Of a stretch of 64,000 nucleotides of DNA, positions 1-64,000 are shown piece by piece. The DNA comes from Streptosporangiaceae bacterium (GTDB lineage Bacteria > Actinomycetota > Actinomycetes > Streptosporangiales > Streptosporangiaceae), in assembly GCA_019239975.1 (NCBI GenBank), contig JAFAZE010000021.1, positions 1 through 64,000 of the forward strand, written 5' to 3'. The notes under the pieces were generated by a model. The model ran no database searches. It was given only the letters and a program-made list of their open reading frames with translations, and was not told the DNA's origin. The position numbers were made by a program, and so were the translations under genes. Each line of letters begins with the position of its first letter. Position 1 is the first letter of the stretch.

Positions 1-652
1 CGATGGTGTCCTCCAGCCGCACCCCCCGGTCATCAAAACGGGGATCCCCCTCCGGATCCGGGGCCTGCGCTTTGGCTTTTTCATACATCTCCGCGGCGAG
101 CACCGCCAGGTCACCCAGCGGCACCCCGCCCGCCGCCGCAGCCAGCAAGATCGCATCCGCCGCCGCCCGGTTCCCCTCCGGCAGCCGGTCGGACCAGTCG
201 CACAACTGCCGGGCCCACGACTCGGAGATGCCCCCAGCGGCGAGTGCCCGGGCGATGCGGGGGTGGTTGTGCAGCCGCCGCATCCAGCCAGCAGCACCCC
301 GGGCGGCGGCCTTGGTCACCCTGGTCACGTGCATCAGCCACGGCACCGGCCCGCCATGACCGTCCGCCTCATACCCGCTGGACGCGGTGAACGCCGCCAG
401 CACCCCGGCGTGCGCCGCGGTGTGCATCGCCTGCATCTGCCCCAGCGCCACCAGCACCCCGGCCTGCGCCGCCGACGGCAACACCGCCACATCGGTGGCG
501 TTCAAGAACCCGAGCCCGGCACGGATCATCCCCAGCGCCTCAGCCACCGTCCCCGGGACCGGCGCGGGGGGACCAGCCTGGCCGGGCGAGCCGACGGCAC
601 CATCGTGGTGCTCGCGGCCGTCATAGCCGGGGTCTTCTGGCCGGGTAGCCAC
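1..652 (-). CDS. DUF222 (13E12-type) protein, 3' part outside window
   Basis: The minus-strand frame is open from a GTG at 652 to the window edge (217 codons). It encodes stretches such as MIRAGLGFLNATDVAVLPS, HTAAHAGVLAAFTASSGYE and WARQLCDWSDRLPEGN, which are typical of the helical DUF222 domain. Family members usually end in an HNH endonuclease domain, which would lie beyond the left edge and cannot be checked. The GTG start is supported by GGAGGTGATC (complement of 658-667), a full-length match to the 16S 3' end. DUF222/HNH genes are often multicopy and are thought to be mobile or group-I-intron-like; the function is unknown. Family assignment is firm, role uncertain. Confidence 0.8.
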   Translation of the reverse strand, partial: MATRPEDPGYDGREHHDGAVGSPGQAGPPAPVPGTVAEALGMIRAGLGFLNATDVAVLPSAAQAGVLVALGQMQAMHTAAHAGVLAAFTASSGYEADGHGGPVPWLMHVTRVTKAAARGAAGWMRRLHNHPRIARALAAGGISESWARQLCDWSDRLPEGNRAAADAILLAAAAGGVPLGDLAVLAAEMYEKAKAQAPDPEGDPRFDDRGVRLEDTI

Positions 653-859
653 CGTGCGATCACCTCCCCTCGCACTGCGCGCGAGTACCGGGTCGATGCT
701 TCAACCGCGTGCTGCCAGGCGCATGCGTCAACGCCAGGTGATGAATGCGATCCGGGGAAGGGACTCTGCCTGAATGTCCGAAGGGCCCGCGCTGCGGGGA
801 GAAGTCGCTGCCGGCCGCTGACCAGCCGACCCATGGTCCCGATTTCCAGTTCGATACTA

Positions 860-1132
860 TCACCATAACCCTCGAACTGTAAACCGACACGTGGCATTCT
901 CGTCAGATTTCGGCCCAGCAGCCTGCCCGGATGGGTTGGCGGCCCCGTCTATGCGCGCGGTGCAGTACACGACCCGATGCACCCGGGCGCCCTGCCAGCT
1001 GGAGCGCCTGCCGACCAGGTCGCCGGCCAGGCCGCGCAGGTCGAGCCACCTCCAGCCCGGAGTTCCCCGGCCGCACTGACCTCTGGCGCCGTAGTAGAGA
1101 TTGAAGCCGTCGATATACACCCCGATGCGCAT
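860..1132 (-). pseudogene. 5' remnant of a NYN-domain (PIN-like) gene
   Basis: The 90-residue frame starts MRIGVYIDGFNLYYGARG, the classic N-terminus of NYN-domain nuclease-like proteins with the first acidic active-site Asp in YIDGFN. It continues with the expected GWRWLDLRGLA and VVYCTARIDGAANPSGQ. In the family the sequence then goes on for well over 100 residues with the other acidic residues. Here it switches after PSGQ to an unrelated tail (AAGPKSDENATCRF...) and stops. I infer a 3' truncation by deletion or recombination near position 915-925. The gene overlaps, in another frame of the same strand, the 3' extension of the upstream CMD-like gene. Confidence 0.65.
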
Positions 1133-2039
1133 CTGAGCAAGCTAACACCCACGCGGGTTCACGGTTTCCGCGCCGGCACGCGCAGCGCCCGCCCGTCCCA
1201 GCCGGGCTTGACCTGGGGGAGCGCTCGCCTGGCTGATCGGCGGTGAGCCGCCCGTGATCCCGCTGGCCGGCGCCTCCTCGGTCGCCCAGCTCGATGAGAG
1301 CCCGGCCGCAGCGGACCTGGACCTGACGACGGAGCAGCGCGCACCGCCCGATGCCGCGGGATAAGCCGGGCGAAGACCGAACGCCGCGGGGTAAGCCGGC
1401 CGAAGAAGCGTGCGACGGCACACCCACCCGGAACAGCCGAAGCTGAAGCGCCAGCGTCGTGTAGTAGCCCACCAGCGTGGACAGCTCGAAAAGTCCCCGC
1501 TCACCGAGAACGCGGACGGCCTCGGCGTACAGCGGGTCGTCGAGGTCCCCGCGGTCGAGCAGCGCCCGGACGGCGGCGATGGCGGCCTCCTCGGCCCGGT
1601 CCTCGAGGGCCAGAGGCGCACCGGGCACCCGCAGGCTGGCCACCTCCGCCTCGGTCACGCCGTTGCCGGGCGCCGCCGCCTCATGGGCCCACCGCTCGAA
1701 CGCGCAGTCGTACTGCGCCGCGACAGCGAGGATGGCCATCTCCCTGATCCGGCCGGTAAGCCCCGACTGATAGCGGATGGCCGCGCCCAGCGCCTGCAGC
1801 GCGTCGCCCACAGCCGGGCTGCGCAGCATCGCGTTGAACGGGCCGTACAGCCCGCCGTCCTCGTCCGTGAGCTTTCCGCCGCCGCGCCCGCCGCCGCGCC
1901 CGCCGCCGCGCCCGCCACCGCGCCCGGCACCGCGCCCGGCGCGCGCGCCGCCGCGGGGACCCCCCGTGATCGCGTCGTAGACCACCCGCTGCTCTTCGGA
2001 CAGGTCGCCCGGCGGCAGCCGCCGGAGCCGTTCGGTCAT
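903..2039 (-). CDS. Carboxymuconolactone decarboxylase-like protein with Gly-Arg repeat and lost stop
   Basis: The ATG at 2039 follows AAGGAG with good spacing. Residues 1-207 read as an AhpD/CMD-like helical protein: MTERLRRLPPGDLSEEQRVV, LYGPFNAMLRSPAVGDALQ, and the family motif REMAILAVAAQYDCAFERW followed by AHEAAAPGNGVTEAEV. The E...E..H pattern of CMD proteins is present, but there is no CxxC as in AhpD. Residues ~30-56 are an inserted GGARAGRGAGRGGGRGGGR-type run encoded by a 12-bp tandem repeat. No stop follows the domain end (~1418); the frame runs on for about 170 low-complexity residues across the NYN remnant to 903. The extension is unlikely to be native, so the functional product may be only the first ~210 residues. 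Confidence 0.6.
   Translation of the reverse strand: MTERLRRLPPGDLSEEQRVVYDAITGGPRGGARAGRGAGRGGGRGGGRGGGRGGGKLTDEDGGLYGPFNAMLRSPAVGDALQALGAAIRYQSGLTGRIREMAILAVAAQYDCAFERWAHEAAAPGNGVTEAEVASLRVPGAPLALEDRAEEAAIAAVRALLDRGDLDDPLYAEAVRVLGERGLFELSTLVGYYTTLALQLRLFRVGVPSHASSAGLPRGVRSSPGLSRGIGRCALLRRQVQVRCGRALIELGDRGGAGQRDHGRLTADQPGERSPRSSPAGTGGRCACRRGNREPAWVLACSDAHRGVYRRLQSLLRRQRSVRPGNSGLEVARPARPGRRPGRQALQLAGRPGASGRVLHRAHRRGRQPIRAGCWAEI
1868..1960 (-). repeat. 12-bp minisatellite encoding RGGG repeats
   Basis: Tandem copies of a unit close to CCGCCGCGCCCG on the plus strand encode consecutive Arg-Gly-Gly-Gly units inside the CMD-like protein, between its first helix and the conserved core. The period is a multiple of three, so copy-number change keeps the frame. 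Confidence 0.7.
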
Positions 2040-2382
2040 CTGCGTTCTCCTTGCCGGGGCCGTGCGGCCCTGAGCTCGTGAACAGGCCGCCCGGTGCGGG
2101 CGCCACATCACGATACGTCCGGTCGTCGCTGGCCCGCCGCCGCCGGTTCCGTTCGCAGGATGTACCGAACGGACGGGGCGGTGCCCCAGGCAGCACCGCT
2201 CCGGGCCGACGAGCCAAACGAGCCAGCACCCGGCGGCGAAAAGGAGTAACATGTGCCGCGGTGGTTCCGGCCGCCTCTGGGTCCGCGGGCAGTGCTGCAA
2301 GCTCACCGGTTGCTTTGCGTTATCAACGGCCAGTCTTTCCTGCCCGGCGTACGCGGACCCGCGGGCGTGAGGAAGGGCTGCC
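2040..2382. other. Divergent intergenic region, 343 bp
   Basis: This region separates the minus-strand CMD-like gene from the plus-strand operon starting at 2383. Apart from the two ribosome binding sites (AAGGAG for the left gene, GAGGAAGGG for the right gene) I see no convincing promoter, hairpin or conserved gene. Confidence 0.4.
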
Positions 2383-3924
2383 ATGCCTGATCAACCGCGT
2401 TCCCTGCCCGGTCAGCCGAGCCTGCGGTACCTGAAACTCGAGGCGAAACGGCGCCTGGCCGACGGCGAGTTTTCCGCCCTGCACGACGCCCAGGTGGCGA
2501 TCGCCCGGGAGCACGGCCAGCCGAGCTGGGCCGCGCTCAAGCAGGTCATCAGCGATCAGTCCGAGCGGGAAAGCCACGCGCTGGCACAGCTGAGATGGGC
2601 CATAGCCCGATTCAGGGAGGCCGGCGAGCCCGGCTGGACACCCCCCGCGGACGAAGAGATCCGTGAACACTTCGACGACCACGTCCTCTCCATCGTCTCG
2701 CCCGAAGCGCTGATCAAGTCGATCACCGGCATGGCTTCGGCGCTGCGCGGGGAGCTCGTCGTCACCAGCCTGGCGCCGCTGGGCGTTCGCGCCGAGATCG
2801 GCGGCCTCGAGGTGTTCGCCTCGGTCGAGGCCGAGCCGCCGCACCGGTTCACCGGCCTGCAGGGGATTGCGCTCGGCGGCCGGGTCACCGACTCCCGCGC
2901 CGCCGCGCCGCCGCCCGCCCGCACTCTCGGCGACGCTCCCGGATGGGCGGCGGAAATCGCCGAATCGATGTTCGGCGAACTGGGCCTCGCCGGCCTGGTC
3001 CTCGCCGGCCGCGAGGCCGGCCGGCCGCCGGCCGCCCCGGCGTGGGTGCTCGCGAAGGGCTGGGCGGACCTGGGCCGCGGCGAGGTCCTCGAAACGAGCC
3101 ACCGGTTCCCCGCCTCCGGCATCAGCGCCCTCGTCACCGCCACCGCCGTGCTGCGCCTCGTCGGCGATGGCCGTGCCGGGCTTGACGCCCCTGCCAACGA
3201 CTACCTGCGCACGGTCAGGCTGGCCGACGACACGGTCACCGTCAGGGAACTGCTCAGCCACACCGGCGGCGTTGACAGCCCCGCTCCCGCCAGCATGATC
3301 GCGGACAGCGTTCCGGACCTGGTGACGGTGACCGGCCCGGTCATCGCCTGCGGCGGCCCGCGCGGGGAGGTCAGGCCGAGTAACGGCGGGTCCGCCGCGC
3401 TCGGCCAGCTCCTCGCGGACGTCACCGGGTCGCCGTTCACGGAGGCGGCCGCCAGCCTCGTCCTCCGGCCGCTCGGGATGAACGACTCGTCGTTCCCCGC
3501 CAGCGCTGCCGAGATCGGCCCGCCGGCGGTCACCTGCTACAACGTGACCCCGGAGGGCAGCTTCGAGCCTGCTCCGGCGAAGGTCTGCACGCTGCCCGCG
3601 GCGGGCGGGCTCTGGGCGACCGCGGACGACATCGCCCGGCTGGGCGCCGGGTGGTCGTCGCTGCTGCCCGAGACGCTCGCCCGCGAGGTGCTCACCGCGG
3701 AAAACGGCGAAGGCAGGACCGCTCTCGGCTGGTTCATCACCCCACGCGGCGACATCGCCATGAACGGCGGCGCGCTCCCCGGCTCCGCCGCGTCCCTGCT
3801 GCTGAGGATCCGCGATGGCCAGCTCCACGTGATGATGACCACCAGGTACGTGGCCCTCGACCACATCCACGACCGGGTCCTGCGCGCCTGGGCGAACCAC
3901 GCGAGCTTCGGGCCCCAGCCATGA
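2383..3924 (+). CDS. Beta-lactamase-fold protein with degenerate catalytic motifs
   Basis: 513 residues. The N-terminal ~55 residues (SLRYLKLEAKRRLADGEF, then EHGQPSWAALKQ) form a small helical segment often found before ankyrin or enzyme domains. Residues ~230-513 align by eye with serine beta-lactamase/PBP4-type hydrolases: TATAVLRLV, GLDAP, the conserved LLSHTGG (291-296), VLRPLGMNDSSF and AAGGLWATADDIARL. The SxxK nucleophile motif is replaced by G246-I-S-A249, the YxN motif by P-S-N (332-334), and the C-terminal HGG by N-G-G (AMNGGALPG). It therefore probably binds rather than hydrolyses. It overlaps the ABC ATPase gene by ATGA, so the two are translationally coupled. Start chosen from SD GAGGAAGGG. 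Confidence 0.75.
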   Translation: MPDQPRSLPGQPSLRYLKLEAKRRLADGEFSALHDAQVAIAREHGQPSWAALKQVISDQSERESHALAQLRWAIARFREAGEPGWTPPADEEIREHFDDHVLSIVSPEALIKSITGMASALRGELVVTSLAPLGVRAEIGGLEVFASVEAEPPHRFTGLQGIALGGRVTDSRAAAPPPARTLGDAPGWAAEIAESMFGELGLAGLVLAGREAGRPPAAPAWVLAKGWADLGRGEVLETSHRFPASGISALVTATAVLRLVGDGRAGLDAPANDYLRTVRLADDTVTVRELLSHTGGVDSPAPASMIADSVPDLVTVTGPVIACGGPRGEVRPSNGGSAALGQLLADVTGSPFTEAAASLVLRPLGMNDSSFPASAAEIGPPAVTCYNVTPEGSFEPAPAKVCTLPAAGGLWATADDIARLGAGWSSLLPETLAREVLTAENGEGRTALGWFITPRGDIAMNGGALPGSAASLLLRIRDGQLHVMMTTRYVALDHIHDRVLRAWANHASFGPQP

Positions 3925-4877
3925 TCGAGGTCAGCCAGCTCAGCAAGCGCTTCGGCGCCGTCACCGCGGTGGACGGCCTGAGCTTCGCGGTCCGCCCGGG
4001 GCATGTGACCGGTTTTCTCGGCCCGAACGGCGCGGGCAAGACGACCACGATGCGGCTCATCCTCGGCCTGGACGTCCCCACGTCGGGTACCGCCCTGGTG
4101 GGCGGCCGCCGGTACCGGCAGATCGTCCGCCCGCTGCGCGAGGTCGGCGCGCTGCTGGACGCGACGGCCGTGCACGCCGGCCGCACCGCGCGCGACCACC
4201 TGCTGTCGCTCGCGCGCAGCAACGGCATAGGCCCCCGCCGCGTCACGGAGATGCTGCGGCTGACCGGGCTGGACGCCGTGGCAGGCAAGCGCGCCGGGGG
4301 TTTCTCGCTCGGCATGAAGCAGCGGCTGGGCATCGCGGCGGCCCTGCTCGGCGACCCGCCGGTGCTGATGTTCGACGAGCCGGTCAACGGCCTGGACCCG
4401 GAGGGCGTCCACTGGATCCGTGACCTGTTCAAAGCGCTGGCTGCCGAGGGGCGCACGGTCTTCGTCTCCAGCCACCTGATGAGCGAGATGGCGCTGACCG
4501 CCGACCGGCTCGTCATCATCGGCCGCGGCAGGCTGATCGCCGACACGACCGTGGCGCGGCTGACCGAGGCCGGCGGGGATGTGCTGGTGCGATCGCCGCA
4601 GGCGGCCGGGCTCCGCGGACTGCTGACGGGCCGCGGCGCGACCGTCATGGAGGTACCGAACGATGGCGGGCTCTCCGTGCGGGGCATGGACGCTCCCGGG
4701 ATCGGGGAGCTGGCCGCCCGCCATGGCATCGCCCTGCACGAGCTGACCCCACGGCGCTCCTCCCTCGAGGAGGCGTACCTGAACATCACGGGCGACAGCG
4801 TTCAGTACCGCGCCGAACCCGCCGGCACAGGGGCCCGGCGGGATTCGAGCGCCAAAGCGGGGGAGGGGGCCCGGTGA
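3921..4877 (+). CDS. ABC transporter ATP-binding protein (drug/antibiotic exporter type)
   Basis: 318 residues. Walker A is GPNGAGKTT (34-42), the signature loop reads FSLGMKQRL, Walker B is VLMFDEPVNGLDP and the switch His lies in VFVSSHLMSEM. The C-terminal ~100 residues, with the LEEAYLNITGD end, are typical of the BcrA/DrrA-like ABCA subfamily that pairs with a separate ABC-2 permease. The start overlaps the stop of the upstream gene (ATGA) and its own stop overlaps the permease start (GTGA). This gives one tightly coupled three-gene operon for export of an unknown compound. The unusual FSLGM signature is common in this subfamily. Confidence 0.92.
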   Translation: MIEVSQLSKRFGAVTAVDGLSFAVRPGHVTGFLGPNGAGKTTTMRLILGLDVPTSGTALVGGRRYRQIVRPLREVGALLDATAVHAGRTARDHLLSLARSNGIGPRRVTEMLRLTGLDAVAGKRAGGFSLGMKQRLGIAAALLGDPPVLMFDEPVNGLDPEGVHWIRDLFKALAAEGRTVFVSSHLMSEMALTADRLVIIGRGRLIADTTVARLTEAGGDVLVRSPQAAGLRGLLTGRGATVMEVPNDGGLSVRGMDAPGIGELAARHGIALHELTPRRSSLEEAYLNITGDSVQYRAEPAGTGARRDSSAKAGEGAR

Positions 4878-5683
4878 GCGCCGTCCAGGCAAGGGCCGCG
4901 CGGGCGGCCATCCCGTCGCTCGCCGTCCGCGCCCGCGACGTGCTCGCCTCGGAGTGGATCAAGTTCCGCTCGGTCCGCTCGACGTACTGGACGCTGCTCA
5001 TCGCGGCGGTCACGGGCGCCGGCGGGTCCGGCGTCGTGGCCTTCTCGATGGCGCACGCCCGCGGCGGTGCCCCGCCGTTCGACCCGGTCGCGATGATCTT
5101 CGTCGGCTGGCTGGAATACCCGGTGCTCGCCGTCGGCATCCTGGGCGTGCTGGCCTTCACCTCCGAGTACGGCAGCGGCCAGATCCGCACCACCTTCACG
5201 GCGGTGCCGCGGCGCCCGGCGGTGCTCGCCGCCAAGGTGGCCGTCGCCGGGGCGGTCACGCTCGCCTTCGGCGAGTTCCTGTCCTTCGCGGCGTTCCTTC
5301 TCAGCCAGGCCATCCGCTCCGGCGACAGGCAAGCCCTGTCGCTGTCCGCCCCCGGCGCGCTCAGAGCCGTGCTGGCCGCGGGCTTCTGCCTGTCGCTCAT
5401 CGCCGTCGGCGGCCTCGGCCTGGGCGCGATCATCCGCCATACGGCGGGTGCCGTCGTCGCGCTGCCCGCGGTCCTCTACCTTCCCCTCGTCGTGCTGTCA
5501 CTGCCGCAGCCCTGGGGCGAGCGGATCGGCCGGTTCACCCTGCTCGCCGCCGCGGGCCAGCTGGTGTCCGCCCACCCCCGCCCCGGCCTCCTCCCCGAGC
5601 CCCTGTCGCTCCTGGTCGCGGTCGCCTGGCCGCTCGCCGCGCTCCTCGCCGCCGCCGTCCTGCTCACCCGCCGCGACGCGTAG
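4874..5683 (+). CDS. ABC-2 type permease
   Basis: 269 residues with about six hydrophobic segments. The N-terminus ASEWIKFRSVRSTYWTLL is the usual cytoplasmic entry of actinobacterial ABC-2 permeases. The middle contains ILGVLAFTSEYGSGQIRTTF, a characteristic EYxxGxIRTT motif of the family, and PRRPAVLAAK. The GTG start at 4874 overlaps the TGA of the ATPase gene. It forms the membrane half of the exporter, and a 21-bp hairpin follows the stop by 45 bp. The substrate is unknown. Confidence 0.9.
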   Translation: MSAVQARAARAAIPSLAVRARDVLASEWIKFRSVRSTYWTLLIAAVTGAGGSGVVAFSMAHARGGAPPFDPVAMIFVGWLEYPVLAVGILGVLAFTSEYGSGQIRTTFTAVPRRPAVLAAKVAVAGAVTLAFGEFLSFAAFLLSQAIRSGDRQALSLSAPGALRAVLAAGFCLSLIAVGGLGLGAIIRHTAGAVVALPAVLYLPLVVLSLPQPWGERIGRFTLLAAAGQLVSAHPRPGLLPEPLSLLVAVAWPLAALLAAAVLLTRRDA

Positions 5684-5728
5684 CGCTCCCGTGACCCCCG
5701 ACCCCGCCTCAGATGCGCCCCAAACCAT

Positions 5729-5776
5729 GATCACGGGTCAAAAGGCACCGTCTGGGGTGTCTTTTGACCCGTGATC
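5729..5776. terminator. Long inverted repeat after the ABC operon
   Basis: Arms 5729-5749 (GATCACGGGTCAAAAG then GCACC) and 5756-5776 pair over 21 bp with a single G:T wobble around the loop GTCTGG. There is no clear T-run, so it is a GC-type terminator or a repeat palindrome. Confidence 0.6.
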
Positions 5777-5778
5777 TT

Positions 5779-5886
5779 GAGACCGCCCGCCGCGGCTGCG
5801 GCAGCGCCGACACCATCCTGGCGGCGTTCGGCGCCTACGCGGACGAGCTCAGCCCGGCGCTGTTCGGCCACTGGCGCACCGAGTAG
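5779..5886 (+). pseudogene. Possible 3' remnant of an unknown gene
   Basis: Directly after the hairpin a short frame reads ETARRGCGSADTILAAFG and then YADELSPALFGHWRTE before a TAG at 5884-5886. The composition looks protein-like, as in a C-terminal helix, and unlike noncoding GC-rich DNA, but there is no start codon or ribosome site. I infer a left-over C-terminus of a deleted gene. I do not recognise the family. Confidence 0.25.
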
Positions 5887-5912
5887 GGGCGAGCCTGGCA
5901 GGATAGGTGGCC

Positions 5913-7385
5913 ATGACCCAAGTCGACGCACTCGTGATCTTCGGTGCCACCGGTGACCTGGCGAAGCTTGAGACCTTTCCCGCCCTTGTCGGGCTGGCCG
6001 AGCGCGGAGTGCTCGACCAGCCCGTGATCGGAGTGGCGAAGAGCGGCTGGGGACTCGACCAGTTCCGCGACTACGCGGTCGCCTCGCTGCGGCTCAACAA
6101 CATGGACCCGGGCAGCCCGGCCGCGTCGAAGATGCTGGGGCTGCTGCGCTACGTGGACGGCGACCTCGGCGACCCCGCGACCTACGCGGCCATGTCGGAC
6201 GCGATCGGCCAGGGCAAGCGGGTGCTGTACTACCTGGAGGTGCCGCCGGCGCTGTTCGGCCGTATCGCCGAGGGCATCTCGAAGGCGGGGCGCGCCGAGG
6301 GCAGCAGGGTGATGGTCGAGAAGCCGTTCGGCACCGACCTGGCCAGCGCACAGCAGCTGAACGCCACCATGCACACCTACTTCCCCGAGGACGCCATCTA
6401 CCGGGTGGACCACTGGCTGGGGCTCGACCCGGTCGAGAGCCTGATGTTCGTCCGGTTCGCCAACTCGATGATCGAGCCGCTGCTGAACCGGAACTACGTG
6501 CAGGGCATCCAGATCACGATGGCGGAGGCGTTCGACGTCGCCGACCGGGGCAGCTTCTACGACAAGACCGGCGCGATCAGGGACGTGGTGCAGAATCACA
6601 TGCTCCAGGTCCTCGCCACCGTGCTCGCCGACCCGCCGGACGGCAACGGCATGGACTCCTGGCGGTCGGCCAAGTCGCAGGTGATCGGCGCGCTGCGGCC
6701 GCTGACCCCGGACTGCGCCGTCAGGGGCCAGTACGAGGGGTACCACGACGTGGCCGGTGTGGACCCGAAGTCGCAGACCGAAACCTACGTCGCGGTGCGG
6801 CTCGCCGCCGACTCCTGGCGCTGGTCGGGCGTGCCGATCCTGATCCGCGCCGGCAAGTGCCTCCCGGTCACCGCGACCGAGGTCAGCATCACGTTCAAGC
6901 CGCCGCCGCACGACGCGTTCGGGCTCTATGCCCCCGAGGCCCAGCACGACGGCGGGGGGTTGCGGGGGGTCGCCTCCCCGGGCCAGCACGACGGCGGGGG
7001 GTTCCGGGGGGTCGCCCCCCCGGGCCAGCACGGCCAGGCGGCGGCGAACGAGCTCCGCTTCCGGATCAACCCGGAAAGCCGGGTCGCGCTGACCCTGACC
7101 GGCAAGAAGCCCGGGGATGGCTGGCTGCCGGAGTCGCAGGAGCTCACCTTCGCCGAGCACCCCGGCTCGGACATGCGGCCCTACGACAGGCTCATCGGCG
7201 CGGCGCTGCAGGGCGAGCGCTGGCTGTTCGCCACGCAGGACGCGGTGGAGGCGGCCTGGCGGGTCGTCGACCCGGTGCTCGGGAACGTGGTGCCGGTGCG
7301 GCCGTACGCCAGGGGCAGCTGGGGCCCGGACGAGGCCGAAGGCCTGCTGCCGCCCGGCGGGACATGGTACGACCCGGCGGGTTAG
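5913..7385 (+). CDS. zwf: Glucose-6-phosphate dehydrogenase, variant subfamily with repeat insertion
   Basis: 490 residues. It oxidises glucose-6-phosphate to 6-phosphogluconolactone with NAD(P)+ in the pentose phosphate or 6-phosphogluconate routes. The Rossmann motif is GATGDLAKLETFPAL (11-25). The substrate region EKPFGTDLASAQQLN, the catalytic-site segment YRVDHWLGLD (~162-171) with the conserved His, and FANSMIEPLLNRNYVQG are clear. The usual RIDHYLGKE lysine is replaced (GLD), as in a divergent actinobacterial G6PD group. A 42-bp repeat inserts about 30 residues (QHDGGGLRGVASPG, QHDGGGFRGVAPPG) just before NELRFRINPES. An in-frame GTG at 5907 is possible; the ATG at 5913 fits the conserved N-terminus. 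Confidence 0.88.
   Translation: MTQVDALVIFGATGDLAKLETFPALVGLAERGVLDQPVIGVAKSGWGLDQFRDYAVASLRLNNMDPGSPAASKMLGLLRYVDGDLGDPATYAAMSDAIGQGKRVLYYLEVPPALFGRIAEGISKAGRAEGSRVMVEKPFGTDLASAQQLNATMHTYFPEDAIYRVDHWLGLDPVESLMFVRFANSMIEPLLNRNYVQGIQITMAEAFDVADRGSFYDKTGAIRDVVQNHMLQVLATVLADPPDGNGMDSWRSAKSQVIGALRPLTPDCAVRGQYEGYHDVAGVDPKSQTETYVAVRLAADSWRWSGVPILIRAGKCLPVTATEVSITFKPPPHDAFGLYAPEAQHDGGGLRGVASPGQHDGGGFRGVAPPGQHGQAAANELRFRINPESRVALTLTGKKPGDGWLPESQELTFAEHPGSDMRPYDRLIGAALQGERWLFATQDAVEAAWRVVDPVLGNVVPVRPYARGSWGPDEAEGLLPPGGTWYDPAG
6941..7034 (+). repeat. 42-bp in-frame tandem repeat in zwf
   Basis: Two full units (6941-6982 and 6983-7024) plus a partial third begin with CCAGCACGACGGCGGGGGG and carry a palindromic GGGGGGTCGCC...CCCCGGG core. 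They encode QHDGGG(L/F)RGVA(S/P)PG. The same core occurs at 17249-17276 and 59839-59870, and a related 39-bp coding unit occurs at 14815-14915. Confidence 0.85.
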
Positions 7386-7430
7386 ACATCGCCCGCCGGG
7401 CCAGCGCGCCCGCCGGCATAGAAGGCGCCC

Positions 7431-7482
7431 CTCCCGGTAGAGAAGGTCATCCCGGCAGAGGAGCTCATCCCGGCAGAGGAGG
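7431..7482 (+). repeat. Triplicated Shine-Dalgarno-bearing repeat
   Basis: Three similar units of about 17 bp (CCTCCCGGTAGAGAAGGT, then two copies of CATCCCGGCAGAGGAG) lie directly before the ATG at 7489. Each carries a purine-rich GAGAAGG or GAGGAG stretch, and the last provides the real ribosome binding site. Confidence 0.7.
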
Positions 7483-7488
7483 TTGCGC

Positions 7489-8490
7489 ATGCGCACCAGA
7501 TTGCTCACCCTGGCGGCGACCGCGCCACTCCTGCTCGGCCCCGCATCCGCCGCGTGCACGGCCGCTTCTTCCAGCCCGGCGGCATCGGCCGCCCCGGCGG
7601 CTTCGCGCACCTCCGCGGCTTCGCGCACCTCCGCGGCGCCGCCCGCTCCGGCCGGCCCGTGCGGACTGCGCAAGTCGCCGCCCTCGTATCGGCACGTGGT
7701 CTGGGTGTGGATGGAGAACCACAGCTACCCCGCGATCATCGGGTCGCCGCAGGCTCCCTACATCAACGCACTGGCGCGCGGCTGCGGCCTGGCCACGAAC
7801 TACCACAACATCACCCACCCCAGCCTGCCGAACTACATCGCCGCCACCTCCGGGCTGGGCTATTCGGCGATAGCGCGATTCACCCCCGACTGCGCTCCGG
7901 TTCCGGGCTGCACCACCTCCGCGCGCAGCATCTTCGGCCAGGGGGAGACGTGGCGGGCGTACGAGGAGTCGATGCCGTCGAACTGCGCGCGCGCAGACTC
8001 GGGCGAGTACGCGGTGCGCCACGATCCTCCCCCGTACTACACGACTCTCGGCGGATGCTCCGCCTCGGATGTGCCATATTCGAGGCTGGCCGCGGATCTC
8101 GCCCGCGGCAGGCTTCCCGCGTTCTCGTTTATCACGCCGAACCTGATCGACGACATGCACGACGGCTCGGTCGCCGACGGCGACAGGTGGCTGGCCGCCA
8201 ACCTGCCGAGGATCTTCGGCAGTCCCGAGTACCGGAACGGCTCGACGGTCGTGTTCGTCACCTGGGACGAGGGTGAGGGCGGCAGCAGCCAGCAGTGCGC
8301 CACCAACACGGCCGACGTCGGCTGCCGGGTGGCCACCATCGTGGTCAGCCCGAGCACGCCGCGCGGCACCCGGTCGGCCCGCCTGTTCAGCCACTACTCC
8401 CTGCTCGCCACCGCGGAACAGCTGCTGCGCCTGCCGAGGCTCGGACTCGCCGCCTCCTCCCCGGCGATGACCGCGGCCTTCGGCCTGTAG
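7489..8490 (+). CDS. Secreted alkaline/acid phosphatase-superfamily phosphoesterase
   Basis: 333 residues. A signal peptide (MRTRLLTLAATAPLLLGPAS) is followed by a lipobox-like cysteine and a long Ala/Ser/Pro linker. The catalytic domain shows VVWVWMENHSYPAIIGS (metal/nucleophile region), THPSLPNYIAATSG, FSFITPNLIDDMHDGS and VFVTWDEGEGG. This pattern is that of the PF04185-type phosphoesterase family (phosphatidylinositol-3-phosphatase/acid phosphatase-like). It probably releases phosphate from extracellular esters. ATG 7489 is chosen because GAGGAGG ends six bases before it; an in-frame TTG at 7483 would abut the ribosome site. It follows zwf by about 100 bp; co-transcription is possible but not shown. 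Confidence 0.82.
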   Translation: MRTRLLTLAATAPLLLGPASAACTAASSSPAASAAPAASRTSAASRTSAAPPAPAGPCGLRKSPPSYRHVVWVWMENHSYPAIIGSPQAPYINALARGCGLATNYHNITHPSLPNYIAATSGLGYSAIARFTPDCAPVPGCTTSARSIFGQGETWRAYEESMPSNCARADSGEYAVRHDPPPYYTTLGGCSASDVPYSRLAADLARGRLPAFSFITPNLIDDMHDGSVADGDRWLAANLPRIFGSPEYRNGSTVVFVTWDEGEGGSSQQCATNTADVGCRVATIVVSPSTPRGTRSARLFSHYSLLATAEQLLRLPRLGLAASSPAMTAAFGL

Positions 8491-8504
8491 CCGCCGCCTT
8501 CCCC

Positions 8505-8542
8505 GTCCAGTGGGGCCGCTGGCGCCATCGGCCCCACTGGAC
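8505..8542. terminator. Perfect 14-bp-arm hairpin between convergent genes
   Basis: GTCCAGTGGGGCCG (8505-8518) pairs perfectly with 8529-8542 around a 10-base loop. It lies 14 bp after the phosphoesterase stop and before the convergent transporter, so it may terminate both. A related GGGGCCAGATGCGCCAACGG unit follows at 8543-8567; the same sequence family is tandemly repeated at 53995-54114. Confidence 0.65.
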
Positions 8543-8650
8543 GGGGCCAGATGCGCCAACGGCCCCGCCCAGCACGCCCGCCCCCCGCGCCCCGCCCCCC
8601 GCGCCCCACCCCCCGGCGCCGCACTCATCTCGCCGTATCCCGGGTTCGCT

Positions 8651-9568
8651 TCAGGCCGGCTGGGGCGCCATGCTCACCAGCGTCAGCCCGGTCACCGCCA
8701 CGCAGATGCCGAGCACCTGCAGCACGCTCAGCCGTTCCCTGAACACCACGAGCCCCGCCACCAGCGGGATCACCGGGTAGGTGCTCGAGACGGCGGCGGT
8801 GACCGCGACCTGGCCCGCCTGGCCGCCCCGGGCGAACGCGACCAGCGCGGCGGCCTCGGCCACCCCGGCCGCGACCCCCCAGGCGAGCCCGCCGAGACCG
8901 CCGCGTGGCCGCTCCTGCTTGCAGATGAGCGCGGCGAGCAGGAGCGTGACCGAGACGACGTACACGGTCAGCGCGGAGACCAGCCAGCCCGCGGCCGCGG
9001 CGTACATGCCCAGCCAGAACGCGCCCGTTCCGTAGGTGATCGCGGAGGCTAGCGCCAGGATGACACCCCGCCATGCGCGGCCACGGGTGCGGGCCCAGCG
9101 GCGCGCGCGGCCTCCCGGCGCGCGGTGCCGCCCACGCGGCGGGGCGTCCGTGGCGCCGCCCCCTGCCCGCATGGCCGCGGCGGCGACGCCGGCCACCGCG
9201 AGCGTGCCGCCGATGCCGCCGAACCTGCCGAGCGGCTCGCCGAGGACCAGCAGCGCGAGCAGGGCGGTGACGCCACCGTACGTCGCGGCGGTTCCGCTCA
9301 CGATTCCCACCGGCCCGTGCTCGAGCGCCCGGTAGTAGGTCAGCCACCCCGCGAGGCTGAGCAGCCCCGCGCCGGTCAGCCCCAGCACCACGGCGTTGCC
9401 CAGGGCCGGCAGGTGGGGGCGCATGACGGCCAGCAGCGCGGCGAGCAGGATGGTCCCGGTGACCTGGCTGGCCAGCAGGGCGGCGAGCGTGCCCATCCGC
9501 CTGGCCGCGTACGCCGCCGCGACGGAAGCCGCGCCCCATCCGGCGGCGGCCATCAGCCCGTATCCCAT
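8651..9568 (-). CDS. EamA/DMT-superfamily membrane transporter
   Basis: 305 residues with about ten hydrophobic segments arranged as two EamA-like halves. The halves are joined by a charged loop rich in Arg and Pro (GRHRAPGGRARRWARTRGR). The end of each half (LVLGEPLGRFGGIGGTLAVA and VVFRERLSVLQVLGICVAV) shows the family's repeated signature of a conserved Glu followed by a last helix. It is likely a drug/metabolite exporter or permease; the substrate is unknown. The start is the ATG at 9568 with AGGGAG eight bases upstream. Confidence 0.85.
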   Translation of the reverse strand: MGYGLMAAAGWGAASVAAAYAARRMGTLAALLASQVTGTILLAALLAVMRPHLPALGNAVVLGLTGAGLLSLAGWLTYYRALEHGPVGIVSGTAATYGGVTALLALLVLGEPLGRFGGIGGTLAVAGVAAAAMRAGGGATDAPPRGRHRAPGGRARRWARTRGRAWRGVILALASAITYGTGAFWLGMYAAAAGWLVSALTVYVVSVTLLLAALICKQERPRGGLGGLAWGVAAGVAEAAALVAFARGGQAGQVAVTAAVSSTYPVIPLVAGLVVFRERLSVLQVLGICVAVTGLTLVSMAPQPA

Positions 9569-9781
9569 CGCCCGGGCTCCCTATGGGTGCACATTACGTA
9601 GTTATTACACTACTCATGGTGACTCGCGGGAGGTGCCCGGTCAAGACTTCTTCTAACTCAAAGTATTCAATCTGCTACCCAGAGTCCTATCGGGCGTTTC
9701 CGGATCGCATACCGGTATGGACCGTGGCAACTGATCCCCGGTACCCGCGGAAGGCGCGCGGAGCCCGGCCCGAATCGCCGC
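9569..9781. promoter_or_regulatory. AT-rich promoter region with GTAGT...ACTAC dyad
   Basis: Just upstream of the transporter start the sequence becomes AT-rich and contains the dyad GTAGTTATTACACTAC (9598-9613), with TAATAA or TACGTAAT as possible minus-strand -10 elements. It is about 30 bp from the start codon, so a repressor site is plausible. No -35 is obvious. Confidence 0.35.
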
Positions 9782-11872
9782 CTACGGCTCGCCCATGGTG
9801 GCGGCGTGCGTGATCACCAGGGACCCGGGGGGTACGAGGTCCACGCCGTCGGGGTCGTTCAGGTAGCCGGGGCCGGTCCCGGCGACGCCGGTGTGGCCGT
9901 ACTGCCACACGATGCGGCCGGTCGAGGGGTCCACCACGCACACGCGGTGGTTGAAGTCGTCGTTGAGCAGGATGTCACCGTTGGGCAGCGGCAGGGCCAG
10001 CGAGGGCTGGTTGAACCCGCCGCGCCGCCACAGCAGGTGCCCGGAGCGGGTGAACTCGACGATCTGGCCGGGATCGGAGTAGTCCGCGGTCAGGTACCGC
10101 CCCGGGTAGACCTCGTTGGTGTCCGACGGGTACAGCACCCCCGGCGGCTGCGCCGACCAGGCGACGGCGCTGCCCAGCGAGATCTCGTTCGCCCAGTCGC
10201 CGTTGATCTCGGTGACCAGGTAGTTGCCGTCGGTCAGCGGGAACGCGCCGTTCGGGCTGCCGAACCGCCGTGGCGGATCGTGCTCGCAGACCTGCGTCGT
10301 CTCGCCGATGACCCGCGTCAGGGCGTGCGCGGGCGGGGTGATCAGGACCACGCGGCAGTTCTTGATGTCCGCGGAGACGATGACGCCGCGGGGGGTGAGC
10401 ATCGCGTCGTCCGGGTTGGACAGATGGCCCGGCCCGGCGCCCGGCGTGCCGGGCACGCCGTACCGGTAGACGATCCTCCGCGCCGCGACCGATATCACGC
10501 TGATGACCTGGTCGTCTTCCTGCGTCGCGATGATGAACTTGCCGTCGGCGGAGAAGAACGCGTCGTCCGGCACCAGGAACGTCTGGCCGCGAGCGAGGTC
10601 GCCAGGCCGCGGGAACTTCCACCGGATCCGGCCCTGCGGGTCGACGATCAGCAGCCGGTTGTTCTGGTGGTCGGCGATGAGCACGGCACCCGGCAGCACC
10701 GACGGGTCCGAACCCGGCGCGAGATGACCGGGGCCCGCGGCCGGCGCCAGCCACGGCGCCTCCCCGGCGGCCGGGATCACCTGCCCGGCGGCCACCAGCC
10801 GCAGTGTCGTGACGGACGGCACGGCGCGGTTGCCGTTCTCGCCGCCGATCAGGTAGCCGACGCTCCCCCCTCCGGCCCCCGGCACCGCGGCGCCCGCGTA
10901 GGCGACCGGCACCGGCAGCTCGCCCGCGGCCGTGACGCTGGAGGTGGCAGGGTCGAACCGGTAGACGGTGCCGCTCGTCGTCCCCGCCTTGCCCGCGGCC
11001 GGTGCCGCGCCGCCGGCGACGTAGATCAGGCCGTCCAGGCTGATGCCCGCGGCGCCCTGCAGCGGCTGCGGCAGGTGCCCCACGACCGCGGCCCGTCCGG
11101 CGGCCGGGTCGATCCGCTGGATGGCGTCCGTCGCGCCCGATGCGGTCTCGCCGCCGAACACCCAGATGGCGCCCGCGCCCGCCGCCACGCCCGCGTACCG
11201 CACCGGCACCGGGAGCCGCGCGGCCACCCGGAAATGCGTGCCGTCGGCCGTGGCGAGCACCGCGGGATCGGGGGTGGTGCCGTCGTAGCCCCCGATCAGG
11301 TAGGCGACGGATCCGGCCGTTACGCCATTGACATCGGAACGAGCGGTGGGCAGAAGTCCCACGACCGCTGTCCCCGCTCCGGGGGTGACCGCCTGGATCG
11401 TGGGCACACTGCCGGCCGCGCCGCCGCCGAACACGTAAGCCCGCCCGCCCAGGACGGCGCCCGCCGCGTCGTGCGTCGGAGCGGCCAGGCGGGGCACGGC
11501 CTGGGTGGTGCCGGTCACCGGGTCAAGCCTGGTGACGGTGTCCAGCGATACGCCCTGCGCGGTCAGGCCGCCGGCTATCAGCAGCCCGTTCGCGCCGTTC
11601 CCGGCCGGCAGCACGACCTCGCGCGACAGCGCCGCCGGGAGCTGGTAGGGCGCGGACATGACCTGCAGCGCCATCGAAGAGGCCGGGCTGCCGGGCGCGG
11701 CCGTGATCGTGGTGTCCGGGTCCGCGTGCGTGGGAGTGCCGGTCCGGGCGCCCCCGTGCGCGCCCGGGTGGGCCGAGCAGGCATAGATCAGCACCGCGAC
11801 GGAGGCGACGGCGATCGTTGCCGCGCCGCGGAGCTTGCGCCGGGCTGACGCCGGTCCGGTAATCAGACGCAT
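9782..11872 (-). CDS. Membrane-anchored double beta-propeller protein (kelch + NHL-like)
   Basis: 696 residues. An Arg/Lys-rich start and one hydrophobic segment (AATIAVASVAVLIYACSA) give a signal or anchor; the cysteine is not in an ideal lipobox. Residues ~70-370 hold kelch-like blades (GLLIAGG, AYVFGGG, AYLIGGYDG, IWVFGGE, IYVAGG, GYLIGGENG). Residues ~400-696 hold an NHL/PQQ-like propeller (VLIADHQNNRLLIVDPQGRI, NPDDAMLTPRGVIVSADIKN, LNDDFNHRVCVVDPSTGRIV). It probably acts outside the cell as a binding scaffold; no catalytic residues are evident. A GTG at 11926 is an alternative start, but it lacks a ribosome site. Confidence 0.75.
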   Translation of the reverse strand: MRLITGPASARRKLRGAATIAVASVAVLIYACSAHPGAHGGARTGTPTHADPDTTITAAPGSPASSMALQVMSAPYQLPAALSREVVLPAGNGANGLLIAGGLTAQGVSLDTVTRLDPVTGTTQAVPRLAAPTHDAAGAVLGGRAYVFGGGAAGSVPTIQAVTPGAGTAVVGLLPTARSDVNGVTAGSVAYLIGGYDGTTPDPAVLATADGTHFRVAARLPVPVRYAGVAAGAGAIWVFGGETASGATDAIQRIDPAAGRAAVVGHLPQPLQGAAGISLDGLIYVAGGAAPAAGKAGTTSGTVYRFDPATSSVTAAGELPVPVAYAGAAVPGAGGGSVGYLIGGENGNRAVPSVTTLRLVAAGQVIPAAGEAPWLAPAAGPGHLAPGSDPSVLPGAVLIADHQNNRLLIVDPQGRIRWKFPRPGDLARGQTFLVPDDAFFSADGKFIIATQEDDQVISVISVAARRIVYRYGVPGTPGAGPGHLSNPDDAMLTPRGVIVSADIKNCRVVLITPPAHALTRVIGETTQVCEHDPPRRFGSPNGAFPLTDGNYLVTEINGDWANEISLGSAVAWSAQPPGVLYPSDTNEVYPGRYLTADYSDPGQIVEFTRSGHLLWRRGGFNQPSLALPLPNGDILLNDDFNHRVCVVDPSTGRIVWQYGHTGVAGTGPGYLNDPDGVDLVPPGSLVITHAATMGEP

Positions 11873-12036
11873 CACTCCAGCCTGGCCGCTCCCCGTGTTC
11901 GTCCTCTGCGTAATCGAGCTTCCCACAAGAAAAACCGGCTAACCCCCGTCCCTTGTTACGGCACGTCTGGATCCCCGGCGGCCTCGCAGCCGTCCCCGCC
12001 CGCCCGCCCGTTCCCGAGGGCGCCGGCCGGCCCGCG

Positions 12037-12726
12037 CTAATCCTCGCCGCGCCACCTCTGGAGCAGGTCACGGGCGCGGTCGGCCGGGCCGAGAACGGGC
12101 ATCGCGAGCCTGTTCGCCATGCTGGTGTTGATACCCGGATGCGGACGGGTCGGGGCGAGTTCCCGCGCGAGCTTCACCTCCAGGCCCAGCATCCGGCGGC
12201 GCGCCGGGCTCAGCGCCCCCAGGGCGGGAAACTCCTCACGTTCCTCGCGCGCGGCATGCATCAGCACCGCACGCCGCAGCGCGCGCAGGGTGTGAAGGTA
12301 GCCCGCGCTCCGCGGCCCGGCCTCCCACAGGTCCGCGAGAAGCTGCTTGGCCTGCGCCTCCTCGCCCAGCCGCGCCCGGGCGGCGGCCCGCCCCTTGCCG
12401 CTGGCGCGAGCCGCGGCCGGATGCACGTGCGCTTCTTCGGCGGCCTCGTGTACCGCGAGCATCCGCACCAGCTCGCGGAAGGCGCCGGGCCTGCGGCCCC
12501 CCGGCAGGGCGGCCCGCCGAAACGCCCGCCGGATCTCCGCATGCTGGGCTTCCAGGACGCGGGTCACGTCCATGCCCTCGGTGCTCTTGACGACGCGAAT
12601 GGCCACACGCATGGCCACGAGCGCCCACTGGCGCCGCCAGATGGCCGCCGCGCCGCCGGCGACAACCCCGGCCGCGGCCGCCCCGGCCGCGACCTTCGGC
12701 CAGGCGCGCTTCCCTTTTTCTCCCAT
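12037..12726 (-). CDS. Hemerythrin HHE-domain-like protein
   Basis: 229 residues. A hydrophobic N-terminus (VAAGAAAAGVVAGGAAAIW) is followed by a helical domain with the His/Glu pattern of HHE cation-binding proteins: LEAQHAEIRRAF, LAVHEAAEEAHVHPAA and HAAREEREEFPAL. These residues would coordinate a di-iron centre that binds O2 or NO. It is likely a membrane-tethered oxygen or iron sensor/store. The start ATG at 12726 follows AGGAAGG at eight to nine bases. The neighbours are unrelated. Confidence 0.75.
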   Translation of the reverse strand: MGEKGKRAWPKVAAGAAAAGVVAGGAAAIWRRQWALVAMRVAIRVVKSTEGMDVTRVLEAQHAEIRRAFRRAALPGGRRPGAFRELVRMLAVHEAAEEAHVHPAAARASGKGRAAARARLGEEAQAKQLLADLWEAGPRSAGYLHTLRALRRAVLMHAAREEREEFPALGALSPARRRMLGLEVKLARELAPTRPHPGINTSMANRLAMPVLGPADRARDLLQRWRGED

Positions 12727-12863
12727 GGGGACAGCCCTTCCTGTCGCGTTATGAGCCAGCGCAGCTACCCGTCGGGTGTACGGCTATGCGCCTGAGCGAT
12801 CGCCTTTCCCGCGTGTGACCGGCGCGGCGGACACCGCCGAGGCTGGTGCTCTACGGTGGACGG

Positions 12864-13961
12864 GTGACGACCCAGGCTCGGCGCGGCCCGGCGGCCCTTG
12901 TGTGCCTGCTGCTGGCGGGCGTGACCGCGACGCTGGCCTCGTGCAGCGCCGGCACGCCGGCCGCGGTCGCGCCGGCGCGCGGTGCCGCGCAGGCCACCCC
13001 GAAGGGAACACCCCGCGTCCACGCCGTCCGGTCCGCGCGCGCCGCCGTTCCCGGCCGCCCGGGGGCAGCCGGATCGGCGTCGCCGTTGCCGCTTCCGGCG
13101 GCGCTGGCGCCGTTCGGCGCACCCGCGTTCGCGGGGGAGGGCACGTGGCATCCCGCCGGCCGTCCCGTTCGCGGCGTGCCGGCGGTCTACGAGACCGCTC
13201 TCATCCCGCCCGGGAGCGCCAAACGAGCGGGCATCGCCTGGATGGACACCAGGCTGCTGTCCGCGTGGCTGTACTCGGGCTCCAAGAGCCCTGGCGGCGG
13301 ACCGTACCGGTACACCGCGCCGGTCAGGCCGGCCCAGGCCGCCTCGCTGGTGGCGGCCTTCAACGGCGGGTTCAAGATGGCTGACGCCCACGGCGGCTAC
13401 TACACCGAGGGCCGGATGATCGATCCGCTGGTACCGGGGGCGGCCTCGCTGGTGATCTACCGGAACGGAAGCGTCACCGTCGGCGCCTGGGGCACGGACG
13501 TGACCATGACGGGCAACGTCGTGGCCGTCCGCCAGAACCTGGTGCCTCTCGTCGCCGGCGGCCAGCCCACGCCGCTGGCGGCCAGCGGCGACTGGCGGGC
13601 GTGGGGGAACACGTGCGGCGCGCAGTCCTGCGCCCCTTCGGTGCCCGGCATCGAGCACCAGTGGCGCTCGGGGATCGGCGTCACCGCCGACGGCGCCCTC
13701 GTGTATGTGGCCGGCCCGGCGCTGGATCCGCTGCAGCTCGCCGGGCTCCTGGCGCGCGCCGGGGTCGTGCGCGGCATGCAGCTCGACATCAACCCTTCGT
13801 GGCCGGTTTTCGCCACCTATGATCCGCCGTCCCCGAACGGCCTCGCCGCCCCGGCCAACGGCAGCAAGCTGCTCGCCTCGACCAAGCAGGGCCCGTGGAC
13901 GTTTTTCGAGCCCTGGTGGGCGCGTGACTTCATCACGATGTCGGCACGCCCTGTCCGCTGA
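12864..13961 (+). CDS. NAGPA-like (phosphodiester glycosidase family) lipoprotein
   Basis: 365 residues. The signal peptide ends in the lipobox TLASC, so it is a probable lipoprotein. After a Pro/Ala-rich linker the domain contains GIAWMDTRLLSAWLYSGSK, LVAAFNGGFKMADAHGGYY, LVIYRNGSVTVGAWGTDV and VRGMQLDINPSWPVFATY, the hallmarks of DUF2233/NAGPA proteins. NAGPA relatives cleave sugar-1-phosphodiester bonds; here the substrate may be a cell-wall glycopolymer. The GTG at 12864 gives the best signal peptide; an in-frame GTG at 12846 would add six residues. Confidence 0.8.
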   Translation: MTTQARRGPAALVCLLLAGVTATLASCSAGTPAAVAPARGAAQATPKGTPRVHAVRSARAAVPGRPGAAGSASPLPLPAALAPFGAPAFAGEGTWHPAGRPVRGVPAVYETALIPPGSAKRAGIAWMDTRLLSAWLYSGSKSPGGGPYRYTAPVRPAQAASLVAAFNGGFKMADAHGGYYTEGRMIDPLVPGAASLVIYRNGSVTVGAWGTDVTMTGNVVAVRQNLVPLVAGGQPTPLAASGDWRAWGNTCGAQSCAPSVPGIEHQWRSGIGVTADGALVYVAGPALDPLQLAGLLARAGVVRGMQLDINPSWPVFATYDPPSPNGLAAPANGSKLLASTKQGPWTFFEPWWARDFITMSARPVR

Positions 13962-13999
13962 GCGCGGCCCCGGTCCAGGCGGCCCCGTTCCAGGCGGTC

Positions 14000-14953
14000 T
14001 CAGTCCTGGCGGCGCGGCCGGTCCCGCCGCGAGTTGCGGGTCATCGAGACCATGATCTGCCCGTAGCCGCCGTCCTCGTCCTCGTCGTCCTCGGCGCCGA
14101 GCAGGTTCGCCACCGCCTCCAGCTCGACGTCGCCGGCCGCATCCTGGGGCTGGCCGCCGCGAGCCTGGGCGGAAGGATCCTGTGCGCCCTTCGACGGGAC
14201 TGTGCTCTGCCGCCCTCCCGAGCCGCCGGCCGGCCGCGCTCCGGCTTGCGGCGCCGTCTGCTGGGTCGCCGCCTGCTGAGCACCGAGCAGCAGGTGCGGT
14301 CTCATCCACAGGAAGTAGCTGATCCACGCCGAGCCCATCGAGGTCGACCAGTCGTTCCCGCTGAGCTCACGGACCGCGCGGACCAGCGCGGTCGCGAGGC
14401 TGGGGTACCCCGCGTCGGGGAAGCCCTCGATCCAGTTCCTCGCGCCTACCCAGCGCAGCGTATCGATGATCACCTGCGGTGGCTGGTCGGTTACCGCCAC
14501 CCAGAGGACCGAATGCACCATTCGCTCGCAGAACGTCCGGCCTTCGGCGGCCAGATCCGGGATCAGCGGCAGCATGTCGAACTGCAGATGCTGGGCGAAC
14601 GCGTCCTCGAACTGGATCAGCCTGCCGGCCGACGAGCGGATGACCTGCAGCAGGCCCGGGTCAAGCGCCGGCGCTCCCGCTGGCGCCCCGGCCGGTGCGG
14701 CCGGGGCGACCGCACCCGCCCGCGAAACCGGCTCACCGGCCCCGGGAACCGGCTCACCGGCCCGGGAAACAGGCCCACCGCCGCGCGGAACCGGCTCACC
14801 GCCGCGCTGGCCCGCGGGAACGGCCCCGTCGAACCCCCCGCTCTGCTGGCCCGTGGGGACGGCCTCCCCGAGCCCCTCGTTCTGCTGGCCCGGGGTGACA
14901 ACCCCCTGGAGCCGCTCGGAAGCGCCGGTGCCCCGGGTCAGGTCGTTCGCCAT
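14000..14953 (-). CDS. Globin-like domain protein with repeat-rich N-terminus, proximal His absent
   Basis: 317 residues. Residues ~1-100 are low complexity, built of 13-residue GQQxGGFxGAVPx units and then EPVPxxGEPVSRAG units. Residues ~105-235 resemble a single-domain globin: LLQVIRSSAGRLIQFEDAFA, FDMLPLIPDLAAEGRTFCE, VIIDTLRWVGARNWIEGF and WISYFLWMRPHLL. The place where globins have the heme-binding His (LGxxHxxxG) reads VGARNWIEG, so heme binding is doubtful. The tail is acidic (LLGAEDDEDEDGG) and then basic. The ATG at 14953 has GGAAGG at good spacing. I assign the fold by pattern only; structure prediction would settle it. Confidence 0.55.
   Translation of the reverse strand: MANDLTRGTGASERLQGVVTPGQQNEGLGEAVPTGQQSGGFDGAVPAGQRGGEPVPRGGGPVSRAGEPVPGAGEPVSRAGAVAPAAPAGAPAGAPALDPGLLQVIRSSAGRLIQFEDAFAQHLQFDMLPLIPDLAAEGRTFCERMVHSVLWVAVTDQPPQVIIDTLRWVGARNWIEGFPDAGYPSLATALVRAVRELSGNDWSTSMGSAWISYFLWMRPHLLLGAQQAATQQTAPQAGARPAGGSGGRQSTVPSKGAQDPSAQARGGQPQDAAGDVELEAVANLLGAEDDEDEDGGYGQIMVSMTRNSRRDRPRRQD
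14700..14925 (-). repeat. Coding minisatellites in the globin-like gene
   Basis: Two repeat sets lie side by side. At ~14815-14915, 39-bp units (minus strand GGGCCAGCAGAACGAGGGGC..., GGGCCAGCAGAGCGGGGGGT...) encode GQQNEGLGEAVPT and GQQSGGFDGAVPA. At ~14715-14805, units close to CGGGAACCGGCTCACCGGCC encode EPV(P/S) repeats. The first set matches the zwf repeat in sequence and reading frame. Confidence 0.75.
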
Positions 14954-15007
14954 ATCCACCCCTTCCAGGTAACTCACGCGTCAGGGCGCCGCCCGCGGAA
15001 CCGTTTC

Positions 15008-16642
15008 TCAGACTTGGCTCCCGCGCTCGGCGCCGATTCCGGTGAGGGCGCGCACCTGCATCCGGGCGAACCGCGCCGGGTCGCTGGGACGCTTGTCGGT
15101 CACCGAACCGAGCCAGCCGAGGAAGAACGCCAGCGGGATGGACACGATGCCGGGGTTGTCCAGCGGGAAGAAGGCGAAGTTGATGTGCGGGTCGCTGATC
15201 AGCGAAGGGCCGGCGCCGCCTGGCGCGCTGGCGCTGCCGGAGACCACGGGGGAGAAGATGATCAGGCCCACCGAGCTGATCAGCCCGCCGTAGATGCTCC
15301 ACAGCGCGCCGCGCGAGGTGAACCGGGGCCAGAACAGCGAGTACAGGATCGACGGCAGGTTCGCCGACGCGGCGACCGCGAACGCCAGCGCCACGAGGAA
15401 CGCCACGTCGACGTCCTTCGCGAAGATCCCCCCGATCACCGCCACGCCTCCGATGACCACCGCCGTGACCCGCGCCACCCGCACCTCCTCGCCGGGACCG
15501 GCATCCCCCCCGCGCAGCACGCCGGCGTAGACGTCGTGCGCGAAGGAGGCGCTGGCGGTGATGGTCAGGCCCGCCACCACGGCGAGGATCGTGGCGAACG
15601 CGACGGCCGCCACGATGCCGAGCAGCAGCGTCCCGCCGAGCCTGAAGGCCAGCAGCGGTACCGCCGAGTTCGCCGCGCCGGGCGAGCTCTCGATCTGCTT
15701 GCCTCCCACCAGCCACATCGCGCCGTAGCCGAGCACGAGCGTGAACAGGTAGAACAATCCGACCAGCCAGACCGTCCAGACGACGCTGCGGCGCGCCTCG
15801 CTGGCGCTCGGCACCGTGTAGAGCCGCATCAGCACGTGCGGCAGGCCGGCGGTGCCGAGCACCAGGGCTATCGACAGCGAGATGAAGTTGAACTTGGAGA
15901 CCGTGTTCACCCCGTAAAGGAGCCCTGGCCCGAGCACCGCGCTGCCCGCCTGGCTGGACGCGGCGGCGTGGCGGAGCAGGCCCGACAGGCTGAACCCGGC
16001 GCGGGCCAGCACCCAGATGGTGGTCGCCGCGGCGCCGACCGCGAGGATCGTCGCCTTGACGATCTGCACCCAGGTGGTGCCCTTCATCCCGCCGACCAGC
16101 ACATAGAAGATCATCAGCAGCCCGACCACGGCGACCGTGATGTCCTGGCCCGCCGAGCTCCGCACCCCGAGCAGCAGGCTGACCAGTGCGCCGGCGCCGG
16201 CCATCTGCGCCAGCAGGTAGAACAGGCTCACCGTCAGCGTGGACACCGCGGCGGCGGCGCGCACCGGGACCGCCCGCAGCCGGAGGTCGAGCACGTCGGC
16301 CGTGGTGTACCGGCCGGTGTTCCGCAGCGGCGCGGCGACCAGCAGCAGGACGAGCAGCCAGCCGACCAGGAAGCCGATGGAGTACAGGAAGCCGTCGTAC
16401 CCGTGCAGCGCGATGAGGCCCGCGATGCCGAGGAACGACGCGGCCGACAGGTAGTCCCCGCCGATCGCGATGCCGTTCTGCCTGCCGCTGAACGCCCGGC
16501 CGCCCGCGTAGTAGTCGGTGGTGGTCTGGTTCCCGCCCGCCGCCGTGAGCGCGATGATGAGCGTTACGACGACGAAGAACGCGAAGATCGTGATGTTCAC
16601 CGCGGGGATGCCGACGACTCCGCCCGAGGCCAGGGTGGTCAC
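15008..16642 (-). CDS. actP: Sodium:solute symporter, cation/acetate symporter ActP-like
   Basis: 544 residues with about 13 transmembrane segments. Family signatures include TTTDYYAGGRAFSGRQNGIA, GGDYLSAASFLGIAGLIAL, RNTGRYTTADVLDLRLR, GTAGLPHVLMRLYTVPSA and TLTITAS-like LTITASASFAHDVYAGVLR. These are typical of the SSS acetate/pyruvate permeases. It should import acetate or another short monocarboxylate with a cation. The GTG start at 16642 overlaps the TGA of the DUF485 gene (GTGA), so the pair is coupled, as in other actP loci. Confidence 0.9.
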   Translation of the reverse strand: MTTLASGGVVGIPAVNITIFAFFVVVTLIIALTAAGGNQTTTDYYAGGRAFSGRQNGIAIGGDYLSAASFLGIAGLIALHGYDGFLYSIGFLVGWLLVLLLVAAPLRNTGRYTTADVLDLRLRAVPVRAAAAVSTLTVSLFYLLAQMAGAGALVSLLLGVRSSAGQDITVAVVGLLMIFYVLVGGMKGTTWVQIVKATILAVGAAATTIWVLARAGFSLSGLLRHAAASSQAGSAVLGPGLLYGVNTVSKFNFISLSIALVLGTAGLPHVLMRLYTVPSASEARRSVVWTVWLVGLFYLFTLVLGYGAMWLVGGKQIESSPGAANSAVPLLAFRLGGTLLLGIVAAVAFATILAVVAGLTITASASFAHDVYAGVLRGGDAGPGEEVRVARVTAVVIGGVAVIGGIFAKDVDVAFLVALAFAVAASANLPSILYSLFWPRFTSRGALWSIYGGLISSVGLIIFSPVVSGSASAPGGAGPSLISDPHINFAFFPLDNPGIVSIPLAFFLGWLGSVTDKRPSDPARFARMQVRALTGIGAERGSQV

Positions 16643-16980
16643 GGTCGCCGCCCCGTTTCCAGCCGCTGCCTGATCCGGGCGGACAGCGGATCGAAGTGCC
16701 GCTGGGCCCAGCGGCTGTAGATGATCGTGATCGTGAACGTGGAGACGAACTGGGCCCCACCGAAGCACAATCCCACGTTCACCTCGCCGAGCACCCTTGT
16801 CCTCATGAACCCGGGCGCGAACGCGGCGACGATCACGTAGAGGAAGTACCAGCCGAGAAACAGCATGCCGGCCGGCACGACGAACGAACCCAGGCGCCGC
16901 CGGAGAGTCTGGAACTCCCTGCTGGCCTGAACGACCTCATAGCCGCTGGCACTCCCGCGGCCCGATTGAGTAACCGGCAT
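16639..16980 (-). CDS. DUF485 family small membrane protein
   Basis: 113 residues. After YEVVQASREFQTLRRRLGSF there are two transmembrane segments (AGMLFLGWYFLYVIVAAFAP and GGAQFVSTFTITIIYSRWAQ), the standard DUF485 layout (YjcH-like). The family is found next to ActP and probably assists it. The ATG at 16980 is chosen; a much longer upstream open frame reaches 17208 but lacks protein character. The stop overlaps the symporter start. Confidence 0.85.
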   Translation of the reverse strand: MPVTQSGRGSASGYEVVQASREFQTLRRRLGSFVVPAGMLFLGWYFLYVIVAAFAPGFMRTRVLGEVNVGLCFGGAQFVSTFTITIIYSRWAQRHFDPLSARIRQRLETGRRP

Positions 16981-17218
16981 CCGGCGCCCCGGGATCCGCG
17001 GCGAACCGGCAAAATCGCTGCCATCACACCACCCCCAGCCGTGCTGTTGCGGCACCACGGCTACGTTGACCGTAGTCAGCGGGGGTTCCCTAATAGGGGC
17101 AAAAGCGACCAAAGACCACACCGGCGCGACAAGCGGTTCCCAGACGCGCCAAACGGTCAAAACTGAGCGACGAACGGTCGCAAAAAACGGTAAACGGCCC
17201 CCCGGCACGACGAGCGGA

Positions 17219-18985
17219 CTATGGCGGCGACCGGCGCGGGTACCGGGCGGTTCCGGGGGGTCGTCCCCCCGGGCTGACGGCGCTCACCTTCTCGGGCAGG
17301 TGCATGCGCAGCATCACCTGCTCCACGCTGCCGGGCACGGTGCGCTGGGTGAGCAGTGACACCACGATCATCACGCCGAACGCGAGCGGCACCGTCCAGA
17401 TCGCCGGCTGGCCCAGCAGGACGGCGCTCCAGCCGCGGGCCGCCGCGCCGGCCATCGTCGCGACGATGGCCGCCAGGCACGCGCCGCCGCCGACCACGAT
17501 GCCCGCGCACGCGCCGGCCCGGGTGAGCTGCCGCCACCAGATCCCGAGCACGATGAGCGGGCAGAAGGACGAGGCCGCGATCGCGAACGCCCACCCGACG
17601 AGCAGGCCCAGCGAGAACCGGCCGACCGGCAGCGCCGCGCCGGTCGCGACCACGCCCGCGGCGACCGCGCACCAGCGGAACGAGGTCACTCCGCCGTTCA
17701 TGAAGTCGTGGGACAGCGCGCCCGCCACGCTGACCAGCAGCCCGGACGACGTGGAGAGGAAGGCGGCGAACGCCCCGGCAGCCGCGAGGGCCGCGAGCAG
17801 CTGCCCGCCCACGCCCGGCATCAGCAGCGACGGCAGGGCCAGCACGATGCTGTCGGAGTCCCCCGACAGGTACAGCTCCGGCGCCCGCAGCCGCGCCAGC
17901 ACCGCGAGTATCGCGGGGAACACGTAGAAGGTGCTCAGCAGGAGCACCACGATCAGCGTCGTCCGCCTCGCCGCCTCGCCGTCGGGATTGGTGTAGAAGC
18001 GGACCAGGATGTGCGGCAGCCCGATCGCGCCGAAGAACGTGGCGATGATGACGCCGTACGTCGCCACCAGCGGGTGCGCGCCGTTGGTGCCGGTTGCCAG
18101 CAGCGGGGAGTCCCACGGCAGCTGCGCGGAGGGTGCCATGGCCAGGCTGGTGGGCACCGGGGCTCCGGCGCCGAATCCGGCCCGCGTGCCCGGCCCGGCG
18201 ACGTGGCGGCACGCGCACAGCCGCACCGCCTGGTGACGGAACTGGCGGTTGTCGAGCAGGCCGGTGACGGTCACGGTGGCCGCCCGCCCGAGCGTGAACT
18301 CGGTCGGCTCCGTGATGCGGACGACGGTGGCGCGGGCGAAGACGGGCTGGCGATCCGGCATCAGGTTGCGGGTGGACTCGTGCCCGGCCGCGAACAGCAG
18401 CACGAGCGCGGGGATGCCGATCGCGCACAGTTTCAGCCAGTACTGAAAGCACTGGACGAACGTGATGCCCTTCATCCCGCCCATCGCGATGTTGGCGCTC
18501 ACCACGATGCCGAGCGTCGCCACGCCGACCCAGTACGGCGTGCCCAGCACCCACTGCAGCGTGATGCCGGCGCCCTTCATCTGCGGCAGGAGGTAAAACC
18601 AGCCGATGACCAGGACGAGCGCGGTCGTCGCCCGGCGCAGGGCCGCCGACCCCAGCCGGCCGTCGGCGAAGTCGGGGATCGTGTAGGCGCCGAAGCGGCG
18701 CAGCGGAGCCGCCACGAGCAGCAGCAGGACCAGGTAACCGGCCGTGTAGCCGACCGAGTACCAGAGCGAGCCGAGGCCCTGCGACACGACCAGGCCGGCG
18801 ATACCCAGGAAGGACGCCGCCGACAGGTACTCACCGGAAATGGCCGCGGCGTTGAGGCCCGGCGGCACCTGCCGCGCCGCGACCATGAAGTCGTCCGGCG
18901 TCCGGGCCACCCGGATGCCGCGAGCGCCCACGATGATGGTCAGCAGCGTCACGAACGCGATCGCCCCGAAGGCGGCGTCAGACAT
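17219..18985 (-). CDS. Sodium:solute symporter, second carboxylate permease
   Basis: 588 residues. Signatures match the first symporter: RTPDDFMVAARQVPPGLNA, SGEYLSAASFLGIAGLVVS, RRFGAYTIPDFADGRLGS, FGAIGLPHILVRFYTNPDG and LSTSSGLLVSVAGALSHDFM. A longer extracytoplasmic loop (residues ~205-300, with CACRH) is absent from ActP and fits the VC_2705-like SSS subgroup. The C-terminus ends SPGGRPPGTARYPRRSPP, which is encoded by a copy of the dispersed GC palindrome (17249-17276). The start overlaps the small partner gene by eight bases (ATGTCTGA). Confidence 0.87.
   Translation of the reverse strand: MSDAAFGAIAFVTLLTIIVGARGIRVARTPDDFMVAARQVPPGLNAAAISGEYLSAASFLGIAGLVVSQGLGSLWYSVGYTAGYLVLLLLVAAPLRRFGAYTIPDFADGRLGSAALRRATTALVLVIGWFYLLPQMKGAGITLQWVLGTPYWVGVATLGIVVSANIAMGGMKGITFVQCFQYWLKLCAIGIPALVLLFAAGHESTRNLMPDRQPVFARATVVRITEPTEFTLGRAATVTVTGLLDNRQFRHQAVRLCACRHVAGPGTRAGFGAGAPVPTSLAMAPSAQLPWDSPLLATGTNGAHPLVATYGVIIATFFGAIGLPHILVRFYTNPDGEAARRTTLIVVLLLSTFYVFPAILAVLARLRAPELYLSGDSDSIVLALPSLLMPGVGGQLLAALAAAGAFAAFLSTSSGLLVSVAGALSHDFMNGGVTSFRWCAVAAGVVATGAALPVGRFSLGLLVGWAFAIAASSFCPLIVLGIWWRQLTRAGACAGIVVGGGACLAAIVATMAGAAARGWSAVLLGQPAIWTVPLAFGVMIVVSLLTQRTVPGSVEQVMLRMHLPEKVSAVSPGGRPPGTARYPRRSPP
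17249..17276. repeat. Dispersed GC palindrome, copy in symporter 3' end
   Basis: GGTTCCGGGGGGTCGTCCCC followed by CCGGGCT forms a hairpin-capable element. It matches copies in zwf (7001-7030) and in the sugar-binding protein gene (59839-59870). Confidence 0.75.
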
Positions 18986-19403
18986 CCGGCCCCGGCCTTC
19001 CGGCCGCGGGGTCCTCCGGCCGCGGCGGGTCGACGAGTTCGGTGAACCTGGTCTCGAGCTGCCTGGCCTGGCGATGGTAGAACCAGCCGACCGCGAACAG
19101 CACCGGGTAGAGCGCGAAACCGAGCACGACGAGCGTGAGCGGGAGGCCGGCCACGGTGATCCGCCCGACGGCCGGGACCATCGCGGCGATGACCGGGAAC
19201 GAAGCGGTCACGGTCAGCGCGACCGCCAGGCACATCAGGGACAGCCCGAGCTGCGCGCGCATCAGCGAGCGGATGAGCAGCCGCCCGGTCGTGGTGCCGT
19301 CCCGCAGGTCGCCGGGCCCGGGGACGTCATGCTGCGCAGGTACCTGATCGGGCCGCCAGACGACGAGCTGCCGCGCCGGCCGGCCGGTCTCGTCCGCGTC
19401 CAT
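18978..19403 (-). CDS. Small membrane partner of the second symporter
   Basis: 141 residues. A hydrophilic N-terminus leads to RSLMRAQLGLSLMCLAVALT and PLTLVVLGFALYPVLFAVGW, two transmembrane segments, then an amphipathic tail (RQARQLETRFTELV). Its size, topology and position directly before an SSS permease parallel DUF485 proteins, although the sequence is divergent. The ATG at 19403 has GGAG seven bases upstream; an in-frame GTG at 19409 is the alternative. It overlaps the permease start and lies 14 bp after the LytTR gene, so it is probably in the same operon as the two-component pair. Confidence 0.75.
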   Translation of the reverse strand: MDADETGRPARQLVVWRPDQVPAQHDVPGPGDLRDGTTTGRLLIRSLMRAQLGLSLMCLAVALTVTASFPVIAAMVPAVGRITVAGLPLTLVVLGFALYPVLFAVGWFYHRQARQLETRFTELVDPPRPEDPAAGRPGPDV

Positions 19404-19417
19404 GGCCACGCTCCGCT

Positions 19418-20266
19418 TCAGCCGCGCTTCCCGGCCCGGAGGATCCGGTCCCTGACGTCCCGCACGTGCCGGCGGCTGACGGGCAGCGTGTGGCCGGCGA
19501 CCGTGACAGTGTGAGCACCGCCGCTCATGGAAAATTCAGTGATATGACGGAACGGAACGAGGTACCCGCGGTGAATACGGATGAATCCGTGTGCGGTCCA
19601 TCGTTCCTCGAGGTGCGAGATCGGTATCCGCACGAGATGAGCGTCCCCCTCCATCGTGTGCAGTCGCACGTAGTCTCCCTCCGCCTCGACCCAGCGCACC
19701 TGCTCCCGGGAGATGAACCGGGTCCGCCCCGCCGTCTCCACCGGGATCATGGCCGATGAATCGTCCTCCGGCGGCGGCCCGGCCCGGGACGGCCCGAGCG
19801 CGCGGCTGAGCGCGGTGCGAAGGCGGGCACGCGACACGGGCTTGAGCAGGTAGTCGCACGCGCCGAGCTCGAAGGCGCGCACCGCGTATTCCTCATACGC
19901 GGTGACGAAGACGATGGCCGGCGGCTCGGCGAACCGGCGCAGCACGTTGCCAAGCTCGATGCCATTCAGCTCCGGCATTCTGACGTCCAGGAACACGACG
20001 TCATAATGGCGTCCCTGGAGCAAACGGAACGCGTCGCTGGAATTGTTCGCCGTATCGACCGGCTCGAGCGAAAAATCCGTCCGGAGGAGGTAGCTCAGCT
20101 CATCCAGCGCCGGCACTTCATCGTCGATGACCAGCGCGGACGCACCAGCGATCATGCCGTCGCCACCGGTCCCCGCCAGCCGTGCCTGGCTCGTTCCCCG
20201 CTCGGCCCGCACCGTCCGCTCGGTGTTCGCCGCCCGCTCGCTGTTCACTGGCCGCCCGGTGTTCAT
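19418..20266 (-). CDS. LytTR-type response regulator
   Basis: 282 residues. A receiver domain (ALVIDDEVPALDELSYLLR, phosphoacceptor Asp in VVFLDVRMPELNG, VFVTAYEEYAVRAFELGACD, K in YLLKPVSR) is followed by a LytTR DNA-binding domain (RFISREQVRWVEAEGDYVRL, GFIRIHRGYLVPFRHI, LPVSRRHVRDVRDRIL). The start overlaps the kinase stop (ATGA), although the first ~37 residues precede the receiver and an internal ATG is possible. With the adjacent kinase and transporter genes, this resembles the BtsSR/YpdAB systems that sense pyruvate-like carboxylates and control uptake. Confidence 0.9.
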   Translation of the reverse strand: MNTGRPVNSERAANTERTVRAERGTSQARLAGTGGDGMIAGASALVIDDEVPALDELSYLLRTDFSLEPVDTANNSSDAFRLLQGRHYDVVFLDVRMPELNGIELGNVLRRFAEPPAIVFVTAYEEYAVRAFELGACDYLLKPVSRARLRTALSRALGPSRAGPPPEDDSSAMIPVETAGRTRFISREQVRWVEAEGDYVRLHTMEGDAHLVRIPISHLEERWTAHGFIRIHRGYLVPFRHITEFSMSGGAHTVTVAGHTLPVSRRHVRDVRDRILRAGKRG

Positions 20267-21465
20267 TGGCCGTTGAGTGCCGGGCTGAACTTCGGCAGGT
20301 GCATTGTCACTTTCGTGCCCGCCCCGATTCCGGTTTCTATGGTCAGCCCATGATCTTTGCCGAACGTGGCGCGCAGCCGTTCGTCCACGTTGCGGAGCCC
20401 GACGGACTGGCCGCCCAGCCGGCCGGCGAGCAGGTCCGCGAGCTGCCGCGGATCCACGCCGACTCCGTCGTCCTCCACCGTGACAACGGCCTCGTGACCG
20501 CCGTCCACCGCCGAGATCTGCAGCCGGGCGGTCCCGCTGACCTGCTCGAGGCCGTGCCGGACGGCGTTCTCGACCAGCGGCTGCAGCACCAGCGAGGGTA
20601 CCCGCACCGGCAGCACCTCCGGCGCGACCCGCAGGCTCACCGCCAGCCGGTCGCCGAAGCGCGCCCGCTCCAGCTCCAGGTAGGTATCCACGAACCGCAG
20701 CTCCTCGGCGAGCGTCGCGTACTGGCTGTGCTCGCGGAAGGCCCAGCGGATGAACTCCGCGAAGCCGACGAGCAGATCCCTGGCCCGCTCCGGGTCGGAC
20801 CGGACGAACGACTCGATCGCGGTGAGCGCGTTGTAGATGAAGTGCGGGCTGATCTGGGCCCGCAGGAAGTTGAGCTGCGCCTGCACCGTACGGGTCCGCG
20901 ACGCGTCGAGCTCGGCGAGCGCCAGGTGGGTCGACACGAACCTCGCGACCTCCACGGCGGTCCGCATCAGCGCCGCGTCGGCGGACGGTCCCAGTGCCGC
21001 CAGCGCGCCGATGACCGCGCCGTCCACCGCGACCGGAACGGCGACCCCGGCCCGCATCGGGCAGTCACCGCCGTGCCAGCAGCCGAGATCGGACGCGGAG
21101 AGCAGCTGCGCGCGGCCGGAACCCACGACCTCACGAAGGCGCATCCCGGCTTCGGCGGCGTGCCGGTCCGATCCCTCGCAGGCCAGAAGGCCGGTGCGGT
21201 CCGCTATGGCGACCACGGGAGTGCCGAGAAGCTGCCGCAGCGCGGGCGCGGCCCTGACCGCGGTATCCGCGGTCAGGCCGTCACGCAGGGCGGATACCGC
21301 CAGGCTGGCGGTGTGCAGTGCCTCGTATGTGGCCCGCTGTGGTGGTGTGCCCACGCGGCGCGAGCTTCGCCTCCAGAACAGCACCGCGCCGGAAAGAGCG
21401 GCGGCAACCAAAACGAACATGATCACGAGGACCGCCATCGCCGCACTATATGACAGCAGGACCAT
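20263..21465 (-). CDS. LytS-type sensor histidine kinase
   Basis: 400 residues. An N-terminal transmembrane segment (AVLVIMFVLVAAALSGAVLF) is followed by a GAF-like domain with CWHGGDCPMRAGVAVPV, a cysteine/histidine pattern usual in LytS GAF domains. Next come the His_kinase box QISPHFIYNALTAIESFVR (phospho-His in PHF) and the HATPase signatures LVLQPLVENAVRHGLE and VEDDGVGVDP. It pairs with the LytTR regulator by ATGA overlap. The transporter genes downstream are likely targets; the signal is not known. Confidence 0.9.
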   Translation of the reverse strand: MVLLSYSAAMAVLVIMFVLVAAALSGAVLFWRRSSRRVGTPPQRATYEALHTASLAVSALRDGLTADTAVRAAPALRQLLGTPVVAIADRTGLLACEGSDRHAAEAGMRLREVVGSGRAQLLSASDLGCWHGGDCPMRAGVAVPVAVDGAVIGALAALGPSADAALMRTAVEVARFVSTHLALAELDASRTRTVQAQLNFLRAQISPHFIYNALTAIESFVRSDPERARDLLVGFAEFIRWAFREHSQYATLAEELRFVDTYLELERARFGDRLAVSLRVAPEVLPVRVPSLVLQPLVENAVRHGLEQVSGTARLQISAVDGGHEAVVTVEDDGVGVDPRQLADLLAGRLGGQSVGLRNVDERLRATFGKDHGLTIETGIGAGTKVTMHLPKFSPALNGQ

Positions 21466-21673
21466 ACCGGGATAGCCCGCGGAAATACCGATGTGCCATA
21501 CGGATAAGCCGCTGACCGCTTTTTAGTGCCGCAAACCACAGAATCCCGCCGGCGGCGGCCGTTCGCCGGCGGACTGCTTCCGCTGGTCGCCGGAATGTGA
21601 CCGCTGCGCGCAGTATCCGCCGCGCTCGTCGCATGGCGGGGTGCGCCGGGGACGGATTGCGTCGTATTTTGCG

Positions 21674-21701
21674 GGAACTGGTGGTACGGAACTGGTGGTA
21701 C
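21674..21701 (+). repeat. 14-bp direct repeat, two copies
   Basis: GGAACTGGTGGTAC occurs twice head to tail in the leader of the SGNH hydrolase gene, about 50 bp before its start. It could be a regulator half-site pair or a slippage product. Confidence 0.5.
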
Positions 21702-21752
21702 CGCGCGACGGAGCGCCGGCCGCTCCTCGCGCGCCCAGGTGAGGAGCACGCC

Positions 21753-23096
21753 ATGATCCCCTCCAACCGGACTCGCCGCAGGCTCGCCTGGCCCAGAGGC
21801 CGCGCGGGGCTGCTGGCCGCGGCCGCGCCGCTCATCGCCGTCACGGTCACGGCCGCCTCCGTCACGGCCGCCACGGCGACCACCGGGACGCGGGCCAGGC
21901 CCCAGGTCCCCGCCTGGCACGGCGGCGCGCGCTGGGTCACCAGCTGGAGCGCCAGCCCGCAGGTCGCGACGCCGGGGACGCTCGCCGCGAGCGGCTTCGA
22001 CAACCAGACGGTCCGGAACATCGTCTTCACCAGCGCCGGCGGGTACGCGGTCCGGCTGGAGCTGACGAACGTCTTCGGCTCCACACCGCTCCAGGTCGGC
22101 CACGTGACGGTCGCCGTCGCCGGCGCCGGGGCGGCGGTGGTCCCCGGCACCGTGCACGACGTGACCTTCGGCGGCGGCACGTCGGTCCAGATACCCGCGG
22201 AAGCCCAGGTTCTCAGCGACCCGGTGGCCATGCGGGTGCGGCCGCTGCAGGACCTGGCGGTGAGCGTGTACCTGCCGGGCAAGACCGGCCCGGCGACCTT
22301 CCACTCCGACGCCCAGCAGGTCAACTGGGTGTCCGGCGCGGGCGACCACGCCGGCGACGCCGGGGCGGGCTCGTTCACCACGCAGACCCAGTCCTGGTAC
22401 TACGTCAGCGACGTGATCACCCGGTCGTCCCGGGCGTTCGGCACGGTGGTGGCGTTCGGTGACTCGATCACCGACGGATTCCGTTCCACCGTGGGCGCCA
22501 ACACCCGCTGGCCGAACGATCTCGCGCGGCGGCTGGAGGCGCTCGGCGGCCCGTTGTCGGTGGCCGACGAGGGAATCAGCGGCAACCGGGTGCTGAACGA
22601 CGCGCTGTGCTGCGGGGTCAACGCCGAGGCGCGGTTCGAGCGGGACGCGCTCGACCAGGCGGGTGCCAGGGACGTCATCGTGCTCGAGGGAATCAACGAC
22701 TTCGGCTTCAGCGCGGTCCCGCCGAACCCGCTCATCGATCCGGTCACGGACGTCAGCGCGGCGCAGGTCATCGCCGGGTATGAGCAGCTCATCGCGCAGG
22801 CTCACGCCCGGGGGCTGCGGATATTCGGCGTGACCCTGCTGCCTTTCAAGGGTGCGGGCTACTACACCGCCGCGGGAGAGGCCAAGCGCGAGGCGGTGAA
22901 CGCCTGGATCCGCACCAGCGGGGCTTTCGACGGCGTCATCGACTTCGACAAGCTGATGCGGGACCCCGCGGACCCGCTGATGATGAAGCCGGCCTACGAC
23001 TCAGGCGATCATCTCCACCCCAACGACGCGGGCTACCGCGCCATGGCCGGCGCGATCAGCCTCAGGATGCTGCTGGAGCCCGACGGCCGCCCGTGA
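21753..23096 (+). CDS. Secreted SGNH/GDSL-family hydrolase
   Basis: 447 residues. A signal peptide (RAGLLAAAAPLIAVTVTAAS) ends near residue 40. Block I is VVAFGDSITDGF with the nucleophile Ser, block II is DEGISGNRVL, block III is VLEGINDFGF with the oxyanion Asn, and block V is DHLHPNDAGYRAM with the Asp-His pair. The first ~200 residues form a beta-rich domain (WVTSWSASPQV, QTVRNIVFTSAGGYAVRLEL) typical of this actinobacterial esterase/lipase group. The likely role is deacylation of extracellular esters or polysaccharides. The ATG at 21753 is preceded by GGTGAGGAG. Confidence 0.9.
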   Translation: MIPSNRTRRRLAWPRGRAGLLAAAAPLIAVTVTAASVTAATATTGTRARPQVPAWHGGARWVTSWSASPQVATPGTLAASGFDNQTVRNIVFTSAGGYAVRLELTNVFGSTPLQVGHVTVAVAGAGAAVVPGTVHDVTFGGGTSVQIPAEAQVLSDPVAMRVRPLQDLAVSVYLPGKTGPATFHSDAQQVNWVSGAGDHAGDAGAGSFTTQTQSWYYVSDVITRSSRAFGTVVAFGDSITDGFRSTVGANTRWPNDLARRLEALGGPLSVADEGISGNRVLNDALCCGVNAEARFERDALDQAGARDVIVLEGINDFGFSAVPPNPLIDPVTDVSAAQVIAGYEQLIAQAHARGLRIFGVTLLPFKGAGYYTAAGEAKREAVNAWIRTSGAFDGVIDFDKLMRDPADPLMMKPAYDSGDHLHPNDAGYRAMAGAISLRMLLEPDGRP

Positions 23097-23106
23097 ACTC
23101 CCATCG

Positions 23107-23150
23107 TTGAGTGTTGTTCTGCTCGGGTCTCCGAGAAGAACAACACTCAA
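23107..23150. terminator. 20-bp-arm hairpin between convergent genes
   Basis: TTGAGTGTTGTTCTGCTCGG (23107-23126) pairs with 23131-23150 with one mismatch around a GTCT tetraloop. It begins 10 bp after the hydrolase stop and covers the stop codon of the convergent SRPBCC gene (23147), so it may serve both directions. Confidence 0.7.
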
Positions 23151-23563
23151 TCCCTGACCCGCGCGTCCCCGGCCGCGAGCGCGGCGAGCCGGGCGAGCGA
23201 CGCCCTGATCACCTCCTGCTGCGCGCCGAGGCGGTGTGCCTCCTGCTCGGGGATCTCGACGTGGACCGTGATCGCGGTCGCGGCGCCGTCGTCGAGCGGC
23301 GCCAGCCGCCATTCGAACACCAGGTCGGAGATCAGGCATGAGATCGTCACCCCCGAGCCGCTGACCCGCAGCCGCTGGGGCATCGGGAAGTCCGGGTACC
23401 CAGCGGGGAACATCGTGTACCCGGTTTCCGCCGGCGCGCCGGCGCCCCGCTCGACGGTTTCCACGCCCACCCACCACTCCGGGAACCTGCCCGGGTCGTA
23501 CAGCAGCTTCCAAACGTCCTCGGGGGATGCCTCGCTGCGCGCGCGATCCTCGAATTCGGGCAT
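23147..23563 (-). CDS. SRPBCC (START-like) family protein
   Basis: 138 residues. The sequence runs EFEDRARSEASPEDVWKLLY, DPGRFPEWWVGVETVERG and VFEWRLAPLDDGAATAITVH, followed by a C-terminal helix EVIRASLARLAALA. This is the helix-grip order of polyketide cyclase/SRPBCC proteins, which bind hydrophobic ligands. It starts at the ATG sharing its A with the stop of the SARP gene (TGATG), with GGAGG five bases upstream. It is therefore translationally coupled to the regulator. The ligand is unknown. Confidence 0.8.
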   Translation of the reverse strand: MPEFEDRARSEASPEDVWKLLYDPGRFPEWWVGVETVERGAGAPAETGYTMFPAGYPDFPMPQRLRVSGSGVTISCLISDLVFEWRLAPLDDGAATAITVHVEIPEQEAHRLGAQQEVIRASLARLAALAAGDARVRD

Positions 23564-26500
23564 CACGACCTCCCTGCTGTCGCCGCCATGTCGGCGTCGA
23601 TGACGGCCAGTTCCCGGTCCGGCTCGACCAGCGCGCTGATCGGCGGCCGGCCCAGGTCGATGAGCGCGGCGACGTAGTCCTCGCCCGCGCTGTTCCCGTT
23701 CCCCGCCCGTCTTCCCTGGCCCTCCACGCTGCGCCGCCAGCCCGCCGCCGCCTCGCGGAACCGCTGGGCGGCCAGCGGCAGCTGCCCGCGCCGCAGCGCG
23801 ATCAGTCCCTGCACGTGGCTCATCCGGGCGACCAGCGTGTCCGGGAAGTCCGCCGCCGACACCGGCTCCAGCGCGACCGCGCGCAGCTCCTTCTCGGCGT
23901 CGTCGGCACGTCCGGCGCGGGCCAGCGCTTCCGCCCGCAGCAGCCGGGTGAGCGGCCGGCTGACCGGCGCGTTCGCCTCCAGGGCCTGCCCCAGTTCGGC
24001 CGCGGCGGCGGCCGGGTCGCCGGCCGCGGCCGCGAGCAGCCCGCGATCGTGGTGGACCAGGCCGCCGAGCTCCGCCAGGCCGATCCGGTCAGCGGCCGCG
24101 GCGGCCGCGTCACAGGCGACGCGGGCCTCACCGAGCCGGCCGAGCCGCCGGAGCAGAGCGGCACGTGCCGACTGCACGTAGACGCACAGCCGGAGCAGCC
24201 CGTTGGGCGCGACCAGGGGCAGGCACCGGTCCGCGAACTCCAGCGCCCGGACCAGATCGCCTGTGCACGCCGCGGCGCTGGCCGCGTTCGCCAGGCAGCT
24301 GTAGGCCAGGTCCGGCCGGCCGGCCCGGCCGGCCGCCGTGCTCGCCGCGATCAGCGGACCGTAGCTCTCGGTGAAGCGTCCGGCGCGCAGCAGCGCGTGC
24401 GCTCGCGCCACGGCGATGTCGTGGGTGAGCAGGTCACCGCGGGCGCGGGATCGCGACGCCGCCAGGAGCAGGCCGTCGACCTGACTCAGATCGCCCGCGA
24501 CGGCCTGGGCCCAGGCCATCCCGGCCAGCGCCTCGGCCCGGGCGGGCGGGTCGGCGTCCGGGTCGCGGTCCAGGAAGTCGAGCGCGGCGCGGTAGGAACG
24601 CAGCGATTCCCGCGGGTAGCAGATGCCGCCCCGCATCCAGTGGCCGCGGCGCAGCCAGGCGCTGACCACGGCGTCGTTGTCGTCCGGCGCGATGAGCTCC
24701 AGCGCCCGGTTGAAGGCGTCGTCCGACTCCGCTGACATGCCGCGCCAGGCCTGCACCTCGGCAAGCTCGATGAGCAGGTCCGGGTCGGTCAGGCCGGCCG
24801 CCGCCTGAAGGCCCGCGGCCTCCTGCAGGAAGGCCGCCGCCTCGGGGAGCGCGCAGACCGTCCTGGCGGCCGCCGCCGCCCGCGCCAGATGGTCCACGGC
24901 GAGGTCGTCCCGGCCGGCGAGCCGGAGGTGGCGGGCTATCTCGGCGGCGTGCCTGGCCGGGTTCCGGGCGGGGCGCTCGCGCAGCCAGTGGGCCAGCGTC
25001 TCGTGCAGCCGCGCGCGATCCGGGTCGGCCAGATCGAGGTAGACCGCCTCGCGGAGCAGTTCGTGGCGGAAGCCGGTCACCCCGTCGCGGGACTGGATCA
25101 GGCCCGATCCCAGCGCCTCGGTCGCGGCCCGCGCCGGATGGGAGAGCAACGGCAGCGACCCCGCCTCCGACCGGTCCAGGTCACGGCCGGCGACGGCGGC
25201 GAGCTCGACGAACAGCCGTGCCGCGCCGCCCAGCCGGCCGATCAGAAGGCGAGTGGCGCCCCGCAGCCCGGTGGCCGGATCGCCGCCCTCGGCGCAGGCG
25301 GCGGCCGTCGCCACGGCCAGCAGGGGGCTGCCGGCCGCCAGCGCGGCGATCCGCTGGCGCTGCTGCTCCGGCAGGTCGTGTGCCGGCCGCAGCAGCTCGG
25401 CCAGCGCTCCGGCGGGCAGCGGCGCGAGCTCCAGCTCGGCGCCGAGGGCGCCCCGCGCGCGCAGCGCGCCGAGCACCGCGTCCAGCTCGGGCCGGGGCGG
25501 CAGCCGCCGCCGGGTGAGCACGAGCAGGACGGGCAGCCGCGCGATCCGCCGGCCAGCATAGGCGATGAGCTCGAGGCTCGACCGGTCCGCGAGGTGCAGG
25601 TCTTCCAGGGCGAGCGCGAGCGGGCGCATCCGCGCCGCCCGGGACAGCAGGGCCACCGTCGCCTCGAAGAAGCGGACCTGGTCCAGGCCGGGACCGGGAG
25701 CCCGCGAGCCCGTGCGCATCGCGCTGAGCTCCGCCTCCCAGGCGGTTTCCGCGGGCGGCGGCCCGGTCTGCGCCATGAGGTCGCCGAGCAGCTCCGACCA
25801 GAGGGCGAACGGAGCCGTCGCGCCGAGGCCGCCGGCCGTCCCGGTCGCCGTACGGGCGCCGTCCGCGGCGGCCGCCGCGAGCACGTCCTCGGCCAGCCGC
25901 GTCTTGCCCATGCCCCCGTCACCGCTGATCGCGACGACCGTACCGGCGCCGTCACGGGCGGCGCGCCACCGCGCGCGCAGGCTGCGTGCCTGCTGGTCGC
26001 GGCCGACGAGCCGCGGCATCCCAGGAGCCGCGCCGCCGGGCGCCGCGACGGGCGGCTCATCGAGTGCCGCGGCCGGCGGCTCGCGCAACGCCGCCGCGAG
26101 CCGCGTCGTCTCGGCGGCCGGGCAGGTCCCCAGCTCGGCGTCGAGCAGTTCGGCGAGCCGTGCGTAGGCGGCCAGCGCGGCGGCGCTGTCGCCGCCGGCC
26201 GCGAGCAGCCGGATCAGTTCCCGGGCCGCCTCCTCGTCCAGGGGGCGCAGCCCCGCGCGCCGCCGTGCCCAGCCGAGCGCGGCGGCATGGTCGCCGGCGG
26301 CCCCGGCGAGCCCGGCCAGCGCCGCGAAGGCGGCGCCGAGGCGCTCGCGGTACTCCTCCCGGGCCTCGAACACCCAGTCTTCGTCGAACAGGTGGAGCAG
26401 TTCGCCGCGGTACAGCGCGACGGCCTCACCCGGCCGCCCGGCCGCGAGCAGCCGGCTGAACTCGCGGGTGTCCACGCGCAGGCCGTCGCCCCGCAGCTCC

Positions 26501-26772
26501 ACGGCATCCCGCCCGGCCACGAGATATGAGCCCGGTTCCGGCCCCAGCGCCACCCGCAGCGCCCAGATCGCGCTGCGCAAACTGGCCCGGGCGCTCGCGT
26601 CGCGCACGTCCGGCCAGAGCAGGGCGGCCAGCCGGGACCGGCTGTGCGGTCCGGGGTACAGCGCCAGCCAGGCCAGCAGCGCGCGGGCACGGCGGCTTGC
26701 CGGCAGCTCGATCGCCGTGCCGCCGAACTCGATCCCGAGTTCGCCGAGCAGGCGTACCTCCAGCACGGCCAT
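23563..26772 (-). CDS. AfsR/SARP-family regulator with AAA and TPR regions
   Basis: About 1,069 residues. The N-terminal winged helix (AVLEVRLLGELGIEFGGTAI, ASRRARALLAWLALYPGPHS, LWPDVRDASARASLRSAIWA) is followed by a BTAD domain (DTREFSRLLAAGRPGEAVAL, LRPLDEEAARELIRLLAAGG). An STAND-type ATPase has Walker A GDGGMGKTR and Walker B LALALEDLHLADRSSLELI. The rest is alpha-helical, TPR-like. Such proteins activate biosynthetic or stress genes by binding short direct repeats. It lies divergent from a SnoaL/cupin pair and is coupled to the SRPBCC gene. The start at MAVLEV has GGGGGG eight bases upstream; an ATG two codons earlier is equally possible. Confidence 0.88.
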   Translation of the reverse strand: MAVLEVRLLGELGIEFGGTAIELPASRRARALLAWLALYPGPHSRSRLAALLWPDVRDASARASLRSAIWALRVALGPEPGSYLVAGRDAVELRGDGLRVDTREFSRLLAAGRPGEAVALYRGELLHLFDEDWVFEAREEYRERLGAAFAALAGLAGAAGDHAAALGWARRRAGLRPLDEEAARELIRLLAAGGDSAAALAAYARLAELLDAELGTCPAAETTRLAAALREPPAAALDEPPVAAPGGAAPGMPRLVGRDQQARSLRARWRAARDGAGTVVAISGDGGMGKTRLAEDVLAAAAADGARTATGTAGGLGATAPFALWSELLGDLMAQTGPPPAETAWEAELSAMRTGSRAPGPGLDQVRFFEATVALLSRAARMRPLALALEDLHLADRSSLELIAYAGRRIARLPVLLVLTRRRLPPRPELDAVLGALRARGALGAELELAPLPAGALAELLRPAHDLPEQQRQRIAALAAGSPLLAVATAAACAEGGDPATGLRGATRLLIGRLGGAARLFVELAAVAGRDLDRSEAGSLPLLSHPARAATEALGSGLIQSRDGVTGFRHELLREAVYLDLADPDRARLHETLAHWLRERPARNPARHAAEIARHLRLAGRDDLAVDHLARAAAAARTVCALPEAAAFLQEAAGLQAAAGLTDPDLLIELAEVQAWRGMSAESDDAFNRALELIAPDDNDAVVSAWLRRGHWMRGGICYPRESLRSYRAALDFLDRDPDADPPARAEALAGMAWAQAVAGDLSQVDGLLLAASRSRARGDLLTHDIAVARAHALLRAGRFTESYGPLIAASTAAGRAGRPDLAYSCLANAASAAACTGDLVRALEFADRCLPLVAPNGLLRLCVYVQSARAALLRRLGRLGEARVACDAAAAAADRIGLAELGGLVHHDRGLLAAAAGDPAAAAAELGQALEANAPVSRPLTRLLRAEALARAGRADDAEKELRAVALEPVSAADFPDTLVARMSHVQGLIALRRGQLPLAAQRFREAAAGWRRSVEGQGRRAGNGNSAGEDYVAALIDLGRPPISALVEPDRELAVIDADMAATAGRS

Positions 26773-26852
26773 GCTCATTCCCCCCACGACGTGCGTCACG
26801 ACCAAGTCTTACGGCCCCGCCCACGCGGCTGCAACGTCCCGGGTTCCCCGCT

Positions 26853-26869
26853 TTGACGCTGGATTGACG
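26853..26869 (+). promoter_or_regulatory. Candidate SARP direct repeat
   Basis: TTGACG occurs at 26853-26858 and again at 26864-26869, a start-to-start spacing of 11 bp. This is the spacing described for SARP recognition repeats. It lies in the divergent region between the SARP gene and the SnoaL gene. No clear -10 follows, so the call is tentative. Confidence 0.3.
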
Positions 26870-26917
26870 GGGCGGCCGGAGGCTGTCAGCAATCGGGCCA
26901 CGAGGAAGGAGATCCCG

Positions 26918-27280
26918 GTGAACACCACGAAGACAGCTTTCGACACCGAGGCGCTGCGGCGCGGGATCGAGGAGCGCGACGCGGAGACGCTCCGCACGCT
27001 TTACGCGCCGGACGCCGAGATGACCGTAATCGACCGGACCAGCCCGCCGAGCCGGCCGCGGGTCCTGCACGGCCGCGCCGAGATCGGCGAGTTTCTCGAC
27101 GACATCTGCGGCCGGGACATGGTCCACCGGCTGGAGCGGGTCGTGACCGGCGGAGACAACGCGGCCTTCACGCAGGCGTGCAGCTACCCGGACGGGACCC
27201 AGGTCCTGTGCATGGCCATGCTGGACCTCCGCGACGGGCACATCGTCCGGCAGACCGCCGTACAGGAATGGGACGAGTAG
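26918..27280 (+). CDS. SnoaL-like (NTF2-fold) protein
   Basis: 120 residues. The pattern TEALRRGIEERDAETLRTLY, PDAEMTVIDRTSPPSRPRVL, HGRAEIGEFLDDICGRD, LDLRDGHIVRQTAVQEWDE is typical of SnoaL-like cone-shaped NTF2 proteins, which act as small hydrolases, cyclases or dimerisation modules. The GTG start at 26918 has GGAAGGAG eight bases upstream. It is followed by a cupin gene 10 bp later, and both lie divergent to the SARP gene, which may control them. Substrate unknown. Confidence 0.78.
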   Translation: MNTTKTAFDTEALRRGIEERDAETLRTLYAPDAEMTVIDRTSPPSRPRVLHGRAEIGEFLDDICGRDMVHRLERVVTGGDNAAFTQACSYPDGTQVLCMAMLDLRDGHIVRQTAVQEWDE

Positions 27281-27290
27281 GAAGAACGCC

Positions 27291-27662
27291 ATGGGACAGC
27301 AGACCGGCAGACAGCAGACCGAACAGCGTGATTTCACGGACCCCGACGAGGTGCGCACGTTCCCCAGGGGACGGCTCGAGCTGTTGCGGATCGGCGGCAG
27401 CGACATCGGCCGCCTGGTCCTGGAGCCCGGATGGCGGTGGTCGGAACACGTCAGGCCGGTGGCCGGCACCGACCTGTGCGAGGCGCCGCACTTCCAGTAC
27501 CACGTCGCAGGGACGCTGCGCATCAAACCCTCCGACGGCGCCGAATTCGACGCCACGCCCGGGCAGGTGACCTCTCTGCCGGCGGGCCACGACGCCTGGG
27601 TGGTCGGCGACGAGGACGTCGTCATCGTCGACTGGTGGGGAGCAAGCAACTACGCCAAGTAG
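27291..27662 (+). CDS. Cupin-domain protein
   Basis: 123 residues. It reads GRLELLRIGGSDIGRLVLEP, GWRWSEHVRPVAGTDLCEAP, HFQYHVAGTLRIKPSDGAEF and TPGQVTSLPAGHDAWVVGDE. The two conserved cupin motifs (G(x)5HxH-like and PxG..H) are present, though the metal-ligand set is incomplete. Small cupins of this kind bind or isomerise small molecules. It is probably co-transcribed with the SnoaL-like gene. Function unknown. Confidence 0.78.
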   Translation: MGQQTGRQQTEQRDFTDPDEVRTFPRGRLELLRIGGSDIGRLVLEPGWRWSEHVRPVAGTDLCEAPHFQYHVAGTLRIKPSDGAEFDATPGQVTSLPAGHDAWVVGDEDVVIVDWWGASNYAK

Positions 27663-28027
27663 AGCGGGAGCGGCTGGGCAGCCCTCGGCCCCACCCCCGG
27701 CCTGGCGCCCGCCAGCGGCTGCCGAGCGTATCGCTGGCCGGCGGGGCCCGGCCGGGGGCGCCCCACGCGCCGCCACAGGCGGCTTCCGCGCCTGGAGCCT
27801 CCGTATCATTCTGGACGCAACTCGGTTGCGTTCCTGTAACTCTTCCTTCCTGGCGACGCAAGTCCTGCCGTTGACCCACTGGTAGGTGACCCCTAAGTAA
27901 AGACCAGGAGTGCCAAACCTGAATATTTACCTACCGTCCCCCATTGTGGAATAATCACCAGGTCCCGAGTGGGAGCGTCGGAAGTTGCCCGAACATGCTG
28001 GGCGCTTCCCTCTGGGAGTGGGTAAGC
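27663..28027. promoter_or_regulatory. Leader/promoter region of the exopolysaccharide locus
   Basis: This 365-bp region is markedly less GC-rich than its surroundings from about 27800. It holds the palindrome ACGCAACTCGGTTGCGT (27815-27831), a possible promoter with TTGACC near 27872 and TAAGTA 17 bp later, and complementary blocks GGTAGGT and ACCTACC about 40 bp apart that could fold the leader RNA. The ribosome site GGGAGTGGG precedes the ATG at 28028. The long untranslated leader suggests regulated expression; no known riboswitch class was recognised. Confidence 0.45.
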
Positions 28028-29470
28028 ATGTCAACTTCTGTTGTTGCCCGCGACCGTTACGGGCACCACGCCGTGCGGCGGCTGCCCAGCTGGATGAGGG
28101 ACTACCTGCGCAGGGTCGTCTTGGCCGACCTCGGCTGCGCCACCCTCGGCGTGTTCGCCGCGGCCCAGCTTCGCTTCGGCAACAACGTGACCGGAGCGTA
28201 CGTGGGGCTGAGCCTGGCGCTGCCCATGTTCTGGCTCATCGCTCTCAGGCTGGCCGGAGGCTATGACGCCCGCTTCATCGGGACCGGCTCGGACGAGTTC
28301 CGCAAAGTGATGAACGCCGCGGTCAGCCTTACCGCGACGATCGCGATCTTCTCCTACGCGACCAATATCGAGGTGTCCCGTGGCTACCTGGTCATAGCAC
28401 TGCCCAGTGTCACGGTTCTCGACCTGGGAGCCAGGTACGTAATCCGGAAGCGGCTGCACAAGGTGCGCGAATCGGGCCGGTGCCTGCTCACCGTGGTGGC
28501 GGTCGGCCACGAGCTCGCGGTGGCCGGTCTGGTCACCGAGCTCGGGCGCGACCTCTATCACGGGATGCGGGTGGCCGGCGCCTGCGTGGCGCGGCCGGGG
28601 GAGCGCGATGAGGTGGCCGGCGTGCCCGTGTACGGAGGGCTGGACGATGTCACGGCCGCCGTCAAGGCGTTCGGCGCCGATACCGTCGCGGTGCTCGCCT
28701 GCCCGGAGATGGACGGCACCCGGCTCCGCGAACTGGCCTGGGAGCTGGAGAAAACCGGCACCGACCTGTGTGTGTCGCCCGCGCTGCTCGACGTCGCGGG
28801 CCCGAGGACCACGATCAGGCCGACGGCCGGGCTCACGTTGCTGCACGTGGATCACCCGCAGCTCGCCGGCATCCGGCTGGTCGTGAAGAACGTGTTCGAC
28901 CGGTGCGCGGCGGGGGCGGCGCTGATCATGCTCGCCCCGCTGATGGCGATCGTCGCCCTGGCGATCTGGCTCCATGATCGTGGCCCGGCGCTGTTCACGC
29001 AGGTACGGGTGGGCAAAGACGGCCGTGCGTTCCGGATCTACAAGTTTCGCACGATGGTCGTCGACGCCGAGCAGCGCAGGCAGGAGCTGGTCGCGGCGCA
29101 CAACGGGGATCATGTGCTGTTCAAGCTGCGCGAGGATCCGCGGGTGACCGCGATCGGCGGGCACCTGCGGCGCTGGTCCATCGACGAGTTGCCGCAGCTG
29201 TTCAACGTGTTCGCCGGCGACATGTCGCTCGTGGGGCCCCGCCCGGCGCTGCCCGGCGAGGCGGAAAAGTATGCCGAGCACGTTCGGCGCAGGCTGATGG
29301 TCAAGCCGGGCCTGACCGGGCTGTGGCAGGTGAACGGGCGGTCGGACCTGTCCTGGGAGGAATCGGTGCGGCTCGACCTGCGGTACGTGGAGAACTGGTC
29401 GTTCGCGCTCGACCTGCAGATCTTGTGGAAGACGGTCTCGGCACTCGTGCGGAGGTCGGGTGCGTACTAG
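28028..29470 (+). CDS. Exopolysaccharide polyprenyl glycosylphosphotransferase (WbaP-like)
   Basis: 480 residues. About five N-terminal hydrophobic segments and a degenerate CoA-binding/Rossmann-like middle precede the catalytic bacterial sugar transferase domain. The latter contains KNVFDRCAAGAALIMLAPLM, FTQVRVGKDGRAFRIYKFRT, RRWSIDELPQLFNVFAGDM, SLVGPRPALPGEAEKYAEH and KPGLTGLWQVNGRSDLSWEE. The enzyme starts polymer synthesis by moving a sugar-1-phosphate to undecaprenyl phosphate. It is the first gene of the locus and overlaps or abuts the next gene. The sugar specificity cannot be read. Confidence 0.93.
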   Translation: MSTSVVARDRYGHHAVRRLPSWMRDYLRRVVLADLGCATLGVFAAAQLRFGNNVTGAYVGLSLALPMFWLIALRLAGGYDARFIGTGSDEFRKVMNAAVSLTATIAIFSYATNIEVSRGYLVIALPSVTVLDLGARYVIRKRLHKVRESGRCLLTVVAVGHELAVAGLVTELGRDLYHGMRVAGACVARPGERDEVAGVPVYGGLDDVTAAVKAFGADTVAVLACPEMDGTRLRELAWELEKTGTDLCVSPALLDVAGPRTTIRPTAGLTLLHVDHPQLAGIRLVVKNVFDRCAAGAALIMLAPLMAIVALAIWLHDRGPALFTQVRVGKDGRAFRIYKFRTMVVDAEQRRQELVAAHNGDHVLFKLREDPRVTAIGGHLRRWSIDELPQLFNVFAGDMSLVGPRPALPGEAEKYAEHVRRRLMVKPGLTGLWQVNGRSDLSWEESVRLDLRYVENWSFALDLQILWKTVSALVRRSGAY

Positions 29471-29489
29471 GGCGAGAGGGATGGGGCTG

Positions 29490-30782
29490 ATGCGCATACC
29501 GCGATCACAGAGGGTGCTAGCTCCCGCCGGTCACGCGTGGCTGTTCGATCTTCTGTTCGCAAGACCGCCCACGGTCACCTGGGCCGCCGCGGGCACGCTG
29601 CCGGCCGGCTTCGAGCGCGCCGAGCAGTTCGCCGTGCTGCCGGCGGGCGGCGGGCGGAGCTTCATGGTGTCACTGGCGTCGCGGCGTGCCGCATCCTCGG
29701 CTCTGACCTCATACAACGCGCTTCGTTCGGGGCGCAGGTGGCTCGCCCGCCGTCTGCTCGGCGCTGGTCTGTGCACCGGGCTCGCCCAGCCCCTGCTGCG
29801 GGACAGGATCGATATCGGTATCGCATCCGGCGCCTCCCAGGGCGAGCTGGCGGACGATTTCCTGTGGGGGCACCTGCGGCAGGTGTTCGGCGGCGGGCGG
29901 CTCGTCGTCGCCTTCGGCGGCGGAAGCGGTCCGTACCGCAAGCCGGTGCTGCAGGTCTTCAGCACCGGCGGTACGCCGCTCGGCTACGTCAAGGTCGGCT
30001 GGAATCAGTGGACGCGCGAGGCGGTCAGCCGTGAGGCCGCCGCCCTGCGCGCGTGCGCGATCCGCCCCATGCGGGTCGGCGTACCCAGGCTGCTCGACGA
30101 TTCGCGGTGGCGCGGACTCGATCTTCTCGTCACCGCCCCGCTTCCTCAGGGCATCCGCCGGGTGGGGATCGGCGCGCCGCTTCCCGGCGCCGAGTTGCTC
30201 CGTGAGATCAGCGGGCTCTCGGCGGCACATGCCGGCGAGCTCTCCGCGAGCCCGTGGTGGCTCGGCATTCGTTCCAGGATCCAGACCGGCGTGACCGACC
30301 CTGTCACCCGCTCGGCCCTGTCGGTGGCGACCGACCGCATCGAGCGCGCCCATGGCGGCGTGCCCCTCGAGTTCGGCACCTGGCACGGTGACCTCGTGCC
30401 GTGGAACCTCGCCCGGCTCGGTGACCGCCTGTACGCGTGGGACTGGGAGAGCAGCACGCCCGACGCGCCGCTGGGATTCGACGCGGTGCACTTCCACTTC
30501 CAGGTGGCGTTCGTCGCCCGGCGTTACCCGGTGGAGCGGGCGGTGGCGCTCGCCGCCGCCGCCGCTCGCCCGGCGCTCGAGGCCCTCGGCATACCGCGGC
30601 ACGTACATGACCTGATCGCCGCGTTGCACCTCATCGAGCTGTCTGTCCGGCATGAAGAGGCGCGCCGCAGCTCGGGCGACATTGATGATCGTTTCTGTCC
30701 GGCCGTAGTCCGCGTGCTCGAACGGCTGCCCGCGCTGCCGTCCGGGCCGGCGGACCGGGACACCGCCCGGAGGGCCGCATGA
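29490..30782 (+). CDS. Aminoglycoside-phosphotransferase-fold protein in EPS locus
   Basis: About 430 residues. The C-terminal half has the APH/choline-kinase signature EFGTWHGDLVPWNLARLGD (catalytic HGDxxPxN) and YAWDWESSTPDAPLGFDAVH (metal-binding D). The N-terminal half contains FGGGSGPYRKPVLQVF and YVKVGWN, a plausible nucleotide-binding lobe with Lys. It may phosphorylate a sugar or lipid intermediate. The start is uncertain: GTG 29460 overlaps the previous stop, ATG 29481 abuts AGGG, and ATG 29490 has a better-spaced GAGAGGG. The stop overlaps the PssD gene start (ATGA). Confidence 0.68.
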   Translation: MRIPRSQRVLAPAGHAWLFDLLFARPPTVTWAAAGTLPAGFERAEQFAVLPAGGGRSFMVSLASRRAASSALTSYNALRSGRRWLARRLLGAGLCTGLAQPLLRDRIDIGIASGASQGELADDFLWGHLRQVFGGGRLVVAFGGGSGPYRKPVLQVFSTGGTPLGYVKVGWNQWTREAVSREAAALRACAIRPMRVGVPRLLDDSRWRGLDLLVTAPLPQGIRRVGIGAPLPGAELLREISGLSAAHAGELSASPWWLGIRSRIQTGVTDPVTRSALSVATDRIERAHGGVPLEFGTWHGDLVPWNLARLGDRLYAWDWESSTPDAPLGFDAVHFHFQVAFVARRYPVERAVALAAAAARPALEALGIPRHVHDLIAALHLIELSVRHEEARRSSGDIDDRFCPAVVRVLERLPALPSGPADRDTARRAA

Positions 30783-31228
30783 AAGTCCTGCTCGTCTGCT
30801 CATCGGGTGGCCATCTGGCGCAGCTGTACCGGCTGCGTCCCTGGTGGCAGCGGCATGAACGAGTCTGGGTCACCTTCGCCGGCTCGCACGCGGAGTCGCT
30901 GCTCAGGGGCGAGACCGTGCTGCCCGCCTTTGCCCCGACCACCCGCAACATCCCCAATGCCCTCAGGAACCTGCGCCTGGCATTCAGCGTCATCCGTGCC
31001 GAGCGGCCGGACGTCCTCGTTTCCGACGGAGCCGGGGTGGCGTTCCCGTTCTTCCTGCTCGGGCGGGCGCTGCGGGTCCGGACCGTTTACCTCGAGGTCT
31101 ACGACAGAATCTCACGTCCCAGTCTGACCGGGAGGCTGTGTTACCCGTTCACCGAGCTGTTCATCCTGCAGTGGCCGGAACAGGCGGCCAGCTATCCGCG
31201 CGGCACGCTGATCGGGTCCCTGCTATGA
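30779..31228 (+). CDS. PssD/Alg14-like glycosyltransferase subunit
   Basis: 149 residues. MKVLLVCSSGGHLAQLYRLR and RPDVLVSDGAGVAFPFFLLG match the membrane-associated Alg14/PssD half of split GT28-type glycosyltransferases. The hydrophobic stretch after SDGAG would dock to the membrane. The partner PssE-like gene follows with ATGA overlap, so the two should be made in equal amounts. Together they transfer a sugar from a nucleotide donor to the lipid-linked intermediate. Confidence 0.88.
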   Translation: MKVLLVCSSGGHLAQLYRLRPWWQRHERVWVTFAGSHAESLLRGETVLPAFAPTTRNIPNALRNLRLAFSVIRAERPDVLVSDGAGVAFPFFLLGRALRVRTVYLEVYDRISRPSLTGRLCYPFTELFILQWPEQAASYPRGTLIGSLL

Positions 31229-31956
31229 CGGCGCCGGCCGCCCACGCGCGAGGGCCTGCCGGCTCGCGCATCGTGGTGACCGTCGGCACCGACCATCATC
31301 CATTCGACCGGCTCATCAGCTGGATCAATGACTGGCTCCGGCGACATCCCGAACACCTCCCCACGGTCTTCGTGCAATCCGGTACCGCATCGGTCGTCCC
31401 CGGCTGCCCTGGCTCCCGCTTCGTCGAGGTGGGTCAGCTGAGTGCCCTGCTCGACTCCGCCGACGTGATCGTCTGCCACGGCGGCCCGGCGTCGATCGCC
31501 GAGGCATGGGCACGCGGACAGCTGCCCATCGTGGTGCCGCGCCTCCGCCAGCTCGGTGAGCACGTCGACGACCACCAGGCTGACTTCTGCGGCAGGATCG
31601 CGGAACTTGGCCGGATCAGGCTCGCGCATACACCCGCCGACTTCGCCGGGCTGCTCGACGAGGCGGCGCGCGATCACACCAGTTTCCGGGCTCGCCTGCC
31701 CCAGGCCGACGTCGACGCGGCCGTGGCGCGCTTCGGAGAACTGGTCGACGACCTGGTCAGCCGCTCATGGCAGCGACGGCCGCTCATCGACCGGGCCTGG
31801 CGAGTCCTGCGCCGGCCGGCCATGAGCACCCGCGCTCCGGGGCGGTCGCGGCAACATGCCGTCGCATTCATCCCGGTGAACCCCAACGGGCACGCGGACG
31901 GGGAATCCGCGCGCACTGGCCTCGCCGGGAAGGCACACAAGGAGCAAGAACAGTGA
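31225..31956 (+). CDS. PssE/Alg13-like glycosyltransferase subunit
   Basis: 243 residues. IVVTVGTDHHPFDRLISWIN and SADVIVCHGGPASIAEAWAR with the GGPAS donor-binding motif and PIVVPRLRQLGEHVDDHQ are hallmarks of the catalytic Alg13/PssE half. The C-terminal ~60 residues are a basic, Pro-rich extension beyond the usual family length. It begins at the ATGA overlap with the PssD gene, and its stop overlaps the GTG of the next gene (GTGA). Confidence 0.87.
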   Translation: MTAPAAHARGPAGSRIVVTVGTDHHPFDRLISWINDWLRRHPEHLPTVFVQSGTASVVPGCPGSRFVEVGQLSALLDSADVIVCHGGPASIAEAWARGQLPIVVPRLRQLGEHVDDHQADFCGRIAELGRIRLAHTPADFAGLLDEAARDHTSFRARLPQADVDAAVARFGELVDDLVSRSWQRRPLIDRAWRVLRRPAMSTRAPGRSRQHAVAFIPVNPNGHADGESARTGLAGKAHKEQEQ

Positions 31957-34301
31957 AACTAAGAGTCCTCTCCGGGGCGGCGGCGCTCGCGCTCGCGGCC
32001 TCCGCCGCAGCCGGGCCGGCGGTGCGGGCCGCGGCCGCGGTGCCCCCGGCCAGCTCCCCTGGAACAACACGAGCGGCCTTGCCGGCAGGCGCGGCCGACG
32101 GCAATCTCAGCTCCACGGCACTGTCGTCGTGGGAGACGGACGGGACGGTGTGGGCGGTTGCCTACGCGAATGGCGTGGTCTACGCCGGCGGCCAGTTCAC
32201 CCACGCGCTGCCGCCGGGAACCCCGGCCGGGACCACCACCGGGGAAGTCCCGCGCACCTACCTCGCGGCCTTCAACTCCACGACAGGCGCCCTGATCGCG
32301 TCCTTCAGCCCGGCAATCACGGGAACGTCGTCCTCGGACGGGGTGTACGCGCTTGCGGTGTCGCCCGACGGCAAAACGCTGTACGCCGGCGGCATATTCA
32401 AACATGTCGACGGCGTGTACCGGGACAACCTGGCCGCCTTCAGCCTTTCGACCGGTGCCCTGACCACCTGGGCGCCGCCGGCGTACGGAAAGGTGAACAC
32501 GATCGCACCGTCGCCGGACGGGTCGAAGCTCTACATTGGCGGTGCCTTCAACGAGCTGGGAATCCCCCTCACGGCGCGCAAGTATGCCGGCGCGGTGGAC
32601 TCCTCGGGCCACGTCCTGCCCTGGGCTCCTGCCCTGAACGACGCGGTGACCTCGATCGCCGTGGCACCCGATGACTCGCAGGTGCTGGTGGGCGGCTACT
32701 TCCAGACCATCAACGGGGTGCCGCAGAACGCCGCCGGGGCGGTCGACCCGGCGGCAGGCACGAGGACCGAGCCGTGGAACGCCAACATCGTTCCCTACAA
32801 GCCGCCCGGCTGCACCGGGGCGGTGAAGGACATCATCATCGGCGGCAGCGTCGCCTACCTCGCCGCGGAGGGCACCGGCGGCGGCTGCTTCGACGGTGAC
32901 TTCGCGGTCAGCCTCAGCCTCACCGGCGGTGACAAGCTCATCTGGCAGAACGACTGCCTGGGCGCGACCCAGGCGCTCGCGATCATCAACGGCTGGCTGT
33001 TCAAGGGCTCGCACGCGCACGACTGCGCGTTCGCGCCGGGTGGCTTCCCGCAGGTGCCGGCCGGCGGGCCGGGGCATCACCTGCTCGACCAGTCGCTCAC
33101 CGACGGCACGCTCGGGCACTGGACACCGGATGACAACGGCAATCCGCTCGGCCCGCGCGAGATGGCCACCAACGGCAGCCGGCTGTTCCTCGGCGGCGAC
33201 TTCACCACCGTCAACGGCAAGCCACAGGAGGGCTTCGCGATCTTCCCGGCCGGGCCCGATCCCGTACACCCGTCCAACCCGGCCACGGCGCCGGCCGTCA
33301 CGAGCACGTCGGCGGGCGTCGACTCGGTAAGCTTCCCGGCGGTGAGCAGCCGGGACGTCGGCACGCTCAAATATGCGGTCTTCCGTGACGGCGGCACCAC
33401 CCCGGTCGCCACCCTGACCGCCACGTCATGGCCGTGGGCGCTGCCGGTGCTGCATTACCAGGACAAGGGCCTCAGGCCCGGCTCCAGCCACACCTACACG
33501 TACACCGCCAGTGACGGTACCCACACCACAGCCAGGTCACCGGCGTCGGCGCGGGTCACCGTCTCCGGAAAGAGCCCGTCGCTCACCTATCGGCAGACGG
33601 TCCTGGCTGACAAGCCGTCGTTCCTCTGGCCGCTTGACCAGAAGTCGGGGACCACGGCCAGCGACGCCTCACCGCACCGGTTCAACGGCATCTACGAGCC
33701 GGGCACGACCAAGGGCGTGCCAGGCCCGATCACCGGCCAGCTGGCAACGGCTTTCGACGGCAGGTCCGGGCTGGTGACATCCGCGAGACCGGTGAACAGC
33801 CCGGGTACGTTCTCGATCGAGCTGTGGTTCAGGACGAGCACCAACAAGGGCGGCAAGCTTGCCGGCCTGGGCAACGCGCAGACAGGGGCAAGCTCCAATT
33901 ACGACCGGCAGATCTACATGATGAACGACGGCCAGCTCGTGTTCGGTGTCTGGCCCGGACATAACGAGACGATCGAGACGCGCAACGTGTACAACGACGG
34001 CCAGTGGCATCACGTGGTCGCGACGCTCAGCCCGACGGCCGGCCTGGCGCTGTACGTCGATGGCGGCCTGGCCGGGACGAACCCGGCCACCTCGGATGAG
34101 TCCTACACCGGCTACTGGCGTGCCGGTGGTGACAACCTCAACGGCTGGAACCTCGACCCATGGGGCAACAGCCAGGGCACGACCGAGCCGTACAGCTACT
34201 ACGTCAACGGCTCGATCGCCGATGTCGCCGTCTACCCGGGCGCCCTGTCAGCGGCTCACGTGCTGGCTCACTACGCCGCCGCGCTTCACCAGAACAAGTA
34301 G
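31953..34301 (+). CDS. Secreted delta-60-repeat propeller / Fn3 / LamG-like protein
   Basis: 782 residues. A signal peptide (MKLRVLSGAAALALAASAAA) is followed by a beta-propeller with repeats such as VYAGGQFTHALPPG, LYAGGIFKHVDGVYRDNLAA, LYIGGAFNELG, VLVGGYFQTINGVPQNAAGA and LFLGGDFTTVNGKPQEGFAI. Next come an Fn3-like segment (SSHTYTYTASDGTHTTARSP) and a C-terminal concanavalin/LamG domain (FSIELWFRTSTNKGGKLAGL, NDGQWHHVVATLSPTAGLAL, YVDGGLAGTNPAT). The GTG start overlaps the PssE stop and has AAGGAG eight bases upstream. Its place inside the locus suggests a surface protein that binds the polymer. No catalytic site is visible. Confidence 0.82.
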   Translation: MKLRVLSGAAALALAASAAAGPAVRAAAAVPPASSPGTTRAALPAGAADGNLSSTALSSWETDGTVWAVAYANGVVYAGGQFTHALPPGTPAGTTTGEVPRTYLAAFNSTTGALIASFSPAITGTSSSDGVYALAVSPDGKTLYAGGIFKHVDGVYRDNLAAFSLSTGALTTWAPPAYGKVNTIAPSPDGSKLYIGGAFNELGIPLTARKYAGAVDSSGHVLPWAPALNDAVTSIAVAPDDSQVLVGGYFQTINGVPQNAAGAVDPAAGTRTEPWNANIVPYKPPGCTGAVKDIIIGGSVAYLAAEGTGGGCFDGDFAVSLSLTGGDKLIWQNDCLGATQALAIINGWLFKGSHAHDCAFAPGGFPQVPAGGPGHHLLDQSLTDGTLGHWTPDDNGNPLGPREMATNGSRLFLGGDFTTVNGKPQEGFAIFPAGPDPVHPSNPATAPAVTSTSAGVDSVSFPAVSSRDVGTLKYAVFRDGGTTPVATLTATSWPWALPVLHYQDKGLRPGSSHTYTYTASDGTHTTARSPASARVTVSGKSPSLTYRQTVLADKPSFLWPLDQKSGTTASDASPHRFNGIYEPGTTKGVPGPITGQLATAFDGRSGLVTSARPVNSPGTFSIELWFRTSTNKGGKLAGLGNAQTGASSNYDRQIYMMNDGQLVFGVWPGHNETIETRNVYNDGQWHHVVATLSPTAGLALYVDGGLAGTNPATSDESYTGYWRAGGDNLNGWNLDPWGNSQGTTEPYSYYVNGSIADVAVYPGALSAAHVLAHYAAALHQNK

Positions 34302-34315
34302 GCCGAAGCGGGGTC

Positions 34316-37300
34316 ATGAGCGTTCTGGTCACGTCCGGCGCCCGGACTCTGGGAGCGGCGCCAGGGACCGGGCGACCGGATCACGGGAGGCCGGCGGCGT
34401 GGTCGCCCCGGCTGCCCGCCACCTGGCCGCTGACCGTCCTGTTCGCCGCCTTCCCGGTCTGGTGGCTCATCGGCGTGAGCTCCTTCGTCTGGCCCGTCGT
34501 CGCGGTCCCGATGCTGGTGGCGCTGATCTGGCGGCGGCGGACCCGCGCTCCCGTGGCCGTCGCCCTCTGGTTTGCGTTCACGAGCTGGGTGCTGCTGTCC
34601 GGCCTGCAGCTGGACAGCGCGACGAAGATCCTGTCATTCAGCTACCGGCTGGCGCTGTACGCCGCCGCGGGCGTCCTGTTCCTGTACGTCTACAACCTGC
34701 CGCGCGCCGGGTGGCTGGACGCCAAGGTGCTCCGGATCCTCACCTATTTCTGGATGGTCGTGGTTGCCGGCGGCTACGCGGGCATCGTGGTGGGCGCCCA
34801 CACGTTCGTGCCGCCGTTCGAGTACCTGCTGCCGCATGGACTGCGCAGCCAGCCGTTCGTGCAGGAACTCGTCCACCCCGTGTTCGCGGAGGTTCAGGGA
34901 TTCCTCGGGCACCCGGTCCCCCGGCCCGCGGCGCCGTTCGCCTACACGAATACCTGGGGCGGCAACATGGGAGTGCTGACGATGGTGGCGCTCGCCGCGG
35001 TCGCCGCCGCCGGCCCGGGACGCCGGCGCAGGCTGCTGATCGCCGTGCTCGCCGCCTCCCTTGTGCCGATGGCCTTCTCGCTGAACCGTGGCATGTTCCT
35101 GAGCATCGGGGTGGGCATCCTGTATGTGACCGCCCGCCTGGCGGTGCGCCGCCGCGTCGGCGCTCTCATGTCACTGCTGGTATTGACCGCCCTGCTCGTG
35201 ATCGCCGTCGCCCTGACACCGCTGGGCCATCTGGTTGCTGGCAGTTTCTCCAGCACTCACGGCCACAGCAACCAGGTACGCCTCAACCTGTACCGGCTGG
35301 CGATCACGGGCGCCAATCAGTCTCCCATATTCGGCCACGGAGAGCCGCAGCCGGTAACCGCCGGCCAGGGGCTGGCGGGCACGCCACCGATCGGCACTCA
35401 GGGTCAGCTGTGGGACGTGCTCTACACGAACGGCTACCCAGCCCTCGTGTTGTTCGCCGGCTTCTTCGGGATGGTGCTCTGGCAGACGCGCCGGGCGCGC
35501 GGCATCGCCGGATTGTGGCTGCAGGCGGTTCCGCTGGTCGCCTTGACGCAGATCGCCGTATACGGCTGGCTGCCGTCCGAGCTGCAGATCGTCATGGTCG
35601 GCGCTGCGCTTGCCTACCGCCGCTGCCGGCTGCCCGCGGGGGGTGCCGGGACGGCGGCCCGCGGGCAGTGCCGGGACGGAAGTCACCGGGCCGGCCGGAG
35701 CGCGATGGGGGCCGCCCGCCCTGACTGGCGCTGGGAGCGGCCACGAGGCGGCTATCCCCGGCCAGTGACGCGCCGGGGACGGGACGGGCCGGCGGCGCTG
35801 TCAGCGGAGGCCGCGGTTGTCGCCCGGGGATCGCTGGTCAACGTTGCGGCCATGGTGACGGGCGCGGCGCTGAGCTTCGCGCTGACCGTGATGGTCAGCC
35901 GATGGCTGCAGCCCAGCGGCGCGGGCGGCTTCTTCGAGCTGATCGCGCTTTTCACCATCCTGTCGAGCACGTTCGAGCTTGGTGCGGACACGGGTCTCAT
36001 GCGCTGGATCTCCCGGGCTCGCGCCACCGGCGGCCTTGCCGACGTGCGCTGGATCATCGTGAGCGCGCTTGCCCCCGTCCTGATCATCGGATGCGCGGCC
36101 GCCGCCGCCATGTGGGTTCTGGCGCCCGACCTTGCGCATACCTTCCTGCGCGAGATGTCGCCCGGAGCCGGTGCGGCCGACATCCGGATCGTCGCGCCGC
36201 TCGTGCCCCTCGGGGCGCTGTCGGCGTGCATCATCGATGGCGCACGGGGCTTCGGGCGGATGTGGCCGGCCCTCGTCATAGAAGGCCTGGGCAAGCCCGC
36301 GGCGCGCATTGGCCTGGTCATCGCCGCCTTGGTCCTCGGCTGGGGCCTGCACGGAGCCATCGCCGCATGGGGCCTCCCCGTCATCCTCGGCCTGGTGGCG
36401 AGCTGGCTCATCTTCGCCAGGATCTTCCGCGGAGAGGTCCCCGCACCGAAGTTTCCCGACGGTCCCCGCCGGGGACGGCACGGCGGCAAACCGCGACCGC
36501 CGGCCGGCCGGCGCCTCAGGCTGAGCCGGGAGTTCTGGGGATTCACCGCGCCGCGTGCCTTTCAGGGCACCTTTCAGATCGTGGTGCTATGGCTTGACAT
36601 CCTGCTGGTCGGCGCGATCGTCTCCCGCTACGCCGCGGGTGTCTACAGCGCGGTCAGCAAGCTCGTGCTCATCGGGACATTCCTGCTGGAGGGAAACCGG
36701 CTCGCGATCGGCCCGCAACTGAGCGCGCTGCTGGCGCGCCATGAGCATGACCGCGCCGCGGGTCTCTACCAGAGCGCGACCCGCTTGCTGATCCTGGCAT
36801 CGTGGCCGCTGTACATCGTCTTCGCGCTCTTCCCCGCCGTGGTACTGGGTGTCTTCGGGCCCCGGTACACAGCCGGAGCCGCCGCACTCGTCGTTCTCTC
36901 CCTCGCGATGCTCATCAACCTGGGAACCGGAAACGTGACGGTTGTGCTGCTCATGGGCGGCAAGAGCTCGTGGAGTGCCATCAACGCCGGGGCGGCGCTC
37001 GCCATCAACATCGCCCTGAACCTCGCGTTGCTGCCGCGAATTGGGATCCTGGGCGCGGCGATCGCATGGGCGGCGAGCATCGCGGTGGACAACGTCGCCG
37101 CCATGCTCGAGATCCGCTGGGTGCTCGGCCTGGCGCCCTTCGGCAAGGGGTACGCGCTGGTGGCCCTGACGACGGTGGGCTGCTTCGGCGTGACCGGCAT
37201 CGCCGCCCGCGCCTTGCTGGGCGAGACGCTGCCGGCACTGGCGGCGGCGGTGGCCGCCGGGGCGGCGGCCTTCGCGGCCGCCTTGTACCTCGGGCGGATC

Positions 37301-37408
37301 CCGCTGCGGCTCACCGGGATATACGCGGTGCTGCGCCCGCGGGCCGGGCCCGCCGCGATCGAGACTCCCGCGCCCGGTCATAGACCCGCAGAGTTCGATC
37401 GACGATGA
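34316..37408 (+). CDS. Fused Wzy-like polymerase and Wzx-like flippase
   Basis: 1,030 residues in one frame without an internal stop. Residues ~40-440 are an O-antigen polymerase/ligase-like membrane protein: many transmembrane helices, YTNTWGGNMGVLTMVALAAV, SLNRGMFLSIGVGILYVTAR and the long periplasmic loop with GHGEPQPVTAGQGLAGTPP. Residues ~490-1,010 are a MOP-superfamily flippase: RGSLVNVAAMVTGAALSFAL, GFFELIALFTILSSTFELGA, FTAPRAFQGTFQIVVLWLDI and TGNVTVVLLMGGKSSWSAIN. The junction (~445-485) is a basic, Pro-rich linker. Normally these are two genes. The last 98 bp overlap the convergent GT4 gene. Confidence 0.8.
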   Translation: MSVLVTSGARTLGAAPGTGRPDHGRPAAWSPRLPATWPLTVLFAAFPVWWLIGVSSFVWPVVAVPMLVALIWRRRTRAPVAVALWFAFTSWVLLSGLQLDSATKILSFSYRLALYAAAGVLFLYVYNLPRAGWLDAKVLRILTYFWMVVVAGGYAGIVVGAHTFVPPFEYLLPHGLRSQPFVQELVHPVFAEVQGFLGHPVPRPAAPFAYTNTWGGNMGVLTMVALAAVAAAGPGRRRRLLIAVLAASLVPMAFSLNRGMFLSIGVGILYVTARLAVRRRVGALMSLLVLTALLVIAVALTPLGHLVAGSFSSTHGHSNQVRLNLYRLAITGANQSPIFGHGEPQPVTAGQGLAGTPPIGTQGQLWDVLYTNGYPALVLFAGFFGMVLWQTRRARGIAGLWLQAVPLVALTQIAVYGWLPSELQIVMVGAALAYRRCRLPAGGAGTAARGQCRDGSHRAGRSAMGAARPDWRWERPRGGYPRPVTRRGRDGPAALSAEAAVVARGSLVNVAAMVTGAALSFALTVMVSRWLQPSGAGGFFELIALFTILSSTFELGADTGLMRWISRARATGGLADVRWIIVSALAPVLIIGCAAAAAMWVLAPDLAHTFLREMSPGAGAADIRIVAPLVPLGALSACIIDGARGFGRMWPALVIEGLGKPAARIGLVIAALVLGWGLHGAIAAWGLPVILGLVASWLIFARIFRGEVPAPKFPDGPRRGRHGGKPRPPAGRRLRLSREFWGFTAPRAFQGTFQIVVLWLDILLVGAIVSRYAAGVYSAVSKLVLIGTFLLEGNRLAIGPQLSALLARHEHDRAAGLYQSATRLLILASWPLYIVFALFPAVVLGVFGPRYTAGAAALVVLSLAMLINLGTGNVTVVLLMGGKSSWSAINAGAALAINIALNLALLPRIGILGAAIAWAASIAVDNVAAMLEIRWVLGLAPFGKGYALVALTTVGCFGVTGIAARALLGETLPALAAAVAAGAAAFAAALYLGRIPLRLTGIYAVLRPRAGPAAIETPAPGHRPAEFDRR

Positions 37409-38621
37409 CGTCCCAGTCGAAACGCTCTTCCACCCGGCGCCGGCCGCCGGCGCCCAGGCGCGACCGGAGCCCGGGATCGCGCGCCAGTCGCACCATCGCG
37501 TCCGCCAGCCCCCGCACCATGGCCGCGCGCGAGGACACATCGACGAGGATCCCGGCGGTCTCGTCGACGGAGGCGAGGTGACCGCCCCACGCCGTGGCGA
37601 TCACCGGCCGGGCGGATGCCATCGCTTCGAGGACCGCGATGCCGCCCGCCTCCTGCAAACTTGGCGACACGTAGACGTCGCAGGCCTGGATGCGGCGCGT
37701 GCATTCCCCCGGCTCGAGCCAGCCGGCGAAACAGACGTCCGCGCCGCGACCGGTGCGGGCGGCGTGCCCGGCCAAGCGGGCTCGCTGAGGTCCGTCGCCC
37801 ACAATCTCGAGTAGCGCCGGTACGTGGTCCCTGACCCGGGCGAACGCGTCGATGAGTATGTCGACACCCTTCAGCTCGACGAGGCGGCCGGCGAACAGGA
37901 AACGGGTCACGCCGCTTCCCCCGGAGGCATCGGTGCCGGCCGGCGGCTCATTCCGCGCCGGCCACGAATCGAGCACCACCCCGATGTCGGACAGCTCGAT
38001 CGCCCTCTTCCGGACGGACCGCGGCAGCAACGCCCGGGTCCGGTCGTTGGCCACCAGGATGACGTCCGCCCGCGCCCGTCCGCGCACGAGGCCGTTCAGT
38101 ACCGCCGCCGCGACCGGGCGAGCGGCCTTGGTCAGCGCGTACAGGCTCCAGTCGCGTTTCCTGAAGGACGGCGGCAGTTCCATGCCGCCGTTGAGCGGCC
38201 CCATGATGACCCGCGCGCCGAGCCGGGTCAGCGGCGAGGGAATGACCGGCGACACGCTGATGGGCTGGTGTACCACGTCGATCGCGAGTTCGCGGACCAG
38301 CCTGCGGGCCACGGGGACCATCGCGGCCTGCCGTTCGACCTGAGTGACCGCCCAGGCGATGGTCCGCAGCCCGGTGGGAAGCCTCCTGCCGAGAGTGAAG
38401 ACCGGGCCGAGTCCGTGGGTGCCGCTGGCGAAGATGACCCGCTCGAACTCAGCGGCCGGCAAGAGCCGGACGAGTTCATCCCGGGCGCTGACGTGCGTCA
38501 GCAGCCAGGTCTCCACACCCCGCTCTCGCAGCTTTCCGAACAGCCGCAGCGGAATCGATCCCTCGCCACCGCCGCGCTCTGATGCGTAGTGAGCGACGAT
38601 GAGCACCCTGTGGCCCGTCAC
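37311..38621 (-). CDS. GT4-family glycosyltransferase
   Basis: 436 residues. The N-terminal Rossmann domain starts HRVLIVAHYASERGGGEGSI. The donor-binding C-terminal domain shows RFLFAGRLVELKGVDILIDA, LEIVGDGPQRARLAGHAART, VCFAGWLEPGECTRRIQACD and the EX7E motif in SPSLQEAGGIAVLEAMASAR. The order is that of retaining GT-B enzymes. The GTG start at 38621 overlaps the stop of the GH26-like gene (GTGA). The 3' end overlaps the convergent Wzy-Wzx gene by 98 bp. Confidence 0.9.
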   Translation of the reverse strand: MTGHRVLIVAHYASERGGGEGSIPLRLFGKLRERGVETWLLTHVSARDELVRLLPAAEFERVIFASGTHGLGPVFTLGRRLPTGLRTIAWAVTQVERQAAMVPVARRLVRELAIDVVHQPISVSPVIPSPLTRLGARVIMGPLNGGMELPPSFRKRDWSLYALTKAARPVAAAVLNGLVRGRARADVILVANDRTRALLPRSVRKRAIELSDIGVVLDSWPARNEPPAGTDASGGSGVTRFLFAGRLVELKGVDILIDAFARVRDHVPALLEIVGDGPQRARLAGHAARTGRGADVCFAGWLEPGECTRRIQACDVYVSPSLQEAGGIAVLEAMASARPVIATAWGGHLASVDETAGILVDVSSRAAMVRGLADAMVRLARDPGLRSRLGAGGRRRVEERFDWDVIVDRTLRVYDRARESRSRRARPAGAAPRISR

Positions 38622-39589
38622 GGCGCACAGCGAAGGCCGGGGGATGCGGCGCCGTGCCCCGCCCGCGCGACCGCGTTCCGCCATGCCTCGATCGAAGCGG
38701 CGTCGTTCAGTTCGCCCCAGCGTGCTCCCGGGGGGTCGAACAACGTTCCGAACAGGGCGCCGCTGCGCTGGAGGTAGCGGGCGACCTCGGTCAGCCATTC
38801 AGCCCTGCCGGCCTGCGTGGCCAGGGCGAACTCGGCGAAGCCAAAGGGCAGGCCCAGGCTTCTCGATGCGGTCACCTCCGGGCCCATGAAGCCGGCAGGC
38901 GGCGTCGGCCGCGGGTTCTGGTCGCGCACGGTCCCCGCTGGGTAGGCGTCCCAGCCGAGAGTGCTGATCACGCGCCCGGAAGGCAGGAAATCCTTCCAGC
39001 TGACGCCGGAACGGGGGTCGAGGTCCCACGCCGTCAGGATCAGGGTGGACCTCAGGCCGGGATTATGAGCCGCATCCGCGAGCGCCACGATATGGGCCCA
39101 GGCCGCCTTGTACGCGGTTAGCGTGAAACGGCCGCCGGAGATAAAGAGCTCCGGCTCATGGTAATACGAATAGTAGACCGGGTAGCCGGCCGGTGCGGTA
39201 CCGAAGAAATGCAACAGCGCGGCGTCGTCCACGCCGGACAGGATCGCCGCGGGCGGGACTCTGAAGCTCACGACGACCGCTGACTTGTTGATCCCCTGCA
39301 CACCGGTCGTCCACAGGTTCGGGTCAGGCAAGCCGTCGTAGTAGACCCGGATAATGGGCAGGTGCCCGAATTCCGCGGTTACCGTCGCGAGCCGGGCTGG
39401 GTGAGTCGCATCGACACCGAGCAGCGTGTGAACGGAAGAACCGGCAGCCCGCCGTTGCGCGGCGCATGCCGTCGCGGGATGAGCCGCCGTCGGCCCGCCG
39501 CCGCCGGCGGTGTATGTGACATAGATGACCGCCGTCGCCAGCAGGGGGACGAGGGCCGCGCTGACCGCGAACCACCTGCTGCGGGGCAT
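38618..39589 (-). CDS. Exported GH26-like glycoside hydrolase-fold protein
   Basis: 323 residues. MPRSRWFAVSAALVPLLATA gives a signal or anchor segment. The domain includes VYYSYYHEPELFISGG, where HEPE resembles the acid/base motif of GH26 mannanases. It also contains STLILTAWDLDPRSGVSWKD, ISTLGWDAYPAG and PFGFAEFALATQAGRAEWLT, where the Glu of AEF is in the expected nucleophile place. It may trim or release the polymer outside the cell, as polysaccharide lyases and hydrolases do in many EPS loci. The start has GGAGGAGG upstream; the stop overlaps the GT4 gene. Confidence 0.65.
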   Translation of the reverse strand: MPRSRWFAVSAALVPLLATAVIYVTYTAGGGGPTAAHPATACAAQRRAAGSSVHTLLGVDATHPARLATVTAEFGHLPIIRVYYDGLPDPNLWTTGVQGINKSAVVVSFRVPPAAILSGVDDAALLHFFGTAPAGYPVYYSYYHEPELFISGGRFTLTAYKAAWAHIVALADAAHNPGLRSTLILTAWDLDPRSGVSWKDFLPSGRVISTLGWDAYPAGTVRDQNPRPTPPAGFMGPEVTASRSLGLPFGFAEFALATQAGRAEWLTEVARYLQRSGALFGTLFDPPGARWGELNDAASIEAWRNAVARAGHGAASPGLRCAP

Positions 39590-39769
39590 CAGATTCCTCC
39601 TCCGCGACTGCCAGGCTAACGGACGGCCCCGGCCGGGGCAACCTGCCGGAGCCCGGCTCCCGGGCGCGCACCCACCGTGCACCGGGCATGGGGCCCCGGC
39701 GCACCGGTCTTTGCCGCGAAGGCGGCGCGAGCGTAGCATCCGGGCAAAGCGTATGGAGGATGACTCACC

Positions 39770-41575
39770 ATGACTGTGCGACAGCCTCCGGTCAGCGAGG
39801 ATTTCACGGCCGAGCCGCGCTCGGTCGACCTGCACGATTACTGGCTGATCGTCCGTCGCCGCTGGGCGCTCGTCCTGGCGCTCACCGTGCTCGGTGCCGT
39901 CGGCGGCCTCGTGTACACGCGGTTGGCGGCCCCGAGCTACACCGCCACCGCGCAAGTGGTGGTCATGCCGCTCACCCAGAGCCCGCTCAACCAGCCGACG
40001 CAGGTCAGCCCGCAGGTCAACATGAGCACGGAGCAGGCGGTGGCGCAATCGCCCCTGGTGATCACGGGGGCGGCCAGGCTGCTGCACGTGCCGCCGGCCG
40101 TGCTGCAGGCGGCCGTGCCCAAGCGCCTGACCGTTTCGGTGCCGGCCAACGCGCTGACGACCTCCGATGTCCTGCAGATCTCCTGGCAGGCCGGCAGCCC
40201 GCCGGCCGCGCAGGCCGGCGCGAACGCGTTCGCCCGGGCATACCTGTCCAGCCGGCACCGCGAGCTCGCCAGCCAGATCGCGGGCGTCGCGAGCGCCCTC
40301 AACGCGCAGATAGCTGTTCTGCAGAAGCAGATCACGCGTGTCACCGCGGAGCTGAGCAGCACCCCGCCGGGGACGCCCGCGCAGCAGAACCTCACGGTCC
40401 GCCTCAACGAGCTCACCGCGCAGGCGAGCACCGCCAACAGCCAGCTCGCGTCGCTGCCCACATTCAACGACAGCGGCGGCACCCTGATCGCGGCCGCGCT
40501 CCCGCTCGCGCCATCCGGTCTCAGCCACACGGTCATCATCGCCCTCGGCGTGCTTCTCGGCCTGCTGCTCGGCCTGATCCTGGCGTTCCTGCTCGCCGCC
40601 TTCGACGACCGGGTGCGGGACCCCGGACAGCTCGAGCGCAAGCTGGGGGCGGCGACGCTGGCGGTGCTGCCGGGGGCGGAGGGCACGGCTCGCGAGAACC
40701 GCGGCGGCATCGGCCGCCGCCGCTTGCCGCCGCTCGCCGCCGCCGTCCGCCCGGACAGCCCGGCCGCGGAGTCCGTCCGCGCGCTGCGGGCGACGCTGGT
40801 GGCGGTGGCGGCTCGCCGGGACCTGCGGACCTTGCTCGTGTCCTGCGCCGACGCCAGCATCTCACCCAGCCACGTCGCCGCGGAACTTGGCGTGGCACTC
40901 GCCGAGTCGGGCCGGCGTGTGCTGCTCGTCGCCGCCAACATCCGTGGCTCATCGTTGGCGCAGCTCTTTGACCTGCCCGGTGACCGCGGACTGAGCGACG
41001 TGCTCACGGACGGCGTCGACCCCGAGGCGCTGACCCGCCACCCCCGCCAGGCCGGCGGCCTCCCCCTGCCAGACGCCATCGCCGGGCGGCTCCTGGTGCT
41101 ACCGGGCGGCCCCCCGACGGCGCATGCCGTGGCCCTCCTCGACTCCGCACGGCTGCTCGATGTGCTGCGAAGCCAGCGCGACGCCTACGAGTTCGTGATC
41201 CTTGATTCTCCGCCCGCCACCGTCGCCGCCGATGTCTTCTCGCTCGCGGCGCGTGTCGACGCCGTGATGGTGCTCGCCCGCGGGGCGCGAACCAGGGGAC
41301 GCGCGGTCGAGTACCTGCGTCGCGGGCTGGACCAGGTGGGCGCGCTGATCATCGGCGGTGTGTTCATCGCTCAGGGCAACGCCGGCCGTCGCCGGCGCCG
41401 GTCCGGCGGCCTGCGGCCGGCCGTGGACACGCCCGGCGCGGCCTCGGAGCGCCGTCCCGCCGGGCAGCAGCCAGACCTCGCTCCGTCGCCGTCGGCGGTT
41501 ACCTCGCCGTTGCCCGCCGTTTCCGATGACGAGGCGCTCGGCCCCCCAGGCGGCCTGGCGAAGCGGGGTACTTGA
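39770..41575 (+). CDS. Wzz/BY-kinase-like chain-length protein lacking Walker A
   Basis: 601 residues. The N-terminal Wzz domain has a first transmembrane helix (RRWALVLALTVLGAVGGLVY), a periplasmic coiled-coil region (ALNAQIAVLQKQITRVTAEL) and a second helix (HTVIIALGVLLGLLLGLILA) followed by AFDDRVRDPGQLERKLG. The cytoplasmic part is a BY-kinase fold with Walker B (YEFVILDSPPATVAADVFSL). Walker A is replaced by SCADASISPSHVAAELG and Walker A' by VLLVAANIRG. There is no tyrosine cluster in the C-tail. It probably controls chain length without kinase activity. GGAGGATG precedes the ATG; the stop overlaps the sulfotransferase start (TGATG). Confidence 0.83.
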   Translation: MTVRQPPVSEDFTAEPRSVDLHDYWLIVRRRWALVLALTVLGAVGGLVYTRLAAPSYTATAQVVVMPLTQSPLNQPTQVSPQVNMSTEQAVAQSPLVITGAARLLHVPPAVLQAAVPKRLTVSVPANALTTSDVLQISWQAGSPPAAQAGANAFARAYLSSRHRELASQIAGVASALNAQIAVLQKQITRVTAELSSTPPGTPAQQNLTVRLNELTAQASTANSQLASLPTFNDSGGTLIAAALPLAPSGLSHTVIIALGVLLGLLLGLILAFLLAAFDDRVRDPGQLERKLGAATLAVLPGAEGTARENRGGIGRRRLPPLAAAVRPDSPAAESVRALRATLVAVAARRDLRTLLVSCADASISPSHVAAELGVALAESGRRVLLVAANIRGSSLAQLFDLPGDRGLSDVLTDGVDPEALTRHPRQAGGLPLPDAIAGRLLVLPGGPPTAHAVALLDSARLLDVLRSQRDAYEFVILDSPPATVAADVFSLAARVDAVMVLARGARTRGRAVEYLRRGLDQVGALIIGGVFIAQGNAGRRRRRSGGLRPAVDTPGAASERRPAGQQPDLAPSPSAVTSPLPAVSDDEALGPPGGLAKRGT

Positions 41576-42480
41576 TGGCACAGCGGGCCAGGGGGCCAGG
41601 GGGCCGGGCCGCCCGCCAGGCCGCCAAGCTCGTGCTGCGCCGTTATGGCGTGGTCACGTCCGGTCTTCGGCGCGGGCCGGACTTCGTCATCATCGGCGCA
41701 AAGCGCGGCGGCACCACGTCGCTCTACAACTACGTGCTCGAGCACCGGTCCATTCGGCCGCTCTTTCCCGGGCGAGCACACATCAAGGGCGTCCGCTACT
41801 ACGACCTGCACTACGATCGCGGCCTGCGCTGGTACCGCTCGCACTTCCCGCTCCAGGCCGGCGGCCGTCACCTCGCGCGGCCCGGCACAAAGCCGGCGAT
41901 CGCCGGTGAAGCGAGCCCTTACTACCTGTTTCACCCGCTCGCGGCGGAGCGGCTGGCCCGCGATTTCCCCGAGGCGCGGATCATCGTCTTGCTGCGTGAC
42001 CCGGTGGAGCGGGCCTATTCCCACTTCAGGGAGCGGACCCACCACGGCGGCGAGACCCTGAGTTTCGAAGAGGCGGTCGACGCCGAGGAGAACCGGCTGC
42101 GCGGCGAGGCCGAGCGCATGGTCGCCGAGCCCGGCTACCGCAGCGTGGAGCACGAGAACCACTCCTACCTCGCGCAGGGGCGCTATCTCGACATGCTCCC
42201 GCGCTGGTTCGGGCTCTTCCCCCGTGATCAGTTCCACATCATGGCGAGCGAGGATTTCTATGCCGAACCGCAGCGCCATGTGAACGAGGTATGGAACTTT
42301 CTCGGCCTCCCGCCGGGCAGGCTTCGGAGCCGAATCCGGCACAATTACCTGCCGGCGCCGGACCTCCGGGCGCAGACGCGCCAGCGTCTGGCGGACGTGT
42401 TCGCGGATCACAACCGCCGGCTCGAGGAGTTGCTCGGGCGCTCGCTGCCGTGGCCCGCGAGCAAGCAGCCGGTCCGGTGA
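41575..42480 (+). CDS. Sulfotransferase
   Basis: 301 residues. The PAPS 5'-phosphosulfate loop is FVIIGAKRGGTTSLYNYVLE, and the 3'-phosphate motif is ARIIVLLRDPVERAYSHFRE, with the conserved Arg and Ser. Other family blocks are GEASPYYLFHPLAAERLARD and LAQGRYLDMLPRWFGLFPRD. It moves sulfate from PAPS to a hydroxyl group; in this locus the likely acceptor is the polysaccharide or a lipid-linked intermediate. Start is the ATG sharing an A with the upstream TGA; stop overlaps the GT2 gene (GTGA). Confidence 0.9.
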   Translation: MAQRARGPGGRAARQAAKLVLRRYGVVTSGLRRGPDFVIIGAKRGGTTSLYNYVLEHRSIRPLFPGRAHIKGVRYYDLHYDRGLRWYRSHFPLQAGGRHLARPGTKPAIAGEASPYYLFHPLAAERLARDFPEARIIVLLRDPVERAYSHFRERTHHGGETLSFEEAVDAEENRLRGEAERMVAEPGYRSVEHENHSYLAQGRYLDMLPRWFGLFPRDQFHIMASEDFYAEPQRHVNEVWNFLGLPPGRLRSRIRHNYLPAPDLRAQTRQRLADVFADHNRRLEELLGRSLPWPASKQPVR

Positions 42481-43460
42481 CAGGGCCACTGACGGGGCCT
42501 GCCGGGGCGGTCGGCGAGTCCGCAGAATGCGGCAGGCCGCCATCGGCGCGGGCCGCGCCGTGGCCATCGGTGAGCGCGGTGGTCGCTACCCGGAACCGCC
42601 CGGCCCTGCTGGAACGTGCTGTCCGCAGCATCGTCGGCCAGTCCTATCCCGGAGAACTCGAGTGCGTGGTCGTTTTTGACCAGAGTGAGCCGGCCGCGGT
42701 GCCCGTCGACGTTCCCGCGGGACGGCGGCTGCGAATGGTCACCAACACCCGCACACCAGGGCTGGCCGGTGCCCGGAACACCGGAATCGCGGCCGGCCGC
42801 GGAGCCCTGGTCGCGTTCTGCGATGACGATGACGAGTGGGACGCCGGCAAACTGCTGCTGCAGGTCGGGCAGCTCGAGGATTCGGGGGCGGAGTTCGTCG
42901 CCAGCGGGGTGCGTATCCACCACTCCGGCCGGGTTGTCGTCCGGGTGCCGCCTGGCCTGGTGGGGTTGCGGCAGCTGGTACGCGAGCGTGTCACGGCGCT
43001 GCACCCGTCGACGTTCGTCATCCGCCGGGAGGCGCTCGCCCATATGGGCCCGGTGGATGAGGGGATTCCCGGCAGCTATGGCGAGGATTACGACTGGCTG
43101 CTGCGCGCGGCCCGGCGCATGCCGATCGTCGCGGTGCGGCGGCCGCTGGCCGACGTTTACTGGCACGAGCAATCCTTCTTCGCCGAGCACTGGACAGCCG
43201 TCGCCGATGCCCTTGCGTACTTGCTGGACAAGTACCCGGAACTGAGGGCCGACCGGTACGGGATGGCCCGGATCGAGGGCCAGATCGCCTTTGCGCAGGC
43301 AGCCCTGGCACATCGTCCAGCCGCCTGCCGGGCCAGCTGGCGCGCGCTGTGCGGCAACCCGCTGGAGCGCAGGGCCTACCTGGCGCTCGCGGTGGCCTTC
43401 GGGGTCATCCCCGCCACGTCGATCGTGCGCGCGGCGAACCGCCACGGCCGCGGGATCTGA
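42477..43460 (+). CDS. GT2-family glycosyltransferase
   Basis: 327 residues. After a short leader the GT-A fold begins SVSAVVATRNRPALLERAVR, followed by NTRTPGLAGARNTGIAAGRG and the metal-binding ALVAFCDDDDEWDAGKLLLQ. A later GSYGEDYDWLLRAARRMPIV provides the catalytic-base ED motif. It is an inverting glycosyltransferase using a nucleotide sugar. The GTG at 42477 overlaps the sulfotransferase stop, and the first ~30 residues are low complexity, so a later start cannot be excluded. Confidence 0.9.
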   Translation: MTGPLTGPAGAVGESAECGRPPSARAAPWPSVSAVVATRNRPALLERAVRSIVGQSYPGELECVVVFDQSEPAAVPVDVPAGRRLRMVTNTRTPGLAGARNTGIAAGRGALVAFCDDDDEWDAGKLLLQVGQLEDSGAEFVASGVRIHHSGRVVVRVPPGLVGLRQLVRERVTALHPSTFVIRREALAHMGPVDEGIPGSYGEDYDWLLRAARRMPIVAVRRPLADVYWHEQSFFAEHWTAVADALAYLLDKYPELRADRYGMARIEGQIAFAQAALAHRPAACRASWRALCGNPLERRAYLALAVAFGVIPATSIVRAANRHGRGI

Positions 43461-43526
43461 ACGATGCGCACCGAGCACGGCGGGGCCGCACCGAGCACAG
43501 CGGGACGCACCGGGGCATCGGGCTTC

Positions 43527-44189
43527 TTACCCGCCGCCCCGGGCTTTGGCTCCGGGGGAGACGGCTTCATCCACTCTGGTCAGGGTCCGCAGGACGAGCC
43601 ATCCGAAGACCCAGCCGCCGAGGACGTCCTCCGGCCAGTGCCGTCCCAGGTACAGGCGGGAGCCGCCCTGGGCGGCCACGAGCGCCGCGACTATCGACCA
43701 GATGACCCGTCGCTCGGCCGGGCTTCCCCAGCGCTTCGTCAGTATGTGCGCCAGCAGCCCGAACGTGATGACGGTGCGGGCCGCGCCCCCTGACGGGTAA
43801 TCGCCTGGGGGGCCGATGGAGGATTCCGCCGGCGGCAATGTTCCTTTGACCAGCTCCCGCAGCGCCTTCTGGAGGTATACCTCGGAGACGACGCCGCTGG
43901 CCAGCAGCGGTAGCGGCGTCCATTCCCGGCGTTCATAGGCGAGCATCCCGCCCACCAGGGCCGAGAAAGGGGCTATAACGCTGTAGTCACCGATCGTCGT
44001 TACTGCCTGATCCAGCCGCCGGGATATGTTCGCGGAACGGTGTTCCCGGCAATACTCGTAAAGCCGGCGTGATGACCGCGTCACCGAATCGCGTTGCACC
44101 AGCCTTCCCAGGCCCCACGACACCAGCAGCGTGACCGCACCGCCCGCCGCCACCGTGCGGAGGATAGTGCCTGACCTGGATGTAAGCAC
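43527..44189 (-). CDS. PAP2-superfamily membrane protein with altered active site
   Basis: 220 residues with about five hydrophobic segments. The third PAP2 motif is intact (GGSRLYLGRHWPEDVLGGW, SRx5HxxxD). The first (KGTLPPAESS) lacks the usual Arg-Pro, and the second reads YPSGGAARTV, with Gly in place of the catalytic His of PSGH. In EPS loci PAP2 proteins recycle undecaprenyl pyrophosphate; here activity is doubtful. The GTG start at 44189 is weakly supported. Confidence 0.72.
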   Translation of the reverse strand: MLTSRSGTILRTVAAGGAVTLLVSWGLGRLVQRDSVTRSSRRLYEYCREHRSANISRRLDQAVTTIGDYSVIAPFSALVGGMLAYERREWTPLPLLASGVVSEVYLQKALRELVKGTLPPAESSIGPPGDYPSGGAARTVITFGLLAHILTKRWGSPAERRVIWSIVAALVAAQGGSRLYLGRHWPEDVLGGWVFGWLVLRTLTRVDEAVSPGAKARGGG

Positions 44190-44310
44190 CAGCCAACGAT
44201 ACCGCAGGGGCGGCCCGCGGCGAGCGGCCGCCTGATCTCACCGTAGTCCTCACTCGCCGCCCGGACTGCCCCCTCGTAACATGGAAACACCTCTATGCGA
44301 AGGGGTGATT

Positions 44311-44340
44311 ATGAGAATGGGCGATGGCAGAAGCGCATGA
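44311..44340 (+). CDS. Nine-codon upstream ORF coupled to the methyltransferase gene
   Basis: ATG at 44311 follows AAGGGGTGATT, a strong ribosome site, and encodes MRMGDGRSA. Its TGA overlaps the ATG of the methyltransferase gene (ATGA at 44337-44340). The downstream gene has no good ribosome site of its own, so the small ORF may deliver ribosomes to it. Confidence 0.45.
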   Translation: MRMGDGRSA

Positions 44341-45107
44341 CTGAGGCCCGGGATCTGCTTGATTCGTATTTCGCTGCTTCGGAGGACAGGCAGCGTCGGT
44401 TGCGGGAAACGAAGTCATCGGACGCCGCCGCGCGCGTGCTGCTAAAGCACCTGGTTCCGGTGCGCTATCGCGGGACCGGCAGGATAATTCTCACCGGCCT
44501 GGTGCGGCGGCGTGAGCGGCGCAGAGCCCGGCTGATAGCCGCCCGGCCGGAACTCCGCCTGCATCTTGGCTGCGGCGGTGAGCGCAAGGCGGGCTGGACC
44601 AACATCGACCTGCTTGGCGACCCGGTCGACGTGGCCTGGAACCTGGCCAGCCCGCTGCCATTCGACTCCGGATCGGTCGCGGCGATCTTCCACGAGCACC
44701 TGCTCGAGCATCTGCCGCTGCGCGCCGGTGACGTTCTCATGCAGGAGTGCTACCGCGTGCTGCGCCCCGGCGGCATCCTGCGGGCCGGGGTGCCCGACGC
44801 CGGCAGGCTCATCAGGTCGTACGCGGGCGACCGGAGCTATCTGGAGGAACTGCATCCCGGCCGGCCCGCCGCGCTCCTTGCCGTGCAGGAACTGTTCTAC
44901 TGGCACCGGCACCGCACCATGTTCGACGTGGAGACGCTGGGCCTGCTCTTCCGGGCCAGCGGATTCCCCGGCCCGCGCCAGCGCGAGTTCGGTGACACCG
45001 ACCTGGACCAGGCACCGGACACCGAGCGCAGGCGCGCCGAGACGCTCTACATGGAAGCGCGCAAGCCTGTGAACCCAGTTCGGTCCGCGGACGTTAGTGA
45101 ATTGTAA
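44337..45107 (+). CDS. SAM-dependent methyltransferase
   Basis: 256 residues. The class I motif is ELRLHLGCGGERKAGWTNID (motif I with GCGG and the acidic residue in NIDLLG). It is followed by SPLPFDSGSVAAIFHEHLLE, HLPLRAGDVLMQECYRVLRP and GGILRAGVPDAGRLIRSY, the usual Methyltransf_11-like order. It may methylate a sugar of the polymer. The ATG at 44337 overlaps a short upstream ORF; an in-frame ATG at 44295 would add 14 residues. Confidence 0.87.
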   Translation: MTEARDLLDSYFAASEDRQRRLRETKSSDAAARVLLKHLVPVRYRGTGRIILTGLVRRRERRRARLIAARPELRLHLGCGGERKAGWTNIDLLGDPVDVAWNLASPLPFDSGSVAAIFHEHLLEHLPLRAGDVLMQECYRVLRPGGILRAGVPDAGRLIRSYAGDRSYLEELHPGRPAALLAVQELFYWHRHRTMFDVETLGLLFRASGFPGPRQREFGDTDLDQAPDTERRRAETLYMEARKPVNPVRSADVSEL

Positions 45108-45279
45108 AGGCGGCAGGCCATGTGACCCGGCAGCGTCCGCAAGAACCCCGTGGCGCCGGAATAGAGGTTGGCAGGACAACCGGCTCGGCATTCATACCGT
45201 CACGGCACTCCATTGTGCTCCCCGTTCGCCGGCGGTTTACGCCCAATTCGGCTGAGACGAACACCGAAAGGAGCATGCA

Positions 45280-45789
45280 GTGAAAAGAAAGTACTATGTG
45301 CGCGCACTCGCAATAGGCGCGGCGGTGACCGCGATGGCGGGCGTCGGCGGTGGTGCCTACGCCGTCACCAGCGCCGTCGGCATTTCCCCGGTCAACGTGA
45401 CCGGACCCGACCATCAGCGTCTCACGGTTACTCTGGCCCCGGGGGCGAGCCAGGCCTTCAGGCTCCCGGCGGCCAATGATCCCGTTCGCATCGACCTCGA
45501 CAAGGTATCGACCAACGGCGGTATCCAGACCCCGAGCGAAGTGTTCAGCGCTCTGGTCAACGTGGACGGGAATGGCGCTGGGATGAGCTGGATCGGCACC
45601 AGTAGCGATGGGTCTCAGCTCGCTGGCAGCACGGCCACGGGGACCAGCATCACCAGCCTGGTGTGCGGCAGCCAGTGCGTCATCGCGACGCTCAGCGCGT
45701 CAAGCGCCGCCGCCCACACGGTGGTCCTTCAGGCGAACGCTGCCACCTCGAGCATCAAGGAGAAGTACGTTGTCAACATCTGGTACTGA
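45280..45789 (+). CDS. Small secreted protein, unknown function
   Basis: 169 residues. A signal peptide (MKRKYYVRALAIGAAVTAMA, cut near AYA) precedes a Ser/Thr/Ala-rich, probably beta-sheet domain with one Cys pair (VCGSQCVIATLSA). I do not recognise the family. The GTG start has AAAGGAGC seven bases upstream. It stands alone after the EPS locus. Confidence 0.7.
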   Translation: MKRKYYVRALAIGAAVTAMAGVGGGAYAVTSAVGISPVNVTGPDHQRLTVTLAPGASQAFRLPAANDPVRIDLDKVSTNGGIQTPSEVFSALVNVDGNGAGMSWIGTSSDGSQLAGSTATGTSITSLVCGSQCVIATLSASSAAAHTVVLQANAATSSIKEKYVVNIWY

Positions 45790-45823
45790 TCCGTCTTCCC
45801 CGGAAGGACTCAGCCGGGCCGCT

Positions 45824-46519
45824 ATGGCGATCTTTGTCCTTGTTCATGGCGCGTGGGGTGGCGCGCACGGCTTCCGCAAAGTCCGCCGGCCGCTCTGGGC
45901 GGCCGGCCACGAGGTCTTCACGCCGAGCCTGACCGGCGTCGGCGAGCGCGCCCACCTCACCAGCCCCCAGGTCTGCCTGACGACGCACATCACCGACGTG
46001 GTGAACACCATCCTGTACGAGGATCTCGACGGCATCGTGCTGCTCGGCTTCTCCTACGGCGGGCTGGTGGTCACCGGGGCGCTGGAGTACGTCGCCGACC
46101 GGGTCCGCCACCTGGTCTATCTCGACGCCTTCGTGCCCGGTGACGGTGACCGGCTCGCCGCGGGCCCAGCGGGCCGCGCCGTGGCACGCCTTGGCAGCGA
46201 CTGGCTGGTGGAGCCGCAGCCCCGTGAGTTCGACGACCCGGCGGAGGCGGCGTGGGCCGCCGCGCGGCGCACGCCCCAGCCGGCGGCCTGCTTCACCGAG
46301 CCTGTCCGGCTGCCGCGCCCGCTGGAGGACTACCCGTTCACCCGCACCTACATCAAGGCGACGGGCGAGCCGCGGCCCGAGCGCGGCGGCCCGTTCTGGG
46401 ACGCCGCCGACCGGGCCAAGGCCTCGCCGGCCTGGCGCTACCGGGAAATCGCGACGGGCCACATGATCGCCAGCAACCGGCCACGTGAACTGGCCGGGCT
46501 CCTCCTGGAACTGGCCTGA
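45824..46519 (+). CDS. Alpha/beta-hydrolase
   Basis: 231 residues. MAIFVLVHGAWGGAHGFRKV contains the oxyanion HG motif. The nucleophile elbow is VLLGFSYGGLVVTGALEY (Ser in GFSYGG), and the catalytic His is in REIATGHMIASNRP. The layout matches the AB_hydrolase_6-like esterases of actinomycetes (methylketone synthase/salicylate esterase-like). There is no signal peptide, so it is cytoplasmic. The ribosome site is weak (GGAAGG lies about 17 bases before the ATG). Confidence 0.83.
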   Translation: MAIFVLVHGAWGGAHGFRKVRRPLWAAGHEVFTPSLTGVGERAHLTSPQVCLTTHITDVVNTILYEDLDGIVLLGFSYGGLVVTGALEYVADRVRHLVYLDAFVPGDGDRLAAGPAGRAVARLGSDWLVEPQPREFDDPAEAAWAAARRTPQPAACFTEPVRLPRPLEDYPFTRTYIKATGEPRPERGGPFWDAADRAKASPAWRYREIATGHMIASNRPRELAGLLLELA

Positions 46520-46562
46520 CGGACCCCTCAGGGGGCCTTTCCCGCTGAGCGGCCACCCCCCC

Positions 46563-46598
46563 TTGACAAGTAAGTGATTCATCACTAACTTAACGACC
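46563..46598 (+). promoter_or_regulatory. tetR promoter for a leaderless transcript
   Basis: TTGACA (46563-46568), a 17-bp spacer and TAACTT (46586-46591) form a good -35/-10 pair. Transcription would start about at 46598-46599, at the ATG itself, and no ribosome site precedes that ATG. Confidence 0.6.
46568..46591. promoter_or_regulatory. TetR operator 1
   Basis: Arms AAGTAAGTGAT and ATCACTAACTT surround TC in a nearly perfect palindrome (one mismatch). It covers the spacer and -10 of the regulator's promoter, as expected for autorepression. Confidence 0.75.
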
Positions 46599-47183
46599 AT
46601 GACGGAGACGAAGCAGCGGATGCCCGCCGGGGAGCGCCGCGAGATGGTGCTCGAGGCGGCGCTCGCCGAGTTCGCGGCCAGCGGGCTGGCCGGCACGTCC
46701 ACCGAGGACGTCGCCCGGCGGGCCGGGATCAGCCAGCCGTATCTCTTCCGCCTGTTCCCGACCAAGAAGGCGCTGTTCCTGGCGCTCGTGGACCGGTGCT
46801 TCCGGCGGGTCGGGGATACCTTCACGGCCGCGGCCGAGGGCCTGCCGGGCGAGGAAGCTCTGGCGGCGATGGGCGACGCGTACGAGCGCCTGCTGGATGA
46901 CAGGACGCTGCTGCTCCTGCAGATGCAGGCGTACGCGGCCTGCGAAGATCCCGAGATCCGCGCCGCGACCCGGGCCGGCTTCAAGAAGCTGTGGGCGCTC
47001 ACCGAGCGGCTCACCGGCCTGCCCTTCGGCCAGATCGTGGACTTCTTCGCGGTGGGCATGCTGATGAACGTCGCCGCGGCGATGGACCTGCCGGCCGTGG
47101 ACGAGCGATGGACGAGCTGGTGCCCCAAGCCCGCCCCCAAGCCCGCCACCAGAGGGCCCGCCACCAGAGGGCCCGCCACCTGA
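46599..47183 (+). CDS. TetR-family repressor
   Basis: 194 residues. The N-terminal HTH domain reads REMVLEAALAEFAASGLAGT, STEDVARRAGISQPYLFRLF and PTKKALFLALVDRCFRRVGD. The C-terminal ligand domain is helical with EALAAMGDAYERLLDDRTLL. The tail (CPKPAPKPATRGPATRGPAT) is encoded by a minisatellite that continues past the stop to about 47300. The operator in its own promoter and a matching operator before the MFS gene indicate that it controls both. Ligand unknown. Confidence 0.9.
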   Translation: MTETKQRMPAGERREMVLEAALAEFAASGLAGTSTEDVARRAGISQPYLFRLFPTKKALFLALVDRCFRRVGDTFTAAAEGLPGEEALAAMGDAYERLLDDRTLLLLQMQAYAACEDPEIRAATRAGFKKLWALTERLTGLPFGQIVDFFAVGMLMNVAAAMDLPAVDERWTSWCPKPAPKPATRGPATRGPAT

Positions 47184-47300
47184 ACGCCCGCCACCGCAGC
47201 GCCCTCTACCGCAAGGCGCCCCCGCCAAGGGCCCGGCAGCCAAGGGCCCGGCACCGCAAGGCGCCCCCGCCAAGGGCCCGGCACCGCAAGGCGCACCACC
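47130..47300 (+). repeat. GC-rich minisatellite at the tetR 3' end
   Basis: Repeated short units (AGAGGGCCCGCCACC, then GGCGCCCCCGCCAAGGGCCC and CAGCCAAGGGCCCGG) extend from the last codons of tetR through the gap to the MFS operator. The coding part gives the KPATRGPATRGPAT tail. Confidence 0.7.
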
Positions 47301-47321
47301 TATTTTTTTCATCAGCGAAGC

Positions 47322-47337
47322 TAGTGATCAATCACTA
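47322..47337. promoter_or_regulatory. TetR operator 2
   Basis: TAGTGATCAATCACTA is a palindrome (TAGTGAT-CA-ATCACTA) sharing its core with operator 1. It lies 18 bp before the MFS start codon. Confidence 0.75.
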
Positions 47338-47355
47338 CTAACAAGGAGAAAGGCA

Positions 47356-48771
47356 ATGAGCGCTCGAAGCCAGACCGCGTGGACGTTCGCCGTGACGTCG
47401 GCCGCCCTGTTCATGGCGTCACTCGACAACCTCGTGGTGACCACGGCGCTGCCGTCGATCCGCGCCCACCTGCACGCCTCGCTGGAGGGCCTGCAGTGGA
47501 CGGTCAACGCGTACACCCTCACGTTCGCCGTGCTGCTGCTCACCGGCGCCACGCTGGGCGAGCGGTACGGCCGCCGCCGGCTCTTCGTGGGCGGCCTCGG
47601 CCTGTTCACCGTGGGATCGGCGGCCGCGGCGCTGGCCCCCGGCATCGGCGCTCTGGTGGCGGCGCGGGCCGTGCAAGGTGTCGGTGCCGCGATCCTGATC
47701 CCGCTGACCCTCACCCTGCTGTCGGCGGCGGTGCCGCCGGAGCGCAGAGGCCTGGCGCTGGGTGCGTGGGGAGCGGTTGGCGGCCTGGCCATCGCCATCG
47801 GCCCGCTGGTCGGCGGCGCCGTCGTCGAAGGCGCGTCCTGGCAGTGGATCTTCTGGCTCAACGTGCCCATCGGAGTCGCGCTGCTGCCGGTCGCCCGCGC
47901 CACGCTGGTCGAGAGCCGGGGGCCCGCGACGCGGCTCGACCTGCCGGGCGTCGCCCTGGCCAGCCTGGGCCTGCTCGGCGTCGTCTTCGGCGTGATCCGC
48001 GGCAACGACCACGGCTGGACCAGCGGCACCGTGCTGCCGCCCATGGTCGCCGGCGCGCTGCTCGTCGCGGCGTTCGCCGCCTGGGAACTGCGGGCGCCGG
48101 AGCCCATGCTGCCGCTGGGGCTGTTCCGCAGCCGCGGCTTCAGCATGACCAACGTGGCATCGCTGCTGATGTTCTTCGGAATGTTCGGATCCATCTTCCT
48201 GCTGGCCCAGTTCCTGCAGGTCGTCCACCATTACAGCCCGCTGCAGGCCGGCCTGCGCACGCTCCCGTGGACCGCGATGCCGGTGCTCATCACCCCGGTC
48301 GCCGGCGCGCTGTCCGACCGGATCGGCGGCCGGCCGCTGCTCGCCGCGGGGCTGGCGCTGCAGGCGATCGGCCTGGGCTGGCTGGCGGCGATCATCAGCC
48401 CCACGGTGGCCTACGCGGCGCTGGTGCCGGCGTTCATCGTCTCCGGCGTCGGGATGTCCCTGTTCTTCGCGCCGGTCGCCAACGTCGTGCTCGGCTCGGT
48501 GCGACGCGACCAGGAGGGCATCGCCTCCGGCGCGAACAACGCGATCAGGGAACTGGGCGGCGTGTTCGGGATCGCCGTGCTCGGCGCCGTGTTCTCCGCC
48601 CGCGGCGGATACGCCAGCGGGCAGGCGTTCGTCTCCGGCCTGGCCCCGGCGGTCTGGGTCGGCGGCGCAGCGGTCGCGGCCGCCGCGGCCGCCGCGCTGC
48701 TGCTGCCGCGGCTGCGCAAGGGAGCGGCGAACGGTTCCGAGCCCGAGCCGGAACTCGCCCTGGCCGGCTGA
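47356..48771 (+). CDS. MFS multidrug efflux transporter (DHA2-like)
   Basis: 471 residues with 14 predicted transmembrane helices. Motifs include FMASLDNLVVTTALPSIRAH (motif D1), GATLGERYGRRRLFVGGLG (motif A), ARAVQGVGAAILIPLTLTLL (motif B) and GPLVGGAVVEGASWQWIFWL (motif C, drug antiporter signature). It should export a hydrophobic drug in exchange for protons. AAGGAGAAAGG precedes the ATG. It is controlled by the preceding TetR protein through the operator at 47322. Confidence 0.92.
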   Translation: MSARSQTAWTFAVTSAALFMASLDNLVVTTALPSIRAHLHASLEGLQWTVNAYTLTFAVLLLTGATLGERYGRRRLFVGGLGLFTVGSAAAALAPGIGALVAARAVQGVGAAILIPLTLTLLSAAVPPERRGLALGAWGAVGGLAIAIGPLVGGAVVEGASWQWIFWLNVPIGVALLPVARATLVESRGPATRLDLPGVALASLGLLGVVFGVIRGNDHGWTSGTVLPPMVAGALLVAAFAAWELRAPEPMLPLGLFRSRGFSMTNVASLLMFFGMFGSIFLLAQFLQVVHHYSPLQAGLRTLPWTAMPVLITPVAGALSDRIGGRPLLAAGLALQAIGLGWLAAIISPTVAYAALVPAFIVSGVGMSLFFAPVANVVLGSVRRDQEGIASGANNAIRELGGVFGIAVLGAVFSARGGYASGQAFVSGLAPAVWVGGAAVAAAAAAALLLPRLRKGAANGSEPEPELALAG

Positions 48772-48851
48772 CGGCAACGCCCGTCACCGCGCCGATAGCG
48801 CCCGCCCGCCCTGCCGGGGATCAACAGGGCGGGCGAGCGGTTGGGGGGCGT

Positions 48852-51032
48852 TCAGTTGTGGGAGTTGGTCAGCCAGAACTGCTGGTTCCAGCCCCCGTTG
48901 TAGGGCCACTGGTCGAGCGAACCGCCCGGCCAGGGGTACGCTCCGGCGACGTCGATGACCTCGTCGTCGAGGGCGTTCGGGATCGAATAGGTGGTGCCCA
49001 GCGAGATGCTGCCCATGTACCAGAGCTGGTTGTACGCGCCACCGCACGGGTACTGGATCAGCGGGTTGCCCCACGTGCTGGTGTTGTACTGAACCGTGAG
49101 GCACTGGCCGCTGCCGCGGTTGACGACCTCGTACCAGCCCGGGTAGGGGCTCTGCACGAATGCCCAGTCCTGGTTGTAGCCGTTGTTCCAGTCCCAGGTG
49201 ATGACGCTGGCGCTTGGCGACTGCGACCCGCCCGACACGTCCAGCACCAGGGACTCGGCGGAGGACGTGAAGGTCCAGATGTCGTAGTAGGTGGAGCTGA
49301 AGCCGAACGCGTTCGCCAGGCCGCTGACCACCCGGGGACCCCAGTCCCCGATCTCGCTCAGCGCGTTGATGATGTCGTAGGTGTCATAGCCGATGTGCTG
49401 CAGGTACTGGATCACGGTGTCGGCCGAGTTGCCGGTGGTCACGAAGAACTGCGCCACCTGCGTGATCGAGTTGGCCACGTCGGTCCAGCTCAGCGAGCCC
49501 GGGATGGAGAAGTAGAAGCTCACCGGGCCCAGCGTGCTGCCGCCCGCGGTGAGCCACGCGCTCCCCGACGCGCTGATGCTGGCGCCGCTGCCGTCGCCGC
49601 TGACGGCCCTGTACAGGGTGAGGCCGCCCGCCAGGTAACCGGCGATGGGCACCGACAGCTGGCCGTCGGCGGCGAGCGTGACGCTCGCCCCGGCCGCGCT
49701 CGTCCCGACCGCGAACTGGATGTCCGCGTAGAACGAGTTGCCGTTGTAGCTGATCCCGCCGCTGATCCCGAAGGCCGCGGTGCTCTGGGTGACGCTGAGG
49801 TCCAGGTAGAACATCGGGCTGGACACCTGGACCGGCCCTACCGTGAACGCGCCGATGCTGACGTCGGCGGTGACCGACAGCGCGGACAGGTTGACGTTCG
49901 CGTCGACGTGCACCGGAACGTGGTCGACGTTCGCGTCGAAGATCGCCGAGGCGCCCGCCGGGATGGCGTCCCCGGTTCCCGGGTCGGTCCCGCCGAACGG
50001 CGACAGGTCGAACGCGGCCCTGCTGATCGTGAACGAGTTGACCACGTCGGAGGACAGGTTTGGGTCGACCGCGAGCGGCGTCAGCGCCGGCTGCTGCTGC
50101 CCGTTCACCGTCGGCCCGGCGATGGAGAACGCGAGCACCGGGTTGTTCAGGTCGAGGTTGACGTTGAACGAGATCTCGGCGCCCGGCGCCATGCCGATCG
50201 CGCTGGCCCACGACGCGGGGAGCGTGATGTTGTCGGCGTCGATGCCCAGCGACGGAACCGGGGCCGTGGCGCCGTCCTCGTAGGTGAGGCCCACGTGCCC
50301 GCCGAAGTCCTGGGCACCCAGGCCGGGGATTCCCAGGACCTCGTTGTGATACCAGTTGCTGAACCCGGCCGACAGCCCCAGGCTGATGCTGTCGGCGGTG
50401 ACCTGCAGGGACCCGCTGACCGTCACGGTCGCCGCCGAAGGGTCGGTGGTTCCCGGCACCAGTGCCGGAAGCTCCAGGTACCCAACCCCCGAGACCGCGA
50501 CCTGCACGCCGCCGCCGGCGCTGAGCGTGACCGCGAGACCGACGCTGTCGAGGTACAGGGATGTCCCACCCGAGTTGATGACCCGGAGGCCGCCGGTCCC
50601 CGTACCCGTGCCCAGCGCCAGGGAGAGATCCACGGTGAACCCGGTGGTGGGCAGGCTTGCCATCGCCTGGACCGCGGACCCCGCCGGGATGACGTCCTGC
50701 AGATCGGTCGTGACGCTGTCCGGCAGCGTGTAACCGAGGCTGACGTCCAGCCCGGCCGGCAGGTCGACCGGCTGCCCGCTCAGCCCGAGCGTGGCGGGGT
50801 CGAAGCCCTTCATCGCGGAGCTGGCGGCGTACAGCGTCCCGGCGCCGGAGAAGCCGAGGCCGCTCAGGTCGGGAAGTCCCACCCCGGCGACGATCCCGTC
50901 GCTGCTCAGCGACAGCCCCGCGTGGAAGCTCGGGTTGCCGCTGACCCCCTGCGTGATCTGGACGGTCGCCGTGCCGGTGAGCGAGTACCTGCCGGTGCCG
51001 TCGACCGCGGCGGTGAGCCCCGCCGCCGTCAC
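48852..51032 (-). CDS. Beta-rich protein with C-terminal ricin-type lectin domain, no signal peptide
   Basis: 726 residues. Residues ~1-560 are repetitive Ser/Thr/Gly-rich beta-sheet sequence (SLSLALGTGTGTGGLRVINS, VTVSGSLQVTADSISLGL, GGSTLGPVSFYFSIPGSLSW). Residues ~590-726 form a ricin-B-like trefoil with QDWAF, YEVVNRGSGQCLTVQYNTS, NQLWYMG, VIDVAGAYPWPGGSLDQWPY and NQQFWLTNSHN, i.e. QxW repeats. No start codon with a ribosome site or signal peptide is visible. The frame remains open upstream of 51032 (residues such as KAATGDLTAEFGGGLPFG) into the SDR gene, so the 5' end may have been lost. Confidence 0.7.
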   Translation of the reverse strand: MTAAGLTAAVDGTGRYSLTGTATVQITQGVSGNPSFHAGLSLSSDGIVAGVGLPDLSGLGFSGAGTLYAASSAMKGFDPATLGLSGQPVDLPAGLDVSLGYTLPDSVTTDLQDVIPAGSAVQAMASLPTTGFTVDLSLALGTGTGTGGLRVINSGGTSLYLDSVGLAVTLSAGGGVQVAVSGVGYLELPALVPGTTDPSAATVTVSGSLQVTADSISLGLSAGFSNWYHNEVLGIPGLGAQDFGGHVGLTYEDGATAPVPSLGIDADNITLPASWASAIGMAPGAEISFNVNLDLNNPVLAFSIAGPTVNGQQQPALTPLAVDPNLSSDVVNSFTISRAAFDLSPFGGTDPGTGDAIPAGASAIFDANVDHVPVHVDANVNLSALSVTADVSIGAFTVGPVQVSSPMFYLDLSVTQSTAAFGISGGISYNGNSFYADIQFAVGTSAAGASVTLAADGQLSVPIAGYLAGGLTLYRAVSGDGSGASISASGSAWLTAGGSTLGPVSFYFSIPGSLSWTDVANSITQVAQFFVTTGNSADTVIQYLQHIGYDTYDIINALSEIGDWGPRVVSGLANAFGFSSTYYDIWTFTSSAESLVLDVSGGSQSPSASVITWDWNNGYNQDWAFVQSPYPGWYEVVNRGSGQCLTVQYNTSTWGNPLIQYPCGGAYNQLWYMGSISLGTTYSIPNALDDEVIDVAGAYPWPGGSLDQWPYNGGWNQQFWLTNSHN

Positions 51033-51084
51033 GCCGAACGGCAGGCCGCCGCCGAACTCGGCGGTCAGGTCCCCGGTGGCGGCC

Positions 51085-52056
51085 TTACCCGGGCAATTCG
51101 TTCAGCCGGCGGGCCGCCGAACGGCCGAGCGCCGTGAGCCTGCCGAAGAGCCGGGTGCTCATCGCCGGGCGCAGGCCGGCGCCGCGGGCGACCTCCCCGG
51201 GAGCCCCGGGTTCCGGACCGGGCAGCGCCGCGGACATCAGGTGCAGCAGCCTCACGGTCAGCCCCGGGAACACGCCGGCGCCGCGCGCGGCGACCTGGGC
51301 GGCCGGGGTCAGGATGACCTCCGGCTGACGGGTCCGCATCGCGGACACGATGCGGCGCGCGGCGCGGCCGGCGTCCATGGACACCAGCGGAAGGCTGGCG
51401 CCCAGCGAGAACCAGGTGAACTCCTTCTCCCGCTGCCCGCGGAACAGCGCCTGCATGTGCGAGCCGGTGCGCATCAGGCCCGGCACGGCCGTGGTGACCG
51501 TGACGGGACCGGATCCGAGTTCGGCCCGCAGGCCCTCGGAGAATGCCACCGCGGCGAACTTGGCCATGCAGTACGGCAGCAGGTGCGGCACGCTGATCTT
51601 GCCGCCGACCGAGGTGACGTTGACGATCCGGCCGTGGCCCCGCTCGCGCATCACGGGCAGCGCGGCCAGGGCGATGCGCGCGGGCGCCAGCGCCATCGTG
51701 CGCATCGCGGATTCGTAGTCGCCGGGCTGGCTGCTGTCGAGGGGCTCCACCTGGATGATCCCCGCGTTGTTCACCAGGATGTCGAGGCGGCCGTAGCTGC
51801 TGACCGCGGTGTCGATCAGCAGCCGCGGTGCCGCCTCATCGGTGATGTCGCACGCCACGGCGGTGACCTCGGCGCCCCCGGCGCGCAGGGCGGCCGCCGC
51901 GCGGTCCAGCTCGGCGGCGTCCCGGGCGCAGATGACCAGGCGGCACGAGTGCCTGCCGAGTTCGGCCGCCAGTTCCAGGCCGAGCCCGCGCGAGGCGCCG
52001 GTCACGATCGCCACCTCGCCGGTGATGTCGTCAGGGGCAAAGACGGAGGCTCTCAT
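51085..52056 (-). CDS. Short-chain dehydrogenase/reductase
   Basis: 323 residues. Cofactor motif TGASRGLGLELAAELG, NNAG motif (DILVNNAGIIQVEPL) and catalytic Ser-Tyr-Lys in VNVTSVGG and YCMAKFAAVAFSEGLR. It is an NAD(P)H oxidoreductase of the classical SDR type with a C-terminal extension (~60 residues). The ATG has AGGAGG five bases upstream. It follows the alcohol dehydrogenase gene after nine bases and is probably co-transcribed. Confidence 0.9.
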   Translation of the reverse strand: MRASVFAPDDITGEVAIVTGASRGLGLELAAELGRHSCRLVICARDAAELDRAAAALRAGGAEVTAVACDITDEAAPRLLIDTAVSSYGRLDILVNNAGIIQVEPLDSSQPGDYESAMRTMALAPARIALAALPVMRERGHGRIVNVTSVGGKISVPHLLPYCMAKFAAVAFSEGLRAELGSGPVTVTTAVPGLMRTGSHMQALFRGQREKEFTWFSLGASLPLVSMDAGRAARRIVSAMRTRQPEVILTPAAQVAARGAGVFPGLTVRLLHLMSAALPGPEPGAPGEVARGAGLRPAMSTRLFGRLTALGRSAARRLNELPG

Positions 52057-52065
52057 CCCGGCCTC

Positions 52066-53241
52066 CTAGGCGCCGGGCCGGAAGACGGCGCGGACGCAGC
52101 CGTCCTCCTTGTTCTTGAACATCTCGTACCCGCGCGGCGCCTCGTCCAGCGGCATCACGTGCGTCGCGAGATGGCGGGTCTGCAGCTCGCCGGCGGCGAT
52201 ACGGCCGAGCAGCATCGGGATGTAGCGCTGCCCGTGCTGCTGCGCGCCGCGCATCGTCAGCCCCTTGTTCATGAGCGCGCCGAGCGGGAACTTGTCCACC
52301 AGGCCGCCGAACACGCCGAGCACGAACACCGAGCCGCCCTTGCGGCAGGCGTAGATCGCCTCCCGGACCGCCGTCGGCCGGTCCGACTGCAGCCGGAGCT
52401 GCTGTTTCGCCTGGTCGTACCAGAACTGGGGCCCTGGGCTGTGCGCCTCCATGCCGACCGCCTCGATGCAGACGTCGGGGCCCCGGCCGCCCGTCCGCTC
52501 GCGCAGCTCCGCCTGCACGTCGGTGTCGGCGTAGTTGATCGTCTCCGCTTCCGCGTAGCGCTCGGCCATGCTCAGCCGGTCGGGAAGCTGGTCGATGACG
52601 ATGACCTTCCCGGCGCCCAGCAGCTTCGCCGCCTGCGCGGCCATCTGCCCGACGCCGCCCGAGCCCCACACCGCGACGACGTCGCCCGGCTTGACGCCGC
52701 CCAGGTCGGCGCCCATCCAGCCGGTGGGAACCGCGTCGGAGGCGAACACGGCGCTCTCGTCGTCCACGCCGTCGGGTACCGTGAACGCCCCGTAGTCGGC
52801 GAACGGCACCCGGACGTACTCGGCGTGGCTGCCGCGGAAGCCGCCCATCGCGTGCGAGTAGCCGAAGACGCCCCCGGTTTCGTAGCCCCAGGCGGCCTGG
52901 GCGATGCCGGAGTTCGTGTTCGAGTTGTCGCACAGCGACCACTCGTCGTGGGCGCAGTACCAGCAGCGGCCGCACGAGATGAACGAGCACACCACCACGC
53001 GGTCGCCGGCCTTGTGCCTGGTGACCCGGGGACCGGTCTCGACGACCTCGCCGAGGAATTCATGGCCGATGACGTCGCCGGAACGCATCGCGGGGATGTA
53101 ACCGCCGATCAGGTGCAGGTCGGAACCGCACGTGACGGTCGCCGTGACCTTGACGATCATGTCCTGCTCGTTCAGTATCTTCGGGTCGGGCACCTGCTCG
53201 ATGCCGAGCTTGTTGACGCCCTCCCAGCACACAGCCTTCAC
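52066..53241 (-). CDS. Zinc-dependent alcohol dehydrogenase
   Basis: 391 residues. Catalytic zinc ligands are in TVTCGSDLHLIGG and GHEFLGEVVETG. Structural zinc cysteines are in ISCGRCWYCAHDEWSLCDN, and the Rossmann motif is VAVWGSGGVGQMAAQAAKL. It belongs to the threonine/formaldehyde-dehydrogenase-like MDR branch common in actinomycetes. The GTG start at 53241 overlaps the stop of the upstream gene (GTGA), and the SDR gene follows. The substrate is unknown. Confidence 0.92.
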   Translation of the reverse strand: MKAVCWEGVNKLGIEQVPDPKILNEQDMIVKVTATVTCGSDLHLIGGYIPAMRSGDVIGHEFLGEVVETGPRVTRHKAGDRVVVCSFISCGRCWYCAHDEWSLCDNSNTNSGIAQAAWGYETGGVFGYSHAMGGFRGSHAEYVRVPFADYGAFTVPDGVDDESAVFASDAVPTGWMGADLGGVKPGDVVAVWGSGGVGQMAAQAAKLLGAGKVIVIDQLPDRLSMAERYAEAETINYADTDVQAELRERTGGRGPDVCIEAVGMEAHSPGPQFWYDQAKQQLRLQSDRPTAVREAIYACRKGGSVFVLGVFGGLVDKFPLGALMNKGLTMRGAQQHGQRYIPMLLGRIAAGELQTRHLATHVMPLDEAPRGYEMFKNKEDGCVRAVFRPGA

Positions 53242-53735
53242 AGCCGCCCCTCCCCTCCGGCCCGTCTGGTGGCGAAGTCGAAAAGCTTCCCGGCCGGCGT
53301 CGGATGCGTGGTCGGCTCGTCGGGCTTGATGACCTCGCCGGTCTCGATCAGCGACTTGGCGTCGCGCAGCGCGGACCGGATTTCCTGCCGGGGATCGGCG
53401 CCGCTGAGCCTCGCGGTCACGCCGGCGACGCCGGCGGGCGGCTGCTCGAGGAGCCGCATGCCGAGCTCGGTCCCCCGATCGCCGGGCGCGGGCCGGATCG
53501 TGACCTCCGCCCGGTCGGTGAGCTTCGCCACCGGCTCGGGCAGGTCACCGGCCGCCGGGAACTGCCCCGGCGGGCAGTTGACGGTGACCATGAGCCAGCG
53601 GTTGCGCGGGGTCCGGTCGCCGGGGACGCCCTCGGCCTTGGAGGTCAGCCACTTCACGGCGCCGGCCGCGCCGGCGATACCCGCGCCGACCAGACCCGCG
53701 CCCGCGATCAGCGTCCCTCCCACAGAGCGATTCAT
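53238..53735 (-). CDS. Membrane-anchored protein of unknown function
   Basis: 165 residues. An N-terminal hydrophobic stretch (SVGGTLIAGAGLVGAGIAGA) leads to a soluble domain (RWLMVTVNCPPGQFPAAGDL, KLTDRAEVTIRPAPGDRGTE, GVTARLSGADPRQEIRSALR, PAGKLFDFATRRAGG). The domain resembles part of an SRPBCC-type fold, but I would not assign it firmly. The ATG at 53735 has AGAGGA at seven bases; 53750 is an alternative. It leads the ADH-SDR operon. Confidence 0.7.
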   Translation of the reverse strand: MNRSVGGTLIAGAGLVGAGIAGAAGAVKWLTSKAEGVPGDRTPRNRWLMVTVNCPPGQFPAAGDLPEPVAKLTDRAEVTIRPAPGDRGTELGMRLLEQPPAGVAGVTARLSGADPRQEIRSALRDAKSLIETGEVIKPDEPTTHPTPAGKLFDFATRRAGGEGRL

Positions 53736-53994
53736 GTCTTGTCCTCTCATAGCATGCTCATGGCGGCCCGGTCAGGATTCCTGGCCCTCGCCGCCGCCCG
53801 GCCTGGAGAGCTAGCCTGCTGTCGGGAGTTGCCATGGCAACCTCCCCCTCCAGTGGCTTGCGGTGCCCTGTCAGCGGGCAATGGGCCACGCACTACCCAT
53901 GCGACCGGAAGGTAACCCGCCGTCGCGATCCGCCCTCGCGCGAACCGCACGGGACAGCCCGGTAACACCCCTTGCCGCCGGCAGCGGCCCCTGC

Positions 53995-54114
53995 GCGGGG
54001 CCAAATGCGCCAGCGGCCCCACTGGGCGGGGCCAAATGCGCCAGCGGCCCCACTGGGCGGGGCCAAATGCGCCAGCGGCCCCACTGGGCGGGGCCAAATG
54101 CGCCAGCGGCCCCG
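53995..54114. repeat. 31-bp tandem repeat, nearly four copies
   Basis: The unit GCGGGGCCAAATGCGCCAGC plus GGCCCCACTGG repeats at 53995, 54026, 54057 and 54088 (last copy partial). GGGGCC and GGCCCC inside each unit allow a hairpin. Related single units lie at 8505-8567. Confidence 0.9.
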
Positions 54115-54469
54115 CCGCCATCGTGAGCCCGGCCGCGACCACCCAGAAATACATGCCAGAGCCCCGTATTGGACCCGCCGTTTCCGCGACGCGCCTGTCC
54201 CGAACCTGTTGCCGGAAATCTAGGTGCCGTATCAGACCCGCCGTTTCCAGAACGCACCAGCGTTCGGCAACGTAGTGGAAACCAGGGTGCTGTGGCCGGG
54301 CTCATGTGACCGCTGAACCTTTCATCCGCCCGCGGCAGACCGCCGCGCCCACCGGGAAAAGCTTTTCCCAGGTGAGCGGACCGCCCGCCGCGCCGCCGGA
54401 CCCGCTGGTGCCGACGGCGACGGCGCCCGCGAGCCGGCGGCGTTGACCGCCTCCCGCCGGGCCGTCTTG

Positions 54470-54483
54470 TGTGAGCGCTAACA
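54470..54483. promoter_or_regulatory. LacI-family-type operator
   Basis: TGTGAGCGCTAACA is a 14-bp palindrome with one mismatch (TGTNAGCGCTNACA), the form used by several sugar-responsive LacI-family repressors. It lies 30 bp before the CBM2 gene, just after TTGACC at about 54443. It differs from the operator at 62956. Confidence 0.55.
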
Positions 54484-54512
54484 ACTCGCCCACGGAAGAC
54501 GGAAGGCCGCCG

Positions 54513-55766
54513 ATGAAGATCATCCCGCCACGCACCGCTCTTCTCGCGCCCCGCGGAAGGCGTACCCCCGGCCGAAGGCGCGCCCCCGGCCGAAGGCGTA
54601 CCCCCGGCCGAAGGCGTGCCCTCGCCGCCTGCGGCGCGGCCGCTCTGGCCCTCGCCGCCGTGGCCGCGACGGCTCACCAGGCCCACGCAGCCGCCGGCTG
54701 CCAGGCAACGTACACCGTGACCTCCCAGTGGAACAACGGCTTCACCGCGAACGTGTCGGTCACGAACCTGGGCGGTCCCGTGACGTCCTGGACCACCGGC
54801 TGGATGTTTCCGGGGAACCAGCAGGTCACCCAGGCGTGGAACGGCAGCGCCAGCCAGTCCGGCCAGACCGTGACCGTCGCCAGCGAGCCCTACAACGGCT
54901 CGGTAGCCACCGACGCGAGCGTCTCGTTCGGGTTCAACGGCTCCTACTCGGGCACCAACGCGGTCCCCGCGCAGCTCACGTTCAACGGCACCGCGTGCAC
55001 CGGAACGGTCACCCCCACCCCTACTCCCACCCCGACCCCGACACCCACGCCCACCCCGACACCCACGCCGACCCCGCAGCCCACGCCGTCCGGCACGTAC
55101 GTGCAGTACAACGGCGGCGGCAACGGCGTGATCACCGAGAGCCCCAAGGTCTACCTGGTGTTCTACGGCTCGCAGTGGGGCGGCAGCGGCGGCTCGGTCC
55201 AGTCGCAGGCCGAAGGGTTCTTCTCCGGTCTCGGCCAGGGCGGCGAGAGGTGGTCCAGGATCCTCACCCAGTACTGCAACGGCGTCCCGGCGGGAACGAT
55301 CTACTGCCCGTCGGGAGCGGCGCACGTTCCGTACCCCACCAGCGAGGTGTACGCCGGCACGTGGTTCGACTCCTCGGTGGCCGCCCCGGCCCAGCCCGGC
55401 GACGACCTGATCACCGAGGCCCGCAACGCCGCCGCCCACTTCGGCGTCACCGACCTGGCGCGATCGATCTTCGTGATCTTCTCCCCGGCCGGTACGACGG
55501 CCGGCGGCGGGTACGGCTGGCACACCACGACCAGCGACGGCTACAGCGTCATCAACGCCCCCTACCAGGAGAACAACACCTACGTGCTGTCGCACGAGTA
55601 CGCCGAGACCATGACGGACGTCAACGCGGGCTGGACCACGCCGGACCACACCGCGGAGATCGCCGACCTGTGCGGCCCCGACGGCAACCTGAACCTGCCC
55701 ACCGGCTCGTTCCCGGTCGTCTCGGTGTGGTCGAACCAGGACCTGAACTGCGTCATGGGCGACTGA
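54513..55766 (+). CDS. Secreted CBM2 protein with putative metallopeptidase-like domain
   Basis: 417 residues. The signal peptide has an unusual Arg-rich n-region made of (T/A)PGRRR repeats. CBM2 follows (GCQATYTVTSQWNNGFTANV, TTGWMFPGNQQVTQAWNGSA), then a PTPTP linker. The C-terminal ~220 residues (VYLVFYGSQWGG, GYGWHTTTSDGYSVINAPYQ, TYVLSHEYAETMTDV, EIADLCGPDG) contain HEYAE, a possible zinc site with downstream acidic residues. CBM2 suggests cellulose or chitin binding. The catalytic role is inference only. GGAAGG lies seven bases before the ATG. Confidence 0.72.
   Translation: MKIIPPRTALLAPRGRRTPGRRRAPGRRRTPGRRRALAACGAAALALAAVAATAHQAHAAAGCQATYTVTSQWNNGFTANVSVTNLGGPVTSWTTGWMFPGNQQVTQAWNGSASQSGQTVTVASEPYNGSVATDASVSFGFNGSYSGTNAVPAQLTFNGTACTGTVTPTPTPTPTPTPTPTPTPTPTPQPTPSGTYVQYNGGGNGVITESPKVYLVFYGSQWGGSGGSVQSQAEGFFSGLGQGGERWSRILTQYCNGVPAGTIYCPSGAAHVPYPTSEVYAGTWFDSSVAAPAQPGDDLITEARNAAAHFGVTDLARSIFVIFSPAGTTAGGGYGWHTTTSDGYSVINAPYQENNTYVLSHEYAETMTDVNAGWTTPDHTAEIADLCGPDGNLNLPTGSFPVVSVWSNQDLNCVMGD
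54556..54618 (+). repeat. 18-bp repeat in the signal-peptide n-region
   Basis: Tandem units of (T/G)ACCCCCGGCCGAAGGCG encode TPGRRR, APGRRR, TPGRRR in the CBM2 protein's signal peptide. Confidence 0.75.
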
Positions 55767-55840
55767 ACCGGCCAGCAGGAACGCACGGACCGCACAGCGC
55801 CCGCCCCGGCCGCACACCGGGCGGGCGCTGTGCGGCGTCC

Positions 55841-58366
55841 CTACGGCAGCACCGCCGCCGCCACCGTGATCTTGTCGAAGTTGGGCGCGTACGCGTCCGG
55901 GTTGCCGAACGTGATCGTGTTCAGGCCCGCGCCGAGCCGCACGGTCACCTCGACGGTGTCGAACTGGTCCCAGCTGTAGGTGTTGCGCGCGTACACGGTC
56001 TCCGGCGAGCCACTCGAGGTGCTGACGGTGAACCCGCGGTCGATGAGGTTGGAGTTGTAGTTGCCCGACCCGGCGCGGTCGTTGTCGGCGTAGCTGACCA
56101 TCACCCGGTACACGCCGGCCCGCGGCGCCCTGATCCCGGTGAACGTCAGCGTGTTGCCCGCGCCGTTGCCCACGTACCCGACGTCCGCGCCGCCGTACGC
56201 GTACGGGTCGGCCTGCACGACCGCGGTGCCGGACAGCGCGTTGCCCGGCGCCGCCGCCGCGTACACGGCGGTATCGGCGGCGTCCGCGGCCGGATCCGGC
56301 GTGACGTTCAGCGTGCCGCCCGTGCCCAGGTCCGCGACCCGGACCGGATTGATGCCGGCGTGCAGGTAGGCGACGGTTCCCTCGTTACTTGTCCGGAACG
56401 AGAGGTGGTTCCCCGCCACGCCCCGGCTGTCACCGATCGCCGCCCGGAGGTCCCCGCGCGCTCCGCCCAGCGACAGCCGGTAGTACCCGTCGTGCCCCGC
56501 GTCCACCGCGAACGTCGTCGCGTCACCGGAAACGTCCGCGTACGCGGCCGGGTAGCTGGTGGCCGGCCCGGTCACACCGGGAACGTCGCCGGGCGCGTAC
56601 GTGAGCTGGATGTCGTCGAGCGTCACCTGACCCTTCGCCGTGCCGGTCGACGGGTCCGACACCCCGAACGTGATCGTGTGCGTCCCAGCCGTCAGGTTCA
56701 GGTACATGTCCTGGTGCGACCGGAACAGCCAGTTCAGCGTCGGCGGGTAGCTGACGAACGACCACGGCCCGCTGTCCACGCGCATGATCTGCTGCGCGAT
56801 CGTGCCGGTCTGGTTGCCGTAGTAGACGGACAGGAAGTACCGGCCGGTGCGCGGCGCCGTGACCTGGAAGGCCACCCGGCTGTCCGGCTGGTCGATGGAC
56901 CCGACGTCCTTCCCGCCCGCGGTGGCGTACCCGTTCGGGTTGGACACCGACCCCTGGCTGTAGACGGTGGCGTCGGTGAGGCTCGCGTCCGCCGCCAGGT
57001 ACGTCCGGGTGCCCGGCGTGACCGCCGTGCCGGGCACGTGCTCGCGGGCCGGCGTGACGATGAGCTGGTAAGCGCTCATCGGGTCGGTCCCGCCGAGCGG
57101 CACGGTGACCGAGCCGTCCGTCACCCGGTAGTCGGTCTCGGCCGCGTCGACCGGGGTGTACGCCGCGCCGTCATAGCCGCTCCAGCCGATCGACTGGACG
57201 GACACGTGCACCCTGTCGCCGAAGATCCGCCGGCCGATGCCGGTGATCGTGACGCTGTCGCCGGACCCGCCGGGGTCGGCGACCAGGATCCTGGCCTGCC
57301 GCCTGGACGTGTCCAGCGCCGCGAGCCCGGCCGGGGTGTCGATCATGTTGGGCTGCGGCACCGTCACGCCCACGGTGTGGCCGGTGAGCTGGCCGTACCA
57401 GTAAAGGAGCCACCACTGCCCGTTCGGCTCATCGTTTCTGACCACCGTGTCCGAGTAGTTGTCCGCGATGTCCCAGAACGGCATGGCGGCGTACACCTTG
57501 GTGTCCTCGAACATGGACAGCCACTGCACCATCTCGCCGGGAACCGAGAGGTCGTACCGGTTCGCGTACTCGTCGATGTCGACCGGCAGCGGGCCGATCC
57601 CGTCCTGCCTCTCCAGCGCGCGGAAGCTGGCGTAGCTCGACCGGTAGGTCCGCAGCGAACTCGGCGAGAGCTCGTGCCAGCTGATGATCTGCGGAAGGAC
57701 GTTGTGCGCCTTCGCGTAGGACAGGAAATCCGGCATGAAGCGGCTGTCGTAATAGGCCTCGTTGGGCCCGGCGATCGGCGCGCCCGGGTCGATGGATTTG
57801 ATCGCGTGGTAGACCGTGGTCCAGTCGGCGAGGAACCTGTCGCGGTTGGCGATGTACTGGCTCTGGCTGGACGCGCTGAGCCCGTACCAGATCCAGTCCG
57901 GCTCGTTGAACGGGACGAAGGCGAAATGCGACGCCTGCGGCGTCGCCATCAGCTCCCTGACGATCGTCTCGACCCTCGGCAGGTAGTCGGACAGGCCCAG
58001 GTTCTGGTACGGCCAGGCCGAGTAGATGTCCTGCATGTAGACGAGGATCCACTGGCCGCCCGCGCGCACGAACTCCGGAGCGATCTTGTCGGCGTCGCCG
58101 GTGGGATGCTGCAGGCCGCCCGGTGGCTTCGCGTCGATGGCCCGGATGTGCAGCGGGGCGATGGCGTCGGCGCCGGGGACGCCGTTCTCGCTCAGCCCGT
58201 AGAGCGCGCCGCTGGCGCCGTGAAAGACCGGCCCGGTGTCGTCGGCGAGGTTCACCGTGATCTGCTGTGCCGTGGTGCTGGCCTTGCCAGCTGCTGTGAT
58301 CCCGGTCAGCAGCGTGGTCGCGGTTAGGATGGCGGTCACTGCCGCCCGTGCGTGGTGGGTGAACAC
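55841..58366 (-). CDS. Secreted clan-A glycoside hydrolase with CBM6/CBM35-like modules
   Basis: 841 residues. A signal peptide (HHARAAVTAILTATTLLTG) precedes a TIM-barrel domain with GLYGLSENGVPG-type start, HFAFVPFNEPDWIWYG (acid/base Glu in NEPD, ~152) and LPVDIDEYANRYD (candidate nucleophile, ~265), resembling GH39-type enzymes. Two C-terminal beta-sandwiches (RYFLSVYYGNQTGTIAQQIM and YRVMVSYADNDRAGSGNYNS) look like CBM6/35 carbohydrate-binding modules. It likely releases the sugar taken up by the neighbouring ABC transporter. GGAGGG precedes the GTG at 58366. Confidence 0.8.
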   Translation of the reverse strand: MFTHHARAAVTAILTATTLLTGITAAGKASTTAQQITVNLADDTGPVFHGASGALYGLSENGVPGADAIAPLHIRAIDAKPPGGLQHPTGDADKIAPEFVRAGGQWILVYMQDIYSAWPYQNLGLSDYLPRVETIVRELMATPQASHFAFVPFNEPDWIWYGLSASSQSQYIANRDRFLADWTTVYHAIKSIDPGAPIAGPNEAYYDSRFMPDFLSYAKAHNVLPQIISWHELSPSSLRTYRSSYASFRALERQDGIGPLPVDIDEYANRYDLSVPGEMVQWLSMFEDTKVYAAMPFWDIADNYSDTVVRNDEPNGQWWLLYWYGQLTGHTVGVTVPQPNMIDTPAGLAALDTSRRQARILVADPGGSGDSVTITGIGRRIFGDRVHVSVQSIGWSGYDGAAYTPVDAAETDYRVTDGSVTVPLGGTDPMSAYQLIVTPAREHVPGTAVTPGTRTYLAADASLTDATVYSQGSVSNPNGYATAGGKDVGSIDQPDSRVAFQVTAPRTGRYFLSVYYGNQTGTIAQQIMRVDSGPWSFVSYPPTLNWLFRSHQDMYLNLTAGTHTITFGVSDPSTGTAKGQVTLDDIQLTYAPGDVPGVTGPATSYPAAYADVSGDATTFAVDAGHDGYYRLSLGGARGDLRAAIGDSRGVAGNHLSFRTSNEGTVAYLHAGINPVRVADLGTGGTLNVTPDPAADAADTAVYAAAAPGNALSGTAVVQADPYAYGGADVGYVGNGAGNTLTFTGIRAPRAGVYRVMVSYADNDRAGSGNYNSNLIDRGFTVSTSSGSPETVYARNTYSWDQFDTVEVTVRLGAGLNTITFGNPDAYAPNFDKITVAAAVLP

Positions 58367-58470
58367 GGTCCCTCCATTGGGATTCCGGCTGGGGGGTGCG
58401 GTTTGCCTCCTGAGGTGGTGGTGCGGGCCTGCCGGCGGGTGCGAGCCGCCGGCAGGCCGCCCCGGGTTGG

Positions 58471-59895
58471 TCAGCCCGCGGTCGCCAGGTCGTTGTCGGC
58501 CTGTTTCGCCGCCGCGTCCACGGCGCCCGCGACGTTCTTCCCGCTCAGGTAGGCGGGCGCGAGCAGGTTGGCGATGTCGAGCTGCGCCTGGTTCATGCCG
58601 GGTGTGACGGGCCAGTACACGACGTTCCACTTGGACTCAGTCTCGAACGGCGTCATGTCCAGGCCGTGCGCCTTCCAGTAGGACGCGAACAGCGGGTCCA
58701 GCGAGGGGATCCCCGGCCAGATGTAGCCGCCCGATCCCAGGATCCGCTCGGACTGCGGCGAGCCGAGCCACTGCTCGAACTCCCACGCGGCCTGCTGATT
58801 GGGGGAGTGCGCGTTGACGGAGTCGATGAGGCCGTTCAGCACGGTCCAGCAACCGGCGGGGCCGCACGGGGCCGGCGCCGCGCCGAGCTTGAACTTGACC
58901 TCCTGCTGCAACCCGGAGGTCACCCAGTCACCGTTCTCGATCATCGCCACCTTGCCCTTGGCGAACATCGTCTGGTCTTCGGTGTTGTTGGCCGCGCCGT
59001 CGGTGCCCAGGTCGGAGGCCGGGGCGGCGACGTGGTACTTGTACATGAGGTCGGTGAGGAACTGGAACGTCTGCTTCGCCGCGGGGGTGTCGAACGAGAC
59101 CGTCTTGGAGTATGGCTGCGGAATCAGCTTGACGCCGTCCTCGGCCAGGAAGGGCTCGAACCCCCACTGCATCTCGTTGGGGACGTCGATGGCGTAGGTC
59201 GCGACCGAGTTGGGGTTGAAGGCGGGTGACAGCGCGTTGTGCCCGCTGGTGTCGTAGGTCAGCGACCTGAGGAAGGTCAGCCACGTCCCGCCGTTGGCGG
59301 GATTCCAGGTGAGCGGGCCGGACGGCATCGTGATGTGGTGGGCGGCGAAGTAGCCGGCGTTGTAGAAGTACGCGATCGTGTCCCAGTCCTTGGGCAGCCC
59401 GTACAGCTTGCCGTTGAACTGGTGCAGGGTGACGAGCGCCGGCAGGTACTGGCCGAGGTCGATCTTCGCCGCCTGGATCTTCGACGTGAGGTCCTCCATC
59501 ACGCCGTCCTTCAGCCAGGACGCGATCATGGGCGTGTTCACCCAGTACACGTCCGGGCCCGCGCCCGAGCTGAATTCGGTGGTCAGCTTCGGCTGGTAGT
59601 CGTTGTACGCGATCGACTCGATCGTGACGCGGATGTTCGGGTGCGCCTTCTCGAAAACGCCGATCGACTTCTGGTAGCCGGCCTGCTCCGGCGTCTGCCA
59701 CATGGCGTAGGTGAGGTTCACCGTGCCGGAACTGCCGGAGCCGCCGGACGATCCGGACGAGCATGCCGTCGCCCCGGCCAGCAGCGCCACGCACCCGGCC
59801 GCGATCGCCAGCCGCCGCGGCGACCCTCTCCATCGGGAGGATCCGGGGGGTCGTCCCCCCGGGCCAGCAGCGCCCTTCTCTCTCTTATCTCTCAT
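58471..59895 (-). CDS. ABC sugar transporter substrate-binding lipoprotein
   Basis: 474 residues. The n-region is extended (REKGAAGPGGRPPGSSRWRG) by a copy of the dispersed GC palindrome. The hydrophobic core ends in a lipobox (LLAGATACSSG). The solute-binding domain shows TYAMWQTPEQAGYQKSIGVF, TIESIAYNDYQPKLTTEFSS, GAGPDVYWVNTPMIASWLKD and GKVAMIENGDWVTSGL, typical of family 1 (oligosaccharide) binding proteins. AGGAGG precedes the ATG. It follows the two permease genes in the same operon. No ATPase gene is present nearby; actinomycetes often use a shared MsiK-type ATPase. Confidence 0.92.
   Translation of the reverse strand: MRDKREKGAAGPGGRPPGSSRWRGSPRRLAIAAGCVALLAGATACSSGSSGGSGSSGTVNLTYAMWQTPEQAGYQKSIGVFEKAHPNIRVTIESIAYNDYQPKLTTEFSSGAGPDVYWVNTPMIASWLKDGVMEDLTSKIQAAKIDLGQYLPALVTLHQFNGKLYGLPKDWDTIAYFYNAGYFAAHHITMPSGPLTWNPANGGTWLTFLRSLTYDTSGHNALSPAFNPNSVATYAIDVPNEMQWGFEPFLAEDGVKLIPQPYSKTVSFDTPAAKQTFQFLTDLMYKYHVAAPASDLGTDGAANNTEDQTMFAKGKVAMIENGDWVTSGLQQEVKFKLGAAPAPCGPAGCWTVLNGLIDSVNAHSPNQQAAWEFEQWLGSPQSERILGSGGYIWPGIPSLDPLFASYWKAHGLDMTPFETESKWNVVYWPVTPGMNQAQLDIANLLAPAYLSGKNVAGAVDAAAKQADNDLATAG
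59839..59870. repeat. Dispersed GC palindrome, copy in binding-protein 5' end
   Basis: GGATCCGGGGGGTCGTCCCC followed by CCGGGCCAGCAG; nearly identical to copies in zwf and in the symporter gene. It encodes GPGGRPPGS in the signal peptide. Confidence 0.75.
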
Positions 59896-59913
59896 TAAGC
59901 CGTGCCTCCTGAA

Positions 59914-60735
59914 TTACCTGTTGACTCCGGATAGCTGAATCGACCGCACGATCTGCTTCTGGAACAGCGCGAAAACGACCAGGAGCGGGATGAGCGCGAC
60001 GAGCGACGCCGCGAGGACGAGGTTCCACTGCTCGCTGAACGAGGACTGCAGCGCCGCGATGCTGACCGTGAGCACCTGCCTCGAATTGCTGTCGGTCACG
60101 ATGAGCGGCCACAGGAAGTTGTTCCAGCCGAAAACGAACGCGATGAGGGTGGCGGTGATGATGATCGGCCGGCCCATGGGGATGACGAGCCGGGTGAGAA
60201 TCCGCCATTCCGAGGCGCCGTCCACCCGCGCGGCGGCGAATACCTCCGACGGCAGCGACATGAAGTACTGCCGCATCAGGAAGATGGTGTACGGCGTCCC
60301 GAGCACGTACGGCAGGAAGATGGCCCAGTACGTGTTGGTCAGGTGGAACTGCCGCATCATCGTGTACAGCGGGACGATCGTGACGATGTTGGGCACCATC
60401 AGAGTCGCCAGGTAGACAGAGAACAGGGCGTCCCGGCCGGGGAACTCCAGCCGGGCGAACGCGTACGCGGCGAGCACGCCGAAGCTGACCTGCCCGACCG
60501 TCAGCACCGCGGTAACCAGGGCCGTGTTGCCCAGATAGCGGATGAAGCCGTCGGAGAACAGGATCGTCCTGAAATTGCCCGTGTAGAAGGAATGCGGCAG
60601 CGTCCACGGCGAGCTGCTGTACAGGTCCGCGGGAGGCTTCAGCGCGCCGAAGAAAGCCAGCACGTACGGGCCGGCGAAGACCACCGCGATGAGCGTCAGG
60701 CAGATGTAGAAAACGGTGTACCTGAGGGTTCTCAT
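59914..60735 (-). CDS. Sugar ABC permease (MalG-like)
   Basis: 273 residues with six transmembrane segments. The EAA loop reads SEVFAAARVDGASEWRILTR, followed by LVIPMGRPIIITATLIAFVF. The MalG-type ending (LFQKQIVRSIQLSGVNR) is typical. It forms the translocation pore with the MalF-like protein encoded just upstream (4 bp gap). Confidence 0.93.
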   Translation of the reverse strand: MRTLRYTVFYICLTLIAVVFAGPYVLAFFGALKPPADLYSSSPWTLPHSFYTGNFRTILFSDGFIRYLGNTALVTAVLTVGQVSFGVLAAYAFARLEFPGRDALFSVYLATLMVPNIVTIVPLYTMMRQFHLTNTYWAIFLPYVLGTPYTIFLMRQYFMSLPSEVFAAARVDGASEWRILTRLVIPMGRPIIITATLIAFVFGWNNFLWPLIVTDSNSRQVLTVSIAALQSSFSEQWNLVLAASLVALIPLLVVFALFQKQIVRSIQLSGVNR

Positions 60736-60738
60736 GAG

Positions 60739-61725
60739 TCAGGACACCTCGTATGTCGTGCGGCTGCGGAAGAAGCGGAACTGGGCGAGGGTGACCACCA
60801 GGATCACGCCGAAGAGCAGTAGCGACATCGCGGACGCCGAGCCGACGTCGAAATTCCGGAATCCCGTCGAGTAGATCTGGTAGTTGATGACGTTGGTGGC
60901 CGTACCGGGTCCGCCCTGCGTCATCACGTAGACGGTGTCGAAGATCTGGAACGACCCGATCACGTCGGTGACGAGCACGAAGAGCAAGGTCGGGTTCAGC
61001 AGCGGCAGCGTGATCCGGAAGAACCGCTTCACCGGGCCCGCGCCGTCGATGCTCGCGGCCTCGTACAGAGATGGCGGTATAGTCTGCATCCCCGCGAGGA
61101 AGAACAGCATGTTGTACCCGGCGTACTGCCAGTTGCTCACCATGGCGACGACGGGCAGCGCCGTGCTGGTGCTGCCGAGCCAGTCGGGCCCGTGGATGCC
61201 GGCCAGCAGCAGCAGGTGATTGACGAGGCCGGACTGGCCGTTGAACATCCAGCTCCACACCACCGCCATCGCGACCGGGGTGGACATGTACGGCAGCACG
61301 TAGAGGGCCCGGAAGAGGCCGAGCGCGGGCAGCTTCCGGTTCAGCAGGACCGCCAGCCCGAGCGCCATCAGCGTCTGGATGGGTATGTTCCACAGCACGT
61401 AGAACGCGGTGGTCTCGAGGGCGTGGAATACGTGGTAATCCCTGGTCATCGTGCCGAAGTTCGCGAACCCGACGAAGTGCGGCGGCGTGAGGAAGTTCCA
61501 CTGGAAGAAGCTCAGCACCAGCACGATGATGACCGGAACCACCAGGAACAGCAGGACGCCGGCGAGGCTGGGCAGGATGAACGGCGTCGCGGCCGCCAGG
61601 CTCCGGATCCGCCGCCGCCAGCCCGGGCGGCGCTCCGCTCGCCTGGCAGGACCACCCTCCCGAAGCCCGCGCGCCCGACCGGCCTCATCCGCCCGGGCTT
61701 CCCTGGGCCCGGCGATGCGCGTCAT
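60739..61725 (-). CDS. Sugar ABC permease (MalF/UgpA-like)
   Basis: 328 residues. A basic N-terminus precedes six transmembrane segments. The EAA motif is SLYEAASIDGAGPVKRFFRI, then TLPLLNPTLLFVLVTDVIGS and TQGGPGTATNVINYQIYSTG. It is the first permease of the operon; its ATG overlaps the stop of the LacI gene (ATGA), so regulator and transporter are co-translated. Confidence 0.93.
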   Translation of the reverse strand: MTRIAGPREARADEAGRARGLREGGPARRAERRPGWRRRIRSLAAATPFILPSLAGVLLFLVVPVIIVLVLSFFQWNFLTPPHFVGFANFGTMTRDYHVFHALETTAFYVLWNIPIQTLMALGLAVLLNRKLPALGLFRALYVLPYMSTPVAMAVVWSWMFNGQSGLVNHLLLLAGIHGPDWLGSTSTALPVVAMVSNWQYAGYNMLFFLAGMQTIPPSLYEAASIDGAGPVKRFFRITLPLLNPTLLFVLVTDVIGSFQIFDTVYVMTQGGPGTATNVINYQIYSTGFRNFDVGSASAMSLLLFGVILVVTLAQFRFFRSRTTYEVS

Positions 61726-62891
61726 GTGCGGCCTCCCCTCCGGGCCGGGGGAGGGGCGGCGCTCTCCCTGACGATCAGCTCGGGCCGCGGCGACGGCTGC
61801 CTGGGAGTGACCGCGCGCGGATCGACCAGCCCGCGCAGCAGCGCGAAGCAGGCCCGGCCGAGCTCGGTGAAGTCCATCCGTACGGTGGTGAGCGGCGGGG
61901 TGAGGAATTCCGCCGTCGGCGTGTCGTCGAATCCGACGACGCTGACCTGCTCCGGCACGGGGCGCCCCGCCTCGTGCATGGCGCGCATCACTCCGAGTGC
62001 GAGATCGTCGTTACCGCACAGGACGGCCGTAACCTGCGGATCCGCGGCCAGCGCCTGCCCTGCCGAATAGCCGGAGCGGGGCGTCCAGCCGCCGTGGACC
62101 GGCTCGGGTGCCGGAGCGCCGGCCGTTTCCAGCGCGGCCCGCCAGCCCGCCATCCGCTGGCTGACCCGGGTCGAGTACGGGATGGACACGTAGTGCACCG
62201 TCCGGTGCCCGAGGCCCAGCAGGTAGCGGGTGGCGTCGAGGGCGGCCTTCCTGTCGTCCAGCCAGACCCACGGCTTGCCCGCGCCCTCGTCGCCGGTCGG
62301 CGTCTCCACGAGCGCCGCCATCGGAATCTCCGGCGGCACCGCGGCCAGCGTCATCGTGCCGGCCTTGTAGTAGGCGATCACGATCAGCGCCCCGCCGGGC
62401 TCGACGGCCCGCATCACCGCGTCGCCGACGTCCGCTGGCTCCGCCGACTCGACGACCCGGATGCCGACGGCGAACCCCGCCGCGCGCGCCGCCTCCTCGA
62501 TGCCCTTGATCGCCGCGCTGGAACCGTACAGGCTGGTGTCCGGCGTGAGCACCGTGACCGACTGCGCGGGGCCGCCGGCCAGTGCCCGCGCGGCCCGGTT
62601 CGGCCGGAAATCGAGATCCTCGATGGTCGCGCGCACCAGGTCCCTGGTCGACTGCCTGACGCTCGGATGACCGTTGATCACCCGCGAGACGGTCTGGTAG
62701 GAAACCCCCGCCGCCGCCGCCACATCGCGGATCGACACGCCCCGCGATGCCCGTACCGCCGCGTCCTCGTCCCGAACAGGAGTCGGCCCCGCGTCCCCCG
62801 CCGGCCCCGGATTCCCCGCCGGCCCCGGATTCGTGCCTGCTGCCCGCGCCGCGCCCGCGTCTCCCGCCGGGCCCGGATTCCCGCCACTCAC
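61722..62891 (-). CDS. LacI-family transcriptional regulator
   Basis: 389 residues. The HTH reads GVSIRDVAAAAGVSYQTVSR followed by VINGHPSVRQSTRDLVRATI, and the sugar-binding domain shows SVTVLTPDTSLYGSSAAIKG, VHYVSIPYSTRVSQRMAGWR, AVLCGNDDLALGVMRAMHEA and VVGFDDTPTAEFLTPPLTTV. About 50 residues precede the HTH, made of collagen-like NPGPAG/DAG repeats that the family does not need. The GTG start at 62891 has a weak ribosome site, so a start nearer the HTH is possible. It likely binds the palindromes at 62956 and 62983. Confidence 0.88.
   Translation of the reverse strand: MSGGNPGPAGDAGAARAAGTNPGPAGNPGPAGDAGPTPVRDEDAAVRASRGVSIRDVAAAAGVSYQTVSRVINGHPSVRQSTRDLVRATIEDLDFRPNRAARALAGGPAQSVTVLTPDTSLYGSSAAIKGIEEAARAAGFAVGIRVVESAEPADVGDAVMRAVEPGGALIVIAYYKAGTMTLAAVPPEIPMAALVETPTGDEGAGKPWVWLDDRKAALDATRYLLGLGHRTVHYVSIPYSTRVSQRMAGWRAALETAGAPAPEPVHGGWTPRSGYSAGQALAADPQVTAVLCGNDDLALGVMRAMHEAGRPVPEQVSVVGFDDTPTAEFLTPPLTTVRMDFTELGRACFALLRGLVDPRAVTPRQPSPRPELIVRESAAPPPARRGGRT
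62775..62890 (-). repeat. Coding NPGPAG minisatellite at the LacI N-terminus
   Basis: Repeated GC-rich units around CCGCCGGCCCCGGATT (plus strand) encode NPGPAG, NPGPAGDAG and similar collagen-like units before the HTH domain. Confidence 0.65.
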
Positions 62892-62955
62892 CGGCGCCGC
62901 CCTCGCGCCGCCCCCGCCGTCCCTGCGGCCAGGGGAGCGGGCTGTTCAGCACTTG

Positions 62956-62969
62956 TGTGACCGGTCACA
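62956..62969. promoter_or_regulatory. LacI operator copy 1
   Basis: TGTGACCGGTCACA, a perfect 14-bp palindrome in the divergent region between the LacI operon and the alpha-galactosidase gene. Confidence 0.8.
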
Positions 62970-62982
62970 ACCATGCCAGGAT

Positions 62983-62996
62983 TGTGACCGGTCACA
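62983..62996. promoter_or_regulatory. LacI operator copy 2
   Basis: Second perfect TGTGACCGGTCACA, 27 bp after the first. Two sites allow cooperative repression of both divergent units. Confidence 0.8.
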
Positions 62997-63086
62997 TATG
63001 GCATGTCAAGGCGTGGGAAACGACAATTTCACAGCAGCGAAACACCGGCGCCGGGCTGTCGCCGGCGACTCGTCGAGGAGGACTAC

Positions 63087-64000
63087 TTGGCCGCTGGCAC
63101 GGAAATCACGCTCGGCTGGCGCGATGACGCCCTGGACTTCCGTATCGATGCTGGCGGTGACGGAATGCCACGCATCACCCGCCTGGCCGCGCCGGGCGCT
63201 GTGCAGCGTACGGCCGGTGAGGACGCGGCGCTGCCGCTCGTCGACGTCGTCCTCGCCGGGGAGGGCAGGGTGCGGTCGGGCGGGCGGTACTGCGAGTCCG
63301 AGGCGGGCGGCCGGTTTCGCTACCAGGGCCATGACGAGACGGAACGCTCGCCATGGCGTGAACTGCGGGTGGATCTCGCCGACCCGGTCAGCGGCCTGCG
63401 CGCGGAGGTCTTCTACTCCGCGCTCACCGGGAGGGGCGCGCTGCGCTCCTGGGTCCGGCTCACCAACCGCGGTGCCCTGCCGGTGACGGTCGAATCGGTG
63501 ACCTCGTTCCTGTGCGGCGGCCTGTCCAGTGGGGGTGCCCCCGATGACATCGGTGATCTCGATGTGCTGTGGGCCGAGAACGACTGGCTGGCCGAGGCCC
63601 GCTGGCAGCGCCGCGAGCTGCGCGACGCACTGCCCGACCTCAACCGCCGTGTCCATGGCGGCGACCCGCACGGCCGGTTCGGCCTCACCAGCGCGGGAAG
63701 CTGGTCCTCGGGGACGTACCTGCCGATGGGCGCGGTGGTCAGCCGGCGCACCGGTCATGCCTGGGCGTGGCAGGTCGAGCACAACGGCGCGTGGCACTGG
63801 CAGGTGGGGGAGTGCACGCACCACCGCGCGGTGAGCGGCCCCCGCCCGGCCGGCTGGGACGCTGCGCCGGCCTCCGTCACGGGGGCATACCTGGCCCTGC
63901 TGGGCCCGGCGGACGCCGAGCATCACTGGCGGATGACGCTGGAGCCCGGAGACGAGTTCACGACGGTGCCCGTCACCGTGGTGGTCAGCCCCGCCGGGTT
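63087..64000 (+). CDS. Alpha-galactosidase (GH36), 3' end outside window
   Basis: The frame is open from a TTG at 63087 (GAGGAG six to seven bases upstream) to the window edge, 304 codons. It encodes the N-terminal supersandwich and linker of GH36 enzymes: LPLVDVVLAGEGRVRSGGRY, LRVDLADPVSGLRAEVFYS, LRSWVRLTNRGALPVTVESV, LWAENDWLAEARWQRRELRD, TSAGSWSSGTYLPMGAVVS and WQVEHNGAWHWQVGECTHH. The catalytic barrel lies beyond 64000. There is no signal peptide, so it should act on galactosides imported by the adjacent ABC transporter. The twin LacI operators lie about 90 bp upstream. Confidence 0.85.
   Translation, partial: MAAGTEITLGWRDDALDFRIDAGGDGMPRITRLAAPGAVQRTAGEDAALPLVDVVLAGEGRVRSGGRYCESEAGGRFRYQGHDETERSPWRELRVDLADPVSGLRAEVFYSALTGRGALRSWVRLTNRGALPVTVESVTSFLCGGLSSGGAPDDIGDLDVLWAENDWLAEARWQRRELRDALPDLNRRVHGGDPHGRFGLTSAGSWSSGTYLPMGAVVSRRTGHAWAWQVEHNGAWHWQVGECTHHRAVSGPRPAGWDAAPASVTGAYLALLGPADAEHHWRMTLEPGDEFTTVPVTVVVSPAG

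Follow-up and report, generated by a model that had tools for sequence, protein, structure and literature searches.

A predicted single-chain Wzy-Wzx fusion in an exopolysaccharide cluster of a Streptosporangiaceae bacterium

Complementation experiments have led to the proposal of a Wzx-Wzy-Wzz complex, and the evidence that includes Wzx in it is genetic (PMC10030265). We analyzed a stretch of 64,000 nucleotides from a Streptosporangiaceae bacterium (the window), which carries a locus of this pathway. The WzxE/WzyE/WzzE system of the enterobacterial common antigen shares the enzyme classes and the gene context of the window, but its Wzx and Wzy are separate proteins whereas those of the window form a single chain. 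The wzy-wzx pairs of Actinoallomurus, Actinocorallia, Micromonospora and Salinispora have homologous halves in the same order, adjacent to each other and with a sulfotransferase close by; they encode two proteins through a four-base stop/start overlap, while the window genes are fused. Such overlapping stop and start codons couple translation and give near-equal synthesis of the two products. A lipid synthase and a flippase share one chain in MprF (PMC5898192), which is a precedent for the fusion, in one membrane protein, of an enzyme and a flippase that act on the same lipid. MprF belongs to other families and handles a phospholipid, and its flippase moves the product of the enzyme, whereas the flippase of the window would supply the enzyme with its substrate. 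The imp cluster for the sporangium matrix in Actinoplanes was considered as a counterpart and rejected, as the Wzx and Wzy proposed for it (ImpC and ImpE) are two distinct proteins and a sulfotransferase is unmentioned (PMC12691653). In the open-access literature, a search by phrase gave no Wzx-Wzy fusion, and broader searches listed no title or abstract describing one, although the absence of a report is not a proof.

The first-pass annotation of the window had described one uninterrupted frame joining the two functions, and the frame is indeed open over 1030 codons, from an ATG to a TGA. It lies among the following genes.

28073-29470, + strand: polyprenyl-phosphate sugar-phosphate transferase (priming), PF02397, E = 8e-69
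31947-34301, + strand: secreted-type protein with beta-propeller-like and laminin-G/ConA-like domains, ending 14 bp upstream of the fusion
34316-37408, + strand: fused wzy-wzx gene, 1030 aa (open frame, family matches, fused relatives)
39770-41575, + strand: Wzz-type co-polymerase, PF02706, E = 1.3e-11
41572-42480, + strand: sulfotransferase of the cluster, PF00685, E = 2e-15

An APH-type-kinase-like protein and Alg14/Alg13-like proteins are also encoded upstream of the fusion; downstream come an opposite-strand GT4, the Wzz-type co-polymerase, whose C-terminal part resembles by eye a CpsD-type kinase, the sulfotransferase and a GT2. The fused gene and the GT4 frame (37311-38798) overlap tail to tail over 98 bp (37311-37408). 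Two proteins of the cluster are without any Pfam match: that at 29460-30782, which by eye resembles an APH-type kinase and whose relatives often adjoin wzy, and that at 38618-39763. The presence together of a priming transferase, glycosyltransferases, Wzz and flippase/polymerase points to a Wzx/Wzy-dependent exopolysaccharide cluster. Separate Wzx and Wzy proteins, a usual though not strictly defining trait of such clusters, are replaced here by the single frame. A single Wzy_C match and a single such flippase were found in the draft genome, which leaves the fusion as the sole visible candidate for the two steps of the pathway. Among the loci L031-L128, a widespread actinobacterial cluster combines wzy and wzx with a sulfotransferase (84 of 98) and an APH-like protein (79 of 98), and often includes Alg13/14-like proteins and a propeller/LamG protein; its product may be a polysaccharide that is sulfated or modified in some other way.

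The fused protein was divided into three parts.

34424-35626, + strand: polymerase domain, Wzy_C, residues 37-437 (Pfam, AlphaFold model, helix topology)
35627-35803, + strand: Arg/Gly/Ala/Pro-rich linker, residues 438-496, predicted disordered and cytoplasmic (composition, model, topology)
35804-37345, + strand: MOP-superfamily flippase domain, residues 497-1010, about 14 helices, MurJ/WzxE-like fold (Pfam, model, fold search)

The O-antigen-polymerase-like membrane domain and the MOP flippase named by the first-pass annotation were both recovered above the Pfam cut-offs. Residues 244-381 matched PF04932 (Wzy_C) with E = 4.9e-10 and 39.8 bits against a cut-off of 31.7, and the same family was matched by 27 of 35 family rows at E 1e-3. 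Twelve polymerase helices were counted on the model, with basic inside loops (positive-inside) and two long external loops at residues ~160-210 and 301-363. Wzy_C proteins are characterized by 10-14 membrane helices and two long external loops bearing functional arginines (PMC12004945), and the window polymerase conforms to this architecture. R203 and R322 are located in the two long outer loops and R258 beside another external segment; each of the three is present in 94/94 rows of the polymerase alignment, and they are candidate functional arginines. These data place the N-terminal half in the Wzy_C (PF04932) polymerase/ligase superfamily, with a predicted polymerase activity. Near the end of the Wzy_C domain, this branch has a G-x-x-G-Q-L-W motif, which reads GTQGQLW at residues 360-366 (35393-35413); W366 is found in 95/95 rows. 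WaaL-type ligases have a histidine in the corresponding end-of-domain region. The catalytic residue of this branch may thus differ from that of WaaL-type ligases.

The flippase half, scanned alone, matched PF01943 (Polysacc_synt) with E = 1.5e-8 and 34.9 bits against a cut-off of 28.2. The AlphaFold model of the full protein comprises two confident membrane domains, with pLDDT mostly >85 in both halves and <50 at residues 446-470 and 472-494. Because the fused alignment had put the N-terminal parts of flippase-only rows onto the polymerase, the flippase was remodelled alone, with a mean pLDDT of 91. PDB sequence searches with each half as query gave no useful match, and a fold search with the full model returned a list filled by MOP matches. 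With the flippase half, the best PDB matches of the fold search include MurJ, the lipid II flippase, at the top, and WzxE (target TM-score 0.81-0.83). MurJ is only ~16% identical to this half, which family models place in Polysacc_synt; unlike MurJ, it is encoded in an exopolysaccharide cluster and its unfused homologues are paired with wzy. Both Pfam and fold thus assign the C-terminal half to the MOP-superfamily Wzx flippases, and transport of the repeat unit is predicted.

The linker contains 13 R against 4 D/E in 59 residues and is predicted to be disordered at ~446-494, in good agreement with the basic Pro/Arg-rich segment (~445-485) first noticed. From the 12 helices and the positive-inside loops, the C-terminus of the polymerase is predicted to be cytoplasmic, and so is the linker that follows it. 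The linker would begin and end on this side of the membrane in the model, which suits an N-in MOP flippase. An open linker is by itself weak evidence for a fusion at 82% G+C: random linkers of the same make-up were open over 64 codons in 55% of cases. The case therefore depends on the relatives and on the way in which the junction arose.

The same single frame was searched for in 60 related genomes, a check already proposed with the initial description, and it recurred in G013 (JAFAPY010000414, a Streptosporangiaceae MAG; 77-78% identity) and in G016 (JAOPYP010000483; 33-34%). The start ATG of the fusion lines up with the ATG of G013 (a 77% relative), where the upstream gene order is retained, including the propeller/LamG neighbour. 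A scan of the named genome collection with the single protein as query found no locus, while a scan with an alignment found 80 loci. The frame is also fused in L050 (JAJPIV010000009, a Centralia MAG; ~60% identical), making four fused genomes, each of them a draft. In 41 unfused relatives, wzy and wzx are direct neighbours with a four-base stop/start overlap, and each junction printed for these 41 adjacent pairs is NTGA (ATGA, GTGA or TTGA). In other unfused relatives, an APH-like gene and a sulfotransferase sit between wzy and wzx. G010 and G034, the nearest to G016, have separate genes, the first possible start following the stop by 119-147 nt. What sets the fusion apart from chance is that in four genomes the polymerase frame runs into the flippase without a stop, while in the adjacent-gene relatives it ends there. 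Long flippase frames in other relatives (e.g. 1213 aa in L041) were rejected as further fusions, because they are open frames due to high G+C that cross the APH-like and sulfotransferase genes out of phase.

Trees were built for the Wzy half (94 rows) and for the Wzx half (67 rows, quick tree). Both trees unite the window, G013 and L050 in a single clade with full support, and G016 stands apart together with the unfused G010 and G034. The fused label changes twice on either tree, and the starred branches force two changes; therefore, fusion occurred on at least two branches. The fused genes were seen in one small group of soil actinobacteria. Family and structure models, the relatives and the trees thus all support reading the frame as a Wzy-Wzx fusion.

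Two features of the linker bear on the origin of the junction.

35627-35679, + strand: 25-bp tandem duplication, 2.1 copies, 89% matches, copies at 35628-35652 and 35653-35677, shifting the polymerase frame by +1
35765-35768, + strand: fossil GTGA, whose TGA once ended the polymerase and now falls in the +1 frame, and whose overlapping GTG once started the flippase and now encodes an internal Val

The two copies of the duplication are alike at 22/25 bases, and none of 300 shuffled linkers reached its repeat score; G013 has a single copy of the unit. The GTGA is present in the linkers of the window, G013 and L050, with its GTG in the fused frame and its TGA as the sole +1-frame stop of the linker. 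It lies 18, 18 and 12 codons, respectively, upstream of the flippase core, and in unfused relatives such as L055 the flippase begins at a comparable distance from this core. The chance of such a site in a random linker is 6% for the window and 3% for L050. The fossil is absent from the linker of G016 (L032). That linker carries a 57-bp in-frame tandem duplication (93% matches) with a repeated MYRGDGLGTAA peptide.

Aligned at the DNA level, the linkers of the window and G013 show gaps of 25 nt, 3 nt and, close to the end, 1 nt, this last one being of opposite sign. In the stretch from the 25-nt gap to the 1-nt gap, homologous DNA is translated in one frame in the window and in another in G013. 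G013, devoid of the duplication, reaches the flippase frame via a different 1-nt indel. The simplest reading is that an ancestor had a GTGA overlap and that frameshifts in the unconstrained Wzy tail bypassed the TGA. The suspicion of a lost stop in the first-pass annotation would then be partly right, as to an event of evolution and not as to a slip of sequencing, which the diverged 25-bp copies and the fused relatives make unlikely. If the two fused separately, the window needs the duplication only and G013 its 1-nt indel only, while a single origin requires one extra indel. In L050, the coding composition of the fused frame is kept through codon 499 and lost at 500-529, and its switch point may differ again. 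These comparisons make a repeated origin within the window/G013/L050 clade likely but not proven, and the fusion probably arose several times.

In the comparison of the window with G013, substitutions in both domains are biased towards the third codon position; residues 771-1000, for example, have 20 at the first position, 14 at the second and 67 at the third. The linker has no codon-position preference, with 28 non-synonymous against 6 synonymous codon changes. This pattern of substitution indicates that the domains are constrained and the tether is not; the linker sequence being unconserved, there is no sign of selection for a particular tether.

Taken as a whole, we favour, with a probability of roughly 0.78, a single bifunctional inner-membrane protein of the Wzx/Wzy pathway, born by frameshifts past the TGA of an NTGA overlap. 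The starting state would be overlapping wzy and wzx genes, translationally coupled and with roughly equal output, in which indels in the unconstrained C-terminal tail of Wzy led wzy into the wzx frame. In the fused protein, the C-terminal MOP flippase would move the polyprenyl-linked repeat unit to the outer face, where the N-terminal Wzy, held on a short flexible cytoplasmic linker, would polymerise it. The tether would set a 1:1 ratio and the closeness of the two halves, so that tethering would hand over the substrate locally or fix the stoichiometry. As synthesis under NTGA coupling would already have been near-equal, the gain from the fusion may lie more in proximity than in ratio. We infer that the full-length chain is made and stable with both halves active, and that the fusion would physically tie export to polymerisation.

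An unlikely alternative accepts the continuous frame but has the flippase produced mostly as a separate protein, from an internal start (GTG 35765 or ATG 35705) or by cleavage of the linker. The ancestral start codon persists in three genomes, and a disordered Arg-rich linker would presumably be readily cut. The two internal starts proposed by the first-pass annotation do exist, one base away from its figures, but neither has a good Shine-Dalgarno sequence and none is common to the fused relatives; a conserved internal ribosome site sought at both codons across these relatives was not found. Furthermore, the ancestral coupling required termination at the TGA, which is now bypassed in this frame. 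The survival of the GTGA leaves room for some separate flippase, and separate products could still be made.

It is improbable that the N-terminal half is a Wzy_C-superfamily ligase or transferase that transfers the completed glycan to a different acceptor. The name of PF04932 is O-antigen ligase and the family includes such ligases, but the draft genome has a single Wzy_C match and a cluster with a priming transferase, Wzz and a flippase requires a polymerase. Equally doubtful is a recurrent and selected fusion, in which the window, G013 and L050 would each have bypassed the same TGA by a different indel, and G016 separately, the GTGA being kept because some ribosomes slip to it and re-initiate; a tethered polymerase-flippase and a free flippase would then be made in a set ratio. 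The idea that an indel error of sequencing or assembly, for instance in the G6 run at 35637-35642, mimics a fusion of two genes overlapping by GTGA is very improbable: a one-base change in the linker would bring back the ancestral stop, the run is six bases long and the draft genome is in 176 contigs, but the shift was traced to a 25-bp duplication with 3/25 bases diverged, unlike a run-length error, and three further genomes are fused with other linkers.

The single bifunctional protein that we favour would be a clear example of a stop/start overlap turning into a fused gene, and a ready-made construct for structure studies and for tests of substrate hand-over. A natural 1:1 fusion on at least two branches of the tree suggests that Wzx and Wzy tolerate or benefit from adjacency, and bears on the idea of a functional Wzx-Wzy-Wzz complex.
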